A DNA stretch of 64,000 nt from Asanoa ishikariensis (GTDB lineage Bacteria; Actinomycetota; Actinomycetes; Mycobacteriales; Micromonosporaceae). The translations under genes were made by a program, and so were the position numbers. The first letter of the stretch is position 1. The number at the start of each line of letters is the position of its first letter. The stretch spans positions 1,116,001 through 1,180,000 of the forward strand of contig NZ_FNQB01000001.1 in NCBI RefSeq assembly GCF_900107455.1. The letters run 5' to 3'. The notes under the pieces are model-generated. The model did not search any database, was not told the DNA's origin, and saw only the letters and a program-made list of their open reading frames with translations. This document shows positions 1 through 64,000 of the stretch, piece after piece.

Positions 1-785
1 CACTGTCCGCGCCGGTCGAGCCGCGCCCTGACCTGTTCGAGGCCGGTGAGCTGGGCCTGCGTACCGCGGTGTTGTTGCCGACCGGCCACCGACCCGGCGG
101 GCGGCGGCTGCCTGTGCTGCTCGACCCCTACGGCGGCCCGGGCGCCCAGCGGGTGCTCGCCGCCCAGTCCGCGTACCTCACCTCGCAGTGGTTCGCCGAC
201 CAGGGCTTCGCCGTCGTGGTGGTCGACGGGCGGGGCACGCCGGGCCGCGGACCGCGCTGGGACAAGACGGTGCACGGTGACGCCGGCGCCGCCGCACTCG
301 AGGACCAGATCGTCGGCCTGCGGGCCGCGGCGCAAAGGCATCCGGACCTGGACCTGACCCAGGTCGCCATCCGCGGCGGCTCGTACGGCGGCTACCTCGC
401 CGCCCGCGCCGTGCTGCGTCGTCCGGACGTATTCCACGCCGCCGTCGCCAGCGCCCCGGCGACGGACATGCGGCTCTACGACACCCACTGGCAGGAGCGG
501 TTCTTCGGGCACCCGGACGACAACCCGGACACGTACGACCGTGACTCGCTGATCGCCGACGCACCCGGGCTGTCCCGGCCGTTGCTGCTCATCCACGGGC
601 TGCTGGACGACAACGTGCATCCGGCACACACGCTGAAGCTGTCCGCGGCCCTGCTCACCGCCGGCCGCCCGCACCAGTTGCTGACGCTGCCGACCAGCAG
701 CCACATGTTCACCGGAGACGAGGCGGCGCACGTGCTGGAGATCGAGGTGGACTTCCTGCGCGACGCGCTTCAGCGGCAGAGGTAG
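1..785 (+). CDS. S9 family prolyl-oligopeptidase-type serine peptidase, C-terminal part (5' end outside window)
   Basis: The frame is open from base 3 and no start is visible, so this is the C-terminal 260 residues of a longer protein. It is the alpha/beta-hydrolase catalytic domain of the S9 family (dipeptidyl-peptidase IV or acylaminoacyl-peptidase like), which cleaves short peptides. The nucleophile serine lies in GGSYGGYLA, the acid in GLLDDNVH and the histidine in TSSHMF near the end, in the right order and spacing. An N-terminal beta-propeller would be expected upstream but cannot be checked. The last 16 bases overlap the 3' end of the convergent methyltransferase gene. The family call is firm; the substrate is unknown. 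Confidence 0.9.
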   Translation, partial: LSAPVEPRPDLFEAGELGLRTAVLLPTGHRPGGRRLPVLLDPYGGPGAQRVLAAQSAYLTSQWFADQGFAVVVVDGRGTPGRGPRWDKTVHGDAGAAALEDQIVGLRAAAQRHPDLDLTQVAIRGGSYGGYLAARAVLRRPDVFHAAVASAPATDMRLYDTHWQERFFGHPDDNPDTYDRDSLIADAPGLSRPLLLIHGLLDDNVHPAHTLKLSAALLTAGRPHQLLTLPTSSHMFTGDEAAHVLEIEVDFLRDALQRQR

Positions 786-1546
786 GCGGTGGCCCCACCG
801 GTCACCGGGAAGCTGCCGTGCGCCGTGATGTGCGCGTCGGCCCGCCTCTCCACCTCGGCCAAGACCTCCGCGCGGCGGCCGGCGGGCACCGCGATCGCCT
901 CGGCCGGCAGGCTCTCGAGGTAGCCGCGGACGACGGCTGCCGCCGGCACCGGCACCAGTTGGCCCAGGTCGCGCTTGTCGACCTCGGCGAAGACGGTGGG
1001 CAGCAGCAGGTCGGCCTGGTTCGTGCGGAACCGCTGGCCGTCCCACGCCATGCGCACCGGTGTGCCGAGCAGGTCACCCGTGACGTCCGCGAGCAGTGTG
1101 TCGAGCTCGTATCCGTGCCGCGTGCTGTTGGTGACGACGACCACGCGGCCCCCGGGCCTGGTGATCCGGCGCAGCTCGGCCAGGGCCAGCGGGATGTCCG
1201 GGACGTGGTAGAGCATGTGTGGTGCGAGAGTGACCTGCGCGGCGCCCGTCCGGATCGGGATGGTCTGTGCGTCCGCGACCGCCGTCGCCGCTCCCGATGC
1301 CGATCGGGCGGTTGCCGCCATGCCGGGCGACAGATCGAGTCCGACCAGCGGCCCGCGGTGCCCACGGTCCCGCAGCGCGCCCAGGTAGCGACCGTTTCCG
1401 CAGCCCACGTCCACGACCGTCGCATCCGCGGCGACGTCGACGAGCTCCAGCACCCGCCCGACTAGCGGCGCTTTGGTGCCGTACGCCCAGATTCCCTGAC
1501 GGGTTCGGAGATTCTCGTCGTTGACGTAATTCGCGGAGACATTCAT
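770..1546 (-). CDS. class I SAM-dependent methyltransferase
   Basis: A 258-residue protein with the Rossmann-fold methyltransferase core. Motif I is VVDVGCGNGRYLG (about residue 45), followed by an acidic strand end (GLDLSPGM) and a motif-IV-like segment LAPHMLYHVPD, as in ubiquinone/menaquinone-biosynthesis-like small-molecule methyltransferases (Methyltransf_11/25). I chose the ATG at 1546 because the product then begins just before the conserved region (MNVSANYVNDENL); the frame is open further upstream but would run into the divergent gene. It is divergent from the DUF1707 gene across 42 bp and overlaps the peptidase stop. The substrate cannot be inferred. Confidence 0.85.
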   Translation of the reverse strand: MNVSANYVNDENLRTRQGIWAYGTKAPLVGRVLELVDVAADATVVDVGCGNGRYLGALRDRGHRGPLVGLDLSPGMAATARSASGAATAVADAQTIPIRTGAAQVTLAPHMLYHVPDIPLALAELRRITRPGGRVVVVTNSTRHGYELDTLLADVTGDLLGTPVRMAWDGQRFRTNQADLLLPTVFAEVDKRDLGQLVPVPAAAVVRGYLESLPAEAIAVPAGRRAEVLAEVERRADAHITAHGSFPVTGGATAYLCR

Positions 1547-1588
1547 GAGCCCGCACGTTAGTGGTCCGCCGGTGGCATCCTCAGGGGT

Positions 1589-2119
1589 ATGGACCGGCGC
1601 CAGATGCGGGCGGGTGACTCGGATCGGCAGCACGTTGCCGACCAACTCCGGACGGCCCTGGAACTCGGGCGCCTGGACCTACCCGAATACGACGAACGGC
1701 TGCAGAAGACCTACGCGGCGAAGACCTTCGGCGACCTCGACGGACTGCTCGACGACCTCCCGGACACCTCCGCTCCCACCGCCGACTCGCAGCTCATCGT
1801 GCCCAGGCGCAACGACGCGCTGGTTCCGGACGTCGACGGCCGGTTCCCGAACGCCACCGCCCGGTGGCTGGCGCATACTTGGGACGGCTACTTCGCCACG
1901 GTCGCGATCGTCGTCGCGATATGGGCAGTTATCTGCCTGATGACAGCGGAGTGGCTCTACTTCTGGCCGGCGTGGGTGGCCGGGCCGTGGGGCGCGGTTC
2001 TGCTGGTCTCCACGATCGGCGGGCTGGCCAGCGGCGAGCCGCAGAAGTGGGCCTCCGGGCAGGCCCGCGAGCACAAGCGCAAGCGGGCCAAGGAACAGCG
2101 CGAGCTCGAAGAAGACTGA
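1589..2119 (+). CDS. DUF1707 (SHOCT-like) domain membrane protein
   Basis: A 176-residue protein. The N-terminal ~55 residues match the actinobacterial DUF1707 pattern: R(A/M)GDSDRQHVADQLRTALE, then GRLDLPEYDERL and a Tyr-Ala-Ala-Lys-Thr segment before DLDGLLDDLP. Two hydrophobic segments follow at about residues 100-122 and 127-147, and a very basic, Lys/Arg/Glu-rich tail ends the protein. The function of DUF1707 proteins is not established; they are usually small membrane-linked proteins. A second, shorter DUF1707 protein lies at 47120-47398. A 7-bp hairpin (2134-2152) follows the stop and could end the transcript. Confidence 0.85.
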   Translation: MDRRQMRAGDSDRQHVADQLRTALELGRLDLPEYDERLQKTYAAKTFGDLDGLLDDLPDTSAPTADSQLIVPRRNDALVPDVDGRFPNATARWLAHTWDGYFATVAIVVAIWAVICLMTAEWLYFWPAWVAGPWGAVLLVSTIGGLASGEPQKWASGQAREHKRKRAKEQRELEED

Positions 2120-2133
2120 CTTCGGCTGCCGTT

Positions 2134-2173
2134 CGACGCCGGTTTGGCGTCGATGCGTACCCCCGCGTAGTAT
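2134..2173 (+). promoter_or_regulatory. infA operon promoter, with a small hairpin over the -35 region
   Basis: TTGGCG (2144-2149), an 18-bp spacer and TAGTAT (2168-2173) form a good housekeeping-type promoter, giving a leader of about 135 nt before infA. The hairpin CGACGCC/GGCGTCG (2134-2140 and 2146-2152, loop ggttt) covers the -35 and may be the terminator of the upstream gene. This is sequence reading only; the start site is not measured. Confidence 0.55.
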
Positions 2174-2317
2174 GTAGTGTCGGCGCACAGCGTCCGCTCT
2201 GTCATGCCCGCCATCGCGCTTCGGCGGTCGACAGGGCCCGCGGCTGGCCTGGGCGATCCCTCGCTCGGGAGACTCTGTGCACCGTTCCGGAACACCGACG
2301 TCAGGACAGCGGAGGAT

Positions 2318-2539
2318 ATGCCGAAAAAAGACGGGGCCATCGAGATCGAGGGTCGGGTCATCGAGCCATTGCCGAATGCCATGTTCAGGGTTGAGCTCGC
2401 CAACGGCCACAAGGTACTGGCTCACATCAGCGGCAAGATGCGGCAGCACTACATCCGCATCCTGCCCGAAGACCGGGTTGTGGTGGAGCTCTCACCCTAT
2501 GACCTGACTCGTGGGCGCATCGTCTACCGCTACAAGTAA
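2318..2539 (+). CDS. infA: translation initiation factor IF-1
   Basis: A 73-residue protein, the normal IF-1 length, and a single OB-fold (S1-like) domain. It binds the ribosomal A site and helps IF-2 and IF-3 during initiation. The actinobacterial signature is clear: start [14 protein letters not shown], middle [14 protein letters not shown], end [13 protein letters not shown]. The ATG at 2318 follows GGAGG at 2311-2315. The frame is open upstream to 2177, but those codons lie in the leader of the predicted promoter and have no IF-1 homology. It heads the rpmJ-rpsM-rpsK-rpsD-rpoA-rplQ cluster as in other actinobacteria. Confidence 0.98.
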
Positions 2540-2633
2540 CACCTGGCGACGGGACATCCAGTCCCCGTCCGTTACGACGGTCCGGCATGCCATTGCGGCG
2601 CCGCCGGGCGTTGATGGGAAGTAAAGGCAAACC

Positions 2634-2747
2634 GTGAAGGTCAAGCCGAGCGTCAAGCGAATCTGCAACAAGTGCCGCGTCATCCGCCGGCACGGCCGGG
2701 TCATGGTCATCTGTGACGACCCGCGCCACAAGCAGCGCCAGGGCTAA
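2634..2747 (+). CDS. rpmJ: 50S ribosomal protein L36
   Basis: A 37-residue protein from a GTG start, reading [20 protein letters not shown] and ending [10 protein letters not shown]. It keeps the zinc ligands Cys11, Cys14, Cys27 and His32, so it is the zinc-binding (C+) form of L36, a small protein of the large subunit. It sits between infA and rpsM, its usual place. A zinc-free paralogue used in zinc shortage may exist elsewhere but is not in this window. Confidence 0.97.
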
Positions 2748-2899
2748 GTCCCGGGCGGCAATACAAACGAACAAGCTCGTCCCAGCCGCGGGAGCAAGGC
2801 GACTCGTGGCACACCCTTGGCCGGAGGCCAGGGCCCGCGCGGGCACGCGGGGCGGGATGGGCACAGACCTCCGCGAACACACGAGGAGTACGCCCGCAC

Positions 2900-3280
2900 A
2901 TGGCACGTCTAGCCGGCGTTGACCTCCCGCGCGACAAGCGCATGGAGATCGCGCTCACTTACATCTACGGGGTCGGTCGGACCCGCGCCAAGGAAGCCCT
3001 TGGCGCTACCGGCGTTTCCCTGGACAAGCGTGCGAAGGACCTCTCGGACGAGGAGCTTGTTCAGCTCCGCGACTACATCGAGGCCAACTTCAAGGTTGAA
3101 GGCGACCTGCGCCGCGAGGTCGCCGCTGACATCCGCCGCAAGGTCGAGATCGGCTGCTACGAGGGCATCCGGCACCGTCGGGGTCTCCCCGTTCGTGGCC
3201 AGCGGACTCGCACCAACGCACGTACCCGGAAGGGTCCGAAGCGGACCGTCGCCGGCAAGAAGAAGCCCGGCAAGAAGTAA
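2900..3280 (+). CDS. rpsM: 30S ribosomal protein S13
   Basis: A 126-residue S13. It starts [20 protein letters not shown], has the helix-two-turn-helix segment [14 protein letters not shown], and ends in the basic tail [18 protein letters not shown] that reaches the P-site tRNA. S13 binds the head of the 30S subunit and makes the bridges to the 50S. The ATG at 2900 follows a purine-rich GAGGAG at 2882-2887. A 152-bp spacer separates it from rpmJ, and rpsK follows after 19 bp. Confidence 0.98.
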
Positions 3281-3299
3281 CTAGGAGCGCAGAAGACTT

Positions 3300-3707
3300 A
3301 TGCCACCGAAGGCTCGTGCCGGGGCCGCTGTAAAGAAGGTCCGGCGCAAGGAACGCAAGAACGTCGCCCACGGGCAGGCGCACATCAAGAGCACCTTCAA
3401 CAACACCATCGTGTCGATCACCGACCCGACTGGTGCGGTCATCTCCTGGGCCTCCGCGGGCCAGGTTGGCTTCAAGGGCTCCCGCAAGTCGACTCCGTTC
3501 GCCGCGCAGCTGGCCGCCGAGGCCGCCGCTCGTCGGGCCATGGAGCACGGCATGCGCAAGGTCGACGTGTTCGTGAAGGGTCCCGGTTCCGGCCGGGAGA
3601 CCGCGATCCGTTCGCTGCAGGCCGTGGGCCTCGAGGTCGGCCAGATCGCCGACGTCACCCCGCAGCCGCACAACGGGTGCCGTCCGCCGAAGCGTCGTCG
3701 GGTCTGA
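3300..3707 (+). CDS. rpsK: 30S ribosomal protein S11
   Basis: A 135-residue S11, which lines the mRNA exit region on the 30S platform. Diagnostic segments are [53 protein letters not shown] and the end [12 protein letters not shown]. Start ATG at 3300 with a GGAG-like site (3283-3287). It is cotranscribed with rpsM and rpsD, with 19 and 14 bp spacers. Confidence 0.98.
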
Positions 3708-3721
3708 GAGGTTAGAGGAAA

Positions 3722-4348
3722 ATGGCTCGTTATACCGGTGCTGACTGCCGCCGTTGCCGGCGGGAGAAGATGAAGCTGTTCCTCAAGGGCAGCAAGTGCG
3801 ACGGCCCCAAGTGCCCGTTCGAGTCCCGGCCCTTCCCGCCTGGACAGCACGGCCGTGGCCGCACGAAGGAGACCGAGTACCTGCTCCAGCTTCGTGAGAA
3901 GCAGAAGGCCCGCCGCGTGTACGGCGTGCTGGAGAAGCAGTTCCGCGGTTACTACGAGGAAGCCGTCTCGAAGAAGGGCAAGACCGGCGAGGTCCTGCTC
4001 CAGATCCTCGAGTCGCGCCTCGACAACGTGGTCTACCGGGCTGGCCTGGCCAAGTCCCGCGACCACGCGCGCCAGCTGGTCAAGCACGGCCACTTCGTGG
4101 TCAACGGCAAGAAGGTCGACATCCCGTCGTACCGCGTCCGGGAGCACGACATCGTGCAGGTGCGGGAGAAGTCGCAGGACCTCACCCCGTTCATCGTGGC
4201 CCAGGCCGAAGCCGGTTCGAAGACCGTGCCGGCGTGGCTCGAGGCCATCCCCACCCAGCACAAGGTGCTGGTGCACTCCCTCCCGGCCCGCCAGGTGATC
4301 GACACCCAGGTCCAGGAGCAGCTGATCGTCGAGCTCTACTCCAAGTAG
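3722..4348 (+). CDS. rpsD: 30S ribosomal protein S4
   Basis: A 208-residue S4, a primary 16S rRNA binder that nucleates assembly of the 30S body. The start (MARYTGADCRRCRREKMKLF) carries a cysteine cluster (C9, C12, then C26 and C31 in KCDGPKC), so this is the zinc-binding S4 form. The S4 RNA-binding domain follows from about residue 98 (RLDNVVYRAGLAKSRDHARQ). In many bacteria S4 represses its own operon; its place directly before rpoA is the classical alpha-operon order. Confidence 0.98.
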   Translation: MARYTGADCRRCRREKMKLFLKGSKCDGPKCPFESRPFPPGQHGRGRTKETEYLLQLREKQKARRVYGVLEKQFRGYYEEAVSKKGKTGEVLLQILESRLDNVVYRAGLAKSRDHARQLVKHGHFVVNGKKVDIPSYRVREHDIVQVREKSQDLTPFIVAQAEAGSKTVPAWLEAIPTQHKVLVHSLPARQVIDTQVQEQLIVELYSK

Positions 4349-4357
4349 CGCTCGGTG

Positions 4358-4396
4358 GCTCCGCGCCGCCGCCGTTTCGCGGCGGCGGCGCGGAGC
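4358..4396 (+). promoter_or_regulatory. perfect 17-bp stem-loop between rpsD and rpoA
   Basis: Bases 4358-4374 are exactly complementary to 4380-4396, with a five-base loop (tttcg). All but four pairs are G-C. No T run follows, so a plain intrinsic terminator is unlikely. A partial attenuator, an mRNA-stabilising end for the ribosomal-protein message, or an RNase processing point would fit. A further 54 bases separate it from the rpoA start. Confidence 0.6.
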
Positions 4397-4450
4397 AACC
4401 ATCAGGCGACCGTCAAATAGTGGGCGGTCCCGAACGAAGGAAGAAACGAA

Positions 4451-5473
4451 GTGCTCATCACCCAGCGGCCGACTCTCTCCGAGGAGTCGATCAGCGAGAC
4501 CCGTTCCCGGTTCACCATCGAGCCGCTCGAGCCCGGCTTCGGCTACACGCTCGGCAACTCGCTCCGGCGGACCCTGCTCAGCTCGATCCCGGGCGCGGCC
4601 GTCACCAGCATCAAGGTCGACGGCGTCCTGCACGAGTTCACCACCATCCCGGGCGTCAAGGAAGACGTCGTCGAGCTGGTCATGAACGTCAAGGAGCTGT
4701 GCGTCAGCTCCGAGCACGACGAGCCGGTCAGCATGTACCTGCGTAAGCAGGGCCCCGGCGACGTGACCGCGGGCGATATCCAGCCCCCGGCCGGCGTCTC
4801 GGTGCACAACGCGGACCTCAAGCTGGCGACGCTCAACAGCAAGGGCCGGCTCGACATGGAGCTGACCGTCGAGCGGGGTCGTGGTTACGTGACCGCGAAC
4901 CAGAACAAGAGCGCGGGTGCCGAGATCGGCCGGATCCCGGTCGACTCGATCTACTCGCCGGTGCTGAAGGTCACCTACAAGGTCGAGGCGACCCGTGTCG
5001 AGCAGCGCACCGACTTCGACCGGCTGATCATCGACGTCGAGACCAAGCCGTCGATCGGCCCGCGCACCGCCCTGGCGTCCGCCGGCTCCACCCTGGTCGA
5101 GCTCTTCGGCCTGGCTCGTGAGCTCGACGAGACCGCCGAGGGCATCGACATCGGCCCGTCGCCGCAGGACGCGCAGCTCGCTGCCGACCTGGCCTTGCCG
5201 ATCGAGGAGCTGGACCTCACCGTCCGCTCGTACAACTGCCTCAAGCGCGAGGGCATCAACACCGTCGGTGAGCTCATCGGGCGCACGGAGGCCGACCTCC
5301 TCGATATAAGGAATTTCGGTCAGAAGTCGATCGACGAGGTCAAGATGAAGCTCGCCGGCATGGGTCTGGGCCTGAAGGACTCGGCGCCCAACTTCGACCC
5401 CGCGCACGTCGTGGACTCCTTCGGCGAGGTTGACTACGACACCGACGACTACCGCGAGACCGAGCAGCTCTGA
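4451..5473 (+). CDS. rpoA: DNA-directed RNA polymerase subunit alpha
   Basis: A 340-residue alpha subunit. The N-terminal domain (to about 230) holds the dimer and assembly segment [21 protein letters not shown] linker rich in acidic residues leads to the C-terminal domain (about 255-320, [20 protein letters not shown] ... [12 protein letters not shown]), which touches UP-element DNA and activators. The start is GTG at 4451 after GAAGGAAGAAACGAA, which contains a good AAGGAAG ribosome binding site. rplQ follows after 32 bp. Confidence 0.98.
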
Positions 5474-5505
5474 CACCCCGCTGCGACACCTGAGGAGCAC
5501 CAACG

Positions 5506-6021
5506 ATGCCCACGCCCACCAAGGGTCCCCGCCTCGGCGGTAGCCCGGCGCACGAACGGCTGTTGCTGGCCAACCTGGCCACTGCGCTGTTCCGGCACGG
5601 GAAGATCACTACGACCGAGACGAAGGCGAAGCGCCTGCGTCCGCTCGCCGAGCAGCTGATCACCAAGGCCAAGCGCGGTGACCTGCACGCCCGGCGCCGG
5701 GTGCTGACCGTCGTCCGGGACAAGGACGTGGTCTTTGCCCTGTTCGATGACATCGCACCGCGGTACGCCAACCGCAGCGGCGGCTACACGCGGATCATCA
5801 AGACCGTCCCCCGCAAGGGCGACAACGCTCCGATGGCGATCATCGAGCTGGTCGAAGAGCTCGCCGAGGCGCCCGCCGCCCCGGCGAAGAAGGCGGCCCG
5901 CAAGGCCACCGCGCAGCGCGACAAGGTCGAGGCGCTCACCCGCGAGGAAGAGCCCCCGTCCGCCACGTCGACCGAGGCACCGGTCTCCACCGAGGCCGAG
6001 GCCAAGGACGACGACAAGTAA
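5506..6021 (+). CDS. rplQ: 50S ribosomal protein L17
   Basis: A 171-residue L17. The core (residues 1-118) is typical: [20 protein letters not shown], then [19 protein letters not shown] and [22 protein letters not shown]-terminal extension of about 50 residues rich in Ala, Glu, Lys and Thr is usual in actinobacteria and probably disordered. L17 sits near the peptide exit tunnel. ATG at 5506 follows GAGGAG at 5491-5496. The transcript is probably ended or reduced at the hairpin at 6043-6068. Confidence 0.98.
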
Positions 6022-6042
6022 GCAGCAGCACGGCACGACGAT

Positions 6043-6068
6043 GAAGGCGCCCTTCGCGGGGCGCCTTC
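6043..6068 (+). terminator. intrinsic terminator-like hairpin after rplQ
   Basis: GAAGGCGCCC (6043-6052) pairs perfectly with GGGCGCCTTC (6059-6068) around the loop ttcgcg, followed by ttcgtctcat. It lies between rplQ and truA, so truA may be expressed partly by read-through. Confidence 0.65.
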
Positions 6069-6091
6069 TTCGTCTCATCAGGGGGTACGAC

Positions 6092-6910
6092 GTGCGAGCG
6101 CGACTGGACATCGCCTACGACGGCACCGACTTCTCCGGCTGGGCGGTGCAGCCGGAGCGGCGTACGGTCGCGGGCTCGATCCTGGCGGTCCTGGAGCAGG
6201 TGCTCGGCGCGGGCGTGGCGACGGGACTCACGGTGGCCGGCCGCACCGACGCCGGGGTGCACGCCACCGGCCAGGTCGCGCACGTCGACCTGCCCGACCC
6301 GGTGTGGGCGGCGACCGGGCCGACCCTGCTGCGCCGGTTGGCGGGGCTGCTGCCGGGCGACGTGCGGGTGACCGCGCTGGCCGAGGCGCCGCCCGAGTTC
6401 GACGCCCGGTTCTCCGCGACGTTCCGCCGGTACGAGTACCGGGTCACCGACGCGCCCTGGGGTGCCGAGCCGCTGCGCCGCCGCGACACCCTCGCCTGGC
6501 CCCGCAGCCTCGACCTGGAGCGCCTCAACGCGGCCGCCGAGGGTCTGCACGGCGAACACGACTTCGCGGCGTTCTGCAAGCGCAAGGAGAACGCCACCAC
6601 GGTGCGGGAAGTGACGCGGCTGGAGTGGCACCGGGTGGTGGCCGACGGCGTGCTGGTCGCGACCGTCCAGGCTGACGCGTTCTGCCAGGCGATGGTGCGC
6701 AGCCTGGTCGGCGCGATGCTGGTCGCCGGCGACGGCCGCCGCCCGCCGGAGTGGCCGGCCAGCCAGCTCACCCGGCGCGAGCGCAGCAGCGCGGTGACCG
6801 TCGCTCCGCCGCACGGCCTGGCCCTGGTCGCGGTGGGCTATCCCGAGGAGCCGGGCGCGCTGGCCGCCCGCGCCAACGCGACGCGCCGGCTCCGAACGCC
6901 CGCCTCTTAG
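6092..6910 (+). CDS. truA: tRNA pseudouridine(38-40) synthase TruA
   Basis: A 272-residue TruA, which converts uridines 38-40 of the anticodon stem-loop to pseudouridine. It starts with LDIAYDGTDFSGWAVQPE, and the catalytic aspartate is D53 in AGRTDAGVHATGQVAH. Later signatures are DARFSATFRRYEYR and FCQAMVRSLVGAML. I place the start at the GTG at 6092 (VRARLDIAYDG); an upstream in-frame ATG at 6041 lies inside the terminator hairpin, which argues against it. truA follows the L17 gene in many actinobacteria. Confidence 0.96.
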   Translation: MRARLDIAYDGTDFSGWAVQPERRTVAGSILAVLEQVLGAGVATGLTVAGRTDAGVHATGQVAHVDLPDPVWAATGPTLLRRLAGLLPGDVRVTALAEAPPEFDARFSATFRRYEYRVTDAPWGAEPLRRRDTLAWPRSLDLERLNAAAEGLHGEHDFAAFCKRKENATTVREVTRLEWHRVVADGVLVATVQADAFCQAMVRSLVGAMLVAGDGRRPPEWPASQLTRRERSSAVTVAPPHGLALVAVGYPEEPGALAARANATRRLRTPAS

Positions 6911-6935
6911 GCCCCGCCTTCTTAGGCCCTGCCTC

Positions 6936-7685
6936 TTAAGATCCCGCCGCCCGGCGGTCCAGGACGCGGGTGCGTAGGTGTTGCTCGATCAGGTCGGAGA
7001 GGACCTGCCGGGCGGTCGGGTCGTCCGGGTAGATCTTGCCGCCGTCGGTGCGGGCGATCACCGCGTACGCCAGGAAATGCCCACGGGCGTGCCAGCCGAG
7101 TTGGGCGGTGTCGCGGGCCAGGCCGCCGGTGCCGCTGCCGGCCGGCAGACCGCGCAGTCGACCGCTCTCGGCGTCCAGCAGCGACTTGATCCCGCCGCGC
7201 ACCGTCTCGGCGCCGTCCGCGTCGGACAGGTTGAGCAGCCCGGCGGTGACCGCGTAGTCGCCGTCGGGGGAGCGCAGCGTCGCCCGCACCACCTGGTTGC
7301 AGCCGGCCGCCTCGAGCAGCGGGACGACCTCGCCCTCGGCCGCACCGGCACAGCGCTCCAACGTCTGCACCCGCAGCACCCGGTAGCGCGCGCCGGTCGG
7401 CCCCGCGACCACCACCGAGCCGGGGAACACCTCGCCCGCGGTCAGCGGGCGAGGGTCGTCGGCCCGCGAGGTCAGCTCGCGCAGCACGGTGGCGGCGGCC
7501 GGCTGCCCGGTCGCCTCGGCCCCGGCGACCGGCGGATCGTCGCCGGCCACCAGGTAGGTGCCATAGCCACACAGCGCGAGCACCGCCAGTGCGGTGAGCA
7601 CGCAGGTGGGCCGCCATTGCCGCGGTGGCCGCCAGTCCGGTGACCGCCAGGCCGCGAGTACGCGCCCGAGAAGCACGCGGGCCAC
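6936..7685 (-). CDS. conserved membrane-anchored protein of unknown function
   Basis: About 249 residues from the GTG at 7685 (MARVLLGRVLAAWRSPDW); an upstream ATG at 7751 would add 22 proline-rich residues. A basic N-terminus precedes one membrane segment (about 29-46, VLTALAVLALCGYGTYLV), and the remaining ~200 residues lie outside the membrane. The outer part has two cysteines (LERCAG and AAGCNQ) that could pair, and a region reading GLLNLSDADGAE. I do not recognise a named domain. It is convergent with truA and divergent from the methyltransferase at 7786. Confidence 0.7.
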   Translation of the reverse strand: MARVLLGRVLAAWRSPDWRPPRQWRPTCVLTALAVLALCGYGTYLVAGDDPPVAGAEATGQPAAATVLRELTSRADDPRPLTAGEVFPGSVVVAGPTGARYRVLRVQTLERCAGAAEGEVVPLLEAAGCNQVVRATLRSPDGDYAVTAGLLNLSDADGAETVRGGIKSLLDAESGRLRGLPAGSGTGGLARDTAQLGWHARGHFLAYAVIARTDGGKIYPDDPTARQVLSDLIEQHLRTRVLDRRAAGS

Positions 7686-7785
7686 GCTAGGCGGTGGGAC
7701 CGGCCGGACGGCCGGAATTCGGTCGGCTCCCGTCGAACGGGTGGCGCCCATTCGAGTGACCGCCTCGTGGGCGAGAATGCGAGGC

Positions 7786-8406
7786 GTGACCGGGGACCAT
7801 TACTTCACCGCCGAGCCGGACGCCGCCACTGCGGGTGCCGAGCGCACCGTCGAGTTCGCCGCCGGCGGCCACGAGTTCCGCCTGCGCGCCTCCGGCGGGG
7901 TGTTCTCCGCCGGCCGGCTCGACCCGGGCACCGCGGTGCTGCTGCGAAAGGCCGACCTGCCCGACCGCACCGAGAGCGGCGCGCTGCTCGACCTCGGCTG
8001 CGGCTACGGGCCGATCGCCTGCGTGCTCGCCACCGTCGCCCCGTCGGCCACCGTCTACGCGATCGACGTCAACGCGCGCGCCCGCGCTCTGGCGGCGGCC
8101 AATGGCGCGCCGCTCGGCGTGCGGGTGTCGGACCCCGAGGGGGTCGACGACAGTGTCGGGTTCGCACAGATCTGGACGAACCCGCCGTTCCGGGTCGGCA
8201 AGACCGAGCTGCACGCGCTGCTCGGCCGCTGGCTGCCCCGGCTCGCGCCCGACGGCGTCGCCTGGCTGGTCGCGGGCCGGCACCTGGGTGGCGACTCGCT
8301 GCACCGCTGGCTGGAGGACGAGGGCTGGCAGGTGACCCGGCACGCGAGCCAGAAGGGCTTCCGGGTGCTCCGGGTCTCGTCGCCGGGCGGAATTGACGCG
8401 ACGTAG
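7786..8406 (+). CDS. class I SAM-dependent methyltransferase (RsmC/MTS-like)
   Basis: About 206 residues. The order is that of the small MTS family: a beta-rich lead-in (DHYFTAEP ... GGVFSAGRLDPGTAVLL), motif I ALLDLGCGYGPIACVLA, an acidic strand end YAIDVNARA, and the catalytic IWTNPPFRVGK, an NPPF motif typical of N-methyltransferases on nucleic acid or protein. rRNA guanine methylation (RsmC-like) is the best guess. The start is GTG at 7786 or ATG at 7777; neither has a good ribosome binding site and the transcript may be leaderless. Confidence 0.85.
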   Translation: MTGDHYFTAEPDAATAGAERTVEFAAGGHEFRLRASGGVFSAGRLDPGTAVLLRKADLPDRTESGALLDLGCGYGPIACVLATVAPSATVYAIDVNARARALAAANGAPLGVRVSDPEGVDDSVGFAQIWTNPPFRVGKTELHALLGRWLPRLAPDGVAWLVAGRHLGGDSLHRWLEDEGWQVTRHASQKGFRVLRVSSPGGIDAT

Positions 8407-8433
8407 GGCGGCTTTGTACTGCACCATTTCGGC

Positions 8434-10113
<1,680 letters not shown>

Positions 10114-10132
10114 GACTGGGTAGGGTGCTCCT

Positions 10133-11152
10133 GTGTCCGCCCCCGCCTCCGCCCCGGCTCCGGTGAAGAAGCGCAAGTCCGTCCTGCGCCGGGTCGTCGA
10201 GATCGCCATCACGGCGGCCTTCGTGGCCTACGTCGCGTACTCGGTGAGCAAGCGCTGGTCCGAGGTGCAGGGCGTGCTCGGCGAGCTGTCGGTGCCGGCG
10301 ATCGCGCTGTCCCTGGTCGGCTCGCTGGCCGCGGTCTGGTGCTCGTTCCTGGGCTGGCGGGTGCTGCTCGCCGACTTCGGCAGCCACGTGCCGCTCACCG
10401 GTGCGATGCGGATCTTCTTCGTCGGCCAGCTCGGCAAGTACCTGCCGGGCAAGGTCTGGCCCGTGCTGACCCAGATGCGGCTCGGCAAGGCGTACAACGT
10501 GCCGGGCCGTTCCTCGGCCGCCGCCGTGCTGATCACCATGTTCATCACGCTCGGCACCGGCCTGCTGCTCACGGCCGTGATGCTGCCGCTGCTCGGCGGC
10601 GAGGCGTGGCGCAACTACTGGTGGACCCTGCTCACCGTGCCGGTGGCCGTCGTGGTGCTGCTGCCGCCGGTGCTCAACCGGCTGCTGGGGTTGGCCATGC
10701 GGCTGGCCCGCCGCGAGCAGATGCCCAAGCCGCTGTCCGCCCGGGGGATCGGGCTGGCGGTGTTCTGGGCGGTGGCCACCTGGCTCTGCTACGGCGCGCA
10801 CCTGTGGGCGCTGCTCCTCGACTTCGGCGCGGGCGGCTCCGACCTGATCATCCGGTCGGTCGCCGCGTTCGCCGGCGCCTGGTCGATCGGTTTCCTGCTG
10901 GCGATCGCTCCCGCCGGTCTCGGCCCCCGGGAGACGGCGCTGGTGGTGCTGCTCGCCGGGTCGGTGACCGAGCCGGTGGCCCTGGTCGCCGCGCTGGTGT
11001 CCCGCCTGCTCATGACGGTGGCCGACCTCGCCTGGCCGGCGGTGGCACTGCTCACCGACCGTAAGCGCCGGCGTCCGATCGTGACCGCACCCGACATCGA
11101 TACGGTGCCGGACCCCGCACCCGCCGCATCGACCGCGGTCGCAGGCGAATAG
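10133..11152 (+). CDS. lysylphosphatidylglycerol-synthase-like (UPF0104/AglD) integral membrane protein
   Basis: A 339-residue membrane protein with about seven hydrophobic segments and a basic N-terminus (VKKRKSVLRRVVE). It carries the family signature GQLGKYLPGKVWPV and the later GLGPRETALVVLL. This fold occurs as the flippase half of MprF and as stand-alone proteins near glycosyltransferases. It starts 19 bp after the ABC-F gene (GTG at 10133). The genes that follow are a glycosyltransferase and a methyltransferase, so a role in moving or making a lipid-linked sugar is a reasonable inference. Confidence 0.85.
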   Translation: MSAPASAPAPVKKRKSVLRRVVEIAITAAFVAYVAYSVSKRWSEVQGVLGELSVPAIALSLVGSLAAVWCSFLGWRVLLADFGSHVPLTGAMRIFFVGQLGKYLPGKVWPVLTQMRLGKAYNVPGRSSAAAVLITMFITLGTGLLLTAVMLPLLGGEAWRNYWWTLLTVPVAVVVLLPPVLNRLLGLAMRLARREQMPKPLSARGIGLAVFWAVATWLCYGAHLWALLLDFGAGGSDLIIRSVAAFAGAWSIGFLLAIAPAGLGPRETALVVLLAGSVTEPVALVAALVSRLLMTVADLAWPAVALLTDRKRRRPIVTAPDIDTVPDPAPAASTAVAGE

Positions 11153-11200
11153 CGCCTACCGCCACCTGCCCTGGTCGCGCGGGTCCGTTACGCTACCGCG

Positions 11201-12334
11201 GTGCGCTGGCTCGCTTTCGGTACTTACGACGTCCATCGCCACCCCCGCGTCGGCGTCCTGATCGAAGGTCTCCGGGCGGCCGGTGACGAGGTCGTCGAGG
11301 TCAACGTCCCGCTTGAGCTCGACACCGCGGGGCGCGTCGCCATGCTGCGCCAGCCCTGGCGGCTGCCCAAGCTGGCGTGGCTGCTCGCGCGCTGTTGGAC
11401 GTTGCTCGCGGTGCGTGCCCGGCGCGCGCCGGCGGCCGACGCCGTCCTGGTCGGCTATCTCGGGCACTTCGACGTCCGGTTGGCGCGGCGGCTGTTCCGC
11501 CGCACGCCGATCGTGCTCGACCACCTGGTCTCGGCGGCCGGCACGGCCCGCGACCGGAGCCTGACGGCCTCGGGCGGCGGTGGCCTCAAGTCCAAGCTGA
11601 TGCGCTGGATCGACCGGGGCGCGTTGGGCTCCGCCGACGTGGTCGTGGTCGACACCGACGAGCACCTCGCCGCGCTGCCCGCCGATGCCGCCCCGCGTGG
11701 CGTCGTGGCCCTGGTCGGCGCCGGCCAGCAGTGGTTCGCCGCGCGCCCCGATGCGCGTCCCGGTGGTCCGCTCAAGGTGATTTTTGTCGGTTTGTTCACG
11801 CCGTTGCACGGCACCTCTTATCTCGGCGAGGCGCTGGCCGAACTGGCCGGCGACGACCGGATCGACGTGACCATGGTCGGCAAGGGGCAGGACTACGAGG
11901 CCTGCCGCGCCGCCGCGGCCGCCAACCCGCGCGTCACCTGGATCGACTGGGTCACCGCCGAGGAGTTGCCCGGCCTGGTCGCCGCGCACGACGTCTCGCT
12001 CGGCATCTTCGGCACCACCGACAAGGCGCAGAACGTCGTGCCGACCAAGGTCTTCCAGGGCGCCGCCGCCGGGTGCGCGATCATCACCTCGGACACCGCG
12101 CCGCAGCGCCGCACGCTCGGCGACGACGCGCTGTTCGTGCCGCCGGGTTCCGCGCAGGCACTGGCCGCCGCGCTGCGTTCCCTGGCCGACGACCCCGCGC
12201 TGCTTGCCGCATACCAGGCCAAGGCGGCCGCCCGCGCGGTCGACCAGTTCGCCGCCGCCACCGTTGTCGAGCCGATCCGCGTGCGGGTCGGCAGCACCTC
12301 CACCCAGCCACCCGCCATGCAGGAGACCCGATGA
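11201..12334 (+). CDS. glycosyltransferase, GT4-like (GT-B fold)
   Basis: A 377-residue soluble protein with two Rossmann halves. The N-terminal half begins RWLAFGTYDVHRHPRVGVL, and the donor-binding half contains KVIFVGLFTPLHGTSYLGEA, VTMVGKGQDYE, and a C-terminal ALADDP/AAYQAKAA-type end common in GT4 enzymes. The usual GT4 glutamate region is replaced by VVPTKVFQGAAAGCAIITSDT. It would move a sugar from a nucleotide donor to an unknown acceptor. GTG start at 11201; its stop overlaps the next start (ATGA), so the two are translationally coupled. Confidence 0.85.
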   Translation: MRWLAFGTYDVHRHPRVGVLIEGLRAAGDEVVEVNVPLELDTAGRVAMLRQPWRLPKLAWLLARCWTLLAVRARRAPAADAVLVGYLGHFDVRLARRLFRRTPIVLDHLVSAAGTARDRSLTASGGGGLKSKLMRWIDRGALGSADVVVVDTDEHLAALPADAAPRGVVALVGAGQQWFAARPDARPGGPLKVIFVGLFTPLHGTSYLGEALAELAGDDRIDVTMVGKGQDYEACRAAAAANPRVTWIDWVTAEELPGLVAAHDVSLGIFGTTDKAQNVVPTKVFQGAAAGCAIITSDTAPQRRTLGDDALFVPPGSAQALAAALRSLADDPALLAAYQAKAAARAVDQFAAATVVEPIRVRVGSTSTQPPAMQETR

Positions 12335-13071
12335 CAACCCCGCAGATCCCGCCCCTGGCCCCTCGGGCCGCGCTGCGCTGGAACGTCGTGCGCCGGGTCG
12401 TAGCCGACCTGAACCCGACGACCATCCTGGAGCTGGGCTGCGGGCAGGGCGCGATGGGCAGCCGGCTCGCCGGGATGGGCACCTACCTGGCCGCCGAGCC
12501 CGACGACGAGAGCTTCGAGACCGCGCACGCGCGGATCACCCCGCTGGGCGGCACGGTGATCCACGGCGACCACAACAAGGTCCCCGAGGGCACGACGTAC
12601 GACGTGGTGTGCGCGTTCGAGGTCCTGGAGCACATCGCCGACGATGCGGGCGCGCTGGCCGGCTGGATGCCGCTGGTCAAGCCCGGCGGGCACCTCGTGC
12701 TGTCGGTGCCGTCCGAGCCTGACCGGTTCGGCGCGTGGGACGAGCTCGTGGGCCACTACCGCCGCTACGACGCCGCGTCGCTGACCGCCCGCCTCACCGA
12801 CGCCGGCGGGGTCGAGGTCCAGATGATCCACTACGGCTGGCCGCTCGGCTACCTGCTCGACTCGGTCCGCGACCGGCTGGCCGGCGGCAAGACCGCCGAG
12901 GGCGACACCGCTGAGGAGCGCACCTCCGGCTCGGGCCGCATCCTCCAGCCGAGCGGTGCCGCCGCCGGCACCCTGATCAAGGCAGCGGTCGCGCCGTGGA
13001 TCGGCCTCCAGCGCCTCCGCCCGGGCAAGGGCCCGGGCCTGGTCGCGGTCGCCCAGCGCCCCCTCGCCTGA
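12331..13071 (+). CDS. class I SAM-dependent methyltransferase
   Basis: A 246-residue methyltransferase with motif I ILELGCGQGAMGSRLA, acidic strand end YLAAEPDDESF, and the segment VCAFEVLEHIADDAGAL ... KPGGHLVLSVPSEPDRFGAWDE. The phrase GHYRRYD and the later text resemble methyltransferases found with sugar or lipid pathways (Methyltransf_23). Its start overlaps the stop of the glycosyltransferase, so it probably modifies the same product. A bidirectional terminator follows at 13077-13111. Confidence 0.87.
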   Translation: MTTPQIPPLAPRAALRWNVVRRVVADLNPTTILELGCGQGAMGSRLAGMGTYLAAEPDDESFETAHARITPLGGTVIHGDHNKVPEGTTYDVVCAFEVLEHIADDAGALAGWMPLVKPGGHLVLSVPSEPDRFGAWDELVGHYRRYDAASLTARLTDAGGVEVQMIHYGWPLGYLLDSVRDRLAGGKTAEGDTAEERTSGSGRILQPSGAAAGTLIKAAVAPWIGLQRLRPGKGPGLVAVAQRPLA

Positions 13072-13076
13072 CAACC

Positions 13077-13111
13077 AAAAAGCCGCCGCCTCGACGAGGC
13101 GGCGGCTTTTT
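13077..13111. terminator. bidirectional intrinsic terminator
   Basis: AAAAAGCCGCCGCCT (13077-13091) pairs with AGGCGGCGGCTTTTT (13097-13111) around cgacg. The A run and T run flank the GC stem on both sides, so it works for both convergent transcription units. Confidence 0.9.
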
Positions 13112-13120
13112 CATGGCTTG

Positions 13121-14629
13121 CTAAGGGGTGATCTCGCCGGCCTTGAGGTCGGAGATCTTGACCAGCGCGTACGTGCCGTCCTTGGCGACGGCGCGGTCGC
13201 CGATGTTCGGCTGCAGCCACTTCGGGACGCGGCGGAGGTCCATCAGCACCAGGTCGGTGGGGTTGGCCTGCGTGCCGTCCAGAACCTCGGGCGTGACGGC
13301 CTCGGGCTCGAGGTTCCAGTAGTAGGCGTACCAACGCGGTGTCGACAGCCCACCACCAGCGACCCAAGCGACCTTCTGGCCCGGCCCGGGGCCGTTCTCC
13401 GAGACGAGCGCGCCGGCGTCCGTGGGCTGCTCGACGTACGTGCGGTCGACCCGGCCGGTCACGATCACCGCGAGCGCGGCGACCAAGGCCAAACCGGCGG
13501 CCGCGACGCCGGCCAGGGTGGCACGACTCGGCATTCGGGTGGCCAGCCAGGTGATCACCCGGTCCAGCAGCGTGCCCATCCCTACCAGGCCGAGGATCAG
13601 CACCGGGTAGTTCCAGTACTCGTGGATGTAGGCGCCGTTGTTGAGGATGATCGTCCAGAAGCCCTGGAACACGACCGCGAAGGCCATGAAGAGCCGCGTG
13701 CGCTTGTCGAGCAGGCCGGCCACCGTGCCCACGACGAGCAGCACGAGGTACCAGATCGGCAGGAGCGTGTCGAGGTAGTGGACCTGGCGGCCGGCGAACT
13801 GGCGCGCCGTGAACGTGCCGCCCTGCGTGCGGAACTCAGCCTGGTTGGTCAGGTCCGCGATGCCGCTGACGCCCACGATGAAGGTCAGGCTGATCGCCAG
13901 GCCGACCACCATGGCGCCGCCGATCCAGAGCACCACCCGGTCGATCCGGCGGCGGCCGATCAGCAGCCACAGGCCCATCGCCCCGGCGAAGCCGATGCCG
14001 GGCCAGGAGACCAGCGTCGAGAGCAGGGCCGCGACCACGCCGACCGCCAGCAGCCCGCGCGACGGCTGGTAGTCCTTGCGGCGGGCGATCACGACGACAG
14101 CGGAGATCAGCAGGATCGGGCCGAGGTCGAACATGATCGGCGCGTAGACCCAGAAGAACGTCGTCGACGCCATCAGGCCCACCGCGAGCAGCGTGGCCGA
14201 CCAGCGCAGGCCGAGCCCGCGCAGCAGCAGCGCGCCGGCCGGGACGATCAGCAAAGCCAGGAGGTACGGCGAGAGCCAGACCTCGATCGGCTGGTCGCCG
14301 GGGAACGAGCCGAACAGCGCGGTCAGGATGTTCAGCAGCGGCGGGTGGTGCGCGTAGGCCGAGTTGGAGTAGGGCTCCCAGTCGGCGCTGAAGTCCGAGC
14401 CGACGATGCCCTTCTCGTGCAGGTTCGCCAGGTGCAGCGCGTACCGGCTGATGATCCGGCCCATGTGGTTGTCGCCGAAGGGCAGGTTGAGCCGGGGGAT
14501 CCAGGTCGCGGCGAGCACCAGCGTGATCGCACCGACGCCGAGCCAACCCCAGCGATCCTCCTTGGCGGAGGTGGGCCGGGGCGGCTCTTCCGTGGTCTTC
14601 TCAGGGGTGGCAACGTCGGTTGCGGTCAT
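13121..14629 (-). CDS. polytopic membrane glycosyltransferase-like protein (GT-C type)
   Basis: A 502-residue protein with a charged, proline-rich N-terminus and about ten membrane segments (first at about 28-45). A short extracytoplasmic loop after the first segment has FGDNHMGRIISRYALHLAN and later YSNSAYAHHPP; acidic and histidine residues in this loop are typical of GT-C enzymes that use lipid-linked sugar donors, such as PMT and ArnT. A ~90-residue outer C-terminal domain follows the last segment. It starts 13 bp after the GT2 gene on the same strand, a pairing typical of a polyprenyl-phosphate sugar synthase with its consumer. The GT-C call is inference from topology. Confidence 0.7.
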   Translation of the reverse strand: MTATDVATPEKTTEEPPRPTSAKEDRWGWLGVGAITLVLAATWIPRLNLPFGDNHMGRIISRYALHLANLHEKGIVGSDFSADWEPYSNSAYAHHPPLLNILTALFGSFPGDQPIEVWLSPYLLALLIVPAGALLLRGLGLRWSATLLAVGLMASTTFFWVYAPIMFDLGPILLISAVVVIARRKDYQPSRGLLAVGVVAALLSTLVSWPGIGFAGAMGLWLLIGRRRIDRVVLWIGGAMVVGLAISLTFIVGVSGIADLTNQAEFRTQGGTFTARQFAGRQVHYLDTLLPIWYLVLLVVGTVAGLLDKRTRLFMAFAVVFQGFWTIILNNGAYIHEYWNYPVLILGLVGMGTLLDRVITWLATRMPSRATLAGVAAAGLALVAALAVIVTGRVDRTYVEQPTDAGALVSENGPGPGQKVAWVAGGGLSTPRWYAYYWNLEPEAVTPEVLDGTQANPTDLVLMDLRRVPKWLQPNIGDRAVAKDGTYALVKISDLKAGEITP

Positions 14630-14642
14630 CGGGGGGCAGCCT

Positions 14643-15596
14643 CTATTCGGAGCGCGACCGCACGATGAGGTCGGCCAGCAGGGCCACGGCCCCGATGATC
14701 AGGCCAGCCATCAGGATCATCGTCGTGTTGTTCGCGACCCGCACCGGGTGCGCGATCACGTCGTAGATGATCTTGACGAGGCCGATGCCGATCAACCACA
14801 GCGCCGGCGGCATGAGCACCTTGAGCGGGTTGAAGTACATGACCATGCGGACGACCTGGAGGATGTAGCGGTAGGCGTCGCGGACGAAGTGGAACTTCGA
14901 CGAGCCGGCGCGCTTCGCGTAGTCGATCGCCACGTATCGCACGTCGTGCTGGTTGTGCAGGAACGCCATCGTGATGGTCGTCACGCAGGAGAACCCGGGC
15001 GGCAGCAGGCGCAGGTAGGGCAGTGACACCTCGCGGCGGAACGCGCGCAGGCCCGAGTTGAGGTCGGGGATCTTCTGGCCGGCGAGCCGCTCAGCGATCT
15101 TGCGGATGACCCACTTGGCCGGCACCCGCAGCATCTTGTGCGTGCCCTGCTCGCTGGTCCGCGCACCGACCACCTGGTCGATGTTCTGGTCCTTCTCGAG
15201 CAACTGCACGAGCTCGGGGATGCGCTCGTTGGGGTAGGTCATGTCGGCGTCGGTCCACACGACGATCTCGCCGCGCGCCTCCCGGGTGCCGATCCGCCGG
15301 GCAGTGCCCGAGCCACCGTTGCGGTGGAACGGCATCACGCGCAGGCTCGGGAAGCGCACCTCGGCTTCGCGAAGGACGGCGAGCGTGTTGTCGGTCGAGC
15401 AGTCATCGATCGCGAGTAGCTCGTAGCTGTATCCACTGCGGTCCATCGCCGCGGAGATTCGCTCGATCTCCTTGAGCACATGGTCCTGCTCGTTGTAACA
15501 CGGCAGCACGACCGTCACGTCCAGCCGCTCCGGCGCCGTGACGTCGGCTGGTTCCGCAGCGGAAGACCGCTGCAGGAACCGGTTAGGTGCCGTCAT
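14643..15596 (-). CDS. GT2 family polyprenyl-phosphate glycosyltransferase (DPM1/ArnC/GtrB-like)
   Basis: About 317 residues. The catalytic GT-A domain comes first: VTVVLPCYNEQDHVLKEI, then LLAIDDCSTDNT and the DxD motif TDADMTYPNE, followed by NSGLRAFRREV. Two C-terminal membrane segments (about 248-266 and 280-305) anchor it, as in enzymes that place a sugar on undecaprenyl phosphate at the inner face. I prefer the ATG at 15596 (MTAPNRFLQ), which has a distant GGGAG; the ATG at 15614 has no purine-rich site. It would supply the lipid-sugar for the GT-C-like protein encoded just downstream. Confidence 0.88.
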   Translation of the reverse strand: MTAPNRFLQRSSAAEPADVTAPERLDVTVVLPCYNEQDHVLKEIERISAAMDRSGYSYELLAIDDCSTDNTLAVLREAEVRFPSLRVMPFHRNGGSGTARRIGTREARGEIVVWTDADMTYPNERIPELVQLLEKDQNIDQVVGARTSEQGTHKMLRVPAKWVIRKIAERLAGQKIPDLNSGLRAFRREVSLPYLRLLPPGFSCVTTITMAFLHNQHDVRYVAIDYAKRAGSSKFHFVRDAYRYILQVVRMVMYFNPLKVLMPPALWLIGIGLVKIIYDVIAHPVRVANNTTMILMAGLIIGAVALLADLIVRSRSE

Positions 15597-15778
15597 TCCG
15601 GTCCACGCTCCCATCGGGGGGCGACCGAATCGAATGGCCGCCGCAAAGTGTCAGACTCTAGCAATGCCCGCGCAAAGGATAGTGCCACGCGTTGCTGTGC
15701 GGGTCATCGGCCGACACCGTCGCCCGCTGTATGGAAATGGGCGCGCGGTGTGACAGAACCCTCTTTCTGGAGTGCGGT

Positions 15779-16732
15779 GTGAGCGCGATGAGCTATCGCC
15801 GGCTCGGCAACTCGGGACTTGTCGTCTCGATTGCCGGCGTCGGCTGCAACACCTTCGGACGGGATATCGACCAGCGCGGCGCAGCCGCCGTCGTCGATGC
15901 GGCGTTGGATCTCGGAATTAACTTCTTCGACACCTCGGATACATATGGCGGCCCCGGGCACGAACTCTCGGAGCGCTTCCTCGGTGCGGCGCTCAAGGGT
16001 CGCCGCGACGACGTGGTGGTGGCGACCAAGTTCGGCAAGCCGATGTCCGGTGTCAACGGTCCCGACCTCGGTGCGCGCGGTGCCCGCCGGTACGTGTTGC
16101 GGGCCGTCGAAAGCTCGCTGCGCCGGCTGGAGACCGACCACATCGACCTCTATCAGATGCACGAGCCGGACCCGGCGACACCGATCGAGGAGACCCTGTC
16201 GGCGCTCGACGACCTGGTCACCGCCGGAAAGGTGCGTTACATCGGTTGTTCCAACTTCGCGGCCTGGGAGGTGGCCGACGCTGCCTGGGTGTCCCGGACC
16301 CGCGGCTGGGCGCCGTTCGTCAGCGCGCAGAACCACTACAGCCTCCTCAACCGCGAGGTCGAGGCCGAGTTGGTGCCCGCCTGTCAGCGGTTCGGGCTCG
16401 GGCTCCTGCCATTCTTCCCGCTGGAGAGCGGCCTGCTGACCGGCAAGTACCGGCGCGGGCAGGCGGCGCCGGCCGGCACCCGGTTGACCCAGGAACGGTT
16501 CATGCAGCGGCTCGACCACGCGCCGTGGGATCGGATCGAGGCGCTGCGGGCGTACGCGGAGGAACGCGGGCGTTCGCTGCTCGACGTCGCCCTCGGCGGC
16601 CTGGCCGCGCAGCCGGCGGTCGCCTCGGTGATCGCGGGTGCCACCACGCCGGACCAGATTCGCGAGAACACGGCCGCGGTCGAGTGGCAACCCTCCGCGC
16701 AGGATCTGGCCGCGTTGCGCGCTCTCGGGTGA
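15779..16732 (+). CDS. aldo/keto reductase
   Basis: A 317-residue NADPH-dependent TIM-barrel oxidoreductase. The catalytic residues are present: Asp and Tyr in INFFDTSDTYGG, Lys in VVATKFGKPM, and His in LYQMHEPDP. The cofactor end reads SVIAGATTPDQIRENTAAVEW. GGAG at 15769-15772 is six bases before the GTG at 15779, so I take that start rather than the ATG at 15788, which would be 15 bases away. It stands alone between the envelope cluster and thiD; the substrate is unknown. Confidence 0.92.
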   Translation: MSAMSYRRLGNSGLVVSIAGVGCNTFGRDIDQRGAAAVVDAALDLGINFFDTSDTYGGPGHELSERFLGAALKGRRDDVVVATKFGKPMSGVNGPDLGARGARRYVLRAVESSLRRLETDHIDLYQMHEPDPATPIEETLSALDDLVTAGKVRYIGCSNFAAWEVADAAWVSRTRGWAPFVSAQNHYSLLNREVEAELVPACQRFGLGLLPFFPLESGLLTGKYRRGQAAPAGTRLTQERFMQRLDHAPWDRIEALRAYAEERGRSLLDVALGGLAAQPAVASVIAGATTPDQIRENTAAVEWQPSAQDLAALRALG

Positions 16733-16773
16733 GCCGCCTGTCGATCGTTAGTGCGACTTAGTCCGTTGCGCGC

Positions 16774-16812
16774 CCCGCCCCTCGTGCTACCTGGTGTAGG
16801 ACGAGAGGCGGG
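16774..16812 (+). promoter_or_regulatory. leader hairpin overlapping the thiD ribosome binding site
   Basis: Three stacked helices form one long hairpin: CCCGCC with GGCGGG, CTCGT with ACGAG, and CTAC with GTAG around ctggt, interrupted only by single mismatches (C/A and G/G). The outer right arm ends at 16812 inside GGGAGG (16810-16815), the ribosome binding site of thiD. This could hold back translation, or act as a transcription end for the upstream gene. It has none of the conserved TPP-riboswitch elements. Confidence 0.55.
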
Positions 16813-16820
16813 AGGAACCC

Positions 16821-17630
16821 ATGACACCACTCGCGGTGCTCGCGATCGGCGGCTCGGACTCCAGCGGCGGATCCGGGTTGCAGGCTGATCTGAAGGTGCT
16901 CGCGGCGATGCGGCTCTACGGCGCGACGGTCGCGACCTCAGTGACCGCCCAGAACACTCGCGGCTTGCAGGACGTGTTCGAACTACCCGGCAACGTCGTC
17001 TCGGCGCAGCTTTCCGCGGTGCTCGAGGACATGTCGATCGCCGCGGTCAAGGTGGGCATGCTGGCGACGGCGGAGGCGGCCGCGGCGGTGACCGCGAAGG
17101 CCCGGTCCGGCGCCCTGCCGAACCTGGTCGTCGACCCGGTCCTGGAGGCGGCCGCCGGCCGCCGCAGGGGCGTCGTCACGGCCCTCGAACGCCTGCTGCC
17201 GTACGCCACGGTGGCCACACCCAATCGGGAGGAGGCGTCGGCCCTGGTGGGGTGGGAGGTCTCCACCCCGGCCGACATGGCCGGCGCGGCGGCGCAGATC
17301 GCCTCCAACGGCCCGAAGTTCGTCGTCGTGACCGGCGGCGACATGGTCGCGGGAGACGAGGCGGTCGACGCGGTCTGGACCGATGCCGGCGCCCGGTTCC
17401 TGCGCTACCCGAGGGTGCAGACCCGCAACAACCGCGGCACCGGCTGCACCTTCTCGGCAGCGATCGCCGGCCGCCTCGCCCAGGGCGACGAGGTCCTGGA
17501 GGCGCTGGTCGCGGCCAAGGAATACGTGTCGCGCGGCCTGTCCGGCGCGCGCGACTGGCAGTTGGGCAACGGCAGCGGACCGCTCGACCACTTCGGTTGG
17601 TCGACCTTCGCGGCGTTCTCCGCGAGCTAG
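16821..17630 (+). CDS. thiD: hydroxymethylpyrimidine/phosphomethylpyrimidine kinase
   Basis: A 269-residue ribokinase-like enzyme that phosphorylates HMP and then HMP-P for thiamine synthesis. It has the N-terminal IGGSDSSGGSGLQADLKVL, GATVATSVTAQNT in the substrate pocket, DPVLEAAAGR, and the catalytic/anion-hole motif NNRGTGCTFSAAIA. No other thi gene is nearby, so it may work in salvage. The stop overlaps that of the convergent gene by sharing CTAG at 17627-17630. Translation may be affected by the leader hairpin just upstream. Confidence 0.93.
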   Translation: MTPLAVLAIGGSDSSGGSGLQADLKVLAAMRLYGATVATSVTAQNTRGLQDVFELPGNVVSAQLSAVLEDMSIAAVKVGMLATAEAAAAVTAKARSGALPNLVVDPVLEAAAGRRRGVVTALERLLPYATVATPNREEASALVGWEVSTPADMAGAAAQIASNGPKFVVVTGGDMVAGDEAVDAVWTDAGARFLRYPRVQTRNNRGTGCTFSAAIAGRLAQGDEVLEALVAAKEYVSRGLSGARDWQLGNGSGPLDHFGWSTFAAFSAS

Positions 17631-20600
17631 TCGTCCTTCTGGGTAGTCGACCGCAGGCTGCGGCGCGGCACGTCGTCGCGGCGGCGTTCGTTGACCGGCT
17701 CGGGGGCGCCGAGGCCCGTGACCCAGTCGACGTATTCCTCGTCGCGCTCCCCGATCGGCTTGTCGCTGCCCTTGCCACGGCGGCCGCGGGTCGACTCCGG
17801 CGCCGGGTCACTCTCTGGCTCAGCGGGCGTCTCGGCGACCTCGGAGGTGTTGTTGCGGTTGCGGCGGAACAGCCCGCGGGACGGCGCCGGCTCGCCGGCG
17901 TCTGCTTTGGCGTCGTCGTCCTCTTCCGGCTTGGCCGGCTCCGGGTCGTCGATGTCCCAACTGCCCGCGTCGCCGCCGAGGTCGACGCTGCGCAGGTGGC
18001 GGTCGGAGCGCCCGGCCCTCCGGCCGCCCCGGGTGCCGCCGTCGCCGGCCGACTCGGCGGGTGTCTGGTCTTCGGCGCCGCGCGCCCGGTCGGCCCAGGA
18101 CCGGCGACCGCCCTCGTCCGCGGCGTCAGGCACCGAGCCGAGGTGAGGCCGTCCCTCGGCCGGCCCGCCGCCGAAGCGTGGGTGGATCGAGTCGGCGTCG
18201 TGGCCCGGCCGTGAGATTTCCGAGTCGGCGTCGAAGCTTCCGGCGTGTGAGTCGGGCGTGCCCGAGTCTCGGCCCGCCCAGGCGCCGGTGGTCTCGGCGG
18301 CCTGGTCGCCACCGCCGAAGCGGCCGCTGACCAGCCCACCGAAGCCGAAGCCGCGCGGACCCGTAGGCGCTTGGTCGTTGCCTCCCGGCGCATCGTCGGG
18401 GTCGGCTGGTGCCGAGCTCGTTGCCGTTGGCACGTCGACCCAGTCGCTGTCGGTCGTCGGCGCGGGTGTCGCCGGCTCGGACTTGTTCTTGCGGCGGAAG
18501 AGGCCGCGGCGCTTCTGCTCCGGCGCCTTGGCCGGCGCGGTCGCCTCGGCGGGCGGCGCTGCGTCAACGCGGGCGCTGGGCCCTGCGGGCGGCATGCCCG
18601 GCCCGCCCGCCGTCAGGTCGGGGCCAGGGCCCGGCGTGATCGGTGGCGGCGGCGTCCAGGCCGGCGGCGCCAGCCGCCAGTCCGGCATCTCCCCATCGGC
18701 CTGGGCCGGCGCGGTGGTCGCCGTCGGCCGCCCGGCCGGTGGCGTCGATGCGCCCGGCCAGTCAGGTCGGCCGCTCCAACCCGACGACCCCGCGCCGCTG
18801 GTCTGTGCCGGGTCGTCGACCCGGCCAGCGCCGCCGCGCTGCCCGGCGCCGCCGAGGTGTCCGGCGCCGCTGGTCTGTGCCGAGTTGTCGACCCGGCCAG
18901 GCCCGCCGCGCTGCCCGGCGCCACCGAGGTGTCCGGCGCCGCTGGTCCGTGCCGGGTCGTCGACCCGGCCAGGGCCGCCGTGTCGCCCGGCGCCACCGAA
19001 CGGGCCGGCGCCGCTGGTCTGGCCCAGGTCGTCAAGGCCGCCGAGCCGCCCGGAGCCGCCGAGGTGTCCTGCGCCGCTGGTCTGTGCCGGGTCGTCGAGG
19101 CGCACGGGGCCGCCGTGCCGCCCCGAGCCGGTCGGTAGGTCGATCGGTGCCAGGCCGTCGGCGTCGCCCGCGCCCGGCTGGCGGGGCACCCGGCTCGGCG
19201 TCGGGGGCTGCGGTCGGATCGCCGTGGGTCGCTGGTGAAGGTCTCCGTCGTCGCGGCGCTGCGGGCCGTTGGCCGGCACCACCGGCACGGACGCCGCCGT
19301 GAAACTCGAGGTCTTGTCGGTGCGCCAGTCGCCCGGGCCGCTCGCGGGCTGCCGGTCGAAGGGCCGGATCGGCGTCGGCTCGGGGCCAGGCGGCGGCGAG
19401 ACGACCTCCGGCTGGCGCGGCGGCGCTACCGGCGTGGGCGGGTTGAACAGGGAGCCGCTAGTCGGCCCGTCGCCGACCCGTGGTGGCACGGACCGCTCGA
19501 CGTCGCCGAGGTCTCGTGCCCGACCAAGCCCGGACCCGCCGAGCGGGTCGTCGCGGCCCGGGATCGTTCCGGTGCCGAACAGGTCGTCGTCGCGCTTGGC
19601 GGGCGGCGGGTCGACGTCGCCGCGGTCGAACGAGCTCGTCGGGGTCGTGTCGTCGCCCCAACGGCTCTCCGAGTCGCCTGGCTTCGTGGTGCCCCAGGCA
19701 TCGAACGTGCGGGGCTCCTCGTCGCGCGCCATCGTGTCGTCGGCGCCGTGGCCGGGGAAGACCTCAGCGGTGTGGTCACCGTGCCGACCGGGGGCGCTCG
19801 CCGCCGCCCGTTCGCCGGTGAGTTGCCGCGCCACCGCGGCCAGGACCGATCCCAGACCGCCCGCCGCCACCGCGATCAGCGCGCCCCAGTAGGGCGCCGC
19901 CTGGTAGCGGTCGGGGTCGTCGCCCGGGCCCGCGATCAGATAGGCCAGCGCCAGCAGCGCCGGACCCACCACGCCGGACACCGCGACCGGAATCACGGGC
20001 AGCCCCCGCCAGCGGGCCAGGGCGCCGATGCCGGCGCCGGCGGCCAGCGCGAGAGCCGGCATCACGATCACGGCCAGCCGCTGGGCGAGGCCGTCGCCGA
20101 GCCAGGTCGCGTCGAGCACGCCGAGGCGTACCTCTGGCAGCGGGTCGTCAGGTCCTAGCGACGGAGCGACCGAGAGGAGCGCGACCAGCCAGACCACGAC
20201 GGTGACCGCGCCCAGGTTTAGCCCGGCCACCCGCTGCGACAGCACCGCCACCGCGGCGAAGACGCCGACCAGGGCGCCCAGGACGGCGGACAGGCCGGCG
20301 ATGGTGACCGCGCTGCCGGAGCTGATCGTCGCCACCCGGGACGGCAACATCGCCAGCGGGGCGACGGCCATCGCGCCGACACCGCCGGCGACGGCGACCG
20401 CGACGCGCGAACCGAGCGTCGGTCGTAGGTCGTCGCGAGCGGCCAGCCAATGGCCGGCCAGGGCGCCGGCGACCGCGGCCAACATCGCGAACCACGCGAC
20501 CCAGGCGAGGTGTGCCGTCCACTGCCCGGGCGACTGCTCAAAGTCACGGGCGAACCGCACCACGCCCAGCCCGTAGGCGAAGCCGAGTTGACCGGCACCA

Positions 20601-20659
20601 GCGAGCAGGCCGACGCCGAGCGCCGCGAGCAGCACCCTGCCCCAGGTCCGATAGGCCAT
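17627..20659 (-). CDS. large membrane protein with long disordered, repeat-containing cytoplasmic tail
   Basis: About 1010 residues from the ATG at 20659 (MAYRTWGRVLLAALGVGL); an ATG 36 bases upstream is possible. The first ~290 residues hold about eight membrane segments. The rest is Pro/Gly/Asp/Arg-rich, low in complexity and predicted disordered by eye. Between bases 18770 and 19120 it contains five copies of a ~24-residue repeat with the core (R/Q)xGGPGRVDDPAQTSGAG. The tail also holds two Arg/Lys clusters of the form KRRGLFRRKNKS and SRGLFRRNRNN. I know no function for this architecture; membrane proteins with such tails occur in actinomycete cell-envelope or septation regions. Confidence 0.75.
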   Translation of the reverse strand: MAYRTWGRVLLAALGVGLLAGAGQLGFAYGLGVVRFARDFEQSPGQWTAHLAWVAWFAMLAAVAGALAGHWLAARDDLRPTLGSRVAVAVAGGVGAMAVAPLAMLPSRVATISSGSAVTIAGLSAVLGALVGVFAAVAVLSQRVAGLNLGAVTVVVWLVALLSVAPSLGPDDPLPEVRLGVLDATWLGDGLAQRLAVIVMPALALAAGAGIGALARWRGLPVIPVAVSGVVGPALLALAYLIAGPGDDPDRYQAAPYWGALIAVAAGGLGSVLAAVARQLTGERAAASAPGRHGDHTAEVFPGHGADDTMARDEEPRTFDAWGTTKPGDSESRWGDDTTPTSSFDRGDVDPPPAKRDDDLFGTGTIPGRDDPLGGSGLGRARDLGDVERSVPPRVGDGPTSGSLFNPPTPVAPPRQPEVVSPPPGPEPTPIRPFDRQPASGPGDWRTDKTSSFTAASVPVVPANGPQRRDDGDLHQRPTAIRPQPPTPSRVPRQPGAGDADGLAPIDLPTGSGRHGGPVRLDDPAQTSGAGHLGGSGRLGGLDDLGQTSGAGPFGGAGRHGGPGRVDDPARTSGAGHLGGAGQRGGPGRVDNSAQTSGAGHLGGAGQRGGAGRVDDPAQTSGAGSSGWSGRPDWPGASTPPAGRPTATTAPAQADGEMPDWRLAPPAWTPPPPITPGPGPDLTAGGPGMPPAGPSARVDAAPPAEATAPAKAPEQKRRGLFRRKNKSEPATPAPTTDSDWVDVPTATSSAPADPDDAPGGNDQAPTGPRGFGFGGLVSGRFGGGDQAAETTGAWAGRDSGTPDSHAGSFDADSEISRPGHDADSIHPRFGGGPAEGRPHLGSVPDAADEGGRRSWADRARGAEDQTPAESAGDGGTRGGRRAGRSDRHLRSVDLGGDAGSWDIDDPEPAKPEEDDDAKADAGEPAPSRGLFRRNRNNTSEVAETPAEPESDPAPESTRGRRGKGSDKPIGERDEEYVDWVTGLGAPEPVNERRRDDVPRRSLRSTTQKDD
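18770..19120 (-). repeat. in-frame tandem repeat, five units of 63-72 bp
   Basis: Units run 19120-19049, 19048-18986, 18985-18914, 18913-18842 and 18841-18770. Four are 72 bp (24 codons) and the second is 63 bp (21 codons), so all length changes keep the reading frame. The protein core QTSGAGHLGGAG is best conserved. Such repeats expand and contract easily, so copy number may vary between strains. Confidence 0.85.
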
Positions 20660-20710
20660 GCGGGCACGGTACGGCCCACGCAAGCGGACCGCCACCCGCC
20701 GATCGGAGAC

Positions 20711-20719
20711 TGTGGATAA
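20711..20719 (-). other. DnaA-box-like 9-mer
   Basis: TGTGGATAA on the plus strand, that is TTATCCACA on the minus strand, matches the classical DnaA box exactly. It lies in the 70-bp gap between the membrane-protein start and the toxin stop. A single box can be chance. Confidence 0.35.
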
Positions 20720-20729
20720 CTACGCAGGG

Positions 20730-21023
20730 TCAGAGGTTCTGCAGGATACGCAGGGCGCGCGAGACGCGGAACATCGTGTCACTGTCGGCGACATCGACGA
20801 CCTCGGTGAACCACTTCTTCATCGGCGACGACAGCCGGTCGGGCATGACCACATAGGACCCCATCGGCACGGCCAACGGTGAGTCACGCAACAGATCGGA
20901 CTCGACCACTTCGACCACGATCAGGATCGGTACGTCGGTGCTGTTGTAGAGATCGGAACTGACCACCAGGCCGAGGCGTTCACGGGCGCCGTTGATGCGC
21001 CAGATCTCGCCCCTACGCGGCAC
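20730..21023 (-). CDS. MazF/PemK-like toxin of a type II toxin-antitoxin pair
   Basis: A 97-residue protein from a GTG at 21023. The start VPRRGEIWRINGARER is the typical MazF/PemK N-terminus (PxRGEIW), and the following LGLVVSSDLYNS and MPDRLSSPMKKWFTEVVDV fit the CcdB/MazF barrel, whose members are usually mRNA endonucleases. It overlaps the 3' end of the antitoxin gene by 11 bp, the usual antitoxin-then-toxin order. The match is weaker in the middle than for classical MazF, so the RNase activity is inferred. Confidence 0.75.
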   Translation of the reverse strand: MPRRGEIWRINGARERLGLVVSSDLYNSTDVPILIVVEVVESDLLRDSPLAVPMGSYVVMPDRLSSPMKKWFTEVVDVADSDTMFRVSRALRILQNL

Positions 21024-21270
21024 GCCCGTCGCCTCCGAAGAGGGCCTCGTCGACCATCGCCGCCTCGCGCTCGTCGGCCAGCGCGGCGGCCTCGAGCTCC
21101 GCACCCGCCCGGCCGACCACCGCCGCGTGCGCCGTGAACAGCTCGCGGACCGCTTTCTCCCGGGCGGCCTGGTCCATCCACGCGGACAGGGACATCCCCT
21201 CGCGCTTGGCGAACCGGCGGGCCTCTTCGATGGTCTCGTCCGAGAACGAGAGAGTCACCTTGGCGGTCAT
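21013..21270 (-). CDS. antitoxin (ribbon-helix-helix-like) of the toxin-antitoxin pair
   Basis: An 85-residue acidic protein from the ATG at 21270. The first ~35 residues (MTAKVTLSFSDETIEEARRF, then AKREGMSLSAWM) look like a ribbon-helix-helix DNA-binding unit: a short beta strand followed by two helices. The rest is helical and acidic, suited to wrapping the toxin. An in-frame ATG at 21282 is an alternative start. It would neutralise the toxin and repress the operon; the direct repeats at the start codon are a candidate binding site. Confidence 0.75.
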   Translation of the reverse strand: MTAKVTLSFSDETIEEARRFAKREGMSLSAWMDQAAREKAVRELFTAHAAVVGRAGAELEAAALADEREAAMVDEALFGGDGRAA

Positions 21271-21287
21271 ACCAACGACCATACCAA
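21268..21287 (-). promoter_or_regulatory. direct repeats over the antitoxin start, candidate autoregulatory operator
   Basis: CATACCAA occurs twice, at 21268-21275 and 21280-21287, 12 bp apart and spanning the start codon. Read on the minus strand they are TTGGTATG repeats. Ribbon-helix-helix antitoxins bind short repeats at about one helical turn, so spacing and position fit. Confidence 0.45.
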
Positions 21288-21389
21288 GATGCATCCGTTG
21301 GGTACGCCCAGCAAGCGCACCGCAGCTCTTAGCACTTTTGAAACAAACGGGACGCCGCGCCGAAACGGGACACCCGCAGGCTTCCGAAC

Positions 21390-22469
21390 ATGGCCCCACG
21401 GTCCGGCGATCTGACGGGTTTCACCGTCGGCGTCACAGCGGACCGGAGCCGCGACACCCTCGGCAGTCTGCTCGAGGGCAGCGGCGCCCGGGTCGTACTC
21501 GCCCCCGCACTGCGGATCGTCCCGCTCGCCGACGACACGGAGCTGCGCGCGGCCACCAGGGCCTGCCTGGACCGCCCGCCGGACATCGTGGTGGCCAACA
21601 CCTCGATCGGCATGCGCGGCTGGCTGGAGGCGGCCGCGGGCTGGGGCCTGGCCGAGCCGCTGCGCGGGGTCCTGGCGCAGGCCTATCTGGTCACCAGGGA
21701 TCCCCGGGTACGCGGTGGTCCAGACCACGCGGCGCCGGTGGAGGAGAGCTACGCCGAGCTGATCGACCACCTCCGCGACCGGGGCGTACGCGGTCAGGTG
21801 GTGGCCATGCAACTGCCCGGCGAGCGCCAGCCCGAGTGGACCTCCGCGCTGGAGGCCGCCGGGGCGACCGTGATCGAGATTCCGGTGTACCGCTGGGCGC
21901 CGCCGCTCGACCCCGCGCCGCTGCACCGCCTGGTGGACCTGATCACCGGCCGGCTGGTCGACGCGGTCGCCTTCACCTCCGCTCCCGCGGTCAACGCCCT
22001 GCTGCGGGCAGCCGGGCCGGGCAGCGAGGACGTGCTGGCGGCGTTCCGGCACGACGTGCTGGCCGCCTGCGTGGGCCCGGTCACGGCGGCCCCGCTGCGC
22101 CGGCACGGCATTCCGGTGGTCGCGCCCGCCCGGGCCCGGCTGGGTGCCCTGGTCCGGACGATCATCAAGGAGCTGCCGCCGCGGGCGATCAGCGTGCGGG
22201 CGGCCGGCCACGACCTCACCCTCCGGGGTCACGCGGCAGTGGTCGACGGCGCGCTCAAACCGCTCGCTCCGGGCCCGATGGCGGTGCTCCGGGCGCTGGC
22301 CGCGGAGCCCGGCCGGGTGTTCTCCCGGGGCGCCCTCCAGCGGACCCTCCCGAGGGGCGCGGACGAGCACGCGGTCGAGATGGCGGTGGCCCGGCTGCGG
22401 GCCGGTTTGGGTACCCCTAGAGTGGTGCAGACCGTGGTGAAACGCGGCTACCGTCTGGCTGTAGACTGA
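21390..22469 (+). CDS. uroporphyrinogen-III synthase fused to a winged-helix DNA-binding domain
   Basis: A 359-residue two-domain protein. Residues 1 to about 265 form a HemD domain (start FTVGVTADRSRDTLGSLLEG, later AVAFTSAPAVNALL and CVGPVTAAPLRRHGI), which cyclises hydroxymethylbilane to uroporphyrinogen III. Residues about 270-359 are an OmpR-type winged helix (PLAPGPMAVLRALAAEPGRV, then VEMAVARLRAGLG and VVKRGYRLAVD). The same fusion is known in other actinobacteria, often near nitrite-assimilation genes; none are here. It may be a haem-pathway sensor or a regulator that reuses the HemD fold. Divergent from the toxin-antitoxin operon. Confidence 0.9.
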   Translation: MAPRSGDLTGFTVGVTADRSRDTLGSLLEGSGARVVLAPALRIVPLADDTELRAATRACLDRPPDIVVANTSIGMRGWLEAAAGWGLAEPLRGVLAQAYLVTRDPRVRGGPDHAAPVEESYAELIDHLRDRGVRGQVVAMQLPGERQPEWTSALEAAGATVIEIPVYRWAPPLDPAPLHRLVDLITGRLVDAVAFTSAPAVNALLRAAGPGSEDVLAAFRHDVLAACVGPVTAAPLRRHGIPVVAPARARLGALVRTIIKELPPRAISVRAAGHDLTLRGHAAVVDGALKPLAPGPMAVLRALAAEPGRVFSRGALQRTLPRGADEHAVEMAVARLRAGLGTPRVVQTVVKRGYRLAVD

Positions 22470-22494
22470 CGGTGGCCCCGGCCACAACCCCGTT

Positions 22495-22524
22495 TTGACC
22501 CTGCCTGCTCGCAGCAGGTATTGT
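22495..22524 (+). promoter_or_regulatory. rplM-rpsI promoter with palindromic spacer
   Basis: TTGACC (22495-22500), 18 bp, and TATTGT (22519-22524) form a strong housekeeping-type promoter about 75 bp before rplM. The spacer contains the perfect inverted repeat CCTGCT-cgc-AGCAGG (22504-22518), placed exactly between the two boxes where a repressor would block RNA polymerase. Confidence 0.65.
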
Positions 22525-22598
22525 TGTCTGCTGTTGTGCGCGACGTGTGACTATCTCTGGCGCGCGACCCCAGACCGACGACGAGACAAGGTAAACCT

Positions 22599-23042
22599 GT
22601 GCGTACGTACAGCCCGAAGCCGGGTGAGATCGAGCGTCAGTGGCTCATCATCGACGCGTCTGACGTCGTGCTGGGCCGGTTGGCCACCCACGCGGCCACG
22701 CTGCTGCGCGGCAAGCACAAGCCGACCTTCGCCCCCCACGTCGACACCGGCGATTTCGTCGTGATCGTCAACGCTGGCAAGGTCGCCCTGACCGGCAACA
22801 AGCGCCAGAACAAGGTCGCCTACCGGCACTCCGGTTACCCGGGCGGCCTCAAGCAGGTCTCTTACGAGGAGCTGCTCGCGAAGCGCCCCGACCACGCGGT
22901 CGAGCTCGCCGTCAAGGGCATGCTCCCGCACAACAAGCTCGGTCGTCAGCTGATCAAGAAGCTGAAGGTCTACCCCGGCGCCGAGCACCCGCACGCCGCG
23001 CAGCAGCCGGTGCCGTTCGAGATCAAGCAGATCGCGCAGTGA
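22599..23042 (+). CDS. rplM: 50S ribosomal protein L13
   Basis: A 147-residue L13, an early assembly protein of the 50S subunit. Signatures are [39 protein letters not shown] and [23 protein letters not shown] start at 22599 ([15 protein letters not shown]) behind a weak ACAAGG. It is cotranscribed with rpsI as in almost all bacteria. Confidence 0.98.
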
Positions 23043-23065
23043 GCGCGGACGAGGAAGTCACCAAC

Positions 23066-23554
23066 ATGACCGACATCAGCGCGCCCACCCCGGTCGACGT
23101 CGCCGAGGCCCCGACCGAGACGGTCACCGCTCCGGCGCCCGCCGCGGCGACCCGCGCCCCGCGCGGCGACCGTCCGATCCAGACCGTCGGCCGGCGCAAG
23201 GAAGCCATCGTCCGGGTGCGCATCGTGCCGGGCACCGGCAAGATCACCTGCAACGGGCGCGAGCTCGAGGAGTACTTCCCGAGCAAGGTCCACCAGCAGC
23301 TCATCCGTGAGCCGCTGGTCACCACGGAGAAGGCCGAGGCGTTCGACGTCATCGCCAACCTCCGCGGCGGTGGCATCACCGGGCAGGCCGGCGCGCTGCG
23401 CCTGGGCATCGCCCGTGCGCTGATCACCAACGAGCCCGACGACCGTCCGGCGCTCAAGAAGGCCGGCTTCCTCACCCGTGACGCACGGGTCAAGGAAAGC
23501 AAGAAGTACGGTCTCAAGAAGGCCCGTAAGGCTCCGCAGTACTCCAAGCGTTGA
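23066..23554 (+). CDS. rpsI: 30S ribosomal protein S9
   Basis: About 162 residues from the ATG at 23066, which sits eight bases behind GAGGAAG (23051-23057). A GTG at 23039 overlapping the rplM stop would add nine residues. A Thr/Ala/Pro-rich N-terminal extension of ~35 residues, usual in actinobacteria, precedes the S9 core ([20 protein letters not shown]). The C-terminus [16 protein letters not shown] reaches the P-site tRNA. S9 lies in the head of the 30S subunit. Confidence 0.97.
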
Positions 23555-23566
23555 TTCACTGACCAC

Positions 23567-23610
23567 ACGGCCGGGATCTGCCATCGCCACGGCGACGGCG
23601 GCCCGGCCGT
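23567..23610 (+). terminator. stem-loop after rpsI
   Basis: ACGGCCGGG (23567-23575) pairs with CCCGGCCGT (23602-23610), and an inner GCC...GGC helix fills much of the loop. No strong T run follows. It lies between rpsI and glmM and may terminate or reduce transcription into glmM. Confidence 0.5.
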
Positions 23611-23646
23611 TGGCATTCCCGGACCCGAATTACAGCGGAGGATCAG

Positions 23647-24996
<1,350 letters not shown>

Positions 24997-25005
24997 GATC
25001 TTGAC

Positions 25006-25050
25006 GTCCGATCTCCTTTAGTTGACGATTCAACTTTTAGGAGATCGGAC
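25006..25050. promoter_or_regulatory. long inverted repeat between glmM and the DoxX gene
   Basis: GTCCGATCTCCT (25006-25017) is perfectly complementary to AGGAGATCGGAC (25039-25050). The centre forms a further GTTGA/TCAAC helix. TTGACG occurs at 25001 and again at 25022. The right arm contains AGGAG, the only ribosome-binding-like sequence before the ATG at 25057. It could be an operator, a terminator of glmM, or an RNA that hides the ribosome binding site. Confidence 0.55.
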
Positions 25051-25056
25051 ACCCCC

Positions 25057-25431
25057 ATGAATGTCGTTCTCTGGATCATCGCCATCCTGCTCGGCGGTGC
25101 CTTCGTCGCCGCCGGTCTGATGAAGATGCTCCAGCCGAAAGAGAAGTTGATCGAGACCGGGCTGGGTTGGACCGAGGGCTTCTCGCCCAACGCCATCAAG
25201 GCGATCGGCGCGCTGGACTTCCTGGCCGGCCTCGGCCTGATCCTGCCGGCGCTGTTCGGCATCGCCGAGATCCTCGTGCCGCTCGCCGCGGTGGGCATCG
25301 TGCTGCTGATGATCGGCGCGGTGGTGGTGCACGGCCGCCGGCGCGAGACGCCGATGGTGATCGCCAACCTCGTCCTGCTCGTGCTGGCCGCCGTCGTCGC
25401 CTGGGGCCGCTTCGGCCCGTACTCCTTCTAG
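25057..25431 (+). CDS. DoxX family membrane protein
   Basis: A 124-residue protein with four hydrophobic segments and the DoxX pattern: ILLGGAFVAAGLMKMLQPKE near the start, AIGALDFLAGLGLILPALFG in the middle. DoxX-like proteins are small membrane proteins sometimes linked to thiol or oxidative stress; a specific role is not known here. It is preceded by a conspicuous inverted repeat and ends on a shared CTAG with the convergent aminotransferase gene. Confidence 0.85.
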   Translation: MNVVLWIIAILLGGAFVAAGLMKMLQPKEKLIETGLGWTEGFSPNAIKAIGALDFLAGLGLILPALFGIAEILVPLAAVGIVLLMIGAVVVHGRRRETPMVIANLVLLVLAAVVAWGRFGPYSF

Positions 25432-26597
25432 TTCTTCCGTAGGCGGGCGACCGCTTCGTTGAGGACGGCCGGCCGTTTGCAGAAGGCGAACCGGACCAGC
25501 CGACGGCCGGCGTCCTCGTGGTCGTAGAACACCTGGGTCGGCACCGCCACGACGCCGGAGCGCTCCGGCAGCGACCGGCAGAACTCCACCCCGTCGGTGC
25601 CGCCCAAGGGTGTGATGTCGGCCGTCACGAAGTACGTGCCCTCCGGCAGCAGCACGCCGAAGCCGGCGTCCCGCAGCCCGGCCACGAGCAGGTCGCGCTG
25701 CGCCTGCAGGCCGGCGCGGAACTCGCTGAAGTAGTCGTCGGGCAGGCCGAGCGCGATCGCGATGGCCGGCTGGAACGGCGAGCCGTTGACGAACGTCAGG
25801 AACTGCTTGACCCGTAGGACCGCCGACACGAGCTCGCGCGGCCCGCTGGCCCAACCGATCTTCCATCCCGTGCAGGAGAACGTCTTGCCGGCCGACGAGA
25901 TCCGCAGCGTGCGCTCGCGCATGCCGGGCAGGGTCGCCAACGGCACGTGCGGGGTCGCCGCGTCGGTGAAGACCAGGTGCTCGTAGACCTCGTCGGTGAC
26001 CGCGTAGACGTCGTGCGCCTGGCACAGCTCCGCGACCAGGGCGAGCTCCGCGCGGGTGAAGACCTTGCCGGTCGGGTTGTGCGGCGAGTTCAACAACACC
26101 ATCCGGGTACGCGGACCGAACGCGCCGCGCAGCTCGTCGGGATCCACCGCGTAGTGGCCGCCGGCGTCCGGGCGCAGCGTCACCGGCCGGCGGACCGCGC
26201 CGGCGAGTGCGATCGCGGCCGCGTACGAGTCGTAGTAGGGCTCGAAGCAGACCACCTCGTCACCGGGCTCGCAGAGGGCGAGGATCGTCGCCGCCACCGC
26301 CTCGGTCGCGCCGGCCGTGACCAGCACCTCGCCGTCCGGGTCGTAGTCGAGGCCCCAGAACCGCTGCTGGTGCGCGCCGATCGCGGCTCGCAGCGCCGGA
26401 ATGCCGGGGCCGGGCGGGTACTGGTTCGCTCCGTTGTGGATCGCCTCGGCCGCGGCGTCGAGCATCTCCTTGGGACCGTCGGTGTCCGGGAAGCCCTGCC
26501 CCAGGTTGACGGCACCGGTCCGCACGGCGAGCGCCGACATCTCGGCGAAGATCGTGGTGCCGAACGGGCGCATCCGCGCGACCAACGGGTCCGTCAC
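25428..26597 (-). CDS. pyridoxal-phosphate-dependent aminotransferase, class I/II
   Basis: A 389-residue fold-type I aminotransferase. Key segments are AVNLGQGFPDTDGPKEML (substrate entrance), GATEAVAATILAL, NSPHNPTGKVFTR (PLP-ring contact), the acid in AVTDEVYEHLVF, and the PLP lysine in ISSAGKTFSCTGWKIGW. The pattern resembles methionine/kynurenine or glutamine transaminase K-like enzymes (YbdL type) and succinyldiaminopimelate aminotransferases. GTG start at 26597 overlaps the tetR stop by four bases, so the two form one operon. Confidence 0.92.
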   Translation of the reverse strand: MTDPLVARMRPFGTTIFAEMSALAVRTGAVNLGQGFPDTDGPKEMLDAAAEAIHNGANQYPPGPGIPALRAAIGAHQQRFWGLDYDPDGEVLVTAGATEAVAATILALCEPGDEVVCFEPYYDSYAAAIALAGAVRRPVTLRPDAGGHYAVDPDELRGAFGPRTRMVLLNSPHNPTGKVFTRAELALVAELCQAHDVYAVTDEVYEHLVFTDAATPHVPLATLPGMRERTLRISSAGKTFSCTGWKIGWASGPRELVSAVLRVKQFLTFVNGSPFQPAIAIALGLPDDYFSEFRAGLQAQRDLLVAGLRDAGFGVLLPEGTYFVTADITPLGGTDGVEFCRSLPERSGVVAVPTQVFYDHEDAGRRLVRFAFCKRPAVLNEAVARLRKN

Positions 26598-27349
26598 TGT
26601 TCCTCCTCGTAGCCGGCGACCAGGCGCTCGATGCCGTCGAAAATCATGGTGAGGCCGAACCGGACCTCCAGGTCGAACTCCTGCTCGCTCATGCCCTCTT
26701 CGGGGTCGTCGAACAAGCCTTCGTCGACGAGCCGGGCGAGGTCGGGGAGCTGATCCTTGTCGACGACCAGGCGCAGCATCTCGCCGTACGCGGGATAGCC
26801 CAGCGCCACGCCGGCCGCGCCCTGGTTGACCTCCTGCGCCATGCGCACCTGACCGCGGATGAAGATCAGCAGGAGCATCACCACACCGAGCCGGAGCTCG
26901 GAGGGCACGTGTGTCTTCCGGAAGGAGGCCAGGCCGCGGTCGAGCCAGGTGAGCTGGCCGGGGCCGACTGGCGGGGTCGGGCCGAGTGGCACGTTCAGCA
27001 CCCAGGGGAACTGGCGGTAGAGACCGACCAACGCGTACGCCCAGCGTTCCAGATTGGGTCGCCAGCCCTCGGTTTCGTCGGGCTCGGGTGGCGGGTGCTT
27101 GACCGCGCTCACGTCGGTCATGAGCTGGAGCAGCTCGTCCTTGGTGCGGACGTAGCGGTAGAGCGACATCGCCGACTTGCCGAGTTTCTCGGCCACCCGG
27201 TTCATCGAGAGGGGTCCGAGCCCCTCGGCCGAGGCGATCTCGATGGCGGCGTCGACGATCTGCTCGATGCTGAGGTTCGGGCGCGGGCCGCGCTTGGCGG
27301 GTTCGCGGCGTCCCCACAGCACGTCGACTCCGGGTGGCAGGTCGGGCAT
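26594..27349 (-). CDS. TetR family transcriptional regulator
   Basis: A 251-residue repressor-like protein. The helix-turn-helix lies at about residues 25-70 (LSIEQIVDAAIEIASAEGLG, SMNRVAEKLGKSAMSLYRYV), and the C-terminal domain is of the TetR_C type seen in tetracycline-repressor relatives. It is divergent from a drug-type ABC exporter, the classical arrangement for a regulator of that exporter. It is cotranscribed with the aminotransferase. The inverted repeat at 27370-27399 is its likely operator. Confidence 0.92.
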   Translation of the reverse strand: MPDLPPGVDVLWGRREPAKRGPRPNLSIEQIVDAAIEIASAEGLGPLSMNRVAEKLGKSAMSLYRYVRTKDELLQLMTDVSAVKHPPPEPDETEGWRPNLERWAYALVGLYRQFPWVLNVPLGPTPPVGPGQLTWLDRGLASFRKTHVPSELRLGVVMLLLIFIRGQVRMAQEVNQGAAGVALGYPAYGEMLRLVVDKDQLPDLARLVDEGLFDDPEEGMSEQEFDLEVRFGLTMIFDGIERLVAGYEEEQ

Positions 27350-27369
27350 TGCTTCATCCTAGAACTGCG

Positions 27370-27399
27370 TATAGCCTAAACAAATTAGCGTAGGCCATA
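27370..27399. promoter_or_regulatory. inverted repeat in the tetR/ABC exporter intergenic region
   Basis: TATAGCCTA (27370-27378) and TAGGCCATA (27391-27399) are inverted copies with eight of nine matches, 12 bp apart. A smaller CTAA-N5-TTAG (27376-27388) lies inside. The region is AT-rich against the GC-rich background. Position between divergent genes suits a TetR operator that controls both. Confidence 0.6.
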
Positions 27400-27416
27400 A
27401 ACAGTTGGGGGAGGGC

Positions 27417-28340
27417 GTGGACGCGATCCAGGTCCAGGGAGTTTCGAAGTCGTACGGTGCGCAACGGGTGTTGACCGACATCGACCTCGTGGTGCCGGCG
27501 GGCAGCGTGTTCGGGCTGCTGGGTCCGAACGGTGCCGGCAAGACGACGCTGGTGCGGATCCTCGCGACGCTGGTCCGGCCGGACGCCGGCCGCGCCAGCG
27601 TGGTGGGGCACAACGTGGTGACCTCGGCCTTCGAGGTGCGCCAGAAGATCAGCCTGACCGGGCAGTTCGCAGCGGTCGACGAGCTGCAGACCGGCCGGGA
27701 GAACCTGGTCATGATCGGCCGACTGCGGCGGCTCGGGCGGTCCACGGCTGCTCGGCGGGCGGACGTGCTGTTGGAGCGGTTCGACCTCGCCGAGGCGGGC
27801 CGCAAGCTGGTCAAGACCTACTCAGGCGGCATGCGGCGCCGGCTCGACCTCGCGATGAGCCTGGTCACCGAGCCGCCGGTGATCTTCCTGGACGAGCCGA
27901 CGACGGGTCTCGACCCGCGCAGCCGGCAGCAGATGTGGTCGTTCGTGCGGGAGCTCGCCGACGCCGGGTCGACGATCTTCCTGACCACGCAGTACCTGGA
28001 GGAGGCCGACCAGCTCGCCGACCGCATCATGCTGATCGACCACGGCGTGGCCGTGGCCGACGGGACCGCGGAGTCGCTCAAGGTGCGGGTCGGCGGGGAG
28101 CGGGTGGAGTTCTCGTTCGAGTCGCCGTCGTCGTGCGAGTTGGCGGTTGCCGATCTTGGTGAGGCGGTCGTCGCGTCGAGTCCTTCGTCCCTGACCGTGG
28201 CGACCACCGGCAGCGCGGCCGAGGTGCGCGAACTGCTCGACCGGATGGACAAGATCGGCGCGACCGTCGACAAGGTCGCCATCCACCGGCCCACCCTCGA
28301 CGACGTGTTCTTCGCCCTGACCGGAGGTAGCCCGCGATGA
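27417..28340 (+). CDS. ABC transporter ATP-binding protein, drug-exporter (DrrA) type
   Basis: A 307-residue single-domain ATPase with Walker A GPNGAGKTT, signature YSGGMRRRLDLAMSL and Walker B VIFLDEPTTGLDP, then the DrrA-type tail (ATVDKVAIHRPTLDDVFFAL). It powers the ABC-2 permease encoded next. GTG at 27417 has GGGGGAGG just upstream; a TTG at 27405 in the same frame is less likely. Export of a drug, antibiotic or lipid under TetR control is the natural inference. Confidence 0.93.
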   Translation: MDAIQVQGVSKSYGAQRVLTDIDLVVPAGSVFGLLGPNGAGKTTLVRILATLVRPDAGRASVVGHNVVTSAFEVRQKISLTGQFAAVDELQTGRENLVMIGRLRRLGRSTAARRADVLLERFDLAEAGRKLVKTYSGGMRRRLDLAMSLVTEPPVIFLDEPTTGLDPRSRQQMWSFVRELADAGSTIFLTTQYLEEADQLADRIMLIDHGVAVADGTAESLKVRVGGERVEFSFESPSSCELAVADLGEAVVASSPSSLTVATTGSAAEVRELLDRMDKIGATVDKVAIHRPTLDDVFFALTGGSPR

Positions 28341-29101
28341 CCAGCGTCTACTGGGCCGTCGACAACTCGTTCGCCATGATCGGCCGCAGCCTGCGCATCT
28401 CCGCCCGCAACGTCGAGGCGTTGCTGATGGCCGTCATGTTGCCGATCATGCTCATGCTGATCTTCGTCTACATCTTCGGCGGCGCGATCAACTCGGGCAC
28501 GGCGTACGTCAACTACGTCGTACCCGGGATCATCATCCTGTGTGCCGGTTTCGGTGCCTCGACCACCGCGGTCAGCGTCACCCACGACATGGTCGGCGGC
28601 GTGATCGACCGCATCCGGTCCATGCCGGTGGCGAGCTCGGCCGTCCTCACGGGACACGTCGTCGCCAGCGTGGTCCGCAACCTGGTCGCGATGGCCATCG
28701 TGGTCGGGGTCGGCCTGCTGATCGGCTGGCGACCCGCGGCCGGCGTCCCCGAGTGGCTCGCGGCCATCGGCTTCCTGGCGCTGTTCATGCTGTCGATCTC
28801 ATGGCTCGCGGCGTGCCTGGGCCTGTTGGTGCGCACCGTCGACGCGGCCGGCGGCGCGACCTTCGCGATCACCTTCCTGCCGTACGTCTCGAGCGCCTTC
28901 GTGCCCGTCGACACGCTGCCGTCCTGGCTGCGCGGCGTCGCCGAGCACCAACCGATCACGCCGATCGTGGAGACCACCCGAGGCCTGCTGATGGGTACGC
29001 CGATCGGATCGAGCTGGTGGATCGCGCTGATCTGGTTCGGCGGCATCACCCTGGTGGCGTTCAGCTGGGCGGCCCTGCTCTTCCGGCGCCGCACTGCCTA
29101 G
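28337..29101 (+). CDS. ABC-2 type transporter permease (DrrB-like)
   Basis: A 254-residue membrane protein with six hydrophobic segments, start ATG overlapping the ATPase stop (ATGA). It has the ABC-2 pattern: an N-terminal amphipathic part followed by ALLMAVMLPIMLMLIFVYIF, then IDRIRSMPVASSAVLTGHV and the late FLPYVSSAFVPVDTLPSWLR. It forms the membrane half of the exporter with the preceding ATPase. Confidence 0.92.
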   Translation: MTSVYWAVDNSFAMIGRSLRISARNVEALLMAVMLPIMLMLIFVYIFGGAINSGTAYVNYVVPGIIILCAGFGASTTAVSVTHDMVGGVIDRIRSMPVASSAVLTGHVVASVVRNLVAMAIVVGVGLLIGWRPAAGVPEWLAAIGFLALFMLSISWLAACLGLLVRTVDAAGGATFAITFLPYVSSAFVPVDTLPSWLRGVAEHQPITPIVETTRGLLMGTPIGSSWWIALIWFGGITLVAFSWAALLFRRRTA

Positions 29102-29110
29102 TTCTCCTTC

Positions 29111-30943
29111 TTAGTCGAAGATCGTCCCGATGCAGAAGGCGCCGATGAGGCTGCCGTCGTCCGAAGCGGACTCCTTGCCGTTGACCGTGATCCGGCAGCC
29201 CAGGCCCTCGTTGTCGCCGTTGGACCGGGTGGCGCTCACGGTCAACAGCAACGAACCCTGGCCGCTGGTGAACTCGTGCGTCCACGGCAGCTTCTGGTTC
29301 TTCAGTTGACGGGTGTCGCCGGCGAGGTCGTCGACGTACGTGATGTCCGCCCGGCCAGTGCCGGTGATCTCGTACACGACGGTCTTGCCGGCGATCCCCG
29401 GCAGGCCGGGCAGTTCGGTCGGCAGGCCTCCCGGATCGTCGTCCGGCTCGAAAGTCGGCAGCGGGTCCACCGGATCCGGGTCGGGAAGGGCCGGGTTGGT
29501 CGGCTGGGTGACGACGGGGTCGTCGTCGCCGGCGTTGGCGATCAGCAGCGCCCCCGCGGTCGCCGCGCCGCCACAGAACAGCAGGGCGAGCACGACGACC
29601 AGCGCGATGATCGGACCGTTGCCCCGCTTCTTCTTGACGGGCTGGTCATAGACCGGAGCCGCGTTGTACGGGTTGTACGGCGCGCTAGGCCCGTAGCCGG
29701 GCGTGTTCGGCTGCGGGTAGCCGTAGGGGCTGCCGGCACCGGACACCGGCGGCGGGGCGTAGGGGTTGGCCGGGGGCGGGTAGGGCCCACTCGGAGCCGC
29801 GCCGTCCGGGGGAGCGAACGGGGCGTCGGACGGCGTACCCGGCGGCCGGGCATAGGGGCTCGGCTCGTAGGGATTCGGAGCTTCGCCGCTTGGCAAGGGT
29901 GAGGTCTTCGGGTACGAGCCGCCGGGCGGGGTCTCGGTCGAGTAGCCGGGTGGGGCGCTGGACGGGTAACCGACCGGGCTGCCGGGCGCGCTGGGGTAGA
30001 CCGGGGCGGAGCCGGGGGTGAAGGTCGGCGTCGCCCCGCGCTGCGGGGTGCTCGGGAGCGGGGCCGTGGGTGGGGGCAGCGGGGTGGTCGGCTGGCCGCC
30101 GAAGGACGGCGGTCGGGGCGCGGTCGGGTCCGCGTCGCCGGTGGGCGCGGGCGGGAGGGGTGTGGTCGGTCCCGCGTCGCTGCCGGGTGCCGGCGGGCGG
30201 GGCGCATCACCTGGGACCGCGGGCGGCACGGTGAATCCGGACGCGGGCGCCGCTCCGCCAGCCGTCGGCGGAGCCGAACTCGTTGAGGGCGCTGGCGGGG
30301 CCGAGCTGACCGGAGGCGCGGAGCTGGCGGGCGGTGCTGGCCAAGCCGGGCTTGCCGAGGGCGCGGGCGGCGCTGAGTTGACCGGCGGCGCCGGCCAAGC
30401 CGGGCTGGCCGAGGGCGCAGGTGGGGCCGAGCTAACCGGCGGCGCGGGCGGTGCCGAGCTAACCGGCGGCGCGGAACTGACCGGCGGCGCCGGCCAAGCC
30501 GGGCTGGCCGACGGCGCCGGCGGAGCCGAGCTGGCCGACGGCGCCGGCGGAGCCGAGCTGACCGGGGGCGCGGATGGCGCGGGGCTGGCCGAAGCCGCGG
30601 GCCCGGCCAGAGTCAGGGACTCGGTCGCCTCAGCCTCGGGAGCCCGGGGCGCGGGCGCCACGGGCGCGGGCGGCGCGGAGCTGACTGGGGGCGCGGGCGG
30701 CGCCGGCGTGCTCGAGGGCGCAGGTGGCGGAGGGCTGACCGGCGGCTCGGACGGTGCCGGGCTCACCGAAGCCGCCGGACCGGCCGGGCTCAGGGGTTCG
30801 GTCGGCTCGGCCTCCGCGGCCGGTGGTGGCGGCGCCGGGGTGGTCGACGGGAACGGAGGCGGAGGCGGATAGGCCTGGGTCCTATCCGACGCGTGCTCGC
30901 CGTCTCCCGTTTGGTCGGGCTCAGGAGGGGTGGGACGGCTCAT
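29111..30943 (-). CDS. proline-rich single-pass membrane protein with MmpS-like C-terminal domain
   Basis: A 610-residue protein from the ATG at 30943, five bases behind GGAG. Residues 1 to about 465 are Pro/Ala/Ser-rich, disordered and probably cytoplasmic, with irregular repeats of an APPAPSASPAWP type. One membrane helix follows (about 468-492, IIALVVVLALLFCGGAATAG). The outer ~110 residues contain the MmpS-like pattern: TVVYEITGTGRADITYVDD, LPWTHEF, and two cysteines (LGCRITVNG and GAFCIG). MmpS proteins assist lipid exporters in mycobacteria; no MmpL is beside it. Convergent with the ABC permease gene. Confidence 0.78.
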   Translation of the reverse strand: MSRPTPPEPDQTGDGEHASDRTQAYPPPPPFPSTTPAPPPPAAEAEPTEPLSPAGPAASVSPAPSEPPVSPPPPAPSSTPAPPAPPVSSAPPAPVAPAPRAPEAEATESLTLAGPAASASPAPSAPPVSSAPPAPSASSAPPAPSASPAWPAPPVSSAPPVSSAPPAPPVSSAPPAPSASPAWPAPPVNSAPPAPSASPAWPAPPASSAPPVSSAPPAPSTSSAPPTAGGAAPASGFTVPPAVPGDAPRPPAPGSDAGPTTPLPPAPTGDADPTAPRPPSFGGQPTTPLPPPTAPLPSTPQRGATPTFTPGSAPVYPSAPGSPVGYPSSAPPGYSTETPPGGSYPKTSPLPSGEAPNPYEPSPYARPPGTPSDAPFAPPDGAAPSGPYPPPANPYAPPPVSGAGSPYGYPQPNTPGYGPSAPYNPYNAAPVYDQPVKKKRGNGPIIALVVVLALLFCGGAATAGALLIANAGDDDPVVTQPTNPALPDPDPVDPLPTFEPDDDPGGLPTELPGLPGIAGKTVVYEITGTGRADITYVDDLAGDTRQLKNQKLPWTHEFTSGQGSLLLTVSATRSNGDNEGLGCRITVNGKESASDDGSLIGAFCIGTIFD

Positions 30944-31222
30944 CTGCGCTCCAAGCGAGGGGCGGCCATGGGCGGCGACCCACGGCGCGGGACGCCGTCG
31001 AGCGTCCCCGAAACCGATGCCTCGGGCAAGCGGATAGCCGTCAAACGGCGGTTGGGCCCGACCGAGGCGATACGGGCCGACAGTACCGGTTGCGGTCCAC
31101 AACGGGCGGTCTCGACCGGGCTGGTGAGCCGGCTTGGCGGGCACGGAACGTACACGGTGCATCGCTCATGTCAGATGATTGATAGGCACACTTTCGAGCA
31201 CGCACCATGAGCGAATTTCGGC

Positions 31223-31228
31223 TAGAGT
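31223..31228 (+). promoter_or_regulatory. glmS -10 box, probably a leaderless start
   Basis: TAGAGT ends eight bases before the glmS ATG at 31236, and there is no ribosome binding site between them. A transcript starting at or next to the ATG would be leaderless, which is common in actinobacteria. No convincing -35 box is seen. Confidence 0.4.
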
Positions 31229-31235
31229 CTGGCTC

Positions 31236-33134
31236 ATGTGTGGAATCGTGGGTTACGTGGGCGCCCGCCCGGCGCTCGGCATCGTGCTCGACGGGCTGCG
31301 GCGCCTCGAATACCGCGGCTACGACTCGGCCGGTGTCGCTGTCGTCGGTGCCGACTGCCTGCTGACCGAGAAGCGTGCGGGCAAGCTCGCCAACCTCGAG
31401 AAGGCCCTGTCCGAGCGCCCGGTCGACACCGCCGAGACCCACATCGGCAGCGGCACGACCGCCATCGGCCACACCCGCTGGGCGACCCACGGCGGCCCGA
31501 CGGACCGCAACGCCCACCCACACCTGTCGCGCAACGGCCGGGTCGCGGTCATCCATAACGGCATCATCGAGAATTTCGCGGCGCTGCGGGCCGAGTTGGA
31601 GGCGACCGGCATCGAGTTCGCCAGCGACACGGACACCGAGGTCGCGGCGCACCTGATGGAGATCGCACTCGCCGCCGTACACCTGGAGAGCCCCGGCATC
31701 GGCCGCCCGCAGGCGCTCGCGGAGGCGATGCGCCGCGTCTGCCGGCGGCTCGAGGGCGCGTTCACGCTGCTCGCGACCGACGCCGGCACGCCCGGCGCGG
31801 TGGCCGCGGCCCGGCGCAACTCACCGCTCGTGGTCGGTCGCGGTGTCGGCGAGAACTTCCTGGCCAGCGACGTCTCGGCGTTCATCGAGCACACCCGCGA
31901 GGCGATCGAGCTCGGCCAGGACCAGGTCGTGCTGATCACCCCCGAGGCCATCGAGATCACCGACTTCGGCGGCGTGGTCGCCGCCGGCCGCGACTTCCAC
32001 ATCGACTGGGACGCGTCGGCGGCCGAAAAGGGCGGCTACGACTACTTCATGCTCAAGGAGATCGCCGAGCAGCCCCAGGCGATCGCCGAGACCCTGCTCG
32101 GCCGGCTGACCGAGCAGGGCGAGATCCGCCTCGACGAGGTCCGCCTCACCGACCAGGACCTGCGCGACGTCGACAAGATCTTCATCGTCGCCTGCGGCAC
32201 CGCCTACCACGCTGGGCTCGTCGCCAAGTACGCGATCGAGCACTGGACCCGCATCCCGTGCGAGGTCGAGCTGGCCAGCGAGTTCCGCTACCGCGACCCG
32301 GTGCTCGACCGCTCCACCCTGGTCGTCGCGATCTCCCAGTCCGGCGAAACCATGGACACCCTGATGGCGCTCCGGCACGCCAAGGACCAGAAGGCCCGAG
32401 TGCTCGCCATCTGCAACACCAACGGCTCCACCATCCCGCGCGAGTCCGATGCGGTGCTCTACACCCACGGCGGCCCGGAGATCGCGGTCGCCTCGACCAA
32501 GGCGTTCCTGACCATGGTCGTGGCCTGCTACCTGATCGGCCTGCACCTGGCCCAGGTCCGCGGCATCAAGTACGCCGACGAGGTGGGCGCCGTCGTCGAG
32601 CAGTTGCAGGGGATGCCCGACAAGCTGCGTACGCTGCTCGGCCGCATGGACCCGGTCCGCGAACTGGCCCGTGACCTCGCGAGCGCCGGCACGATCCTGT
32701 TCATCGGCCGCCACGTGGGCTACCCGGTGGCCCTGGAGGGCGCGCTCAAGCTCAAGGAACTCGCCTACATCCACGCGGAGGGCTTCGCGGCCGGCGAGCT
32801 CAAGCACGGCCCGATCGCACTGATCGACCACGGCACCCCGGTCGTCTGCGTGGTCCCCTCCCCAGCGGGCCGAGGCATGCTCCACGACAAGATCGTCTCG
32901 AACATCCAGGAAGTCCGCGCCCGCGGCGCCCGCACGATCGTGATCGCCGAAGACGGCGACGAGGCGGTAGTGCCCTACGCCGACCACCTGATCTACGTGC
33001 CCCGCACGCCGACCCTGCTGGCCCCGCTGGTCACGACGGTCCCGCTCCAGGTACTCGCCTGCGAGATCGCCTCCGCCCGCGGCCACGACGTCGACCAGCC
33101 CCGCAACCTGGCGAAGTCGGTCACGGTCGAATAA
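31236..33134 (+). CDS. glmS: glutamine--fructose-6-phosphate aminotransferase (isomerizing)
   Basis: A 632-residue enzyme that makes glucosamine-6-phosphate from fructose-6-phosphate and glutamine, the first step to UDP-GlcNAc. The glutaminase domain starts MCGIVGYVGARPALGIVLDG with catalytic Cys2, and has GHTRWATHGGPTDRNAHPH. Two SIS isomerase domains follow (ACGTAYHAG, ISQSGETMDTLMAL; then FIGRHVGYPVALEGALKLKE), and it ends QPRNLAKSVTVE. I start at the ATG whose second codon is the nucleophile cysteine. No glmS ribozyme is present. Confidence 0.97.
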   Translation: MCGIVGYVGARPALGIVLDGLRRLEYRGYDSAGVAVVGADCLLTEKRAGKLANLEKALSERPVDTAETHIGSGTTAIGHTRWATHGGPTDRNAHPHLSRNGRVAVIHNGIIENFAALRAELEATGIEFASDTDTEVAAHLMEIALAAVHLESPGIGRPQALAEAMRRVCRRLEGAFTLLATDAGTPGAVAAARRNSPLVVGRGVGENFLASDVSAFIEHTREAIELGQDQVVLITPEAIEITDFGGVVAAGRDFHIDWDASAAEKGGYDYFMLKEIAEQPQAIAETLLGRLTEQGEIRLDEVRLTDQDLRDVDKIFIVACGTAYHAGLVAKYAIEHWTRIPCEVELASEFRYRDPVLDRSTLVVAISQSGETMDTLMALRHAKDQKARVLAICNTNGSTIPRESDAVLYTHGGPEIAVASTKAFLTMVVACYLIGLHLAQVRGIKYADEVGAVVEQLQGMPDKLRTLLGRMDPVRELARDLASAGTILFIGRHVGYPVALEGALKLKELAYIHAEGFAAGELKHGPIALIDHGTPVVCVVPSPAGRGMLHDKIVSNIQEVRARGARTIVIAEDGDEAVVPYADHLIYVPRTPTLLAPLVTTVPLQVLACEIASARGHDVDQPRNLAKSVTVE

Positions 33135-33236
33135 GCGCGGATCTTTTCCCGGGTCCGCGGTGGCGACGACCGTCGCTCCCGCCGGGGACCGCTCCGCTGC
33201 GCTGCGCTGCCAGGTCCGCGCTGGGTCGCGCACTCG

Positions 33237-33286
33237 AGATCTAGGTAATTCGCTGCTGCCAGAACAGCAAAAATTTACCTAGATCT
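33237..33286. repeat. 50-bp AT-rich palindromic element
   Basis: AGATCTAGGTAA (33237-33248) and TTACCTAGATCT (33275-33286) are perfect inverted copies. The loop contains an inner TGCTG/CAGCA hairpin and a run of five A. It looks like a small folded element or bidirectional terminator, and its AT content stands out from the surroundings. It could be a dispersed palindromic repeat (REP/MITE-like). Confidence 0.65.
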
Positions 33287-33420
33287 ACCAACCCGCCGCG
33301 AAAGCGGCGGCGTCCCTCAGCTCCGCACCCGGGTGCCCGGGGCAGCGTGATCGGCCTCGCCCAGGTCGGACTCGCTGGGCTCGCGACGCCCGCCCGATCC
33401 CGCCAGGCGAGGCAACAGCC

Positions 33421-33520
33421 GACTAGGTGCCGCGCTGGCCGGCTGGGTGCCGCGCTGGCCGGCTGGGTGCCGCGCTGGCCGGCTGGGTGCCGCGCTGGCC
33501 GGCTAGGTGCCGCGCTGGCC
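33421..33520. repeat. five tandem copies of a 20-bp repeat
   Basis: The unit ggctgggtgccgcgctggcc occurs five times head to tail; the first copy reads gactaggtgc at its start and the fifth ggctaggtgc, the middle three are identical. The 20-bp period is not a multiple of three, and there are no spacers, so it is neither coding nor a CRISPR array. A degenerate half-copy follows. Confidence 0.9.
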
Positions 33521-33599
33521 GGCTTTGGCCAGCGTTGGCAGCCTGGCGCTGGCCTGGCCGCTGGTGGCACGGGCGTGCTCTGTCGTCGCCCTGGGCCAG

Positions 33600-33690
33600 A
33601 GGTGATGGTCCTGATGCGAGCTGTTCGCGGTCGGGCGGTCGGGGGCGTCGTCATTCGACGTGCCGTTGTTGTTCTGGGCCTAGGGCTATG
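33600..33690 (-). pseudogene. duplicated 3' end of the DUF1023 gene
   Basis: This segment repeats 33855-33932 with two small gaps and a few changes. On the minus strand both encode the tail IALGPE(Q/H)QRHVE followed by a stop and about 40 bp of the same downstream DNA. Upstream of the tail the similarity ends, so no complete second gene is present. It may be the remnant of a paralogue or of an unequal recombination. Confidence 0.7.
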
Positions 33691-33892
33691 TGGCCTCGCG
33701 CGGGCCGCCTTGGTCCGCGGGTGCCGCGGCTTAGTGCCATGCTGGCCGCGCTGGGTGGCTTGGCCTCGCGGGGACTGGTTTGGCCCGCGCTCGGCCCCCT
33801 GGCGCCGGCCTGGCGGGTGGCGGCGCCGGCCCGCTCGGTACCCGCCCGAGGCGGAGGTGATGGTCCCGGGTTGTTCGCGGTCGGGGGTGTCG

Positions 33893-35503
33893 TCATTCGA
33901 CGTGTCGTTGGTGTTCTGGGCCTAGGGCTATGCGGGCGATGTCGGTCAGTGCGTCGTTGTCCGCGCGCCAGTAGCCGCTGTGGCCTCCCGGGTCGCTCGT
34001 GAAGACCTGGCCGCCGAAGTCCGGGTGGCTCGGGTTGCGGCCGAACCACAGGTCCTCGTTGGGGTGTGGTCGTAGGTCCGGCCGGAACGGGTTGGCCAGC
34101 TCGGCTCCCAGTCGGTTGAGCGGTTCCTTCCAGCCGGGCGCGAGGTAGGCGATCGGGTCGTCAGCCGCGGTCGTCGACCAGACTCGGGACGGTGGCAGGC
34201 CCAGCGCCGACGCGTGGTCGGCGCCCACGCCCGGTGAGCCCACGAAAATCAGGTCGTCGGCGGCCAGGCCCATGGAAGCGGCGGTCGCGCCGACCGTCAG
34301 TGAGCCGTAGCTCAGACCCAGCAGCGTCTGCTGCGCCGGCGGGCCCTCGTGGGTGGCGCGTAGACCCTCCGCGAAGCGGTGCAGGCCAGGCCCGGCGTCG
34401 TGTGCCCTGGCCGCGAACATGGCCTCGCCCAGATAGGACGGCGCGTCGTAGTCGAGCCACAGCACCGTCGACGTGCGTTGGCCCGGGTCGACCGCGGCTG
34501 CTCGGGTGGACACCGCCTCCGTGCGGGTCAGGTCGTCGCGGACCGCGGTCAGGTCGGCGGTCATCCCGGGCACGTAGGCCAGGACGTTGTCGGCTTGGTC
34601 CGGGTCGCCCAAGGCCAGCACCAGCCGGCCGTCGCCCTCGGGCACGAGGCTCATCAGGTAGGCCCGCTCGCCGGTCTCGGCCGACAACCTCGCCTCGACC
34701 GCGTCGATGCCCGACATCAGCCCGACCAGCCGGAGGCTGGCGGAGACCGCCGCGTGCCGGGGCATCGCCGTGCGGACCGCCTCAGCCCGCTCTCGCACCA
34801 GGCCGGCCCGCCACACCGCGAGGAGAGCCCGGTTGGCTTGGTCTCGGGCGGCGACCGGCACGCCGTCGAGGCGACCGACGCGGAACGGCTCGTAGACCAA
34901 CAGCCACCGCCGTTCCGCCGGGGTCAGACTGGCCCACCACTGTCGGACGGCGCTCGGTGGTGCACCGGCCGGCGGGCGCTGCCGGGGCGGTGCGGTGGGC
35001 CAGCCCGCGCCGGCCGCCGCGGCGAGCCGGTCGAGGTGGGCGGACGTTTCCCGGTCGGCGTCGGTCGCCGCACGCAGCGTCGCGACGATCGCGGTCCCGA
35101 CCCGGTCGGCCGCGTGCAGTGCGGCGACCCGGTCGATCCCCGTGACCGTGACGTCCGGCGCCGTGCGCCCGGTGCGGTCGATCTCGACGTGCGCCGGCGC
35201 CGCCCCGGCCACCGCCGCGGCGAGCATTCCGCGGGCCCGGGTCAGCGCGGACGCGAACCCGGACAACACCTGGTCGGTCTCGACGAACGCCAGCCGCGCC
35301 GCGTCGAGCGGCGGGCGCAGCGCGCGGACGTGACCGCCGGCCGCCGAACCCGCCGCGCCCCGCCACCCGTCGGCGACCCGCCCGGCCACCGCGCCCAGCT
35401 CGACAGCCCGCCGCCCGACGTCGACCGCCAACCGGGCCCAGGCCGCACCCGCCGCCCGCCACATAGCCGGGTCGGCCCGCCACAACTGCGCATAGGTCAC
35501 CAC
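33893..35503 (-). CDS. DUF1023 alpha/beta-hydrolase domain protein
   Basis: A 536-residue protein. The N-terminal ~200 residues are alpha-helical and Ala-rich (ADPAMWRAAGAAWARLAVDV), like WXG100/secretion-partner helices. The C-terminal half is the DUF1023 hydrolase, with nucleophile serine in LLGLSYGSLTVGA, a likely acid region in WSTTAADDPIAYL and a histidine in DPGGHSGYW. Its substrate is unknown. GTG at 35503 or 35500 follows the upstream stop by only 7-10 bases, so the two are coupled. The last codons are duplicated downstream at 33600-33690. Confidence 0.85.
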   Translation of the reverse strand: MVTYAQLWRADPAMWRAAGAAWARLAVDVGRRAVELGAVAGRVADGWRGAAGSAAGGHVRALRPPLDAARLAFVETDQVLSGFASALTRARGMLAAAVAGAAPAHVEIDRTGRTAPDVTVTGIDRVAALHAADRVGTAIVATLRAATDADRETSAHLDRLAAAAGAGWPTAPPRQRPPAGAPPSAVRQWWASLTPAERRWLLVYEPFRVGRLDGVPVAARDQANRALLAVWRAGLVRERAEAVRTAMPRHAAVSASLRLVGLMSGIDAVEARLSAETGERAYLMSLVPEGDGRLVLALGDPDQADNVLAYVPGMTADLTAVRDDLTRTEAVSTRAAAVDPGQRTSTVLWLDYDAPSYLGEAMFAARAHDAGPGLHRFAEGLRATHEGPPAQQTLLGLSYGSLTVGATAASMGLAADDLIFVGSPGVGADHASALGLPPSRVWSTTAADDPIAYLAPGWKEPLNRLGAELANPFRPDLRPHPNEDLWFGRNPSHPDFGGQVFTSDPGGHSGYWRADNDALTDIARIALGPEHQRHVE

Positions 35504-35510
35504 GGCCCGC

Positions 35511-35792
35511 TCACCCGACCCGGTGCAGCCGGATCGCGGCCCGCAGGTCGGCCTCTTCGTAAGAGCGCGCGGCATCCCGTAGTAGCCCGCCCGAGCGGGC
35601 CACCCGCGCGGCCGCCGCACCAAGCGCCGAGGACGCGTCGCGGGTCAGACCGCTCAGGGCGGCCCCCGCCGACCACTCCAAAGCCGGGACGCACAGGTCG
35701 TCGCGGCCGACCGCCAGGGCGCGCGCCACCAGGTCGAGCTCGGTCGCCCGGTCGCGCAACAGCCCGGGATCGACCCGCAGGTCACCGTCCAC
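35511..35792 (-). CDS. small helical protein, WXG100-like partner of the DUF1023 hydrolase
   Basis: A 93-residue mostly helical protein from a GTG at 35792, five bases after GGGGAGG. It starts DGDLRVDPGLLRDRATELDL and has Trp in LEWSAGAA, close to the helix-turn-helix WxG position of ESAT-6-like proteins, but the exact WxG triplet is absent. No signal peptide. It is encoded directly before the DUF1023 protein. A secreted or complex-forming partner is an inference from size and context. Confidence 0.65.
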   Translation of the reverse strand: MDGDLRVDPGLLRDRATELDLVARALAVGRDDLCVPALEWSAGAALSGLTRDASSALGAAAARVARSGGLLRDAARSYEEADLRAAIRLHRVG

Positions 35793-35857
35793 GTCAACCT
35801 CCCCAAAAGAAAGTCAGGAGGTCACGCTAGGACGGCGGCAAGGCCCGAAGACCAGGC

Positions 35858-35898
35858 TGTGGACAAGCGGGCGGGCCGCGCAACGCAGGCTGTCCACA
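35858..35898. other. inverted pair of DnaA-box-like 9-mers
   Basis: TGTGGACAA (35858-35866; TTGTCCACA on the minus strand, the actinobacterial consensus) and CTGTCCACA (35890-35898) face each other 23 bp apart in the divergent gap before acpS. Two near-perfect boxes in a 150-bp gap are more than expected by chance, and could regulate acpS or the hydrolase genes, or be a DnaA-titrating site. Confidence 0.45.
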
Positions 35899-35941
35899 AG
35901 GCTTGTGCACCACGTACACCTGTTGCTAATAGGGTGGACCG

Positions 35942-36310
35942 ATGATCGTCGCTGTCGGGATCGATGTGGTCCTCGTCGAACGGTTCACCGGGGCGCTGAC
36001 CCGGACACCACTGCTCGGCGACCGGCTGTTCACCGAGGCGGAGCGGTTCACCGGCTCCGGCAACCCGCGCCCGCCGGAGTCCCTGGCGGCCCGGTTCGCG
36101 GCCAAGGAGGCCGTGGCCAAGGCCCTCGGCGCCCCCGGCGGCCTGCACTGGCACGACTGCGAGGTCGTCACCGACCCGGACGGCCGACCCTGGCTCACGG
36201 TGAGCGGCACGGTCGCCGCGGCGGCGGCCGAACGTGGCGTCAACCGCTGGCACCTGTCGCTCTCCCACGACGGCGGCATCGCCTCAGCGATGGTGGTGGC
36301 CGAGCAATGA
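35942..36310 (+). CDS. acpS: holo-[acyl-carrier-protein] synthase
   Basis: A 122-residue AcpS, which moves 4'-phosphopantetheine from CoA to acyl carrier protein for fatty acid synthesis. The magnesium-binding Asp8 is in [13 protein letters not shown], and the second metal ligand is in the helix [19 protein letters not shown]. Start ATG at 35942 behind GGTGGACCG. First gene of a long overlapping operon; its stop overlaps the next ATG (ATGA). Confidence 0.95.
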
Positions 36311-37782
36311 GGAAAGCCTGGCGCGTCGCCGACGTCCGGTCGGCAGAAGAAGCCCTGATGGCCCGCCTCCCGGAGGGCACCCTGATGCAGCGCGCCGCCG
36401 CGGGCCTCGCCCGCCGCTGTGCCCTGATCCTGCACAACGTGTACGGCGCCCACGTCACCCTCCTCGTCGGCGCGGGCAACAACGGCGGCGACGCCCTCTA
36501 CGCGGGCGCGATCCTGGCCAACCGAGGCGTCGCCGTCACCGCGATCCTGCTCGACCCGGCCCGCGTACACCAGGACGGTCTGAAGGCCTTGAAAGCGAGC
36601 GGCGGCCGAGAGAGCGCCCAGCCACCCCGCACAGTGGACCTCATCATCGACGGCATCGTCGGCATCGGTGCCAAGGGCGGCCTGCGCAGCGGAGCCTCCG
36701 CCACGCTGCAGAGGGCCAAGGAACGCCGGGGCCGCCACGGGCAGCGCCCGACCGTCGTCGCCGTCGACGTGCCCAGCGGCGTCGACGTCGACACCGGCGA
36801 CGTACCCGGCAAAGCGGTCCAGGCCGACGTCACCGTCACCTTCGGCTGCCTCAAGCCCGCCCACGTGGTCGGCCCGGCCGCCCCGCTGGCCGGCGAGGTC
36901 GAGCTGGTCGACATCGGCCTGGCTCCATGGCTGCGGGCCGACCCCGCGATCCTGGTGCCCGACCGGGCGGACATCGTCGACGCGCTGCCGAAGCACCGCC
37001 CGACGGACGAGAAGTACACCCGCGGCGTGGTCGGCATCGCGACCGGCTCCGCGACGTACCCGGGCGCCGCGATCCTGTCCACCTGGGGTGCGCTGGCCGG
37101 CCCGACCGGCATGGTCCGCTACGCCGGGGGCGCCCGCGAGTACGTCGTGCAGGCGCACCCCAGCGTCGTCGCGACCGACCGGATCACCGACGCGGGTCGG
37201 GTGCAGGCGTGGGTGGTCGGCAGCGGCCTGGGCACCGACGAGGCGGCCGCGACGGCGGTACGGACGGTGCTCGCCAGCAGCCTGCCGGTGGTCCTCGACG
37301 CCGACGCGCTCAACCTGCTGGTCGACGGCACGATGGCCGACCTGATGCGCGGCCGCAGCGCCCCGCTCGTGCTCACCCCGCACGACCGCGAGTTCGCCCG
37401 GCTGGCGGGTGAGGAACCCGGGCCAGACCGGGTCGCCGCGGCCCAGAAGCTGGCGGCACACACCAACGCGGTGGTCCTCCTCAAGGGTGACCGCACGATC
37501 GTGGCCACCCCGAGCGGGCTGGCGTACGCGAACCCGACCGGCAGCGCGGCCCTGGCCACCGGCGGCACCGGCGACGTCCTGGCCGGCCTGCTGGGTTCCC
37601 TGCTGGCCGGCGGCCTGCGGCCGGAAGTGGCCGCCGTCACAGCCGCCTACCTGCACGGACTCGCTGGCCGGGAGGCGGCCCGCCAAGGCCCCGTCAGCGC
37701 GTCCGACGTGGCCGCCGCTCTGCGCCCTGTAGTCAATGACCTCCGCCCGGGTGACCAGGAAAACGTCGTTACCCCCAAGTAG
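36307..37782 (+). CDS. nnr: bifunctional NAD(P)H-hydrate epimerase / ADP-dependent dehydratase
   Basis: A 491-residue repair enzyme for hydrated NADH/NADPH. The N-terminal epimerase half (1 to about 215) has [20 protein letters not shown] and [15 protein letters not shown]. The C-terminal ribokinase-like dehydratase half has [32 protein letters not shown], and [20 protein letters not shown]-like ATP/anion motif ([20 protein letters not shown]). ATG at 36307 overlaps the acpS stop. The pairing acpS-nnr-alr is the standard actinobacterial order. Confidence 0.94.
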
Positions 37783-37792
37783 GCTAAGCACC

Positions 37793-38914
37793 ATGTGGCA
37801 AGCCGAAGTCCGCGTCGACCTCGACGCCATCCGGGCCAACGTGGCCCGGCTGCGCGCCGGCACCAGTGCCGCGGTGATGGCGGTCGTCAAGGGCGACGGC
37901 TACGGCCATGGCATGGTCCCCGCCGCCCGCGCCGCCCTGGCCGGCGGCGCGACCTGGCTCGGCGTCTGCACCCTCGACGAAGCGCTCGGCCTGCGCCGCG
38001 CCGGCATCACCGCGCCGGTCCTGGCCTGGCTGCTCGCCCCCGGCCTGCCCCTGCACGAGGGCGTCGCCAACGACATCGACCTGAGCGCCGCCAGCCTCGG
38101 TCAGCTCGACGAGATGATCACCGCCGGGCAAACAGCGCAGCGCCCCACGCGAGTGCACCTCAAGATCGACACTGGCCTGTCCCGGGGTGGCGCCACCGCC
38201 GACGACTGGCCGGCGCTGGTCGAGGCGGCGGCCAAGGCCCAGGCCGACGGCGCGATCGAGATCATCGGTGTCTGGAGCCACTTCGTCTACGCGGACGCGC
38301 CCGGCCACGAGACCATCGACCGCCAGCTCGACGCCTTCCGCGACGCCCTGGCGGTGGCCGAGCGGCTCGGTGTCCGCCCGCAGCTACGACACATCGCCAA
38401 CTCGGCCGCCACGCTGACCCGGCCGGACGCCCACTTCGATTTGGTCCGCCCCGGCATCGCGGTCTACGGGCTGTCGCCGGTCCCGGGCGAGCGCTACGGC
38501 CTGCGCCCGGCGATGACCGCGCGCGCCCGGATCATGCTCACCAAGCGCGTCCCGGCCGGCACCGGCGTCTCCTACGGCCACACCTACACCACCGACCGCG
38601 AGACCACGCTCGCCGTCGTCCCGCTCGGCTACGCCGACGGTGTGCCGCGGCACGCGTCCAACATCGGGCCGGTCGCGATCGACGGGGTCCGGCACACCAT
38701 CGCCGGCCGGGTCTGCATGGACCAGATCGTGCTCGACGTCGGCGACCAGCCGGTCGCGCCGGGCGACGTGGCGACGCTGTTCGGCTCCGGCGACAACGGC
38801 GGCCCCACCGCCGACGACTGGGCCGACGCGATCGACACGATCAACTATGAGATCGTCACCCGCTTCGGCAGCACCAGAGTGAACAGGGTGTACGACAAAG
38901 AGGACGGTGAATGA
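37793..38914 (+). CDS. alr: alanine racemase
   Basis: A 373-residue PLP enzyme that interconverts L- and D-alanine for peptidoglycan. PLP is bound by Lys33 in VMAVVKGDGYGHG; the catalytic tyrosine of the other subunit is in GVSYGHTYTT, and RVCMDQIVLDVGD closes the active site. Start ATG at 37793, 10 bp after nnr; its stop overlaps the start of the next gene. Confidence 0.97.
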   Translation: MWQAEVRVDLDAIRANVARLRAGTSAAVMAVVKGDGYGHGMVPAARAALAGGATWLGVCTLDEALGLRRAGITAPVLAWLLAPGLPLHEGVANDIDLSAASLGQLDEMITAGQTAQRPTRVHLKIDTGLSRGGATADDWPALVEAAAKAQADGAIEIIGVWSHFVYADAPGHETIDRQLDAFRDALAVAERLGVRPQLRHIANSAATLTRPDAHFDLVRPGIAVYGLSPVPGERYGLRPAMTARARIMLTKRVPAGTGVSYGHTYTTDRETTLAVVPLGYADGVPRHASNIGPVAIDGVRHTIAGRVCMDQIVLDVGDQPVAPGDVATLFGSGDNGGPTADDWADAIDTINYEIVTRFGSTRVNRVYDKEDGE

Positions 38915-39975
38915 GTACCCGACGCCGCGCGGGAATCGTCGGTGCGGTGGTCGGTCTGGCCGCGGCCGGAATCGCCACCGGGATCGCCGTCGAGCGTGCG
39001 GTCGTCCGCCGTTCGAAGCGGGGCGTGTCCGACCCGTACGTCGACGAGCCGTTCGACCGGCTGCCCTATGACGAGTCGCTCGTCGTCACCACCGCCGACG
39101 GCACCGACATCCACGTCGAGGTGGTCGAGCCGACAGCCGCAGAAGGGGCGAAACCGACGCTCGTCTTCGTGCACGGCTTCTGCCTCGACATGGGCACGTT
39201 CCACTTCCAGCGCAGCGCGCTGACCGCCCGGGGCGAATACCGCATGGTCTTCTACGACCAGCCCGGCCACGGCCGCTCGGGCCGGATGGAGACCGGCGAA
39301 TACGAGCTTCCGGCGCTCGGCGAGACGCTGCACGCGGTGCTGTCCGAGACCGTCCCGGACGGGCCGCTCATCCTGGTCGGGCACTCGATGGGCGGCATGA
39401 CCATCATGGCGTTCGCCGAGCTCTACCCGGAGTTCTTCGAGGACCGGGTCAAGGGCTGCGTGCTGATCGCCACCTCCGGCGGCCTGATCGACGAGACCCG
39501 GCTGGGCCTGCCCGCGCTGATCGGCCGGGTCGGCGGCCCGCTGCTGCCGCTGGTCAACAGCGCGACCCGGCTCACCGGCCCGACCATCGACCGGGCCCGG
39601 GTCGCCGCCACCGACCTGGCCTGGCTGCTCACCCGCCGGTACGGCTTCGGTGAGTCCCGGCCCAGCCCGTCGCTGGTGTCCTATGTGGAGAAGATGAACT
39701 CGCGCACCTCGGTCGACACGGTCGCGCGCTACCTGCGCACCCTCTACACCCACGCCCGTTATCCCGCGCTGGCCGCCCTGGAGCGCACGCCGACCGTGAT
39801 AATCGTCGGCGACAAAGACATGATCACACCGGTCGCGCACTCCGAGGAGATCCTCCGGCACCTGCCCGACGCGGAGTTCGTCAAAGTCAACGACAGCGGC
39901 CACGTCGTCATGCTCGAGCACGCCGACGAGGTCAACGCGACGCTCACCACCTTCCTGGAGAAGATCTCGGCATGA
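38911..39975 (+). CDS. alpha/beta-fold hydrolase with N-terminal membrane anchor
   Basis: A 354-residue protein. A basic start (MSTRRRAGIVGAVVGLAAAG) gives an uncleaved signal anchor at about residues 6-28. The hydrolase core has the oxyanion segment VFVHGFCLDMG, nucleophile LVGHSMGGMTIM, acid GDKDMITP and histidine NDSGHVVMLEH. The substrate may be a lipid or ester at the membrane; the family often sits between alr and tsaE in actinobacteria. ATG overlaps the alr stop and its own stop overlaps tsaE. Confidence 0.92.
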   Translation: MSTRRRAGIVGAVVGLAAAGIATGIAVERAVVRRSKRGVSDPYVDEPFDRLPYDESLVVTTADGTDIHVEVVEPTAAEGAKPTLVFVHGFCLDMGTFHFQRSALTARGEYRMVFYDQPGHGRSGRMETGEYELPALGETLHAVLSETVPDGPLILVGHSMGGMTIMAFAELYPEFFEDRVKGCVLIATSGGLIDETRLGLPALIGRVGGPLLPLVNSATRLTGPTIDRARVAATDLAWLLTRRYGFGESRPSPSLVSYVEKMNSRTSVDTVARYLRTLYTHARYPALAALERTPTVIIVGDKDMITPVAHSEEILRHLPDAEFVKVNDSGHVVMLEHADEVNATLTTFLEKISA

Positions 39976-40457
39976 TCGAGCTGACCACTGTGGACGACAC
40001 GCGGGCGTTCGGGGCCCGGCTGGCGGCCGTGCTGCGCCCGGGCGACCTGGTCGTGCTCACCGGCCCACTCGGTGCCGGCAAGACCGCGCTGGTGCAGGGC
40101 ATCGGCGCCGGGCTGCACGTGCTCGGTGCCGTCACCTCGCCGACGTTCGTGATCGCCCGGGTGCACCGGCCGGACCCGGCACACGGCGGCACAGTGCCGT
40201 TGGTGCACGCCGACGCGTACCGGATCGGCGCCGCGGCCGACCCTCTGGCCGAGATCGACGGGCTCGACCTCGACGCGTCCATGGACGACGCCGTCACCGT
40301 GGTCGAGTGGGGCGAGGGCATCGTCGAGCAGCTTCGCGAAGACCACCTCCGGGTACGCATAGACCGGCGCGACGACGACACTAGGGTGATCGAGCTGGAG
40401 GCGACCGGCGGCGACTGGGCCGCCCGCGTCGCGACGCTCACGGAGGATGCCCGGTGA
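39972..40457 (+). CDS. tsaE: tRNA threonylcarbamoyladenosine biosynthesis ATPase TsaE
   Basis: A 161-residue P-loop protein (Walker A GPLGAGKTALVQGIG, switch-like PTFVIARVH, and VVEWGEGIVEQ). TsaE is the ATPase of the TsaB-TsaD-TsaE complex that makes t6A37 in tRNAs reading ANN codons. It overlaps the hydrolase stop (ATGA) and the ung start (GTGA). tsaB, rimI and tsaD follow in the same operon. Confidence 0.95.
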   Translation: MIELTTVDDTRAFGARLAAVLRPGDLVVLTGPLGAGKTALVQGIGAGLHVLGAVTSPTFVIARVHRPDPAHGGTVPLVHADAYRIGAAADPLAEIDGLDLDASMDDAVTVVEWGEGIVEQLREDHLRVRIDRRDDDTRVIELEATGGDWAARVATLTEDAR

Positions 40458-41137
40458 ACCTGCCCGACCTGTTGCCGAACGAGTGGCGCACCGCGCTGGA
40501 GTCGCACCTCGACCCGGCCGCCACCGCCGACCTGGGCGCGTTCGTGGCCGCGGCATACGCCGCCACACCGGTTTTCCCTCCTCTGCCCGACCTGTTCACC
40601 GCCTATCGGCTGTGCAAGCCCGCCGACACCAGGGTGGTCATCCTCGGTCAGGATCCGTACCACAAGGCGGGTCAGGCCCACGGGCTCAGCTTCAGCGTGC
40701 AGGCCGGCGTACGCGTGCCGCCCTCGCTCCGCAACGTCTACAAGGAGCTCGCCGCCGACCTCGGCGCCGCCGCTCCCGAGGGCGGTGACCTGCGTGGCTG
40801 GGCGACGCAAGGGGTGCTGCTGCTCAACGCGGTGCTGACGGTGCGCGAGGGTGCCGCGGGGTCGCACGCCAACAAGGGCTGGGAGGCGTTCACCGACGCC
40901 ACCATCGCGGCCTTGCAGGACCAACCCGACCGGGTGGTGTTCCTGCTGTGGGGCAGCTACGCCCGCAAGAAGGCGGCCCTCGTCACCAACCCTGCCCACG
41001 TCGTGCTGGAGGCCGGCCACCCGAGCCCGCTCAACCCCCGCGGGTTCCTGGGCAGCCGCCCGTTCAGCGCCGCCAACAAGGCCCTCGCCGACGCGGGCCT
41101 GACGCCGATCGACTGGAGCCGTTCCGCATCGGCCTGA
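40454..41137 (+). CDS. ung: uracil-DNA glycosylase, family 1
   Basis: A 227-residue enzyme that removes uracil from DNA. The water-activating motif is GQDPYHKAGQAHGL (Asp67), followed by the Phe/Ser segment SFSVQAGVRVPPSL, and the DNA-intercalation loop GHPSPLNPRGFLGSRPFS with the catalytic histidine. GTG start overlapping the tsaE stop. It is an unusual guest within the t6A operon, but this placement is seen in some actinobacteria. Confidence 0.96.
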   Translation: MNLPDLLPNEWRTALESHLDPAATADLGAFVAAAYAATPVFPPLPDLFTAYRLCKPADTRVVILGQDPYHKAGQAHGLSFSVQAGVRVPPSLRNVYKELAADLGAAAPEGGDLRGWATQGVLLLNAVLTVREGAAGSHANKGWEAFTDATIAALQDQPDRVVFLLWGSYARKKAALVTNPAHVVLEAGHPSPLNPRGFLGSRPFSAANKALADAGLTPIDWSRSASA

Positions 41138-41175
41138 GCGGCACCCACCCAAGCGCGCCGGATAAGGTGCATATC

Positions 41176-41835
41176 GTGCTCGTTCTCGTTCTCGACACGT
41201 CGACGCCCGCGGTCACCGCGGCGCTGGCCGACGTCACTCCCACCGGTCACACCGTGACCGCCGAGCTGCGCACGGTCGACGGGCGGGCACACGGCGAGCT
41301 GATGGCGCCCGAGATCGACGAGGCGCTGCGAAAGTCCGGCGCGTCCGTCCGCGACCTCGTGGCGATCGTCGCGGGCACCGGCCCAGGGCCGTTCACCGGG
41401 CTGCGCGTGGGCCTGGTCACGGCGGCCAGCATGGGTCAGGCGCTGGGCATCCCGACGTACGGCGTCTGCTCCCTGGACGCCATCGGCGGCGTGCCCGGCC
41501 AGGTCACCCTGGCCGCCACCGACGCACGCCGCCGCGAGGTCTACTGGGCCATCTACGACCAGGCCGGCACGCGCGTCGAGGGTCCGCACGTCGACCTGCC
41601 CGACGTCGTCGCGGCGAAGACAGTCGCGGTAGCGGTCGGCGACGGTGCCCTGAAGTACGCCGACCGGCTCGGCGTCAAGGTGCTCGACGAGCCCCGCTAT
41701 CCCGTGGTCGACACGTTCGTGCGACTGGCCGCCGAGCGGATCCTCGCCGGGGCGCCCAGCGAGCCGCTCACCCCCCTCTACCTCCGCCGCCCGGACGCCG
41801 TCGCGGCGGGAGGCCACAAGTCGGTGCTCCCGTGA
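41176..41835 (+). CDS. tsaB: tRNA threonylcarbamoyladenosine biosynthesis protein TsaB
   Basis: A 219-residue ASKHA-fold protein (start LVLVLDTSTPAVTAALADV, then VAGTGPGPFTGLRVGLVTA). TsaB is a non-catalytic partner of TsaD that carries and stabilises it. GTG at 41176 is eight bases behind AAGG; a GTG at 41167 is possible. Its stop overlaps the rimI start (GTGA). It ends with the common PLYLRRPDA segment. Confidence 0.93.
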   Translation: MLVLVLDTSTPAVTAALADVTPTGHTVTAELRTVDGRAHGELMAPEIDEALRKSGASVRDLVAIVAGTGPGPFTGLRVGLVTAASMGQALGIPTYGVCSLDAIGGVPGQVTLAATDARRREVYWAIYDQAGTRVEGPHVDLPDVVAAKTVAVAVGDGALKYADRLGVKVLDEPRYPVVDTFVRLAAERILAGAPSEPLTPLYLRRPDAVAAGGHKSVLP

Positions 41836-42272
41836 CGACCGGCACGCTGACGCGGTTGCGCTGGTGGCACATCGCCAAGCTGCTGCCGATCGAGGAAGAC
41901 CTGTTCGGTGCCGAGAAGTGGTCGGCCGGCATGTTCTGGAACGAGCTCTCCAGTGGCCATTACTACCTGGTCGCGGAGGACGAGAACCGGATATTGGGGT
42001 ACGGCGGTCTCGCGGTCAACGGCGACGAGGCGTGGATCCAGAACATCGCGGTCGTACGCGACGCGCAGCGCCAGGGCATCGGCCGCACGATCCTGGAGGC
42101 GCTGCTCGCCGAGGCCGCCCGCCGCAAGGCCCCGGCCGTGCTGCTCGAGGTCGCGGTCGACAACGCTCCGGCCCAGAAGCTCTACGCCACCTACGGTTTC
42201 GAGCCGATCGGCGTACGCCGTGGCTATTACCAACCCAGCAACACTGACGCACTGGTGATGAGACGTGACTGA
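41832..42272 (+). CDS. rimI: ribosomal-protein-alanine N-acetyltransferase RimI
   Basis: A 146-residue GNAT acetyltransferase. The acetyl-CoA loop is [12 protein letters not shown] (R/Q-x-x-G-x-G/A form), preceded by AWIQNIAVV; the end [17 protein letters not shown] has the conserved RimI tyrosines. It acetylates the N-terminus of S18 in E. coli; the same substrate is assumed. GTG overlaps tsaB and its last codons overlap tsaD by eight bases. Confidence 0.93.
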
Positions 42273-43308
42273 CGAACCGCTAGTTCTGGGCATCGAGACG
42301 TCCTGCGACGAGACGGGCGTCGGCATCGTCCGCGGCACGACGTTGCTCGCCGACGCGCTGGCGTCCAGTGTGGACCTGCACGCGCGGTTCGGTGGCGTGG
42401 TGCCCGAGGTCGCCAGCCGGGCGCACCTCGAGGCCATGGTGCCGACGATGCAGCGGGCGCTCGACGAGGCCGGCGTGACGCTCGCCGACGTCGACGCGAT
42501 CGCCGTGACCTCGGGCCCGGGCCTGGCCGGGGCGCTGCTGGTCGGTGTCGCCGCCGCCAAGGGCTACGCGGTCGCCGCCGAGAAGCCGATCTACGGCGTC
42601 AACCACCTGGCCGCGCACGTCGCCGTCGACACCCTGGAGCACGGCCCCCTGCCCGAGCCGGCGATCGCCCTGCTGGTCTCCGGTGGGCACTCGTCGCTGC
42701 TGCTGGTCGACGACCTGGCCACCGGCGTGACCCCGCTCGGCTCGACCATCGACGATGCCGCCGGCGAGGCCTTCGACAAGGTGGCCCGGCTGCTCGGCAT
42801 GCCGTTCCCGGGTGGGCCGCCGATCGACCGCGCGGCCCGCGACGGGCAGGCCACGATCGCTTTCCCGCGCGGCCTCACCGCCGCCAAGGACCAGGCCGCG
42901 CACCGGTTCGACTTCTCCTTCTCCGGCCTGAAGACGGCCGTGGCCCGCTGGGTCGAGGCGCGCGAGCGGGCCGGTGAGCCGGTGCCGGTCAACGACGTGG
43001 CGGCCTCGTTCCAGGACGCGGTCTGTGACGTGCTCACCGCCAAGGCGATCGACGCCTGCCGGCAGCACGGCGTCGACACGCTGGTGATCGGCGGCGGGGT
43101 GGCGGCCAACTCGCGGCTGCGCGTCCTGGCCGAGGAGCGCGCGGCGAAGGTCGGCATCAGGGTCCGAGTGCCGCGGCCCAAGCTGTGCACGGACAACGGC
43201 GCGATGGTCGCCGCGCTCGGTTCGCACCTGGTCGCGGCCGGAGTCCGGCCCAGCCGGCTGGATCTGCCGGCCGACTCTGCGATGCCGTTGACGCTCGTGA
43301 GTGTGTAA
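42265..43308 (+). CDS. tsaD: tRNA N6-adenosine threonylcarbamoyltransferase TsaD
   Basis: A 347-residue ASKHA-fold enzyme that transfers the threonylcarbamoyl group to A37. It has [14 protein letters not shown] at the start, the metal-binding HLEAMVPTM and [10 protein letters not shown], and [10 protein letters not shown]; the iron/metal ligand and nucleotide-binding [11 protein letters not shown] are present. GTG start overlaps rimI by eight bases. With tsaB and tsaE it forms the complete t6A complex except for TsaC, which is not in the window. Confidence 0.96.
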
Positions 43309-43574
43309 TGTCCGGCACCGTGATCGTGCGCATGTGGGAGGCCCGCGCCGAGAAAGGGCGTCTGCCCGACCTCGTCGAGTGGGTCTGCGACACCGCCCTG
43401 CCGCGCATCGAGGTCAACCCGCTGCACATCACGAGCGAGGTGTTCTCCTCGTCCGACGACCGCTGCGTCGTGATTTCCAGATGGCGCAGCGACCCCGAGC
43501 GGCTGGCCGCCCCGCCTCCGCTGCTGGTGGCCAGGCCACCGCACGAGTGGGACTTCACCCTGGTCGACCGATAA
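43308..43574 (+). CDS. small protein, possible dimeric alpha-beta barrel (ABM-like)
   Basis: An 88-residue protein whose ATG overlaps the tsaD stop (TAATG), so it is the last gene of the operon. It reads TVIVRMWEARAEKGRLPDLV at the start and VVISRWRSDPERLAAPP later, a beta-alpha-beta pattern like antibiotic-biosynthesis-monooxygenase or Dabb proteins. The match is short and the catalytic histidines are not obvious; I do not claim an activity. Confidence 0.65.
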   Translation: MSGTVIVRMWEARAEKGRLPDLVEWVCDTALPRIEVNPLHITSEVFSSSDDRCVVISRWRSDPERLAAPPPLLVARPPHEWDFTLVDR

Positions 43575-43618
43575 TCGGTAGCGCCGCCCGAAGTTGATCA
43601 TCTAGCTTCGGCCTAGTC

Positions 43619-45316
43619 ATGCGGCCTCTACCCGTCGGCGACCCCGGCAACCCAGACGTCCGGTCGGCCACTCGCTACCTCCTGTGGCTGGCGGCTCGCA
43701 CCTGGCCTTCTCTGCTGGCCGCGATCGGGTTCGCGACCCTCTGGATGGTCAGCCAGGCGCTGATTCCCGCCACCGTCGGCCGGGCCATCGACGCGGGCCT
43801 GTCCGCGCGCGACCCCGACGGACTGCTGCGCTGGGGCGCGGTGCTGTTCGGCCTCGGCCTGGTCACCGGCGCGAGCGGCATCCTGCGCCACCGGATGGCC
43901 GCGTTCAACTATCTGTCCGCCATCTACCGCACCGTCCAGCTCACCGTGCAGCAGGCCAACCGGATCGGCGCCACCCTGCCCAAACGGTTGTCTACGGGCG
44001 AGGTGGTCAGCATCGGCACCTCGGACATCAACCACATCGGCGGCGCGCTCGACATCACCGCCCGGGGCACCGGCTCGCTGGTCGCCGTGATCACCGTTGG
44101 GGTCATCCTGCTCACCACGTCGGTGCCGCTGGGCCTCGTGGTCGTGGTCGGCGTGCCGGTGATGATGCTGATCGCGGGTGCCCTGATCAAACCGCTCCAG
44201 CGCCGCCAGCAGGTCTACCGCGACCAGGAGGGCAAGCTGACCACCCGGGCCGGCGACCTGGTCGCCGGCCTCCGGGTGCTGCGCGGCGTCGGTGGCGAGT
44301 CGACCTTCGCCGGCCGCTACCGCGCCGAGTCGCAGGATCTGCGGTCGGCCGGCGTACGGGTCGCCCGGATCGAGGCACTCCTCGCGGCGGCGGAGATCCT
44401 GCTGCCCGGCATGTTCCTGGTGCTGGTCACCTGGCTCGGCGCCCGGTTCGCCCTGCGCGGCGAGATCAGCGCCGGCGAGCTGGTCGCCCTCTACGGCTAC
44501 GCGGCGTTCCTGGTCAGCCCCCTGCGCCAGCTCACCGAGGCGATCGACCGGCTGACCCGGGGCCACGTGGCGGCCCGCCGGGTGGTGCGGATGTTCACCC
44601 TGGTGCCGGAGTTCACGTCGCCGGCCGCGCCGGTGACCGCACCCCGTGGCCCGCTGGTCGACGCCGAATCCGGGCTCACCGTCCAACCCGGACGGTTGAC
44701 CGCCATCGCGGCCCGGGAGCCCGCTGACGCGGCCGCGATCGCCGACCGGCTCGGCCGGTTCGCCGACGGGCCGGTGACGCTGTCCGGCGTACCCCTGGCC
44801 GATCTCGACCTGGCCGAGGTGCGGCAGCGGATCCTGTTGGCCGACAACGACGCCCGGCTGTTCGCCGGCCCGCTGCGGGACGAGCTCGACCCGGTGGGCA
44901 AGGGCGACCGGCACGTGGCGGACGCCCTCGACGCGGCCAGTGCGGCCGACGTGGTCGACGCGCTGCCGGACGGGCTCGACGCCCTGGTCGCCGAGCGCGG
45001 CCGCGAGTTCTCCGGTGGCCAGCAGCAGCGGCTCCGGCTGGCCCGCGCACTAGTCGCCGACCCGGAGGCGCTCGTGCTGGTCGAGCCGACCAGTGCCGTC
45101 GACGCCCACACCGAGGCCCGGATCGCGGCCCGGCTCGGCGCCGCGCGCGCCGGCCGCACGACGGTCGTCTGCACGACCAGCCCATTGGTGCTCGACCAGG
45201 CCGACGAGGTCGCGTTCGTCGCCGACGGCCGGGTGGTGGCCGCCGGCACCCACCGCGACCTGCTGCGCCGCCGCCCCGACTACGCGGCCGCCGTCACCCG
45301 GGAGGAAGACGAATGA
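43619..45316 (+). CDS. ABC exporter half, membrane domain plus strongly degenerate ATPase domain
   Basis: A 565-residue half-transporter with six membrane segments (about 25-320) and an ABC domain (about 340-560). The ATPase has lost almost all catalytic features: the Walker A place reads TAIAAREPADAAAIAD, the Q-loop glutamine position reads LADNDARLF, Walker B reads ALVLVEPTS with Val for Asp, and the switch histidine position reads CTTSPL. The signature FSGGQQQRLRLARAL (about residue 464) is intact. It overlaps the second half by four bases and can act only as its partner. The substrate is unknown. Confidence 0.9.
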   Translation: MRPLPVGDPGNPDVRSATRYLLWLAARTWPSLLAAIGFATLWMVSQALIPATVGRAIDAGLSARDPDGLLRWGAVLFGLGLVTGASGILRHRMAAFNYLSAIYRTVQLTVQQANRIGATLPKRLSTGEVVSIGTSDINHIGGALDITARGTGSLVAVITVGVILLTTSVPLGLVVVVGVPVMMLIAGALIKPLQRRQQVYRDQEGKLTTRAGDLVAGLRVLRGVGGESTFAGRYRAESQDLRSAGVRVARIEALLAAAEILLPGMFLVLVTWLGARFALRGEISAGELVALYGYAAFLVSPLRQLTEAIDRLTRGHVAARRVVRMFTLVPEFTSPAAPVTAPRGPLVDAESGLTVQPGRLTAIAAREPADAAAIADRLGRFADGPVTLSGVPLADLDLAEVRQRILLADNDARLFAGPLRDELDPVGKGDRHVADALDAASAADVVDALPDGLDALVAERGREFSGGQQQRLRLARALVADPEALVLVEPTSAVDAHTEARIAARLGAARAGRTTVVCTTSPLVLDQADEVAFVADGRVVAAGTHRDLLRRRPDYAAAVTREEDE

Positions 45317-47109
45317 GCAGGCAACTCCCGGTGGCCGACGCGGACGAGGTGCGCAGGTACGCCCGCAAACTGGTCCGTCGCCACCCTGGGCAGCTAGGAC
45401 TCGCCCTCGGCCTGCACGGTTTGGCCGCGGTCGCCGGCCTGGTCGCGCCGCGCCTGCTCGGCAACCTGGTGGAAGGCCTTTCCAACGGCGCCACGACCCG
45501 CACGGTCGACGGGGTCGCCGTGGCCATCGCGGTGTTCGTGGTGACGCAGGCGTTGCTGACCCGGTTCGCCGCCTTCTGCTCGGCCCGGCTCGGCGAGCGG
45601 GTGCTGGCCGAGCTACGCGAGGAGTTCGTCGACCGGATCCTGGCCATCCCACTGTCCACCGTGGAACGCGCTGGCACCGGCGACCTGCTCACCCGCACCT
45701 CGCGCGACGTCTCGGCGTTGTCGCACAGTGTCCGCTTCGCGGTGCCGGAGACCCTGATCGCCATCGTCACCACGGTGTTCGTGGTCGGCGCGATCCTGCT
45801 CACCAGCCCGCTGCTGGCCCTGCCCTGCCTGATCGCGGTGCCGATGCTCTGGTTCGGCACCCGGTGGTACCTGCGCCGCGCCCCGGCCGGCTACCTGCGG
45901 GAGAACGCCGCCTACTCCGACATCACCGACGGCATCAGCGAAACGGTCGAGGGCTCCCGCACGACGGAGGCGCTGCGCCTCCAGGACCGCCGTCGGGCCC
46001 GCACCGACAGCGACATCGCCCGGTCGTACGCGGCAGAGAGATACACGCTGATGCTGCGTACCGTCTGGTTCCCGATCGTCGAGGTCGGCTACGTGGTGCC
46101 GGTCGTGGCGACGCTGCTCGTCGGCGGCTGGTTCTACCTCGAGGGCTGGGTGACGCTGGGCCAGGTGACCGCCGCGACCCTCTACGTGCAGGCGCTGGTC
46201 GACCCGATCGACCGGCTGCTGTCCTGGCTCGACGAGCTTCAGGTCGGCGGCGCGTCGCTGGCCCGGTTGCTCGGTGTCGCGGGCCGGCCCGCGCCGACCG
46301 CGGCGACCACCGAAAAGCCGGCCGGCCGCGGCCAGCGCCTCGTCGCGAAGGACGTCCGATACGCCTATGTGGAGGGTCGCGAGGTGCTGCACGGCATCGA
46401 CCTGACCGTCGAGCCGGGGGAGCGGCTGGCGATGGTCGGCCCGTCCGGTGCCGGCAAGTCGACGCTGGGCCGCCTGCTGGCCGGCATCCACGCGCCCACC
46501 GGCGGCACGGTCACCGTCGGCGGCGTCCCGCTGGCGTCGCTGCCGCTCGACGAGCTCCGGTCACATGTGGCGCTGGTGACCCAGGAGCACCACGTGTTCA
46601 TCGGCACGGTCCGCGACAACCTCGTGATGGCCCGGCCGGGCGCGACCGACGACGAGGTGCGGGCGGCGCTGGCGGCGGTCGACGCGCTCGACTGGGTCGC
46701 GACGCTGCCGTCCGATTTGGACACCGTGGTCGGCACCGGTGGCCATGCCGTGCCGCCGGCCCAGGCCCAGCAGCTCGCGTTGGCCCGGCTGGTGCTGGCG
46801 GACCCGCACACCCTGGTGCTCGACGAGGCCACCTCGCTGATCGACCCGCGCGCGGCCCGGCATCTGGAGCGGTCACTCGCCGCAGTCCTACAGGGGCGCA
46901 CCGTGATCGCCATCGCCCACCGGCTGTTCTCGGCGCACGACGCCGATCGGGTCGCGGTGGTGGAGGACGGTCGGATCACGGAGCTCGGTTCACACGCCGA
47001 ACTCGTCGCCGCCGGGGGCTCGTACGCCGCGCTCTGGCGGTCGTGGCATGGAGAGGAAGGGCATTCAGCCCAGAAACAGCGTCAAAGTCCTTATTCGACA
47101 GTGGCGTAA
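45313..47109 (+). CDS. ABC exporter half, membrane domain plus active-type ATPase domain
   Basis: A 598-residue half-transporter with six membrane segments and an ABC domain from about residue 340. It keeps Walker A GPSGAGKSTLGRL, Q-loop LVTQEHHVFIGT, Walker B TLVLDEATSLIDP and the switch histidine IAHRLFS. Its signature is lost: the place of LSGGQ reads AVPPAQAQQLALARL. Together with the first half the dimer can build one canonical site (Walker A/B of this subunit with the signature of the partner) and one dead site. ATG overlaps the first gene (ATGA). Confidence 0.92.
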   Translation: MSRQLPVADADEVRRYARKLVRRHPGQLGLALGLHGLAAVAGLVAPRLLGNLVEGLSNGATTRTVDGVAVAIAVFVVTQALLTRFAAFCSARLGERVLAELREEFVDRILAIPLSTVERAGTGDLLTRTSRDVSALSHSVRFAVPETLIAIVTTVFVVGAILLTSPLLALPCLIAVPMLWFGTRWYLRRAPAGYLRENAAYSDITDGISETVEGSRTTEALRLQDRRRARTDSDIARSYAAERYTLMLRTVWFPIVEVGYVVPVVATLLVGGWFYLEGWVTLGQVTAATLYVQALVDPIDRLLSWLDELQVGGASLARLLGVAGRPAPTAATTEKPAGRGQRLVAKDVRYAYVEGREVLHGIDLTVEPGERLAMVGPSGAGKSTLGRLLAGIHAPTGGTVTVGGVPLASLPLDELRSHVALVTQEHHVFIGTVRDNLVMARPGATDDEVRAALAAVDALDWVATLPSDLDTVVGTGGHAVPPAQAQQLALARLVLADPHTLVLDEATSLIDPRAARHLERSLAAVLQGRTVIAIAHRLFSAHDADRVAVVEDGRITELGSHAELVAAGGSYAALWRSWHGEEGHSAQKQRQSPYSTVA

Positions 47110-47119
47110 TCGCTGGCGC

Positions 47120-47398
47120 TCAACGGGTAACGGCCATGTAGAGGCCGAGTAACAGCAAGGTCACGGCTGCGACCGCGAAGAGCACAAGTAGGTCACGGCG
47201 ACCTGTGTGTGGGCTCTCAGGAAGCGGCGGAAGATCGCTGGTCACCACCGATAGATCACGCAGAGTGCTGGCGGCGTAGGCGTTTCCGACACGATCCGTG
47301 AACTCGTCGAGACTCAATCGGCCGACCGCCGTGTGCTGCTGTAACAGCTCGACCACGCGCTGTCGATCGTCGTCTGACGCACGAGTATCCAAAGTCAA
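47120..47398 (-). CDS. DUF1707 (SHOCT-like) domain protein with C-terminal membrane segment
   Basis: A 92-residue protein. It has the DUF1707 pattern RASDDDRQRVVELLQQHTAV, GRLSLDEFTDRV and AYAASTLRDL, and ends in one membrane helix (about 70-90, DLLVLFAVAAVTLLLLGLY). The likely start is TTG at 47398 behind AGGGG (47404-47408); no ATG or GTG lies close. The same N-terminal domain occurs at 1589-2119. It sits between the exporter (convergent) and the sugar importer (divergent). Confidence 0.75.
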   Translation of the reverse strand: MTLDTRASDDDRQRVVELLQQHTAVGRLSLDEFTDRVGNAYAASTLRDLSVVTSDLPPLPESPHTGRRDLLVLFAVAAVTLLLLGLYMAVTR

Positions 47399-47433
47399 CC
47401 TATCCCCTCTCCGCGGGCGAAAGCGTACGCTCT

Positions 47434-47445
47434 GAGAGCGCTTTC
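47434..47445. promoter_or_regulatory. LacI-family-type operator upstream of the sugar ABC importer
   Basis: GAGAGCGCTTTC is a near-perfect 12-bp palindrome with the central CG and flanking A/T pairs typical of LacI/GalR operators in actinobacteria, such as GAGAGCGCTCTC or GAAAGCGCTTTC. It lies about 190 bp before the importer gene and just upstream of the DUF1707 gene start. Confidence 0.5.
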
Positions 47446-47635
47446 TCGGCTCGCCCGAACGCATAGAAGCCGGTTCCAGTGCCGTGACCGGATCGTTACG
47501 GCAGCGTGTCGACCGCGCGAGGTAGCGCGTCAAATGCGCGAGTATTTTGTGTTTCGGATCGCCAGGGTCCGGGAGGTTAACAACGCCGTTCGCCCCCGTG
47601 CGGTCCGCTCAACGGCCATGAAGGAGTCCAAGGTT

Positions 47636-48745
47636 ATGCGTAACCGATTTTTGTCGGTCGCCGTCGCCACTATGGCGGTCGGCGCGCTGGCACTTGCGGG
47701 TTGTGGATCCGACGACGGCGGCGGCGACGCGGCCGGTGGCGGCACCGCCGCCAAGAAGGTCGGCGTGATCCTGCCCGACGCCGCCACCTCTCCGCGCTGG
47801 GAGGCCAACGACCGTCCGCTGCTCAAGGCAGCGTTCGACGGCGCCGGCATCACGGCCAACATCCAGAACGCCGACGGCGACAAGGCCAAGTTCGGCACCC
47901 TCTGCGACAGCATGATCAACGAGGGCGTCTCCGTTCTCCTGATCGTCAACCTCGACCCTGACTCCGGCAGCGCCTGCCTGAAGAAGGCCCAGGGCGCCGG
48001 CATCAAGACGATCGACTACGACCGCCTGACCCCGGGTGGCGAGGCGTCCTACTACGTCTCCTTCGACAACGTCCAGGTCGGCAAGCTGATGGGCGAGGGC
48101 CTGACCAAGTGCCTCACCGACGCTGGCAAGACCAAGGCCAACATCGTTCAGATCAACGGTGACCCGACCGACAACAACGCCTCGCTGTTCAAGCAGGGCT
48201 ACGTCGAGGCGCTGAAGCCGAAGGTGGACAGCGGCGACTACACCATCGTCGGTGACCAGACCGGTAAGTGGGACGCCACGGTCGCGGGCACCGCGTTCGA
48301 GCAGCTCTACACCCAGGCCGGCGGCAAGGTTGACGGCGTTGTCTCGGCCAACGACACCATGGCCCAGGGCATCATCGCCCGCCTGACCGCCAACGGCCTC
48401 AACGGCAAGGTGCCGGTCACCGGCCAGGACGCCAGCAAGGAAGGCCTCCAGGCCATCCTGTCCGGCAACCAGTGCATGACCGTCTACAAGGCGATCAAGG
48501 TCGAGGCCGACACCGCCTCCAAGCTGGCCATCGCGCTGATCAACGGCCAGACCCCGGGCAGCGACCTGGTCAACGGCTCGGTCAAGGACACCGTCCTGAA
48601 CAAGGACGTCCCCTCGGCGCTCGCCACCCCGAAGGCCATCTACAAGGACTCCGTCAAGGACGTCATCGCCGACGGCTTCTGGAAGGCCAGTGACATCTGC
48701 ACCGGCCAGTACGCCGCGCTCTGCACCTCGGCAGGCGTTCAGTAA
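47636..48745 (+). CDS. xylF: sugar ABC transporter substrate-binding lipoprotein, xylose (XylF) type
   Basis: A 369-residue lipoprotein. ATG at 47636 is nine bases behind AAGGAG (47621-47626). The signal peptide ends in the lipobox LALAGC (Cys23), followed by a Gly/Asp-rich linker and a two-lobed periplasmic-binding fold (KVGVILPDAATSPRWEANDR, IKTIDYDRLTPGGEASYYVS, DGVVSANDTMAQGIIARL). This is the D-xylose-binding subfamily pattern; other pentoses are possible. It is the highest-expressed part of such importers. A hairpin follows its stop. Confidence 0.88.
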   Translation: MRNRFLSVAVATMAVGALALAGCGSDDGGGDAAGGGTAAKKVGVILPDAATSPRWEANDRPLLKAAFDGAGITANIQNADGDKAKFGTLCDSMINEGVSVLLIVNLDPDSGSACLKKAQGAGIKTIDYDRLTPGGEASYYVSFDNVQVGKLMGEGLTKCLTDAGKTKANIVQINGDPTDNNASLFKQGYVEALKPKVDSGDYTIVGDQTGKWDATVAGTAFEQLYTQAGGKVDGVVSANDTMAQGIIARLTANGLNGKVPVTGQDASKEGLQAILSGNQCMTVYKAIKVEADTASKLAIALINGQTPGSDLVNGSVKDTVLNKDVPSALATPKAIYKDSVKDVIADGFWKASDICTGQYAALCTSAGVQ

Positions 48746-48757
48746 CTAACCGCCAAG

Positions 48758-48784
48758 GGCCCGGCAGGCGAGACCTGCCGGGCC
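48758..48784 (+). terminator. stem-loop behind the sugar-binding protein gene
   Basis: GGCCCGGCAGG (48758-48768) pairs perfectly with CCTGCCGGGCC (48774-48784) around cgaga. No T run follows. A hairpin here commonly lets the binding-protein message exceed that of the ATPase and permease genes. Confidence 0.6.
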
Positions 48785-48841
48785 TCTGGGCGCTTACGGC
48801 CACGGTTACTGCCGGGCCGGGAAACAACTAGTGAGGTGACC

Positions 48842-49663
48842 ATGACGGTGCCGGAGGGTGCTGCGGGGGCGGCGACGGCGACGGAGGATGCCGCGCCGCT
48901 GCTGTCGCTGCGCGGGATCAACAAGAGCTTCGGCGCGGTCCACGTTCTACAGGACGTGGACTTCGATGCATATGCGGGACAGGTGACGGCGCTCGTCGGC
49001 GACAACGGCGCGGGCAAAAGCACCCTGATCAAGGGGATCGCCGGCAGTCAGCCGTTCGATTCCGGGGAGTACGTCTTCGACGGCCGGCAGGTCTCGGTGA
49101 CCAATCCCAAGCACGCCAACGAACTCGGCATCGAGGTCGTCTACCAGGACCTGGCGCTCTGCGACAACCTGGACATCGTCGACAACCTGTTCCTCGGCCG
49201 CGAGGTCACGAAGAACGGCATCCTCGACGAGGCGACCATGGAACGCCGGGCCCAGGAAACGCTCGCGGGGCTGTCGGTCCGCACGGTCAAGTCGATCCGT
49301 CAGGTGGTCGCCAGCCTCTCCGGTGGCCAGCGCCAGACGGTGGCGATCGCCCGCGCGGTGATCTGGAACTCCAAGCTCGTGGTGCTCGACGAGCCGACGG
49401 CCGCCCTCGGCGTCGCGCAGACCGAGCAGGTGCTGCGGCTGGTGCGCCAGTTGGCCGACAACGGCCTCGCGGTCGTGCTGATCAGCCACAACCTCAACGA
49501 CGTGTTCCAGGTGGCCGACCGGATCTCGGTCCTCTACCTGGGCCGGCTGGCGGCACAGATGAAGACCAAGGACGTCAAGAGCAACCAGGTCGTCGAGGTC
49601 ATCACGACCGGACGGTCGGATGCCATCGGTGGCATCACCAACGGCAACGGGGAGTTGAAATGA
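48842..49663 (+). CDS. sugar ABC transporter ATP-binding protein (single domain, XylG-like)
   Basis: A 273-residue ATPase with Walker A VGDNGAGKSTLIKG, signature SLSGGQRQTVAIARAV and Walker B LVVLDEPTAALG. It matches the first half of XylG-type proteins, which usually have two ABC domains (~500 residues); here only one is present, as in some actinobacterial sugar importers that act as a homodimer. ATG at 48842 has GAGG at 48833-48836; a GTG at 48836 is possible. It overlaps the permease start. Confidence 0.9.
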   Translation: MTVPEGAAGAATATEDAAPLLSLRGINKSFGAVHVLQDVDFDAYAGQVTALVGDNGAGKSTLIKGIAGSQPFDSGEYVFDGRQVSVTNPKHANELGIEVVYQDLALCDNLDIVDNLFLGREVTKNGILDEATMERRAQETLAGLSVRTVKSIRQVVASLSGGQRQTVAIARAVIWNSKLVVLDEPTAALGVAQTEQVLRLVRQLADNGLAVVLISHNLNDVFQVADRISVLYLGRLAAQMKTKDVKSNQVVEVITTGRSDAIGGITNGNGELK

Positions 49664-50931
49664 CCGCCCCGACGAAGGTCGAGACGACCGAAAAGCACGT
49701 CGAGGAGACCGGCCCGAGCAACCCGCTGGTCGCCGCGTTCGGCAACTGGTGGGCCCGGGTCCGCGGCGGCGACGCCGGCTCCCTGCCCGCGCTGCTCGGC
49801 ATCGTCGCGCTGGTCATCGTGTTCGCGGCGTTGCGCCCCAACACGTTCACCAACGCGTTCAACTTCGCCAACCTGATCCACCAGGCGGCGGCCGTCATCG
49901 TCATCGCGATGGGCCTGGTCTTCGTCCTGCTGCTGGGCGAGATCGACCTCTCCGCCGGTTATACGGCCGGCACGGCGGCGGCGGTGATGGGCGTCGTGGT
50001 CACCCGCTGGGGTTGGTCCTGGCCCGTCGGCCTCCTGGCCTGTCTGGTCACCGGTGCCGTCGTCGGCCTGGTGATCGGTCTGCTGGTAGCCAAGCTGGGC
50101 ATCCCGTCGTTCGTCGTGACGCTGGCGGCGTTCCTCGCCCTGCAGGGCGTGCTGCTTCAGTTGATCGGCGAAGGCGGCACGATCGCGATCCGCGACGACA
50201 CGCTGCGGGCGATCAACAACAACGACATGCCGGTCTGGTTGGGCTGGGCGCTGTTCGCGTTGGTGGTCGGTGGCTACGCGGCGATCGTGCTCCGGCGCGG
50301 TGCGAAGCGGCGGTCCAGCGGCCTGACCTACGAGGCGATCCAGGTGACCCTGGCCAAGATCGCCGCGTTGGCCGTGCTGCTCGGCCTGATGACCTACTGG
50401 CTGAGCATCGAGCGCAGCCGGAACCCCGCGATCACCTCGATCAAGGGTGTTCCGATCGTGGTCGCGGTGCTGCTGGTCCTGTTGGTCGGCCTGACCTTCG
50501 TGCTGACCAAGACGTCGTTCGGCCGGCACGTCTACGCGACGGGTGGCAACGCTGAGGCGGCCCGACGGGCCGGCATCAACGTGGGGCTGGTCAAGCTGGC
50601 CTGCTTCGTGATCGCCTCGACGTTGGCGGCGGTCGGCGGCATCATGCTCGCCAGCCGCGACAACTCGATCTCGCCCTCGACCGGTGGCGCCTCGACCCTG
50701 CTGTACGCGGTGGGCGCGGCCGTCATCGGTGGCACGAGCCTCTTCGGTGGCAAGGGCCGGATCGTCGACGCGATCCTCGGTGGCCTGGTGATCGCGATCA
50801 TCATCAACGGCATGGGTCTGCTCAACCAGCCGTCGAGCGTTGTCTACATGGTGACCGGCCTGGTCCTGCTGGTGGCGGCCAGCGTCGACGCGATCTCGCG
50901 CCGGCGTGCCCGCTCCACCGGTCGGGTCTGA
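49660..50931 (+). CDS. sugar ABC transporter permease (XylH-like)
   Basis: A 423-residue membrane protein with about ten hydrophobic segments, ATG overlapping the ATPase stop (ATGA). It has the BPD_transp_2 pattern: AVIVIAMGLVFVLLLGEIDL, then LGIPSFVVTLAAFLALQGVL, FGRHVYATGGNAEAARRAGI and SLFGGKGRIVDAILGGLVIA. It carries pentoses, most likely xylose, with the binding protein and ATPase. The N-terminal ~30 residues before the first helix are hydrophilic. Confidence 0.91.
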   Translation: MTAPTKVETTEKHVEETGPSNPLVAAFGNWWARVRGGDAGSLPALLGIVALVIVFAALRPNTFTNAFNFANLIHQAAAVIVIAMGLVFVLLLGEIDLSAGYTAGTAAAVMGVVVTRWGWSWPVGLLACLVTGAVVGLVIGLLVAKLGIPSFVVTLAAFLALQGVLLQLIGEGGTIAIRDDTLRAINNNDMPVWLGWALFALVVGGYAAIVLRRGAKRRSSGLTYEAIQVTLAKIAALAVLLGLMTYWLSIERSRNPAITSIKGVPIVVAVLLVLLVGLTFVLTKTSFGRHVYATGGNAEAARRAGINVGLVKLACFVIASTLAAVGGIMLASRDNSISPSTGGASTLLYAVGAAVIGGTSLFGGKGRIVDAILGGLVIAIIINGMGLLNQPSSVVYMVTGLVLLVAASVDAISRRRARSTGRV

Positions 50932-50945
50932 CCGATCCACTGCGA

Positions 50946-50979
50946 AAGGCCCCTGACGGCTACGGCCGTCGGGGGCCTT
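50946..50979. terminator. bidirectional terminator with UACG tetraloop
   Basis: AAGGCCCCTGACGGC (50946-50960) pairs with GCCGTCGGGGGCCTT (50965-50979), 15 bp including one G-T pair, closing on the stable tetraloop tacg. It separates the permease gene from the convergent ybaK-like gene, whose stop codon lies inside the right arm. Confidence 0.8.
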
Positions 50980-51463
50980 AGCTTGTGGCGATGGCGGCGA
51001 CCGCGGCGCCGGTGAGGTGGACCAGGTCCGTGGGGGACAGCTCGAGCTGAAGGCCGCGTTTGCCGGCCGAGACGAAGATCGTCTCGAAGGCCAGGGCCGA
51101 GTCGTCGAGCACCACCGGGAGCTTGGAGCGCTGTCCGAGCGGGGAGATGCCGCCGGTGACGTAGCCGGTCGCGCGTTCGGCCGCCGCCGGTTCGGCCATC
51201 GCGGCGCGCTTGCCGCCCAGCGCGGCCGCCAGTGCCTTGAGGTCGAGGGTGCGGGCCACCGGGACCACACCCACGCCCAACTGGCCGTCGACGGTCGCGA
51301 TCAGGGTCTTGAAGACCCGCGGCGGGTCGATGCCCAGTGCCGCCGCGACCGCCTCGCCGTAGCCCGAGGTCTTCGGGTCGACGTCATAGGGATGCGTCGT
51401 GAACGGGACCTTCTCGCGGGTCAACACCACCGTCGCGGGGGTTCCCTGCGCTCGTTTGGCCAC
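50978..51463 (-). CDS. ybaK: YbaK/EbsC-type Cys-tRNA(Pro)/aminoacyl-tRNA deacylase
   Basis: A 161-residue protein of the YbaK/ProX fold that removes wrongly attached amino acids from tRNA. It starts AKRAQGTPATVVLTREKVPF, has the catalytic-site segment PPRVFKTLIATVDG with the conserved lysine, and YVTGGISPLGQRSKLPVVLD, the YbaK signature. Its 5' end overlaps the end of the methyltransferase gene by 80 bases in another frame. The exact tRNA target is by analogy with E. coli YbaK. Confidence 0.92.
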   Translation of the reverse strand: MAKRAQGTPATVVLTREKVPFTTHPYDVDPKTSGYGEAVAAALGIDPPRVFKTLIATVDGQLGVGVVPVARTLDLKALAAALGGKRAAMAEPAAAERATGYVTGGISPLGQRSKLPVVLDDSALAFETIFVSAGKRGLQLELSPTDLVHLTGAAVAAIATS

Positions 51464-52625
51464 CTTCGAAGGTTATCGGTGTCGCGAGCACGGCCACGTG
51501 CGCACCCGCCACCCGGGTCAGCAGCAGCGAGATCGAGGTGCGTCCGCGCAGCCGCAGGTCGCGCCGGAACTGCGCCGGGTCCAGCGCCGACCCGCGCTTG
51601 AGGATCTCCACCGTGCCCACGTCGCGGGCGCGGAGCTCGGCCCGGAGGCGCTTCAGCGAGAACGGCAGCACGTCGGTCACCGCGAAGCAGCGGCCGAGGG
51701 TGGTCGGCACCGGCGAGTCGGTCCACACGTACGCGATGGTCGGGTCCCCGATCCGGCCCCCGACGGTGGCGGCGAACTCGGCGACCAGACCCGCGCGGAC
51801 CACCGCGCCGTCGGGGTCGTAGAGATAACCGCCGGCCGGGCCGACCGGTGCCGCCGAAGCGCCCGAGCCGGTCAGCGAGAAAGCCACCCCGGCGCGCAGC
51901 ACCGTGGCCCGTCGGGGCACCGTCGCCAGTGAGCCGCACCACAGCGTTGCCTCGACCACGTCGCGGTCGACGCTGACGAGCTCGGTCTCCGCGCCCGCCG
52001 GCACCCGGGCGTGGTCGAAGCCGGGCGCCACCTTGACAGCCAACCGCGGCACCCGGGCCGCCAGCCCTTCGACGAAGTCCCAAGGCGGCGAGTACGCGGC
52101 CGGGTCGAACACCCGCCGGCCACCGGTCGAACGTCGCGCGGGGTCGCAGAACACCGCGTCGAAGCCGCTGACGTCGAAGGTCGTGGCATCCGCGCGGACC
52201 ACCTCGAACAGGCCGGCGCCGTTGGCGGCGGCGACGGTGGCGGTGGTCTCGTCGATCTCGACGCCGACGACCCGGATCCCGGCCCGGGCGGCGGCCAGCG
52301 CGTCAGCGCCGATCCCGCAGCCCAGGTCGGCCAGCGACCGCACTCCGGCCGCGACCAGCCGGTCGGCCCGCCGCCTTGCCACCACCGATCGGGTCGCTTG
52401 TTCCAGCCCGGCCCGGGTGAAGAACAGACGACTCGCCTCGGCGCCGAACTTCGCCGCCGCTTGCCGGCGTAGCGTGGCCTGAGTGAGCGCGGCGGCCGCG
52501 AGGTCGGGCGGCACGCCCGCCGAGCGCAGCGCCGCTGCGGCGGCGAGCGGGTCGCCCCCGGCCAGGTCGGTCGCCGCTGCCAGGGCGGCTTCGCCATCGG
52601 GGGTACGCAGGTCCTGCAGGTCCAC
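51384..52625 (-). CDS. THUMP-like domain class I SAM-dependent methyltransferase
   Basis: A 413-residue protein. Motif I is VRSLADLGCGIGADALAAAR, then VVGVEIDETTATVAAANG, DAVFCDPARRSTGGRRVFDP (catalytic NPP-like CDPAR) and a C-terminal THUMP-like domain (ALDPAQFRRDLRLRGRTSIS). Such proteins are thought to modify RNA. GTG start at 52625. The C-terminal ~26 residues lie in the 80-bp overlap with ybaK and have no conserved pattern, so the reading frame simply runs on past the usual end. Confidence 0.88.
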   Translation of the reverse strand: MDLQDLRTPDGEAALAAATDLAGGDPLAAAAALRSAGVPPDLAAAALTQATLRRQAAAKFGAEASRLFFTRAGLEQATRSVVARRRADRLVAAGVRSLADLGCGIGADALAAARAGIRVVGVEIDETTATVAAANGAGLFEVVRADATTFDVSGFDAVFCDPARRSTGGRRVFDPAAYSPPWDFVEGLAARVPRLAVKVAPGFDHARVPAGAETELVSVDRDVVEATLWCGSLATVPRRATVLRAGVAFSLTGSGASAAPVGPAGGYLYDPDGAVVRAGLVAEFAATVGGRIGDPTIAYVWTDSPVPTTLGRCFAVTDVLPFSLKRLRAELRARDVGTVEILKRGSALDPAQFRRDLRLRGRTSISLLLTRVAGAHVAVLATPITFEGGQTSAGNPRDGGVDPREGPVHDASL

Positions 52626-52651
52626 GGAGTGATTCTCCAGGGTGTGGCGAG

Positions 52652-52678
52652 CTGGCACTCTCCTTGACGGAGTGCTAG
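52652..52678. promoter_or_regulatory. CIRCE element 1 (HrcA site)
   Basis: CTGGCACTC (52652-52660), nine bases, then GAGTGCTAG (52670-52678). Eight of nine arm positions pair, and the spacer has the CIRCE length. The -35 box of the groES promoter lies within this spacer. Confidence 0.85.
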
Positions 52679-52692
52679 TCGCGGAATAACCT
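52664..52692 (+). promoter_or_regulatory. groES-groEL1 promoter
   Basis: TTGACG (52664-52669), 17 bp, and TAACCT (52687-52692) form a housekeeping promoter whose -35 is inside CIRCE 1 and whose start site would fall in CIRCE 2. HrcA bound at either site would block it. Confidence 0.75.
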
Positions 52693-52696
52693 GCGA

Positions 52697-52723
52697 TTAG
52701 CACTCTCAGTCTGAGGGTGCCAA
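52697..52723. promoter_or_regulatory. CIRCE element 2 (HrcA site)
   Basis: TTAGCACTC (52697-52705), nine bases, then GGGTGCCAA (52715-52723). The left arm is the exact CIRCE consensus; the right arm has two changes. Two CIRCE copies before groES are known from Streptomyces and other actinobacteria. Confidence 0.85.
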
Positions 52724-52840
52724 CAACGCCAGGCAGGTCCGGCTCCCGCGACGACGGTCCCGCCCTGGTGGCATGAGGCTAATTGGCGCCGGTCGGATCC
52801 TCGGCCGGCTACGAACCTGATACCCCAGGAGGGTATGCCC

Positions 52841-53149
52841 GTGACTACCGCGACCAAGGTTGCGATCAAGCCGCTCGAGGACCGGATTCTCGTCCAGGCC
52901 AACGAGGCTGAGACGACCACGGCGTCGGGCATCGTGATCCCCGACACCGCCAAGGAGAAGCCGCAAGAGGGCACCGTCAAGGCCGTCGGCCCGGGCCGCG
53001 TCGACGACAACGGCAACCGCGTTCCGGTTGACGTCAAGGTCGGCGACACGGTGATCTACTCCAAGTACGGCGGCACCGAGGTCAAGTACGCCGGCGAGGA
53101 GTACCTGGTGCTCTCCGCCCGCGACGTCCTCGCGGTCATCGAGAAGTAA
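52841..53149 (+). CDS. groES: co-chaperonin GroES
   Basis: A 102-residue GroES that caps the GroEL chamber in a seven-membered ring. It has the mobile loop [20 protein letters not shown] and the end [17 protein letters not shown]. The GTG at 52841 is seven bases behind AGGAGGG (52827-52833), so I prefer it; the in-frame ATG at 52835 is only one base from that site and is often annotated. Expression is controlled by two CIRCE sites, and groEL1 follows after 78 bp. Confidence 0.97.
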
Positions 53150-53173
53150 CTGATCACAAGCTGAACTGCGTGG

Positions 53174-53205
53174 CGCCCCGGACCGGTTATGCCCGGGCCG
53201 GGGCG
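53174..53205 (+). promoter_or_regulatory. stem-loop between groES and groEL1
   Basis: CGCCCCGG (53174-53181) pairs with CCGGGGCG (53198-53205), with an inner CCGG/CCGG helix and one A/G mismatch. No T run. It may set the relative amounts of groES and groEL1 messages, as groES needs no more than groEL. Confidence 0.5.
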
Positions 53206-53227
53206 TCGTGCGTTTGAAGGGACTTAA

Positions 53228-54865
<1,638 letters not shown>

Positions 54866-54886
54866 CCCGAGCAAGCCAAGAACGAT

Positions 54887-54918
54887 CCGCGCGGCCGGGG
54901 GGATCCCCGGCCGCGCGG
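54887..54918 (+). terminator. stem-loop after groEL1
   Basis: CCGCGCGGCCGGGG (54887-54900) pairs perfectly with CCCCGGCCGCGCGG (54905-54918) around ggat. The stem is very stable, though no T run follows. It separates the groESL operon from the oxidoreductase gene. Confidence 0.65.
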
Positions 54919-54940
54919 TCGTAGGAGCACACTTGCTGCC

Positions 54941-56494
54941 GTGACCCGCAAGTCGTGGAAGTTCGGTGCGCTGGCCGGAGTCGCCGCCGCCGCCGTCGCA
55001 CTCGGCCTGGCCGAGGTGGTCGCCGTGGTGACCGGGTCGCGCAGCGCCCCGCTGGTCGCCGTCGGCGGCGTGGTCGTCGACCACGTTCCGGAGTCCCTCA
55101 AGCAGTTCGCGATCACCCTGTTCGGCGTACACGACAAGACCGCCCTGCTGGTCGGCACCGCGATCCTGCTCGGCCTGTTCGCCGCGGTGATCGGCGCGCT
55201 CTGCGTCCGTTGGCTGTGGGCCGGCTTCGCCGGCATCGGCGTGTTCGCCGCGGTGGGTGTCGCCGCCGCGCTGACCCGCCCCGACGCCGGACCCGCGGCC
55301 GCCCTGCCGGCCCTGCTCGGTGCGGCCGCCGCCGGCGCCACACTCTGGCTGCTCGTGGTGGGTCCGCTGGCCCCGGCCGAGGTGACCGAGCTGGTCGCGC
55401 CGAGCGTCCAGGAAGAGGAAGAGGCGCTCGCCGGCCGGCGCCGGTTCCTCCGGGGCGGCCTGCTGTTCATCGCCGGTGCGGTCGCACTCGGTTTCGCCGG
55501 GCGCTGGCTCTCGACCCGGCGCAGCGTCTCCACGGCCCGGGCCGAGGTGCGGTTGCCGGCTCCGGCCACCCCCGCGCCCGAGGTGCCGGCCGGTGCGGAC
55601 CTGCGGCTGGCCGACCTGGCGTCCTACGTCACTCCGAACGACGCGTTCTACCGCATCGACACCGCGCTCGTGGTGCCGCAGGTCGACCCGACGGACTGGA
55701 CGCTGCGGATCCACGGCCGGGTGCGCAAGGAGCTTCGGCTGACCTACGCGGACCTGCTGGCCCGGCCGATGGTCGAGCGCTACGTCACCCTGGCCTGCGT
55801 GTCCAACGAGGTCGGCGGCGACCTGATCGGCAACGCGCGCTGGCTCGGCGTACCCCTTAAGCAGCTCTTGGACGAGGCCCAGCCGCTCGACGGCGCGGAT
55901 CAGGTGGTCGGTCGGTCGGCCGACGGCTGGACCTGTGGCACGCCGACCGCGGTCATGCGCGACGGCCGCGACGCGCTGCTGGCCGTCGGCATGAACGGGG
56001 CGCCGCTGCCGATCGAACACGGCTTCCCCGTACGCGTCGTCGTGCCCGGCCTGTACGGCTACGTCTCCGCGACCAAATGGGTCGTCGAGCTCGAGCTGAC
56101 CAGCTTCGCCGACTACGACGCCTACTGGGTGCCGCGCGGGTGGTCGGCCCAGGGTCCGATCAAGACACAGTCCCGGATCGACACCCCGCGCGGACGCAAC
56201 GGACTGCGGCCCGGCCCGGTCACCGTCGCCGGAGTCGCGTGGGCGCAGCACCGTGGCGTCGCCAAGGTCGAGGTGCAGGTCGACGAGGGGCTGTGGCAGG
56301 AGGCCCGGCTGGCCAGCGCGGTCTCCGACGACACCTGGGTGCAGTGGTCATGGAACTGGGAGGCCACGGCGGGCGACCACGAGCTACGGGTCCGGGCCAC
56401 CGACAAGACCGGAGCGACGCAGACCTCGCAACCGGCCGACGTGGTGCCGGACGGGGCGACCGGCTACCACAGCGTCGCGGTCACCGTCGGATGA
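54941..56494 (+). CDS. membrane-anchored molybdopterin-dependent oxidoreductase (sulfite-oxidase-like)
   Basis: A 517-residue protein with a GTG start at 54941. The first ~190 residues hold about five membrane segments; the last is RRFLRGGLLFIAGAVALGFA, with an RR near the membrane. The outer catalytic part is of the oxidoreductase molybdopterin-binding fold (MsrP/sulfite-oxidase family), with the molybdenum-binding cysteine in YVTLACVSNEVGG, followed by the Mo-co dimerisation (immunoglobulin-like) domain (VTVAGVAWAQHRGVAKVEVQ). The natural substrate is unknown. It lies between groEL1 and whiD. Confidence 0.92.
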   Translation: MTRKSWKFGALAGVAAAAVALGLAEVVAVVTGSRSAPLVAVGGVVVDHVPESLKQFAITLFGVHDKTALLVGTAILLGLFAAVIGALCVRWLWAGFAGIGVFAAVGVAAALTRPDAGPAAALPALLGAAAAGATLWLLVVGPLAPAEVTELVAPSVQEEEEALAGRRRFLRGGLLFIAGAVALGFAGRWLSTRRSVSTARAEVRLPAPATPAPEVPAGADLRLADLASYVTPNDAFYRIDTALVVPQVDPTDWTLRIHGRVRKELRLTYADLLARPMVERYVTLACVSNEVGGDLIGNARWLGVPLKQLLDEAQPLDGADQVVGRSADGWTCGTPTAVMRDGRDALLAVGMNGAPLPIEHGFPVRVVVPGLYGYVSATKWVVELELTSFADYDAYWVPRGWSAQGPIKTQSRIDTPRGRNGLRPGPVTVAGVAWAQHRGVAKVEVQVDEGLWQEARLASAVSDDTWVQWSWNWEATAGDHELRVRATDKTGATQTSQPADVVPDGATGYHSVAVTVG

Positions 56495-56542
56495 ACAGCG
56501 GTCCGGGACCTCGACGGGTCCCGGACCGGAAGAATGGAACTG

Positions 56543-56953
56543 TCAGCTCGCGCGGCGCTGCGCCGGCGCGGGGGACGGCCGGAGCACGGCCGGCACCGCT
56601 GACTTGTGTGGGCGGCCGAGACGGGCCTCGAGCCGTTCGACGTCGACCCGGATCTGCCGGCGGTCGGCCAGGTCCTCCCAGCCCATCGCCAGCAGGCGGA
56701 GCCGTTCGGACTCGCTGAAACCGCCCCAGACGCCGTAGGGCTCGCGCACCGAGAGGGCATGCGCGGCGCACTCGGCACGCACCGGGCAGGCGCCACACAC
56801 CTGCTTGGCCTTGAGCTCACGACGGTTGCGGGACGATCCGCGTTCTCCGTCGGGATGGAAGAACTGGGCACTGTCGCGGCCCCGGCAGGAACCGAGTCGC
56901 TGCCAGTCCCAACGCTCGTCGATGGGACCGGGCAGCCTGCGTACGTTGGACAT
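56543..56953 (-). CDS. whiD: WhiB-family iron-sulfur regulator, WhiD/WhiB3 type
   Basis: A 136-residue protein with four cysteines, Cys in LGSCRGRDSAQFFHPDGERG and the CxxCxxxxxC cluster QVCGACPVRAECAAHAL, which bind a [4Fe-4S] cluster, then the WhiB turn EPYGVWGG. The whole pattern matches Streptomyces WhiD (needed for spore maturation) and mycobacterial WhiB3 (redox response). ATG at 56953 follows AAGGAGG by seven bases. It is divergent from bldM, as in Streptomyces, where whiD and bldM are neighbours. An Ala/Pro-rich tail of ~30 residues extends the C-terminus. Confidence 0.94.
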   Translation of the reverse strand: MSNVRRLPGPIDERWDWQRLGSCRGRDSAQFFHPDGERGSSRNRRELKAKQVCGACPVRAECAAHALSVREPYGVWGGFSESERLRLLAMGWEDLADRRQIRVDVERLEARLGRPHKSAVPAVLRPSPAPAQRRAS

Positions 56954-57136
56954 CGGCACCCCTCCTTCCGCGCGCGCCTCCGCGCCGTACTGGACTAGGG
57001 GAGTCACTACCCCAGGCGATGTGAACTCACACGTGCCTGATCGATTCCTTGGGCGCACCTATCGCATCGGCGTGGCGAACTGTCCGGAACTTTCCTGTTC
57101 TTTCCACTGAAACGCCGTAATGATCTCAGCGCTGCG

Positions 57137-57166
57137 TGGTCCTCTTCTATGAGGAGAGGAGGACCA
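57137..57166 (+). promoter_or_regulatory. inverted repeat that includes the bldM ribosome binding site
   Basis: TGGTCCTC (57137-57144) pairs with GAGGACCA (57159-57166). The right arm contains most of AGGAGG (57158-57163), the ribosome binding site five bases before the GTG at 57169. An alternative CCTC/GAGG hairpin is inside. RNA folding could limit bldM translation, or the repeat is a protein site. Confidence 0.5.
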
Positions 57167-57168
57167 CC

Positions 57169-57990
57169 GTGCGTACTGTCCTCGTTTGCGTTCGGACATC
57201 GCAGGCCGCGCAGAACGTCAATGCGGCAGCGGCTCGGCTCGGAGTAGCCGGCGCCGTGAGAACTGCGGTATCCGAGCCCGAGGTATTGCTCCGTCTCGCC
57301 GAGCGCCCCGCTGATGTGGTGCTCGCGGACACAGCCGTCACCAGACCGGACACCGTCGGATTCACCCAGCGCGTGCTGGGCCGAGCACCGGGGGCGACGA
57401 TCGTGCTCTTCGGGTCAGAGGACCCGAGGATCGCGGCCGCCGCCGTCAACGCCGGAGCCCGAGCCTTGATCCAGGGCGGTGACCAGGATCTGGTCAGCGT
57501 CGTAGCCAAGGCCGTGCTGCTGCTCTGCGTCGCCGGCCGGGTGCCGGCCGCCGTCGGCAGTCTCGCCGGCGCCGCGGGCACCCGCAACGCCGGGCCGATG
57601 CGGATGCAGGCCGGCGTGGGTGCCGGACATCCACAGATCGGCCTCGCCGAGTCGACCGCCGTCGTCCCGGTGCAGCGCGGAGACGTGGGCCCCGGCATGG
57701 ACGTCCGCGACAACGCCGAGGAAGGTCGTTACTTCGGCGGCCAGCCGGACCCGGTCAACCGCTACGGCGCGCGTGAGGAGCCGGTCACCCGGCGAGCCGC
57801 GCTCACCGAGCGGGAGCTCCAGGTGCTTCGCGGCATGGCCGATGGCAAGAGCAATGCCGAGATCGGGCGTGAGTTGTTCGTGTCGGAAGACACGGTGAAG
57901 ACCCACGCCCGGCGGCTGTTCCGGAAGCTGGGCGCGCGTGACCGCGCGCACGCCGTTGCCGCCGGCTTCCGATCGGGCCTCGTGGCCTGA
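57169..57990 (+). CDS. bldM: BldM-like orphan response regulator with degenerate receiver domain
   Basis: A 273-residue protein. The C-terminal LuxR-type domain (LTERELQVLRGMADGKSNAE, then VSEDTVKTHARRLFRKLGAR) is nearly identical in pattern to Streptomyces BldM, a regulator of aerial growth. The receiver keeps Asp54 (VVLADTAV) but lacks the acidic pair at residues 8-9 (VRTVLVCVRTS) and the conserved lysine (ALIQGG), so normal phosphorylation is unlikely. An insert of about 70 residues separates receiver and DNA-binding domain, making it longer than BldM. GTG start at 57169 behind AGGAGG. Confidence 0.85.
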   Translation: MRTVLVCVRTSQAAQNVNAAAARLGVAGAVRTAVSEPEVLLRLAERPADVVLADTAVTRPDTVGFTQRVLGRAPGATIVLFGSEDPRIAAAAVNAGARALIQGGDQDLVSVVAKAVLLLCVAGRVPAAVGSLAGAAGTRNAGPMRMQAGVGAGHPQIGLAESTAVVPVQRGDVGPGMDVRDNAEEGRYFGGQPDPVNRYGAREEPVTRRAALTERELQVLRGMADGKSNAEIGRELFVSEDTVKTHARRLFRKLGARDRAHAVAAGFRSGLVA

Positions 57991-58000
57991 CTCACGCACC

Positions 58001-58030
58001 GACCGGCCGCACCCCTCTCCTTGGCCGGTC
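58001..58030. terminator. bidirectional stem-loop between bldM and the DUF5319 gene
   Basis: GACCGGCC (58001-58008) pairs with GGCCGGTC (58023-58030), with further CTCAC/GTGAG pairing outside (57991-57995 and 58035-58039). It lies between convergent genes. Confidence 0.55.
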
Positions 58031-58044
58031 AGGTGTGAGGCGAC

Positions 58045-60133
<2,089 letters not shown>

Positions 60134-60151
60134 CCTTTACAGGAGACCCCC

Positions 60152-61270
60152 GTGCGTGACGTGGTCGAGATCGGCTTGGGGAAGACCGCGCAGCGCGGCT
60201 ATCACCTGGACGACATCGCTATCGTGCCGAGCCGGCGTACCCGCGACGTCGACGACGTGTCGACGTCGTGGCAGCTCGACGCCTATCCCTTCAAGATCCC
60301 CTGCGTGGGGCACCCGAGCGACGCCACGATGAGCCCGGCCTCCGCCGTGGCCCTTGGGCGGCTCGGCGGCCTCGGCGTGCTCAACGTCGAGGGCCTGTGG
60401 ACCCGCTACGAGGACCCGAGCAAGATCCTCGACGAGCTGGCCGCCCTCGACGAGGACTCCCCGGCGACCCGCCGGCTGCAAGAGGTCTACGCCGAGCCGA
60501 TCCGGCCCGAGTTGATCGTCGAGCGGGTCCGCGAGATCCGTGAGGGCGGTGTCACCGTCGCGGTCCGGGTGTCTCCGCAGCACACCCTCGCGCTGGCCCC
60601 GGTGATCCTCGACGCGGGCGTCGACCTGCTGGTCATCCAGGGCACGCTGGTCTCGGCCGAGCACGTCTCGACCACCGACGAGCCGCTCAACCTCAAGGAG
60701 TTCATCGCCGACCTCGACCTGCCGGTCATCGTGGGCGGTTGCACCGACTACAAGACCGCGCTGCACCTGATGCGCACCGGCGCCGCCGGCGTGATCGTCG
60801 GGGTGGGCGCCGACGAGTGGTCGACCACGGACACCGTGCTCGGCATCCGGGTGCCGATGGCCACCGCGATCGCCGACGCGGCCGCGGCCCGCCGTGACTA
60901 CCTCGACGAGACCGGCGGCCGCTACGTGCACCTGATCGCCGACGGCGACGTGCAGACCTCCGGCGACATCGCCAAGGCGCTCGGCTGCGGTGCCGACGCG
61001 GTGATGCTCGGCGAGCCGCTCACCCAGGCGGCCGAGGCGCCGGCGAACGGCGCCTGGTGGCACTCGGTGTCCAGCCACCCGAAGCTGCCCCGGGGCGCCT
61101 TCGGCGTCGCCGGCCCGCCGCTGGGGAGCCTGGAGCAGTTGCTGTACGGCCCCGCCGACGACCCGGACGGCCAGCTCAACCTGTTCGGCGGTCTCAAGCG
61201 CGCGATGGCCAAGTGTGGCTACCGCGACCTCAAGGAGTTCCAGAAGGTCGGCCTGGTCATCGACCGCTAA
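60152..61270 (+). CDS. guaB3: GuaB3 family IMP dehydrogenase-related protein
   Basis: A 372-residue single-domain IMPDH/GMPR-fold protein without CBS domains. GTG start at 60152 behind AGGAG (60141-60145). It reads VEIGLGKTAQRGYHLDDIAI at the start and DAVMLGEPLTQAAEAP at the phosphate site. The usual GICTT cysteine loop is not present in that form: the equivalent strand reads VGGCTDYKTALHLMRTGAAG. Cyanobacterial GuaB3 has been reported to act as GMP reductase; that activity is an inference here. guaB-guaB3 is the standard actinobacterial pair. Confidence 0.94.
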   Translation: MRDVVEIGLGKTAQRGYHLDDIAIVPSRRTRDVDDVSTSWQLDAYPFKIPCVGHPSDATMSPASAVALGRLGGLGVLNVEGLWTRYEDPSKILDELAALDEDSPATRRLQEVYAEPIRPELIVERVREIREGGVTVAVRVSPQHTLALAPVILDAGVDLLVIQGTLVSAEHVSTTDEPLNLKEFIADLDLPVIVGGCTDYKTALHLMRTGAAGVIVGVGADEWSTTDTVLGIRVPMATAIADAAAARRDYLDETGGRYVHLIADGDVQTSGDIAKALGCGADAVMLGEPLTQAAEAPANGAWWHSVSSHPKLPRGAFGVAGPPLGSLEQLLYGPADDPDGQLNLFGGLKRAMAKCGYRDLKEFQKVGLVIDR

Positions 61271-61287
61271 GGCCCATACTGGGGCTT

Positions 61288-61944
61288 ATGTCCGAACCAG
61301 CGGACGACGTGCGGGAGCGGCGCGGTCGGGGACTCGACCGCGCCATCTCGTTCAGCGACGCGGTCATGTCGATCGCGCTCACCCTGCTCGTGCTGCCGCT
61401 GGTCAACATCGCCACCGACAATCCGGAAGAGCCGGTCGTCCACCAGCTCGGCCGGTTCTCGCCCGAGATCCTCGGCTTCCTCGTCTCGTTCCTGGTGATC
61501 GCGCAGTTCTGGGGCGCCCACCGCAGGCTGTGGGAGTACCTCGTCGACTACGACGAGACGCTGCTCACGATCAACACCTTCTGGCTGCTGTTGATCGTCT
61601 TCCTTCCGTACCCGACCGCCCGGCTGTTCACCGAGGAGGCGACGAACGATGGCGCGGCGATCTTCTACCTGCTCGTGCTCCTGGGCATCGGGCTCCTGAT
61701 GCTGTTCGAGGCCTGGTACGTCGCTGTGCACCCGAGGCTGCGGCACGCCGGGGACCGACGTTCGCTGCGGGAGCAGCTCCTGCCGACCGTCGGCACCACC
61801 GGGGTGTTCGCCCTGGCCATCCTGCTCACGCTGGTCAACCGCGAAGTCGGGCTGGTGTCCCTGGTCCTGCTGGTCCTGGTGCAGCGGTTTCAGCGGCAAG
61901 TACGACCGTCTCGCCGCCAACCGCGTCGTGAGACGCGCCCGTGA
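61288..61944 (+). CDS. TMEM175 family (DUF1211) potassium channel-like membrane protein
   Basis: A 218-residue protein with six hydrophobic segments. The first contains LDRAISFSDAVMSIALTLLV, carrying the RxxxFSD motif that defines TMEM175 channels, which conduct K+ (and protons) through a pore lined by this helix. A basic tail ends the protein. Bacterial members form tetramers. Start ATG at 61288, 17 bp after guaB3, so it may be read through from the guaB operon. Confidence 0.9.
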   Translation: MSEPADDVRERRGRGLDRAISFSDAVMSIALTLLVLPLVNIATDNPEEPVVHQLGRFSPEILGFLVSFLVIAQFWGAHRRLWEYLVDYDETLLTINTFWLLLIVFLPYPTARLFTEEATNDGAAIFYLLVLLGIGLLMLFEAWYVAVHPRLRHAGDRRSLREQLLPTVGTTGVFALAILLTLVNREVGLVSLVLLVLVQRFQRQVRPSRRQPRRETRP

Positions 61945-61967
61945 CTCCCGAAAGTTAGGCTCTGGTG

Positions 61968-63374
61968 ATGATGATCAGGCGATCGGCACTCGCCGTCCTG
62001 ACGGTCCTGACCATCGGCGGCGCTGCCGCCTGCACCGACTCCGGCCAGGCCGACGAGGGTTTCGCGCCCGGCGCCGCCGGCATCGGAGACCCCTACTTCC
62101 CGACGTACGGCAACGGCGGCTACGACGTCACCAACTACGCGCTGGCGCTGCGCTACGACCCGGCCAGTGACCGCCTCGAGGGCACCGCGAAGATCACCGC
62201 CACGGCGACGCAGAACCTGTCCCGGTTCAACCTGGACTTCCGTGGTCCGGAGGTCTCGGCGGTCACCGTGGACGGCGCCGCCGCGCAGCAGAAGCGCGAG
62301 ACCGACGAACTGGTGGTCACGCCGAAGAGCGGGCTGCGCAAGGGCAGCAGCTTCACCACCGCGGTGACGTACGCGGGTGTGCCGCAGCCGATCACCAGCC
62401 CGGAGCTGGGCACCGGCGGCTGGCTGGCCACCGCGACCGGGGCGATCGCGCTGGGCCAGCCCGAGTCGGCGAGCAGTTGGTACCCGGTCAACGACCACCC
62501 CAGCGACAAGGCGACCTGGGCGCTGGAGATGACCGTCCCCTCCACCATCTCCGCGCTGAGCAACGGCGTGCCGGGGGAGAAGACCGAGAAGGACGGCTGG
62601 ACCACTTGGCGGTGGACCGAGACCGAACCGATGGCCAGCTACCTGTCCACCGTGGTGATCGGCAACTACCGGGTCACCACCGGCACGCACCAGGGCAAGC
62701 CGATCGTGACGGCTGTCGACGCCGGGCTGCCCCGCGATTCCAACGCGGACAAGGCGATGGCCCGCACCGGCGAGGTCGCCGACTTCCTGGCCACCCAGTT
62801 CGGGCCGTACCCCTTCGACGCGTACGGCGGCATCGTGGTCGTCGACGGCCGGATCCGGTACGCGCTGGAGACCCAGTCCCGCCCGGTCTACAGCGACTCC
62901 TTCTTCGGCAGCTCGACCAGCGAGTGGGTGGTGGCGCACGAGCTCGCACACCAGTGGTTCGGCGACAGCGTGTCGATCGCGGCGTGGAAGGACATCTGGC
63001 TCAACGAGGGCTTCGCCACCTACGCCGAGTGGCTGTGGTCGGAGCACGACACCGGGGTGCCGGTCCAGACCTCCTTCGACAAGGCGTACGACACCGTCAC
63101 CTGGACCGACCCGACCTACGACCCGGGTCGGACGGGGATGTTCGGCAACTCGGTCTACATCCGGGGCGGGCTGACCGTCCACGCGCTGCGGCTCGAGGTC
63201 GGCGACGACGCGTTCTTCCGGATCCTCCAGGAGTGGACCAGCCAGAAGCGCAACGCCACCGCGACCACCGACGAGTTCATCGCGCTGGCCGAGCGGATCG
63301 CCGGCAAGCCGCTGCGCGACTTCCTGATGACCTGGCTGACCTCGAAGACCGCCCCGCCGAAGCCGGCGAACTAG
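61968..63374 (+). CDS. M1 family metallopeptidase, lipoprotein
   Basis: A ~468-residue secreted peptidase. The start is one of GTG 61965, ATG 61968 or ATG 61971, with a TAGGCT -10-like box at 61955-61960 and no ribosome binding site, so the message may be leaderless. A lipoprotein signal ends at TIGGAAACTDSG (Cys about residue 22). The aminopeptidase-N fold follows, with zinc motif VAHELAHQWFGD and the second ligand in WLNEGFATY. The exopeptidase loop reads YALETQSRP rather than GAMEN, still with a glutamate. The gene ends on a shared CTAG with the convergent LCP gene. Confidence 0.92.
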   Translation: MMIRRSALAVLTVLTIGGAAACTDSGQADEGFAPGAAGIGDPYFPTYGNGGYDVTNYALALRYDPASDRLEGTAKITATATQNLSRFNLDFRGPEVSAVTVDGAAAQQKRETDELVVTPKSGLRKGSSFTTAVTYAGVPQPITSPELGTGGWLATATGAIALGQPESASSWYPVNDHPSDKATWALEMTVPSTISALSNGVPGEKTEKDGWTTWRWTETEPMASYLSTVVIGNYRVTTGTHQGKPIVTAVDAGLPRDSNADKAMARTGEVADFLATQFGPYPFDAYGGIVVVDGRIRYALETQSRPVYSDSFFGSSTSEWVVAHELAHQWFGDSVSIAAWKDIWLNEGFATYAEWLWSEHDTGVPVQTSFDKAYDTVTWTDPTYDPGRTGMFGNSVYIRGGLTVHALRLEVGDDAFFRILQEWTSQKRNATATTDEFIALAERIAGKPLRDFLMTWLTSKTAPPKPAN

Positions 63375-64000
63375 CGCTTCACCACCAGCTTCGGATGGGC
63401 CTTGAGGTATGCGTCCGCCTTGCCCGTCCGGAGGGCCTTGATGAAGTCCCGGCCTTCCTTGGTGAGCTGCTCGCCGCGGTAGCCGCCGCCGCTGCCCACG
63501 CCGCCACCCGGCAGCGAGACCAGCTTCAGCGTCTCCGGGCGCAGCTTGGACAGGGCGAAGCCGTACTCGACCGGGGTGCGCTCGCCGGCGATCACGTCGA
63601 CCGAACCGCCCAGCGCCTTGAACAGGCGTTGGATCGCGTCGGCATCAGTGGGCAGGCCCGTCGACAGCGCCTTCGCCAGGATCGCCTTGATCAGTTGCTG
63701 CTGGTGCCGCTGCCGGGCGTAGTCGCCACCGGCGGTGTAGCGCTGCCGGGCGTAGTCGATCGCCTGCCAGCCGGCGAAGTGCCGGTTGCCCGGGTTGTAG
63801 GTCGCCTGCGGCCCCACGTAGTCGCCGCCGCGCAGCGTCCGCGGCTTCCCGTTGGGCTGCCGGTGCTTCGAGACCACCTTCTGGTCGACGTACAGGTCGA
63901 CGCCGCCGAGCTCGTTGATCAGCTTTTCGAAGCCGCCGAAGTTGAGGATCGCGCCGGCCTGGAACTTCTTGATCCCGGTGTACTTGCTGACCGTCTGGCT
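63371..64000 (-). CDS. LytR-CpsA-Psr (LCP) family protein, C-terminal part (5' end outside window)
   Basis: The frame is open to the window edge (64000), giving the last 209 residues. It has the LCP pattern: NFGGFEKLINELGGVDLYVD (donor lipid pocket), GWQAIDYARQRYTAGGDYAR with the conserved arginines, and RHQQQLIKAILAKAL. LCP enzymes attach glycopolymers to peptidoglycan outside the membrane. The usual N-terminal membrane anchor must lie beyond the window. It converges with the M1 peptidase. Confidence 0.93.
   Translation of the reverse strand, partial: SQTVSKYTGIKKFQAGAILNFGGFEKLINELGGVDLYVDQKVVSKHRQPNGKPRTLRGGDYVGPQATYNPGNRHFAGWQAIDYARQRYTAGGDYARQRHQQQLIKAILAKALSTGLPTDADAIQRLFKALGGSVDVIAGERTPVEYGFALSKLRPETLKLVSLPGGGVGSGGGYRGEQLTKEGRDFIKALRTGKADAYLKAHPKLVVKR

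Follow-up and report, generated by a model that had tools for sequence, protein, structure and literature searches.

A putative heterodimeric ABC exporter of actinobacteria with one intact and one apparently erased ATP site

Several ABC exporters, among them TM287/288, MsRv1273c/72c, BmrCD and TmrAB, are tandem half-exporters that pair a consensus composite site with a degenerate one. A missing catalytic glutamate is the hallmark of the degenerate half according to the abstract of one paper (PMC7544095), and a passage on MsRv1273c places the ATP in the groove of that subunit's own Walker A (PMC12038006). A common proposal, found in excerpts of two papers (PMC12038006, PMC7756269), is that ATP at the second site glues the NBDs together. 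In Pdr5 and the fungal PDR transporters, every motif of one composite site deviates and so does the partner signature (passages of PMC7756269 and PMC8421411). The degenerate site of ABCG5/G8, a transporter of another type, has both its Walker A and the partner signature changed, arginine taking the place of the Walker A lysine (passage of PMC7756269).

A tandem pair of half-exporter genes, likewise with one intact and one deviant composite site, was found in Asanoa ishikariensis. The window analysed is a stretch of 64,000 nucleotides (GCF_900107455.1, contig NZ_FNQB01000001.1, positions 1,116,001-1,180,000 of the forward strand), and the original prediction correctly placed the two genes, here SU1 and SU2, at window positions 43619-47109. 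Motifs were read by aligning SU1 to SU2. Family counts come from 148 distinct SU1 rows and from 142 SU2 rows; of the latter, 19 stop short of the signature and 41-42 short of Walker B, D-loop or switch.

43619..45316, + strand: SU1, half-exporter of 565 aa, NBD a predicted pseudo-ATPase; AF2 model with mean pLDDT 84.7
44597..44695, + strand: SU1 TMD-NBD linker, first beta-hairpin with the A-loop deleted; A-loop column empty in 148/148
44708..44740, + strand: SU1 former Walker A, AAREPADAAAI against VGPSGAGKSTL in SU2; motif Gly, Lys and Ser/Thr all absent
44840..44854, + strand: SU1 former Q-loop, ADNDA against VTQEH in SU2; Gln in 0/147, Asn in 96
45008..45022, + strand: SU1 signature, FSGGQ (VPPAQ in SU2), intact, expected to serve the live site; SGGQ in 148/148
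45071..45103, + strand: SU1 Walker B and D-loop, LVLVEPTSAVD against LVLDEATSLID in SU2; without the Walker B Asp but with the catalytic Glu and the D-loop Asp
45170..45184, + strand: SU1 former switch loop, CTTSP against IAHRL in SU2; His lost, new conserved Ser-Pro
45313..47109, + strand: SU2, catalytic half-exporter of 598 aa; AF2 model with mean pLDDT 75.9
46357..46371, + strand: SU2 A-loop, RYAYV, intact; Tyr in 142/142
46435..46467, + strand: SU2 Walker A, VGPSGAGKSTL, intact; Lys in 142/142
46576..46590, + strand: SU2 Q-loop, VTQEH, intact; Gln in 139/139 readable rows
46750..46764, + strand: SU2 former signature, VPPAQ, facing the dead site; SGGQ in 0/123 readable rows
46813..46845, + strand: SU2 Walker B and D-loop, LVLDEATSLID, intact; Asp and Glu in 101/101, D-loop Asp in 90/100 readable rows
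46912..46926, + strand: SU2 switch, IAHRL, intact; His in 100/100 readable rows

The two reading frames overlap by ATGA and each encodes a TMD followed by an NBD, with the Pfam profiles ABC_membrane and ABC_tran above cut-off in both. The ABC_tran match is full in SU2 (1-137, 87.5 bits) and starts only at profile position 38 in SU1 (33.3 bits). In NCBIfam, 153 families matched SU1 and 175 matched SU2, and none of the best 25 of each reached its own cut-off. With two separate genes and the TMD before the NBD, the pair is not a full-size NBD-TMD-NBD-TMD protein like Pdr5 and its PDR relatives, whose architecture is ABCG-like.

Homologues were collected by similarity to SU1 and the sample is therefore biased towards SU1's own kind. 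The contig scan gave at least 591 pattern matches and at least 546 relatives, and the best 80 of 546 were retained. The counts leave out frames in which fewer than 380 aa around the match remained, duplicates and near-duplicates of other rows, and six upstream conventional Streptomyces-type halves that had first been labelled SU2. A homologue at E<=1e-90 was present in 108 of the 121 genomes of the family, and the SU1-SU2 state is spread across many actinobacteria. Among 72,556 plasmid records, 11 had a homologue at 1e-30; five of these were labelled there, always as 'ABC transporter ATP-binding protein'.

As predicted, the alignment shows that SU1 has lost Walker A, the Q-loop glutamine, the Walker B aspartate and the switch histidine while keeping FSGGQ, and that SU2 retains all these motifs with VPPAQ as its signature. 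The losses are conserved: orthologues with intact motifs were sought, and the Walker A lysine was found in none of the 148 SU1 rows. In the former Walker A, proline occupies the position of SU2 Gly379 in 127/148 rows, and Asp or Glu replaces the glycine before the lysine in 113/148. The A-loop strand is deleted outright rather than substituted, the linker having a median of 34 residues in SU1 versus 46 in SU2. At the switch, histidine is seen in 0/147 rows, serine in 147/148 and proline in 144/148. The D-loop aspartate is universal (148/148) and the Walker B aspartate persists in 10/148 rows, nine of them in one Streptomyces-type clade and the tenth at locus L119. These Streptomyces-type loci (L143-L156, L119) were considered as an intermediate clade with a Q-loop glutamine, a candidate that was rejected: the glutamine of QDKDP in L143-L156 lies outside the Q-loop column, L119 has none there, and only the Walker B aspartate is kept, in nine of the former rows and in L119.

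The position of the catalytic glutamate is occupied by Glu in 129 of the 148 SU1 rows, including that of the window, by Asp in 18 and by Asn in one. This is the reverse of ordinary degenerate sites. Seven ordinary degenerate halves were found to keep Walker A and to have the glutamate changed to aspartate, whereas SU1 has lost Walker A and has the glutamate in most rows; in a control set of conventional ABC rows taken from five genomes, the window's among them, Walker A was present in 28/28, these seven halves included. Neither the missing glutamate nor the retained Walker A of TM287/288-type degenerate halves is thus a trait of SU1. Because the glutamate is kept in most rows, screens on that residue alone would call SU1 canonical. 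It also tempers the claim that the dead site lacks every nucleotide-contact motif: the listed losses are real, but 'every' is slightly too strong.

In SU2, the commonest signature is [ST]PAQAQQ, the first glycine being replaced by proline in 97 of the 123 readable rows. The cap residue is one of [STDGN] in 109/123, and proline stands at the cap position in 12 rows, the window's SU2 among them. SU1 never loses its D-loop aspartate, while that of SU2 is missing in 10/100 readable rows, seven of which form one deep subclade. The X-loop of SU2 is eroded as well, with its glutamate lost in the window's SU2; across the family this glutamate is found in 113/148 SU1 rows versus 10/125 readable SU2 rows, a contrast that is a tendency only. 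This erosion, together with the deletion of the A-loop strand, the kept glutamate of SU1 and the age of the state, was missed in the original prediction.

The AF2 model of SU1 has only a two-residue turn between the strand and the helix of the P-loop, and comparison of the SU1 and SU2 models indicates that only three-residue strands remain in the linker region of SU1. The turn lends no support to the idea that another loop replaces the lost Walker A. A substitute Walker A at another place in SU1 was also rejected, no substitute-like copy being found in any row. The loose pattern [AG]xxxxGK[ST] occurs in 10 rows: in nine of them GR has become GK at residue ~513, directly ahead of the switch, and the tenth match is a read-through tail. 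The nearest solved chains to the SU1 model by Foldseek were 3qf4_A of TM287/288 (TMq 0.70 over 576 columns) and 9iqg_A of MsRv1273c/72c (Z 27.5, 545 residues, rmsd 6.1), which gives SU1 a known exporter fold. From their chain letters and from literature excerpts, both chains are presumably the degenerate halves. The NBD fold of SU1 is thus predicted by the model to survive despite the motif loss. The SU2 model is of moderate quality (pLDDT 75.9) and falls below 50 at residues 498-512, a stretch including Walker B and the D-loop.

The two ATPase domains had been described as degenerate in complementary ways. The pattern stands, but all the losses fall in one composite site, so that it amounts to one erased and one intact site; it follows from the geometry of a single composite site and not from two independent events. 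Composite site 2, formed by the A-loop, Walker A and B, Q- and switch loops of SU2 with the signature, X-loop and D-loop of SU1, appears intact and would bind one ATP and hydrolyse it in each cycle. Composite site 1, made of the same elements of SU1 with the signature and X-loop of SU2, appears erased. Its adenine-stacking hairpin is deleted, its P-loop has turned into an ordinary strand-turn-helix and its lysine, Q-loop, Walker B aspartate and switch histidine ligands are missing, and the opposing signature helix of SU2 begins with Pro-Ala in place of Gly-Gly. With site 1 erased, the NBD of SU1 would therefore act as a pseudo-ATPase, a partner giving LSGGQ in trans and relaying movement to the membrane domain. 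That SU1 has SGGQ and the D-loop aspartate in 148/148 rows is understandable only if they serve a catalytic NBD in trans.

Altogether, SU1-SU2 is probably a type IV (ABCB-like) heterodimeric exporter powered by a single ATP site, its second NBD being a pseudo-ATPase. It is most likely a new and more extreme form of the degenerate-site exporter. The prediction of a single working site, with a dead site far past those of TM287/288 or BmrCD and possibly free of ATP, fits these findings. An empty site 1, the consumption of one ATP per cycle and a function in export would all follow from this reading, the direction of transport being suggested by the fold alone.

Site 1 might further be a permanent nucleotide-free hinge, a proposal with somewhat less than an even chance of being right, in which the half-sites pack without ATP and the pump clamps at one site with one ATP per cycle. 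At this site, ATP phosphates are usually held by the N-termini of two helices, that of Walker A in SU1 and that of the signature in SU2, and both seem to have been converted to self-capped helix starts. In SU1 the start reads x-P-[EA]-[DE]-A, with the proline in 127/148 rows and Asp or Glu at helix position 3 in 113/148; in SU2 it is mostly [STDGN]-P-A-Q, with a cap residue in 109/123 and proline at the next position in 97/123. The hinge, if true, would make the pump a natural exporter without ATP 'glue' at the second site. Against the one-site reading as a whole, the glutamate (129/148) and Walker B aspartate (10/148) kept in SU1 would be surprising at a site 1 with no activity of any kind; structural roles for the glutamate are possible.

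Alternatively, site 1 could be an ordinary degenerate site that holds a non-hydrolysed ATP 'glue', in a loose or unusual pose, through the backbone and kept glutamate of SU1, but this is unlikely. The glutamate retained in 129/148 rows would suit it, as would the nearest exporters by fold, MsRv1273c/72c with ATP and TM287/288 with AMP-PNP at the degenerate site in the excerpts consulted. Pdr5, whose subfamily a passage calls the most extreme such asymmetry, also still has ATP in its degenerate site (PMC8421411). However, the Walker A change of Pdr5 is one of lysine to cysteine (passage of PMC7756269). Pdr5 has residue changes within motifs that can still be recognised, whereas in SU1-SU2 the loop and the adenine strand themselves are missing; MsRv1273c has its ATP in a Walker A groove, whereas in SU1 both Walker A and the A-loop are gone. 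The P-loop glycines, lysine, Ser/Thr, A-loop strand, glutamine, histidine and partner signature are all missing from this site, conservedly so, and the P-loop is modelled as the two-residue turn.

Pseudo-ATPases can turn into regulators. SU1 could accordingly be a regulatory or sensing half, or the partner of several catalytic halves, having lost a dedicated transport role, which is improbable. It would agree with genome G012, where ~4.5 kb separate SU1 from the nearest SU2. Against it, SU2 lies at most 700 bases downstream in 148 of the 157 SU1 reading frames (some genes being counted in two loci), and the trees of SU1 and SU2 agree by eye in their main splits, the two halves being encoded together and co-inherited. 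The other nine frames comprise two that are the same G012 gene (L010, L122), one trimming artefact (L031) and six with only 0.4-1.4 kb of sequence left. Moreover, the SGGQ and D-loop aspartate of all SU1 rows would be pointless without a catalytic NBD in trans. Among the 80 named loci, rimI (17/80), the window's small 88-aa gene (17/80) and tsaD (16/80) were found near SU1 in flanks of up to 5 kb; other lineages looked at have different neighbours and therefore no substrate is proposed from context.

Finally, gene decay in SU1, or an artefact of assembly or annotation, as its wholesale lack of motifs might suggest, is next to impossible: the same state recurs in 148 distinct rows, which excludes chance, recent decay and sequencing fault, its new residues are conserved (proline in 127/148; switch serine in 147 and proline in 144 of 148), the dN/dS of its NBD is 0.12-0.26 in five congeneric pairs (SU2 was compared in four pairs, that of L006 missing), indicating purifying selection, and no internal stops were found among the listed SU1 matches at 1e-75 or better.

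In a tree built after removal of six motif blocks, each half forms one side of a branch, SU1 with 16 rows (100/100) and SU2 with 15 rows (100/99). A 100/99 split sets SU1 together with the degenerate-site halves, and SU2 with the consensus halves, of conventional TM287/288-type pairs in actinobacterial genomes. The pair derives from a conventional heterodimer in which one site was already degenerate. The erased state is old, as Walker A lysine is found in 0/148 SU1 rows, SGGQ and D-loop aspartate in 148/148 and SGGQ in 0/123 SU2 rows. The suggested order of events is conventional heterodimer, degenerate site, erased site.

Other known systems were also considered. The Tba-type glycopeptide exporters of actinomycetes are described as homodimers with all motifs (PMC11960670) and therefore differ from the SU1-SU2 family. 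A role in SapB-type (RamA/RamB) export was also considered; a search found no paper for it, and the idea was dropped. Among the open-licence literature matches listed, seen as titles and abstract starts, no description was found of this family or of an exporter in which one half lacks Walker A altogether; this concerns those matches and is no claim of absence from print.

The finding bears on why many exporters retain a second site at which ATP is bound but scarcely hydrolysed, and the pump is a natural test of the need for ATP at that site. It would offer a minimal one-ATP exporter for measuring stoichiometry, power stroke and NBD separation in the absence of a second nucleotide. A large bacterial family that has done away with the second site, and in which selection maintains this state, would make the glue look dispensable.

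The putative heterodimeric exporter is encoded by two tandem genes joined by an ATGA overlap, in a genome of 9.09 Mb assembled in 11 contigs:

43619-45316, + strand: SU1, half-exporter of 565 aa
45313-47109, + strand: SU2, half-exporter of 598 aa

Both proteins contain a type IV exporter membrane domain (TMD) and an ABC ATPase domain (NBD). ABC_tran aligns over its full length to SU2 and only from profile position 38 onward to SU1. Alignment of SU1 to SU2 confirmed every motif loss claimed in the original prediction. Walker A reads AAREPADAAAI in SU1 versus VGPSGAGKSTL in SU2, the Q-loop ADNDA versus VTQEH, the Walker B/D-loop LVLVEPTSAVD versus LVLDEATSLID, the switch CTTSP versus IAHRL and the signature FSGGQ versus VPPAQ. 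That account had not included the catalytic Glu (LVLVE) and D-loop Asp retained in SU1, and it had overlooked the absence of the A-loop strand from SU1 and of the X-loop Glu from SU2. The two domains had been described as degenerate in complementary ways; the losses stand, but because those of SU1 and the signature and X-loop losses of SU2 meet in the same composite site, they amount to one damaged site read from two genes. The elements of the other composite site are intact.

Homologues came from related genomes (17 of 31 with a match at E<=1e-60, the window's own included), from named genomes (best 80 of 546 confirmed relatives), from 296 genomes across the phylum (20 with a match at 1e-75, again including the window's own) and from stretches of related genomes. 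Removal of duplicates left 148 SU1 and 142 SU2 rows, a set that was collected by similarity to SU1 and favours its own kind; six conventional halves upstream of Streptomyces-type loci were excluded from the SU2 rows. In SU1, the Walker A Lys (0/148), Q-loop Gln (0/147) and switch His (0/147) never occur, the A-loop Tyr column is empty in 148/148 rows and the Walker B Asp is found in 10/148. No SU1 row of this set, gathered by SU1 similarity and reaching as low as about 31% identity with the window, has a Walker A. SGGQ and the D-loop Asp are each present in 148/148 rows, the X-loop Glu in 113/148 and the catalytic Glu in 129/148, with Asp instead in 18 and Asn in 1. Among readable SU2 rows, the A-loop Tyr and Walker A Lys (142/142 each), Q-loop Gln (139/139), Walker B Asp and Glu (101/101) and switch His (100/100) are invariant and the D-loop Asp is found in 90/100; SGGQ is found in 0/123 and the X-loop Glu in 10/125. 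As a control, Walker A was present in 28/28 other ABC rows from the window's own genome and four others. Because seven of these, ordinary degenerate-site halves, keep Walker A and change the catalytic Glu to Asp, the SU1 family is their mirror image, with Walker A gone and Glu kept in most rows.

Ten SU1 rows (loci L143-L145, L150-L154, L156 and L119) that lack Walker A, Gln and His have both Walker B acidic residues, Asp and Glu (LVLDE or LALDE); the Asp may have been kept or regained. In a deep subclade (L111, L115, L116, L118-L121) the SU2 D-loop carries Gly in place of Asp (DEATAEAG, DEATADAG or DEASAEAG), so that the D-loop facing the dead site has decayed too, the SU1 D-loop Asp being intact there.

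AlphaFold2 models were monomers without ligand (SU1: mean pLDDT 84.7, pTM 0.66; SU2: 75.9 and 0.52). In SU2, 11-residue strands 343-353, holding the A-loop Tyr352, and 356-366 precede the P-loop strand 371-375, which is followed by a four-residue loop and helix 380-389. SU1 has just three-residue strands (346-348, 353-355) ahead of strand 360-365, which leads after two residues into helix 368-378 with a conserved Pro at its start. Pro482 begins the SU2 signature helix (residues 481-484 read PPAQ). In these models both dead-site helix starts look like ordinary capped helix N-termini, a comparison that draws on helix capping preferences. Foldseek ranked 3qf4_A (TM287/288) first and 9iqg_A (MsRv1273c/72c) second for SU1; VIA-align against 9iqg_A gave Z 27.5 and rmsd 6.1 over 545 residues, many exporters being tied within 1.

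In an unrooted tree of 48 rows with the six motif blocks removed, the 16 SU1 rows grouped at 100/100 and the 15 SU2 rows at 100/99. Another 100/99 split placed SU2 with nine conventional rows having the full Walker B Asp-Glu, and SU1 with seven conventional degenerate halves and the long-branch Asp-Glu row L168. A quick tree with more rows (105) also had SU1 as one clade, and the main splits of the SU1 and SU2 trees correspond by eye. The simplest reading is a single, complete loss of the degenerate site in a conventional heterodimer, predating the paralogues, after which the pair was copied as a unit. In comparisons of the window's SU1 with five congeneric genes, dN/dS was 0.12-0.26 for the NBD and 0.13-0.22 for the TMD; in the SU2 NBD stretch compared it was 0.10-0.24 (four pairs). 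The SU1 NBD is a maintained part. The residues that replace its dead-site motifs are themselves conserved: 127/148 rows have Pro where SU2 has Gly379, 113/148 have Asp/Glu ahead of the Lys position, and the switch carries Ser in 147/148 and Pro in 144/148.

At E<=1e-90, SU1 is matched in 108/121 genomes of the window's family, its own included, in 100/113 of good quality and in 35/42 genera. The best 80 of 546 named relatives carry actinobacterial names, the nearest (Phytohabitans, Plantactinospora) being about 70% identical. The window genome holds three erased-site pairs, counting the window's:

C3:155222-158661: second pair, 48% and 53% identical
C8:131303-134664: third pair, 35% and 39% identical

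For 148/157 SU1 frames, among which some genes are counted under two loci, SU2 lies within 700 bases downstream. Nine frames remain: L010 and L122 represent a single gene of genome G012 with SU2 about 4.5 kb off, L031 is a trimming artefact (SU2 present at 6706-8442) and six sit where the available stretch stops within 0.4-1.4 kb. The gap in L122 (G012:C1:1459901-1467849) contains an ABC-ATPase-like match, and at L124 one genome has two erased-site pairs in tandem, with about 2.4 kb between them. In six Streptomyces-type loci (L138, L139, L140, L142, L149, L155) a conventional consensus-type half, with signature ISAGQ and other motifs that read intact, lies directly upstream of SU1, which suggests that conventional and erased-site exporters are encoded side by side.

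Near SU1 in the best 80 of 546 named loci were found rimI (17), the gene of a small 88-aa protein (17) and tsaD (16); in other loci inspected the neighbours differ, and this context points to no substrate.

43308-43574: small 88-aa protein gene, between tsaD and SU1

Sugar-type ABC importer genes just downstream (47534-50931; binding protein, ATPase and permease, named by eye from translations) are unrelated to the pair. No NCBIfam family reached cut-off for SU1 or SU2 among the matches listed.

Since degenerate-site exporters are well known, the pair is a variant and not a new kind. It exceeds the published cases compared, as described in the sources consulted, both in degree, an entire loop and strand having disappeared, and in pattern, with Walker A lost and Glu retained. 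No description of the family was among the papers listed from an open-licence library, and one may exist.

The pair, conserved and under selection, has one erased site and one intact site. Only the SU2 site would bind and hydrolyse ATP, once in each cycle, the SU1 NBD acting as a docking partner that would give LSGGQ and the D-loop and pass on motion. ATP at the second site of conventional degenerate exporters has been proposed to keep the two NBDs joined (PMC12038006), and Pdr5, whose subfamily is termed the most extreme such asymmetry, holds ATP at its degenerate site (PMC8421411). Binding of ATP in the usual mode seems impossible at the dead site of SU1-SU2, which may pack without nucleotide; alternatively, the dimer may separate fully in every cycle on one ATP.
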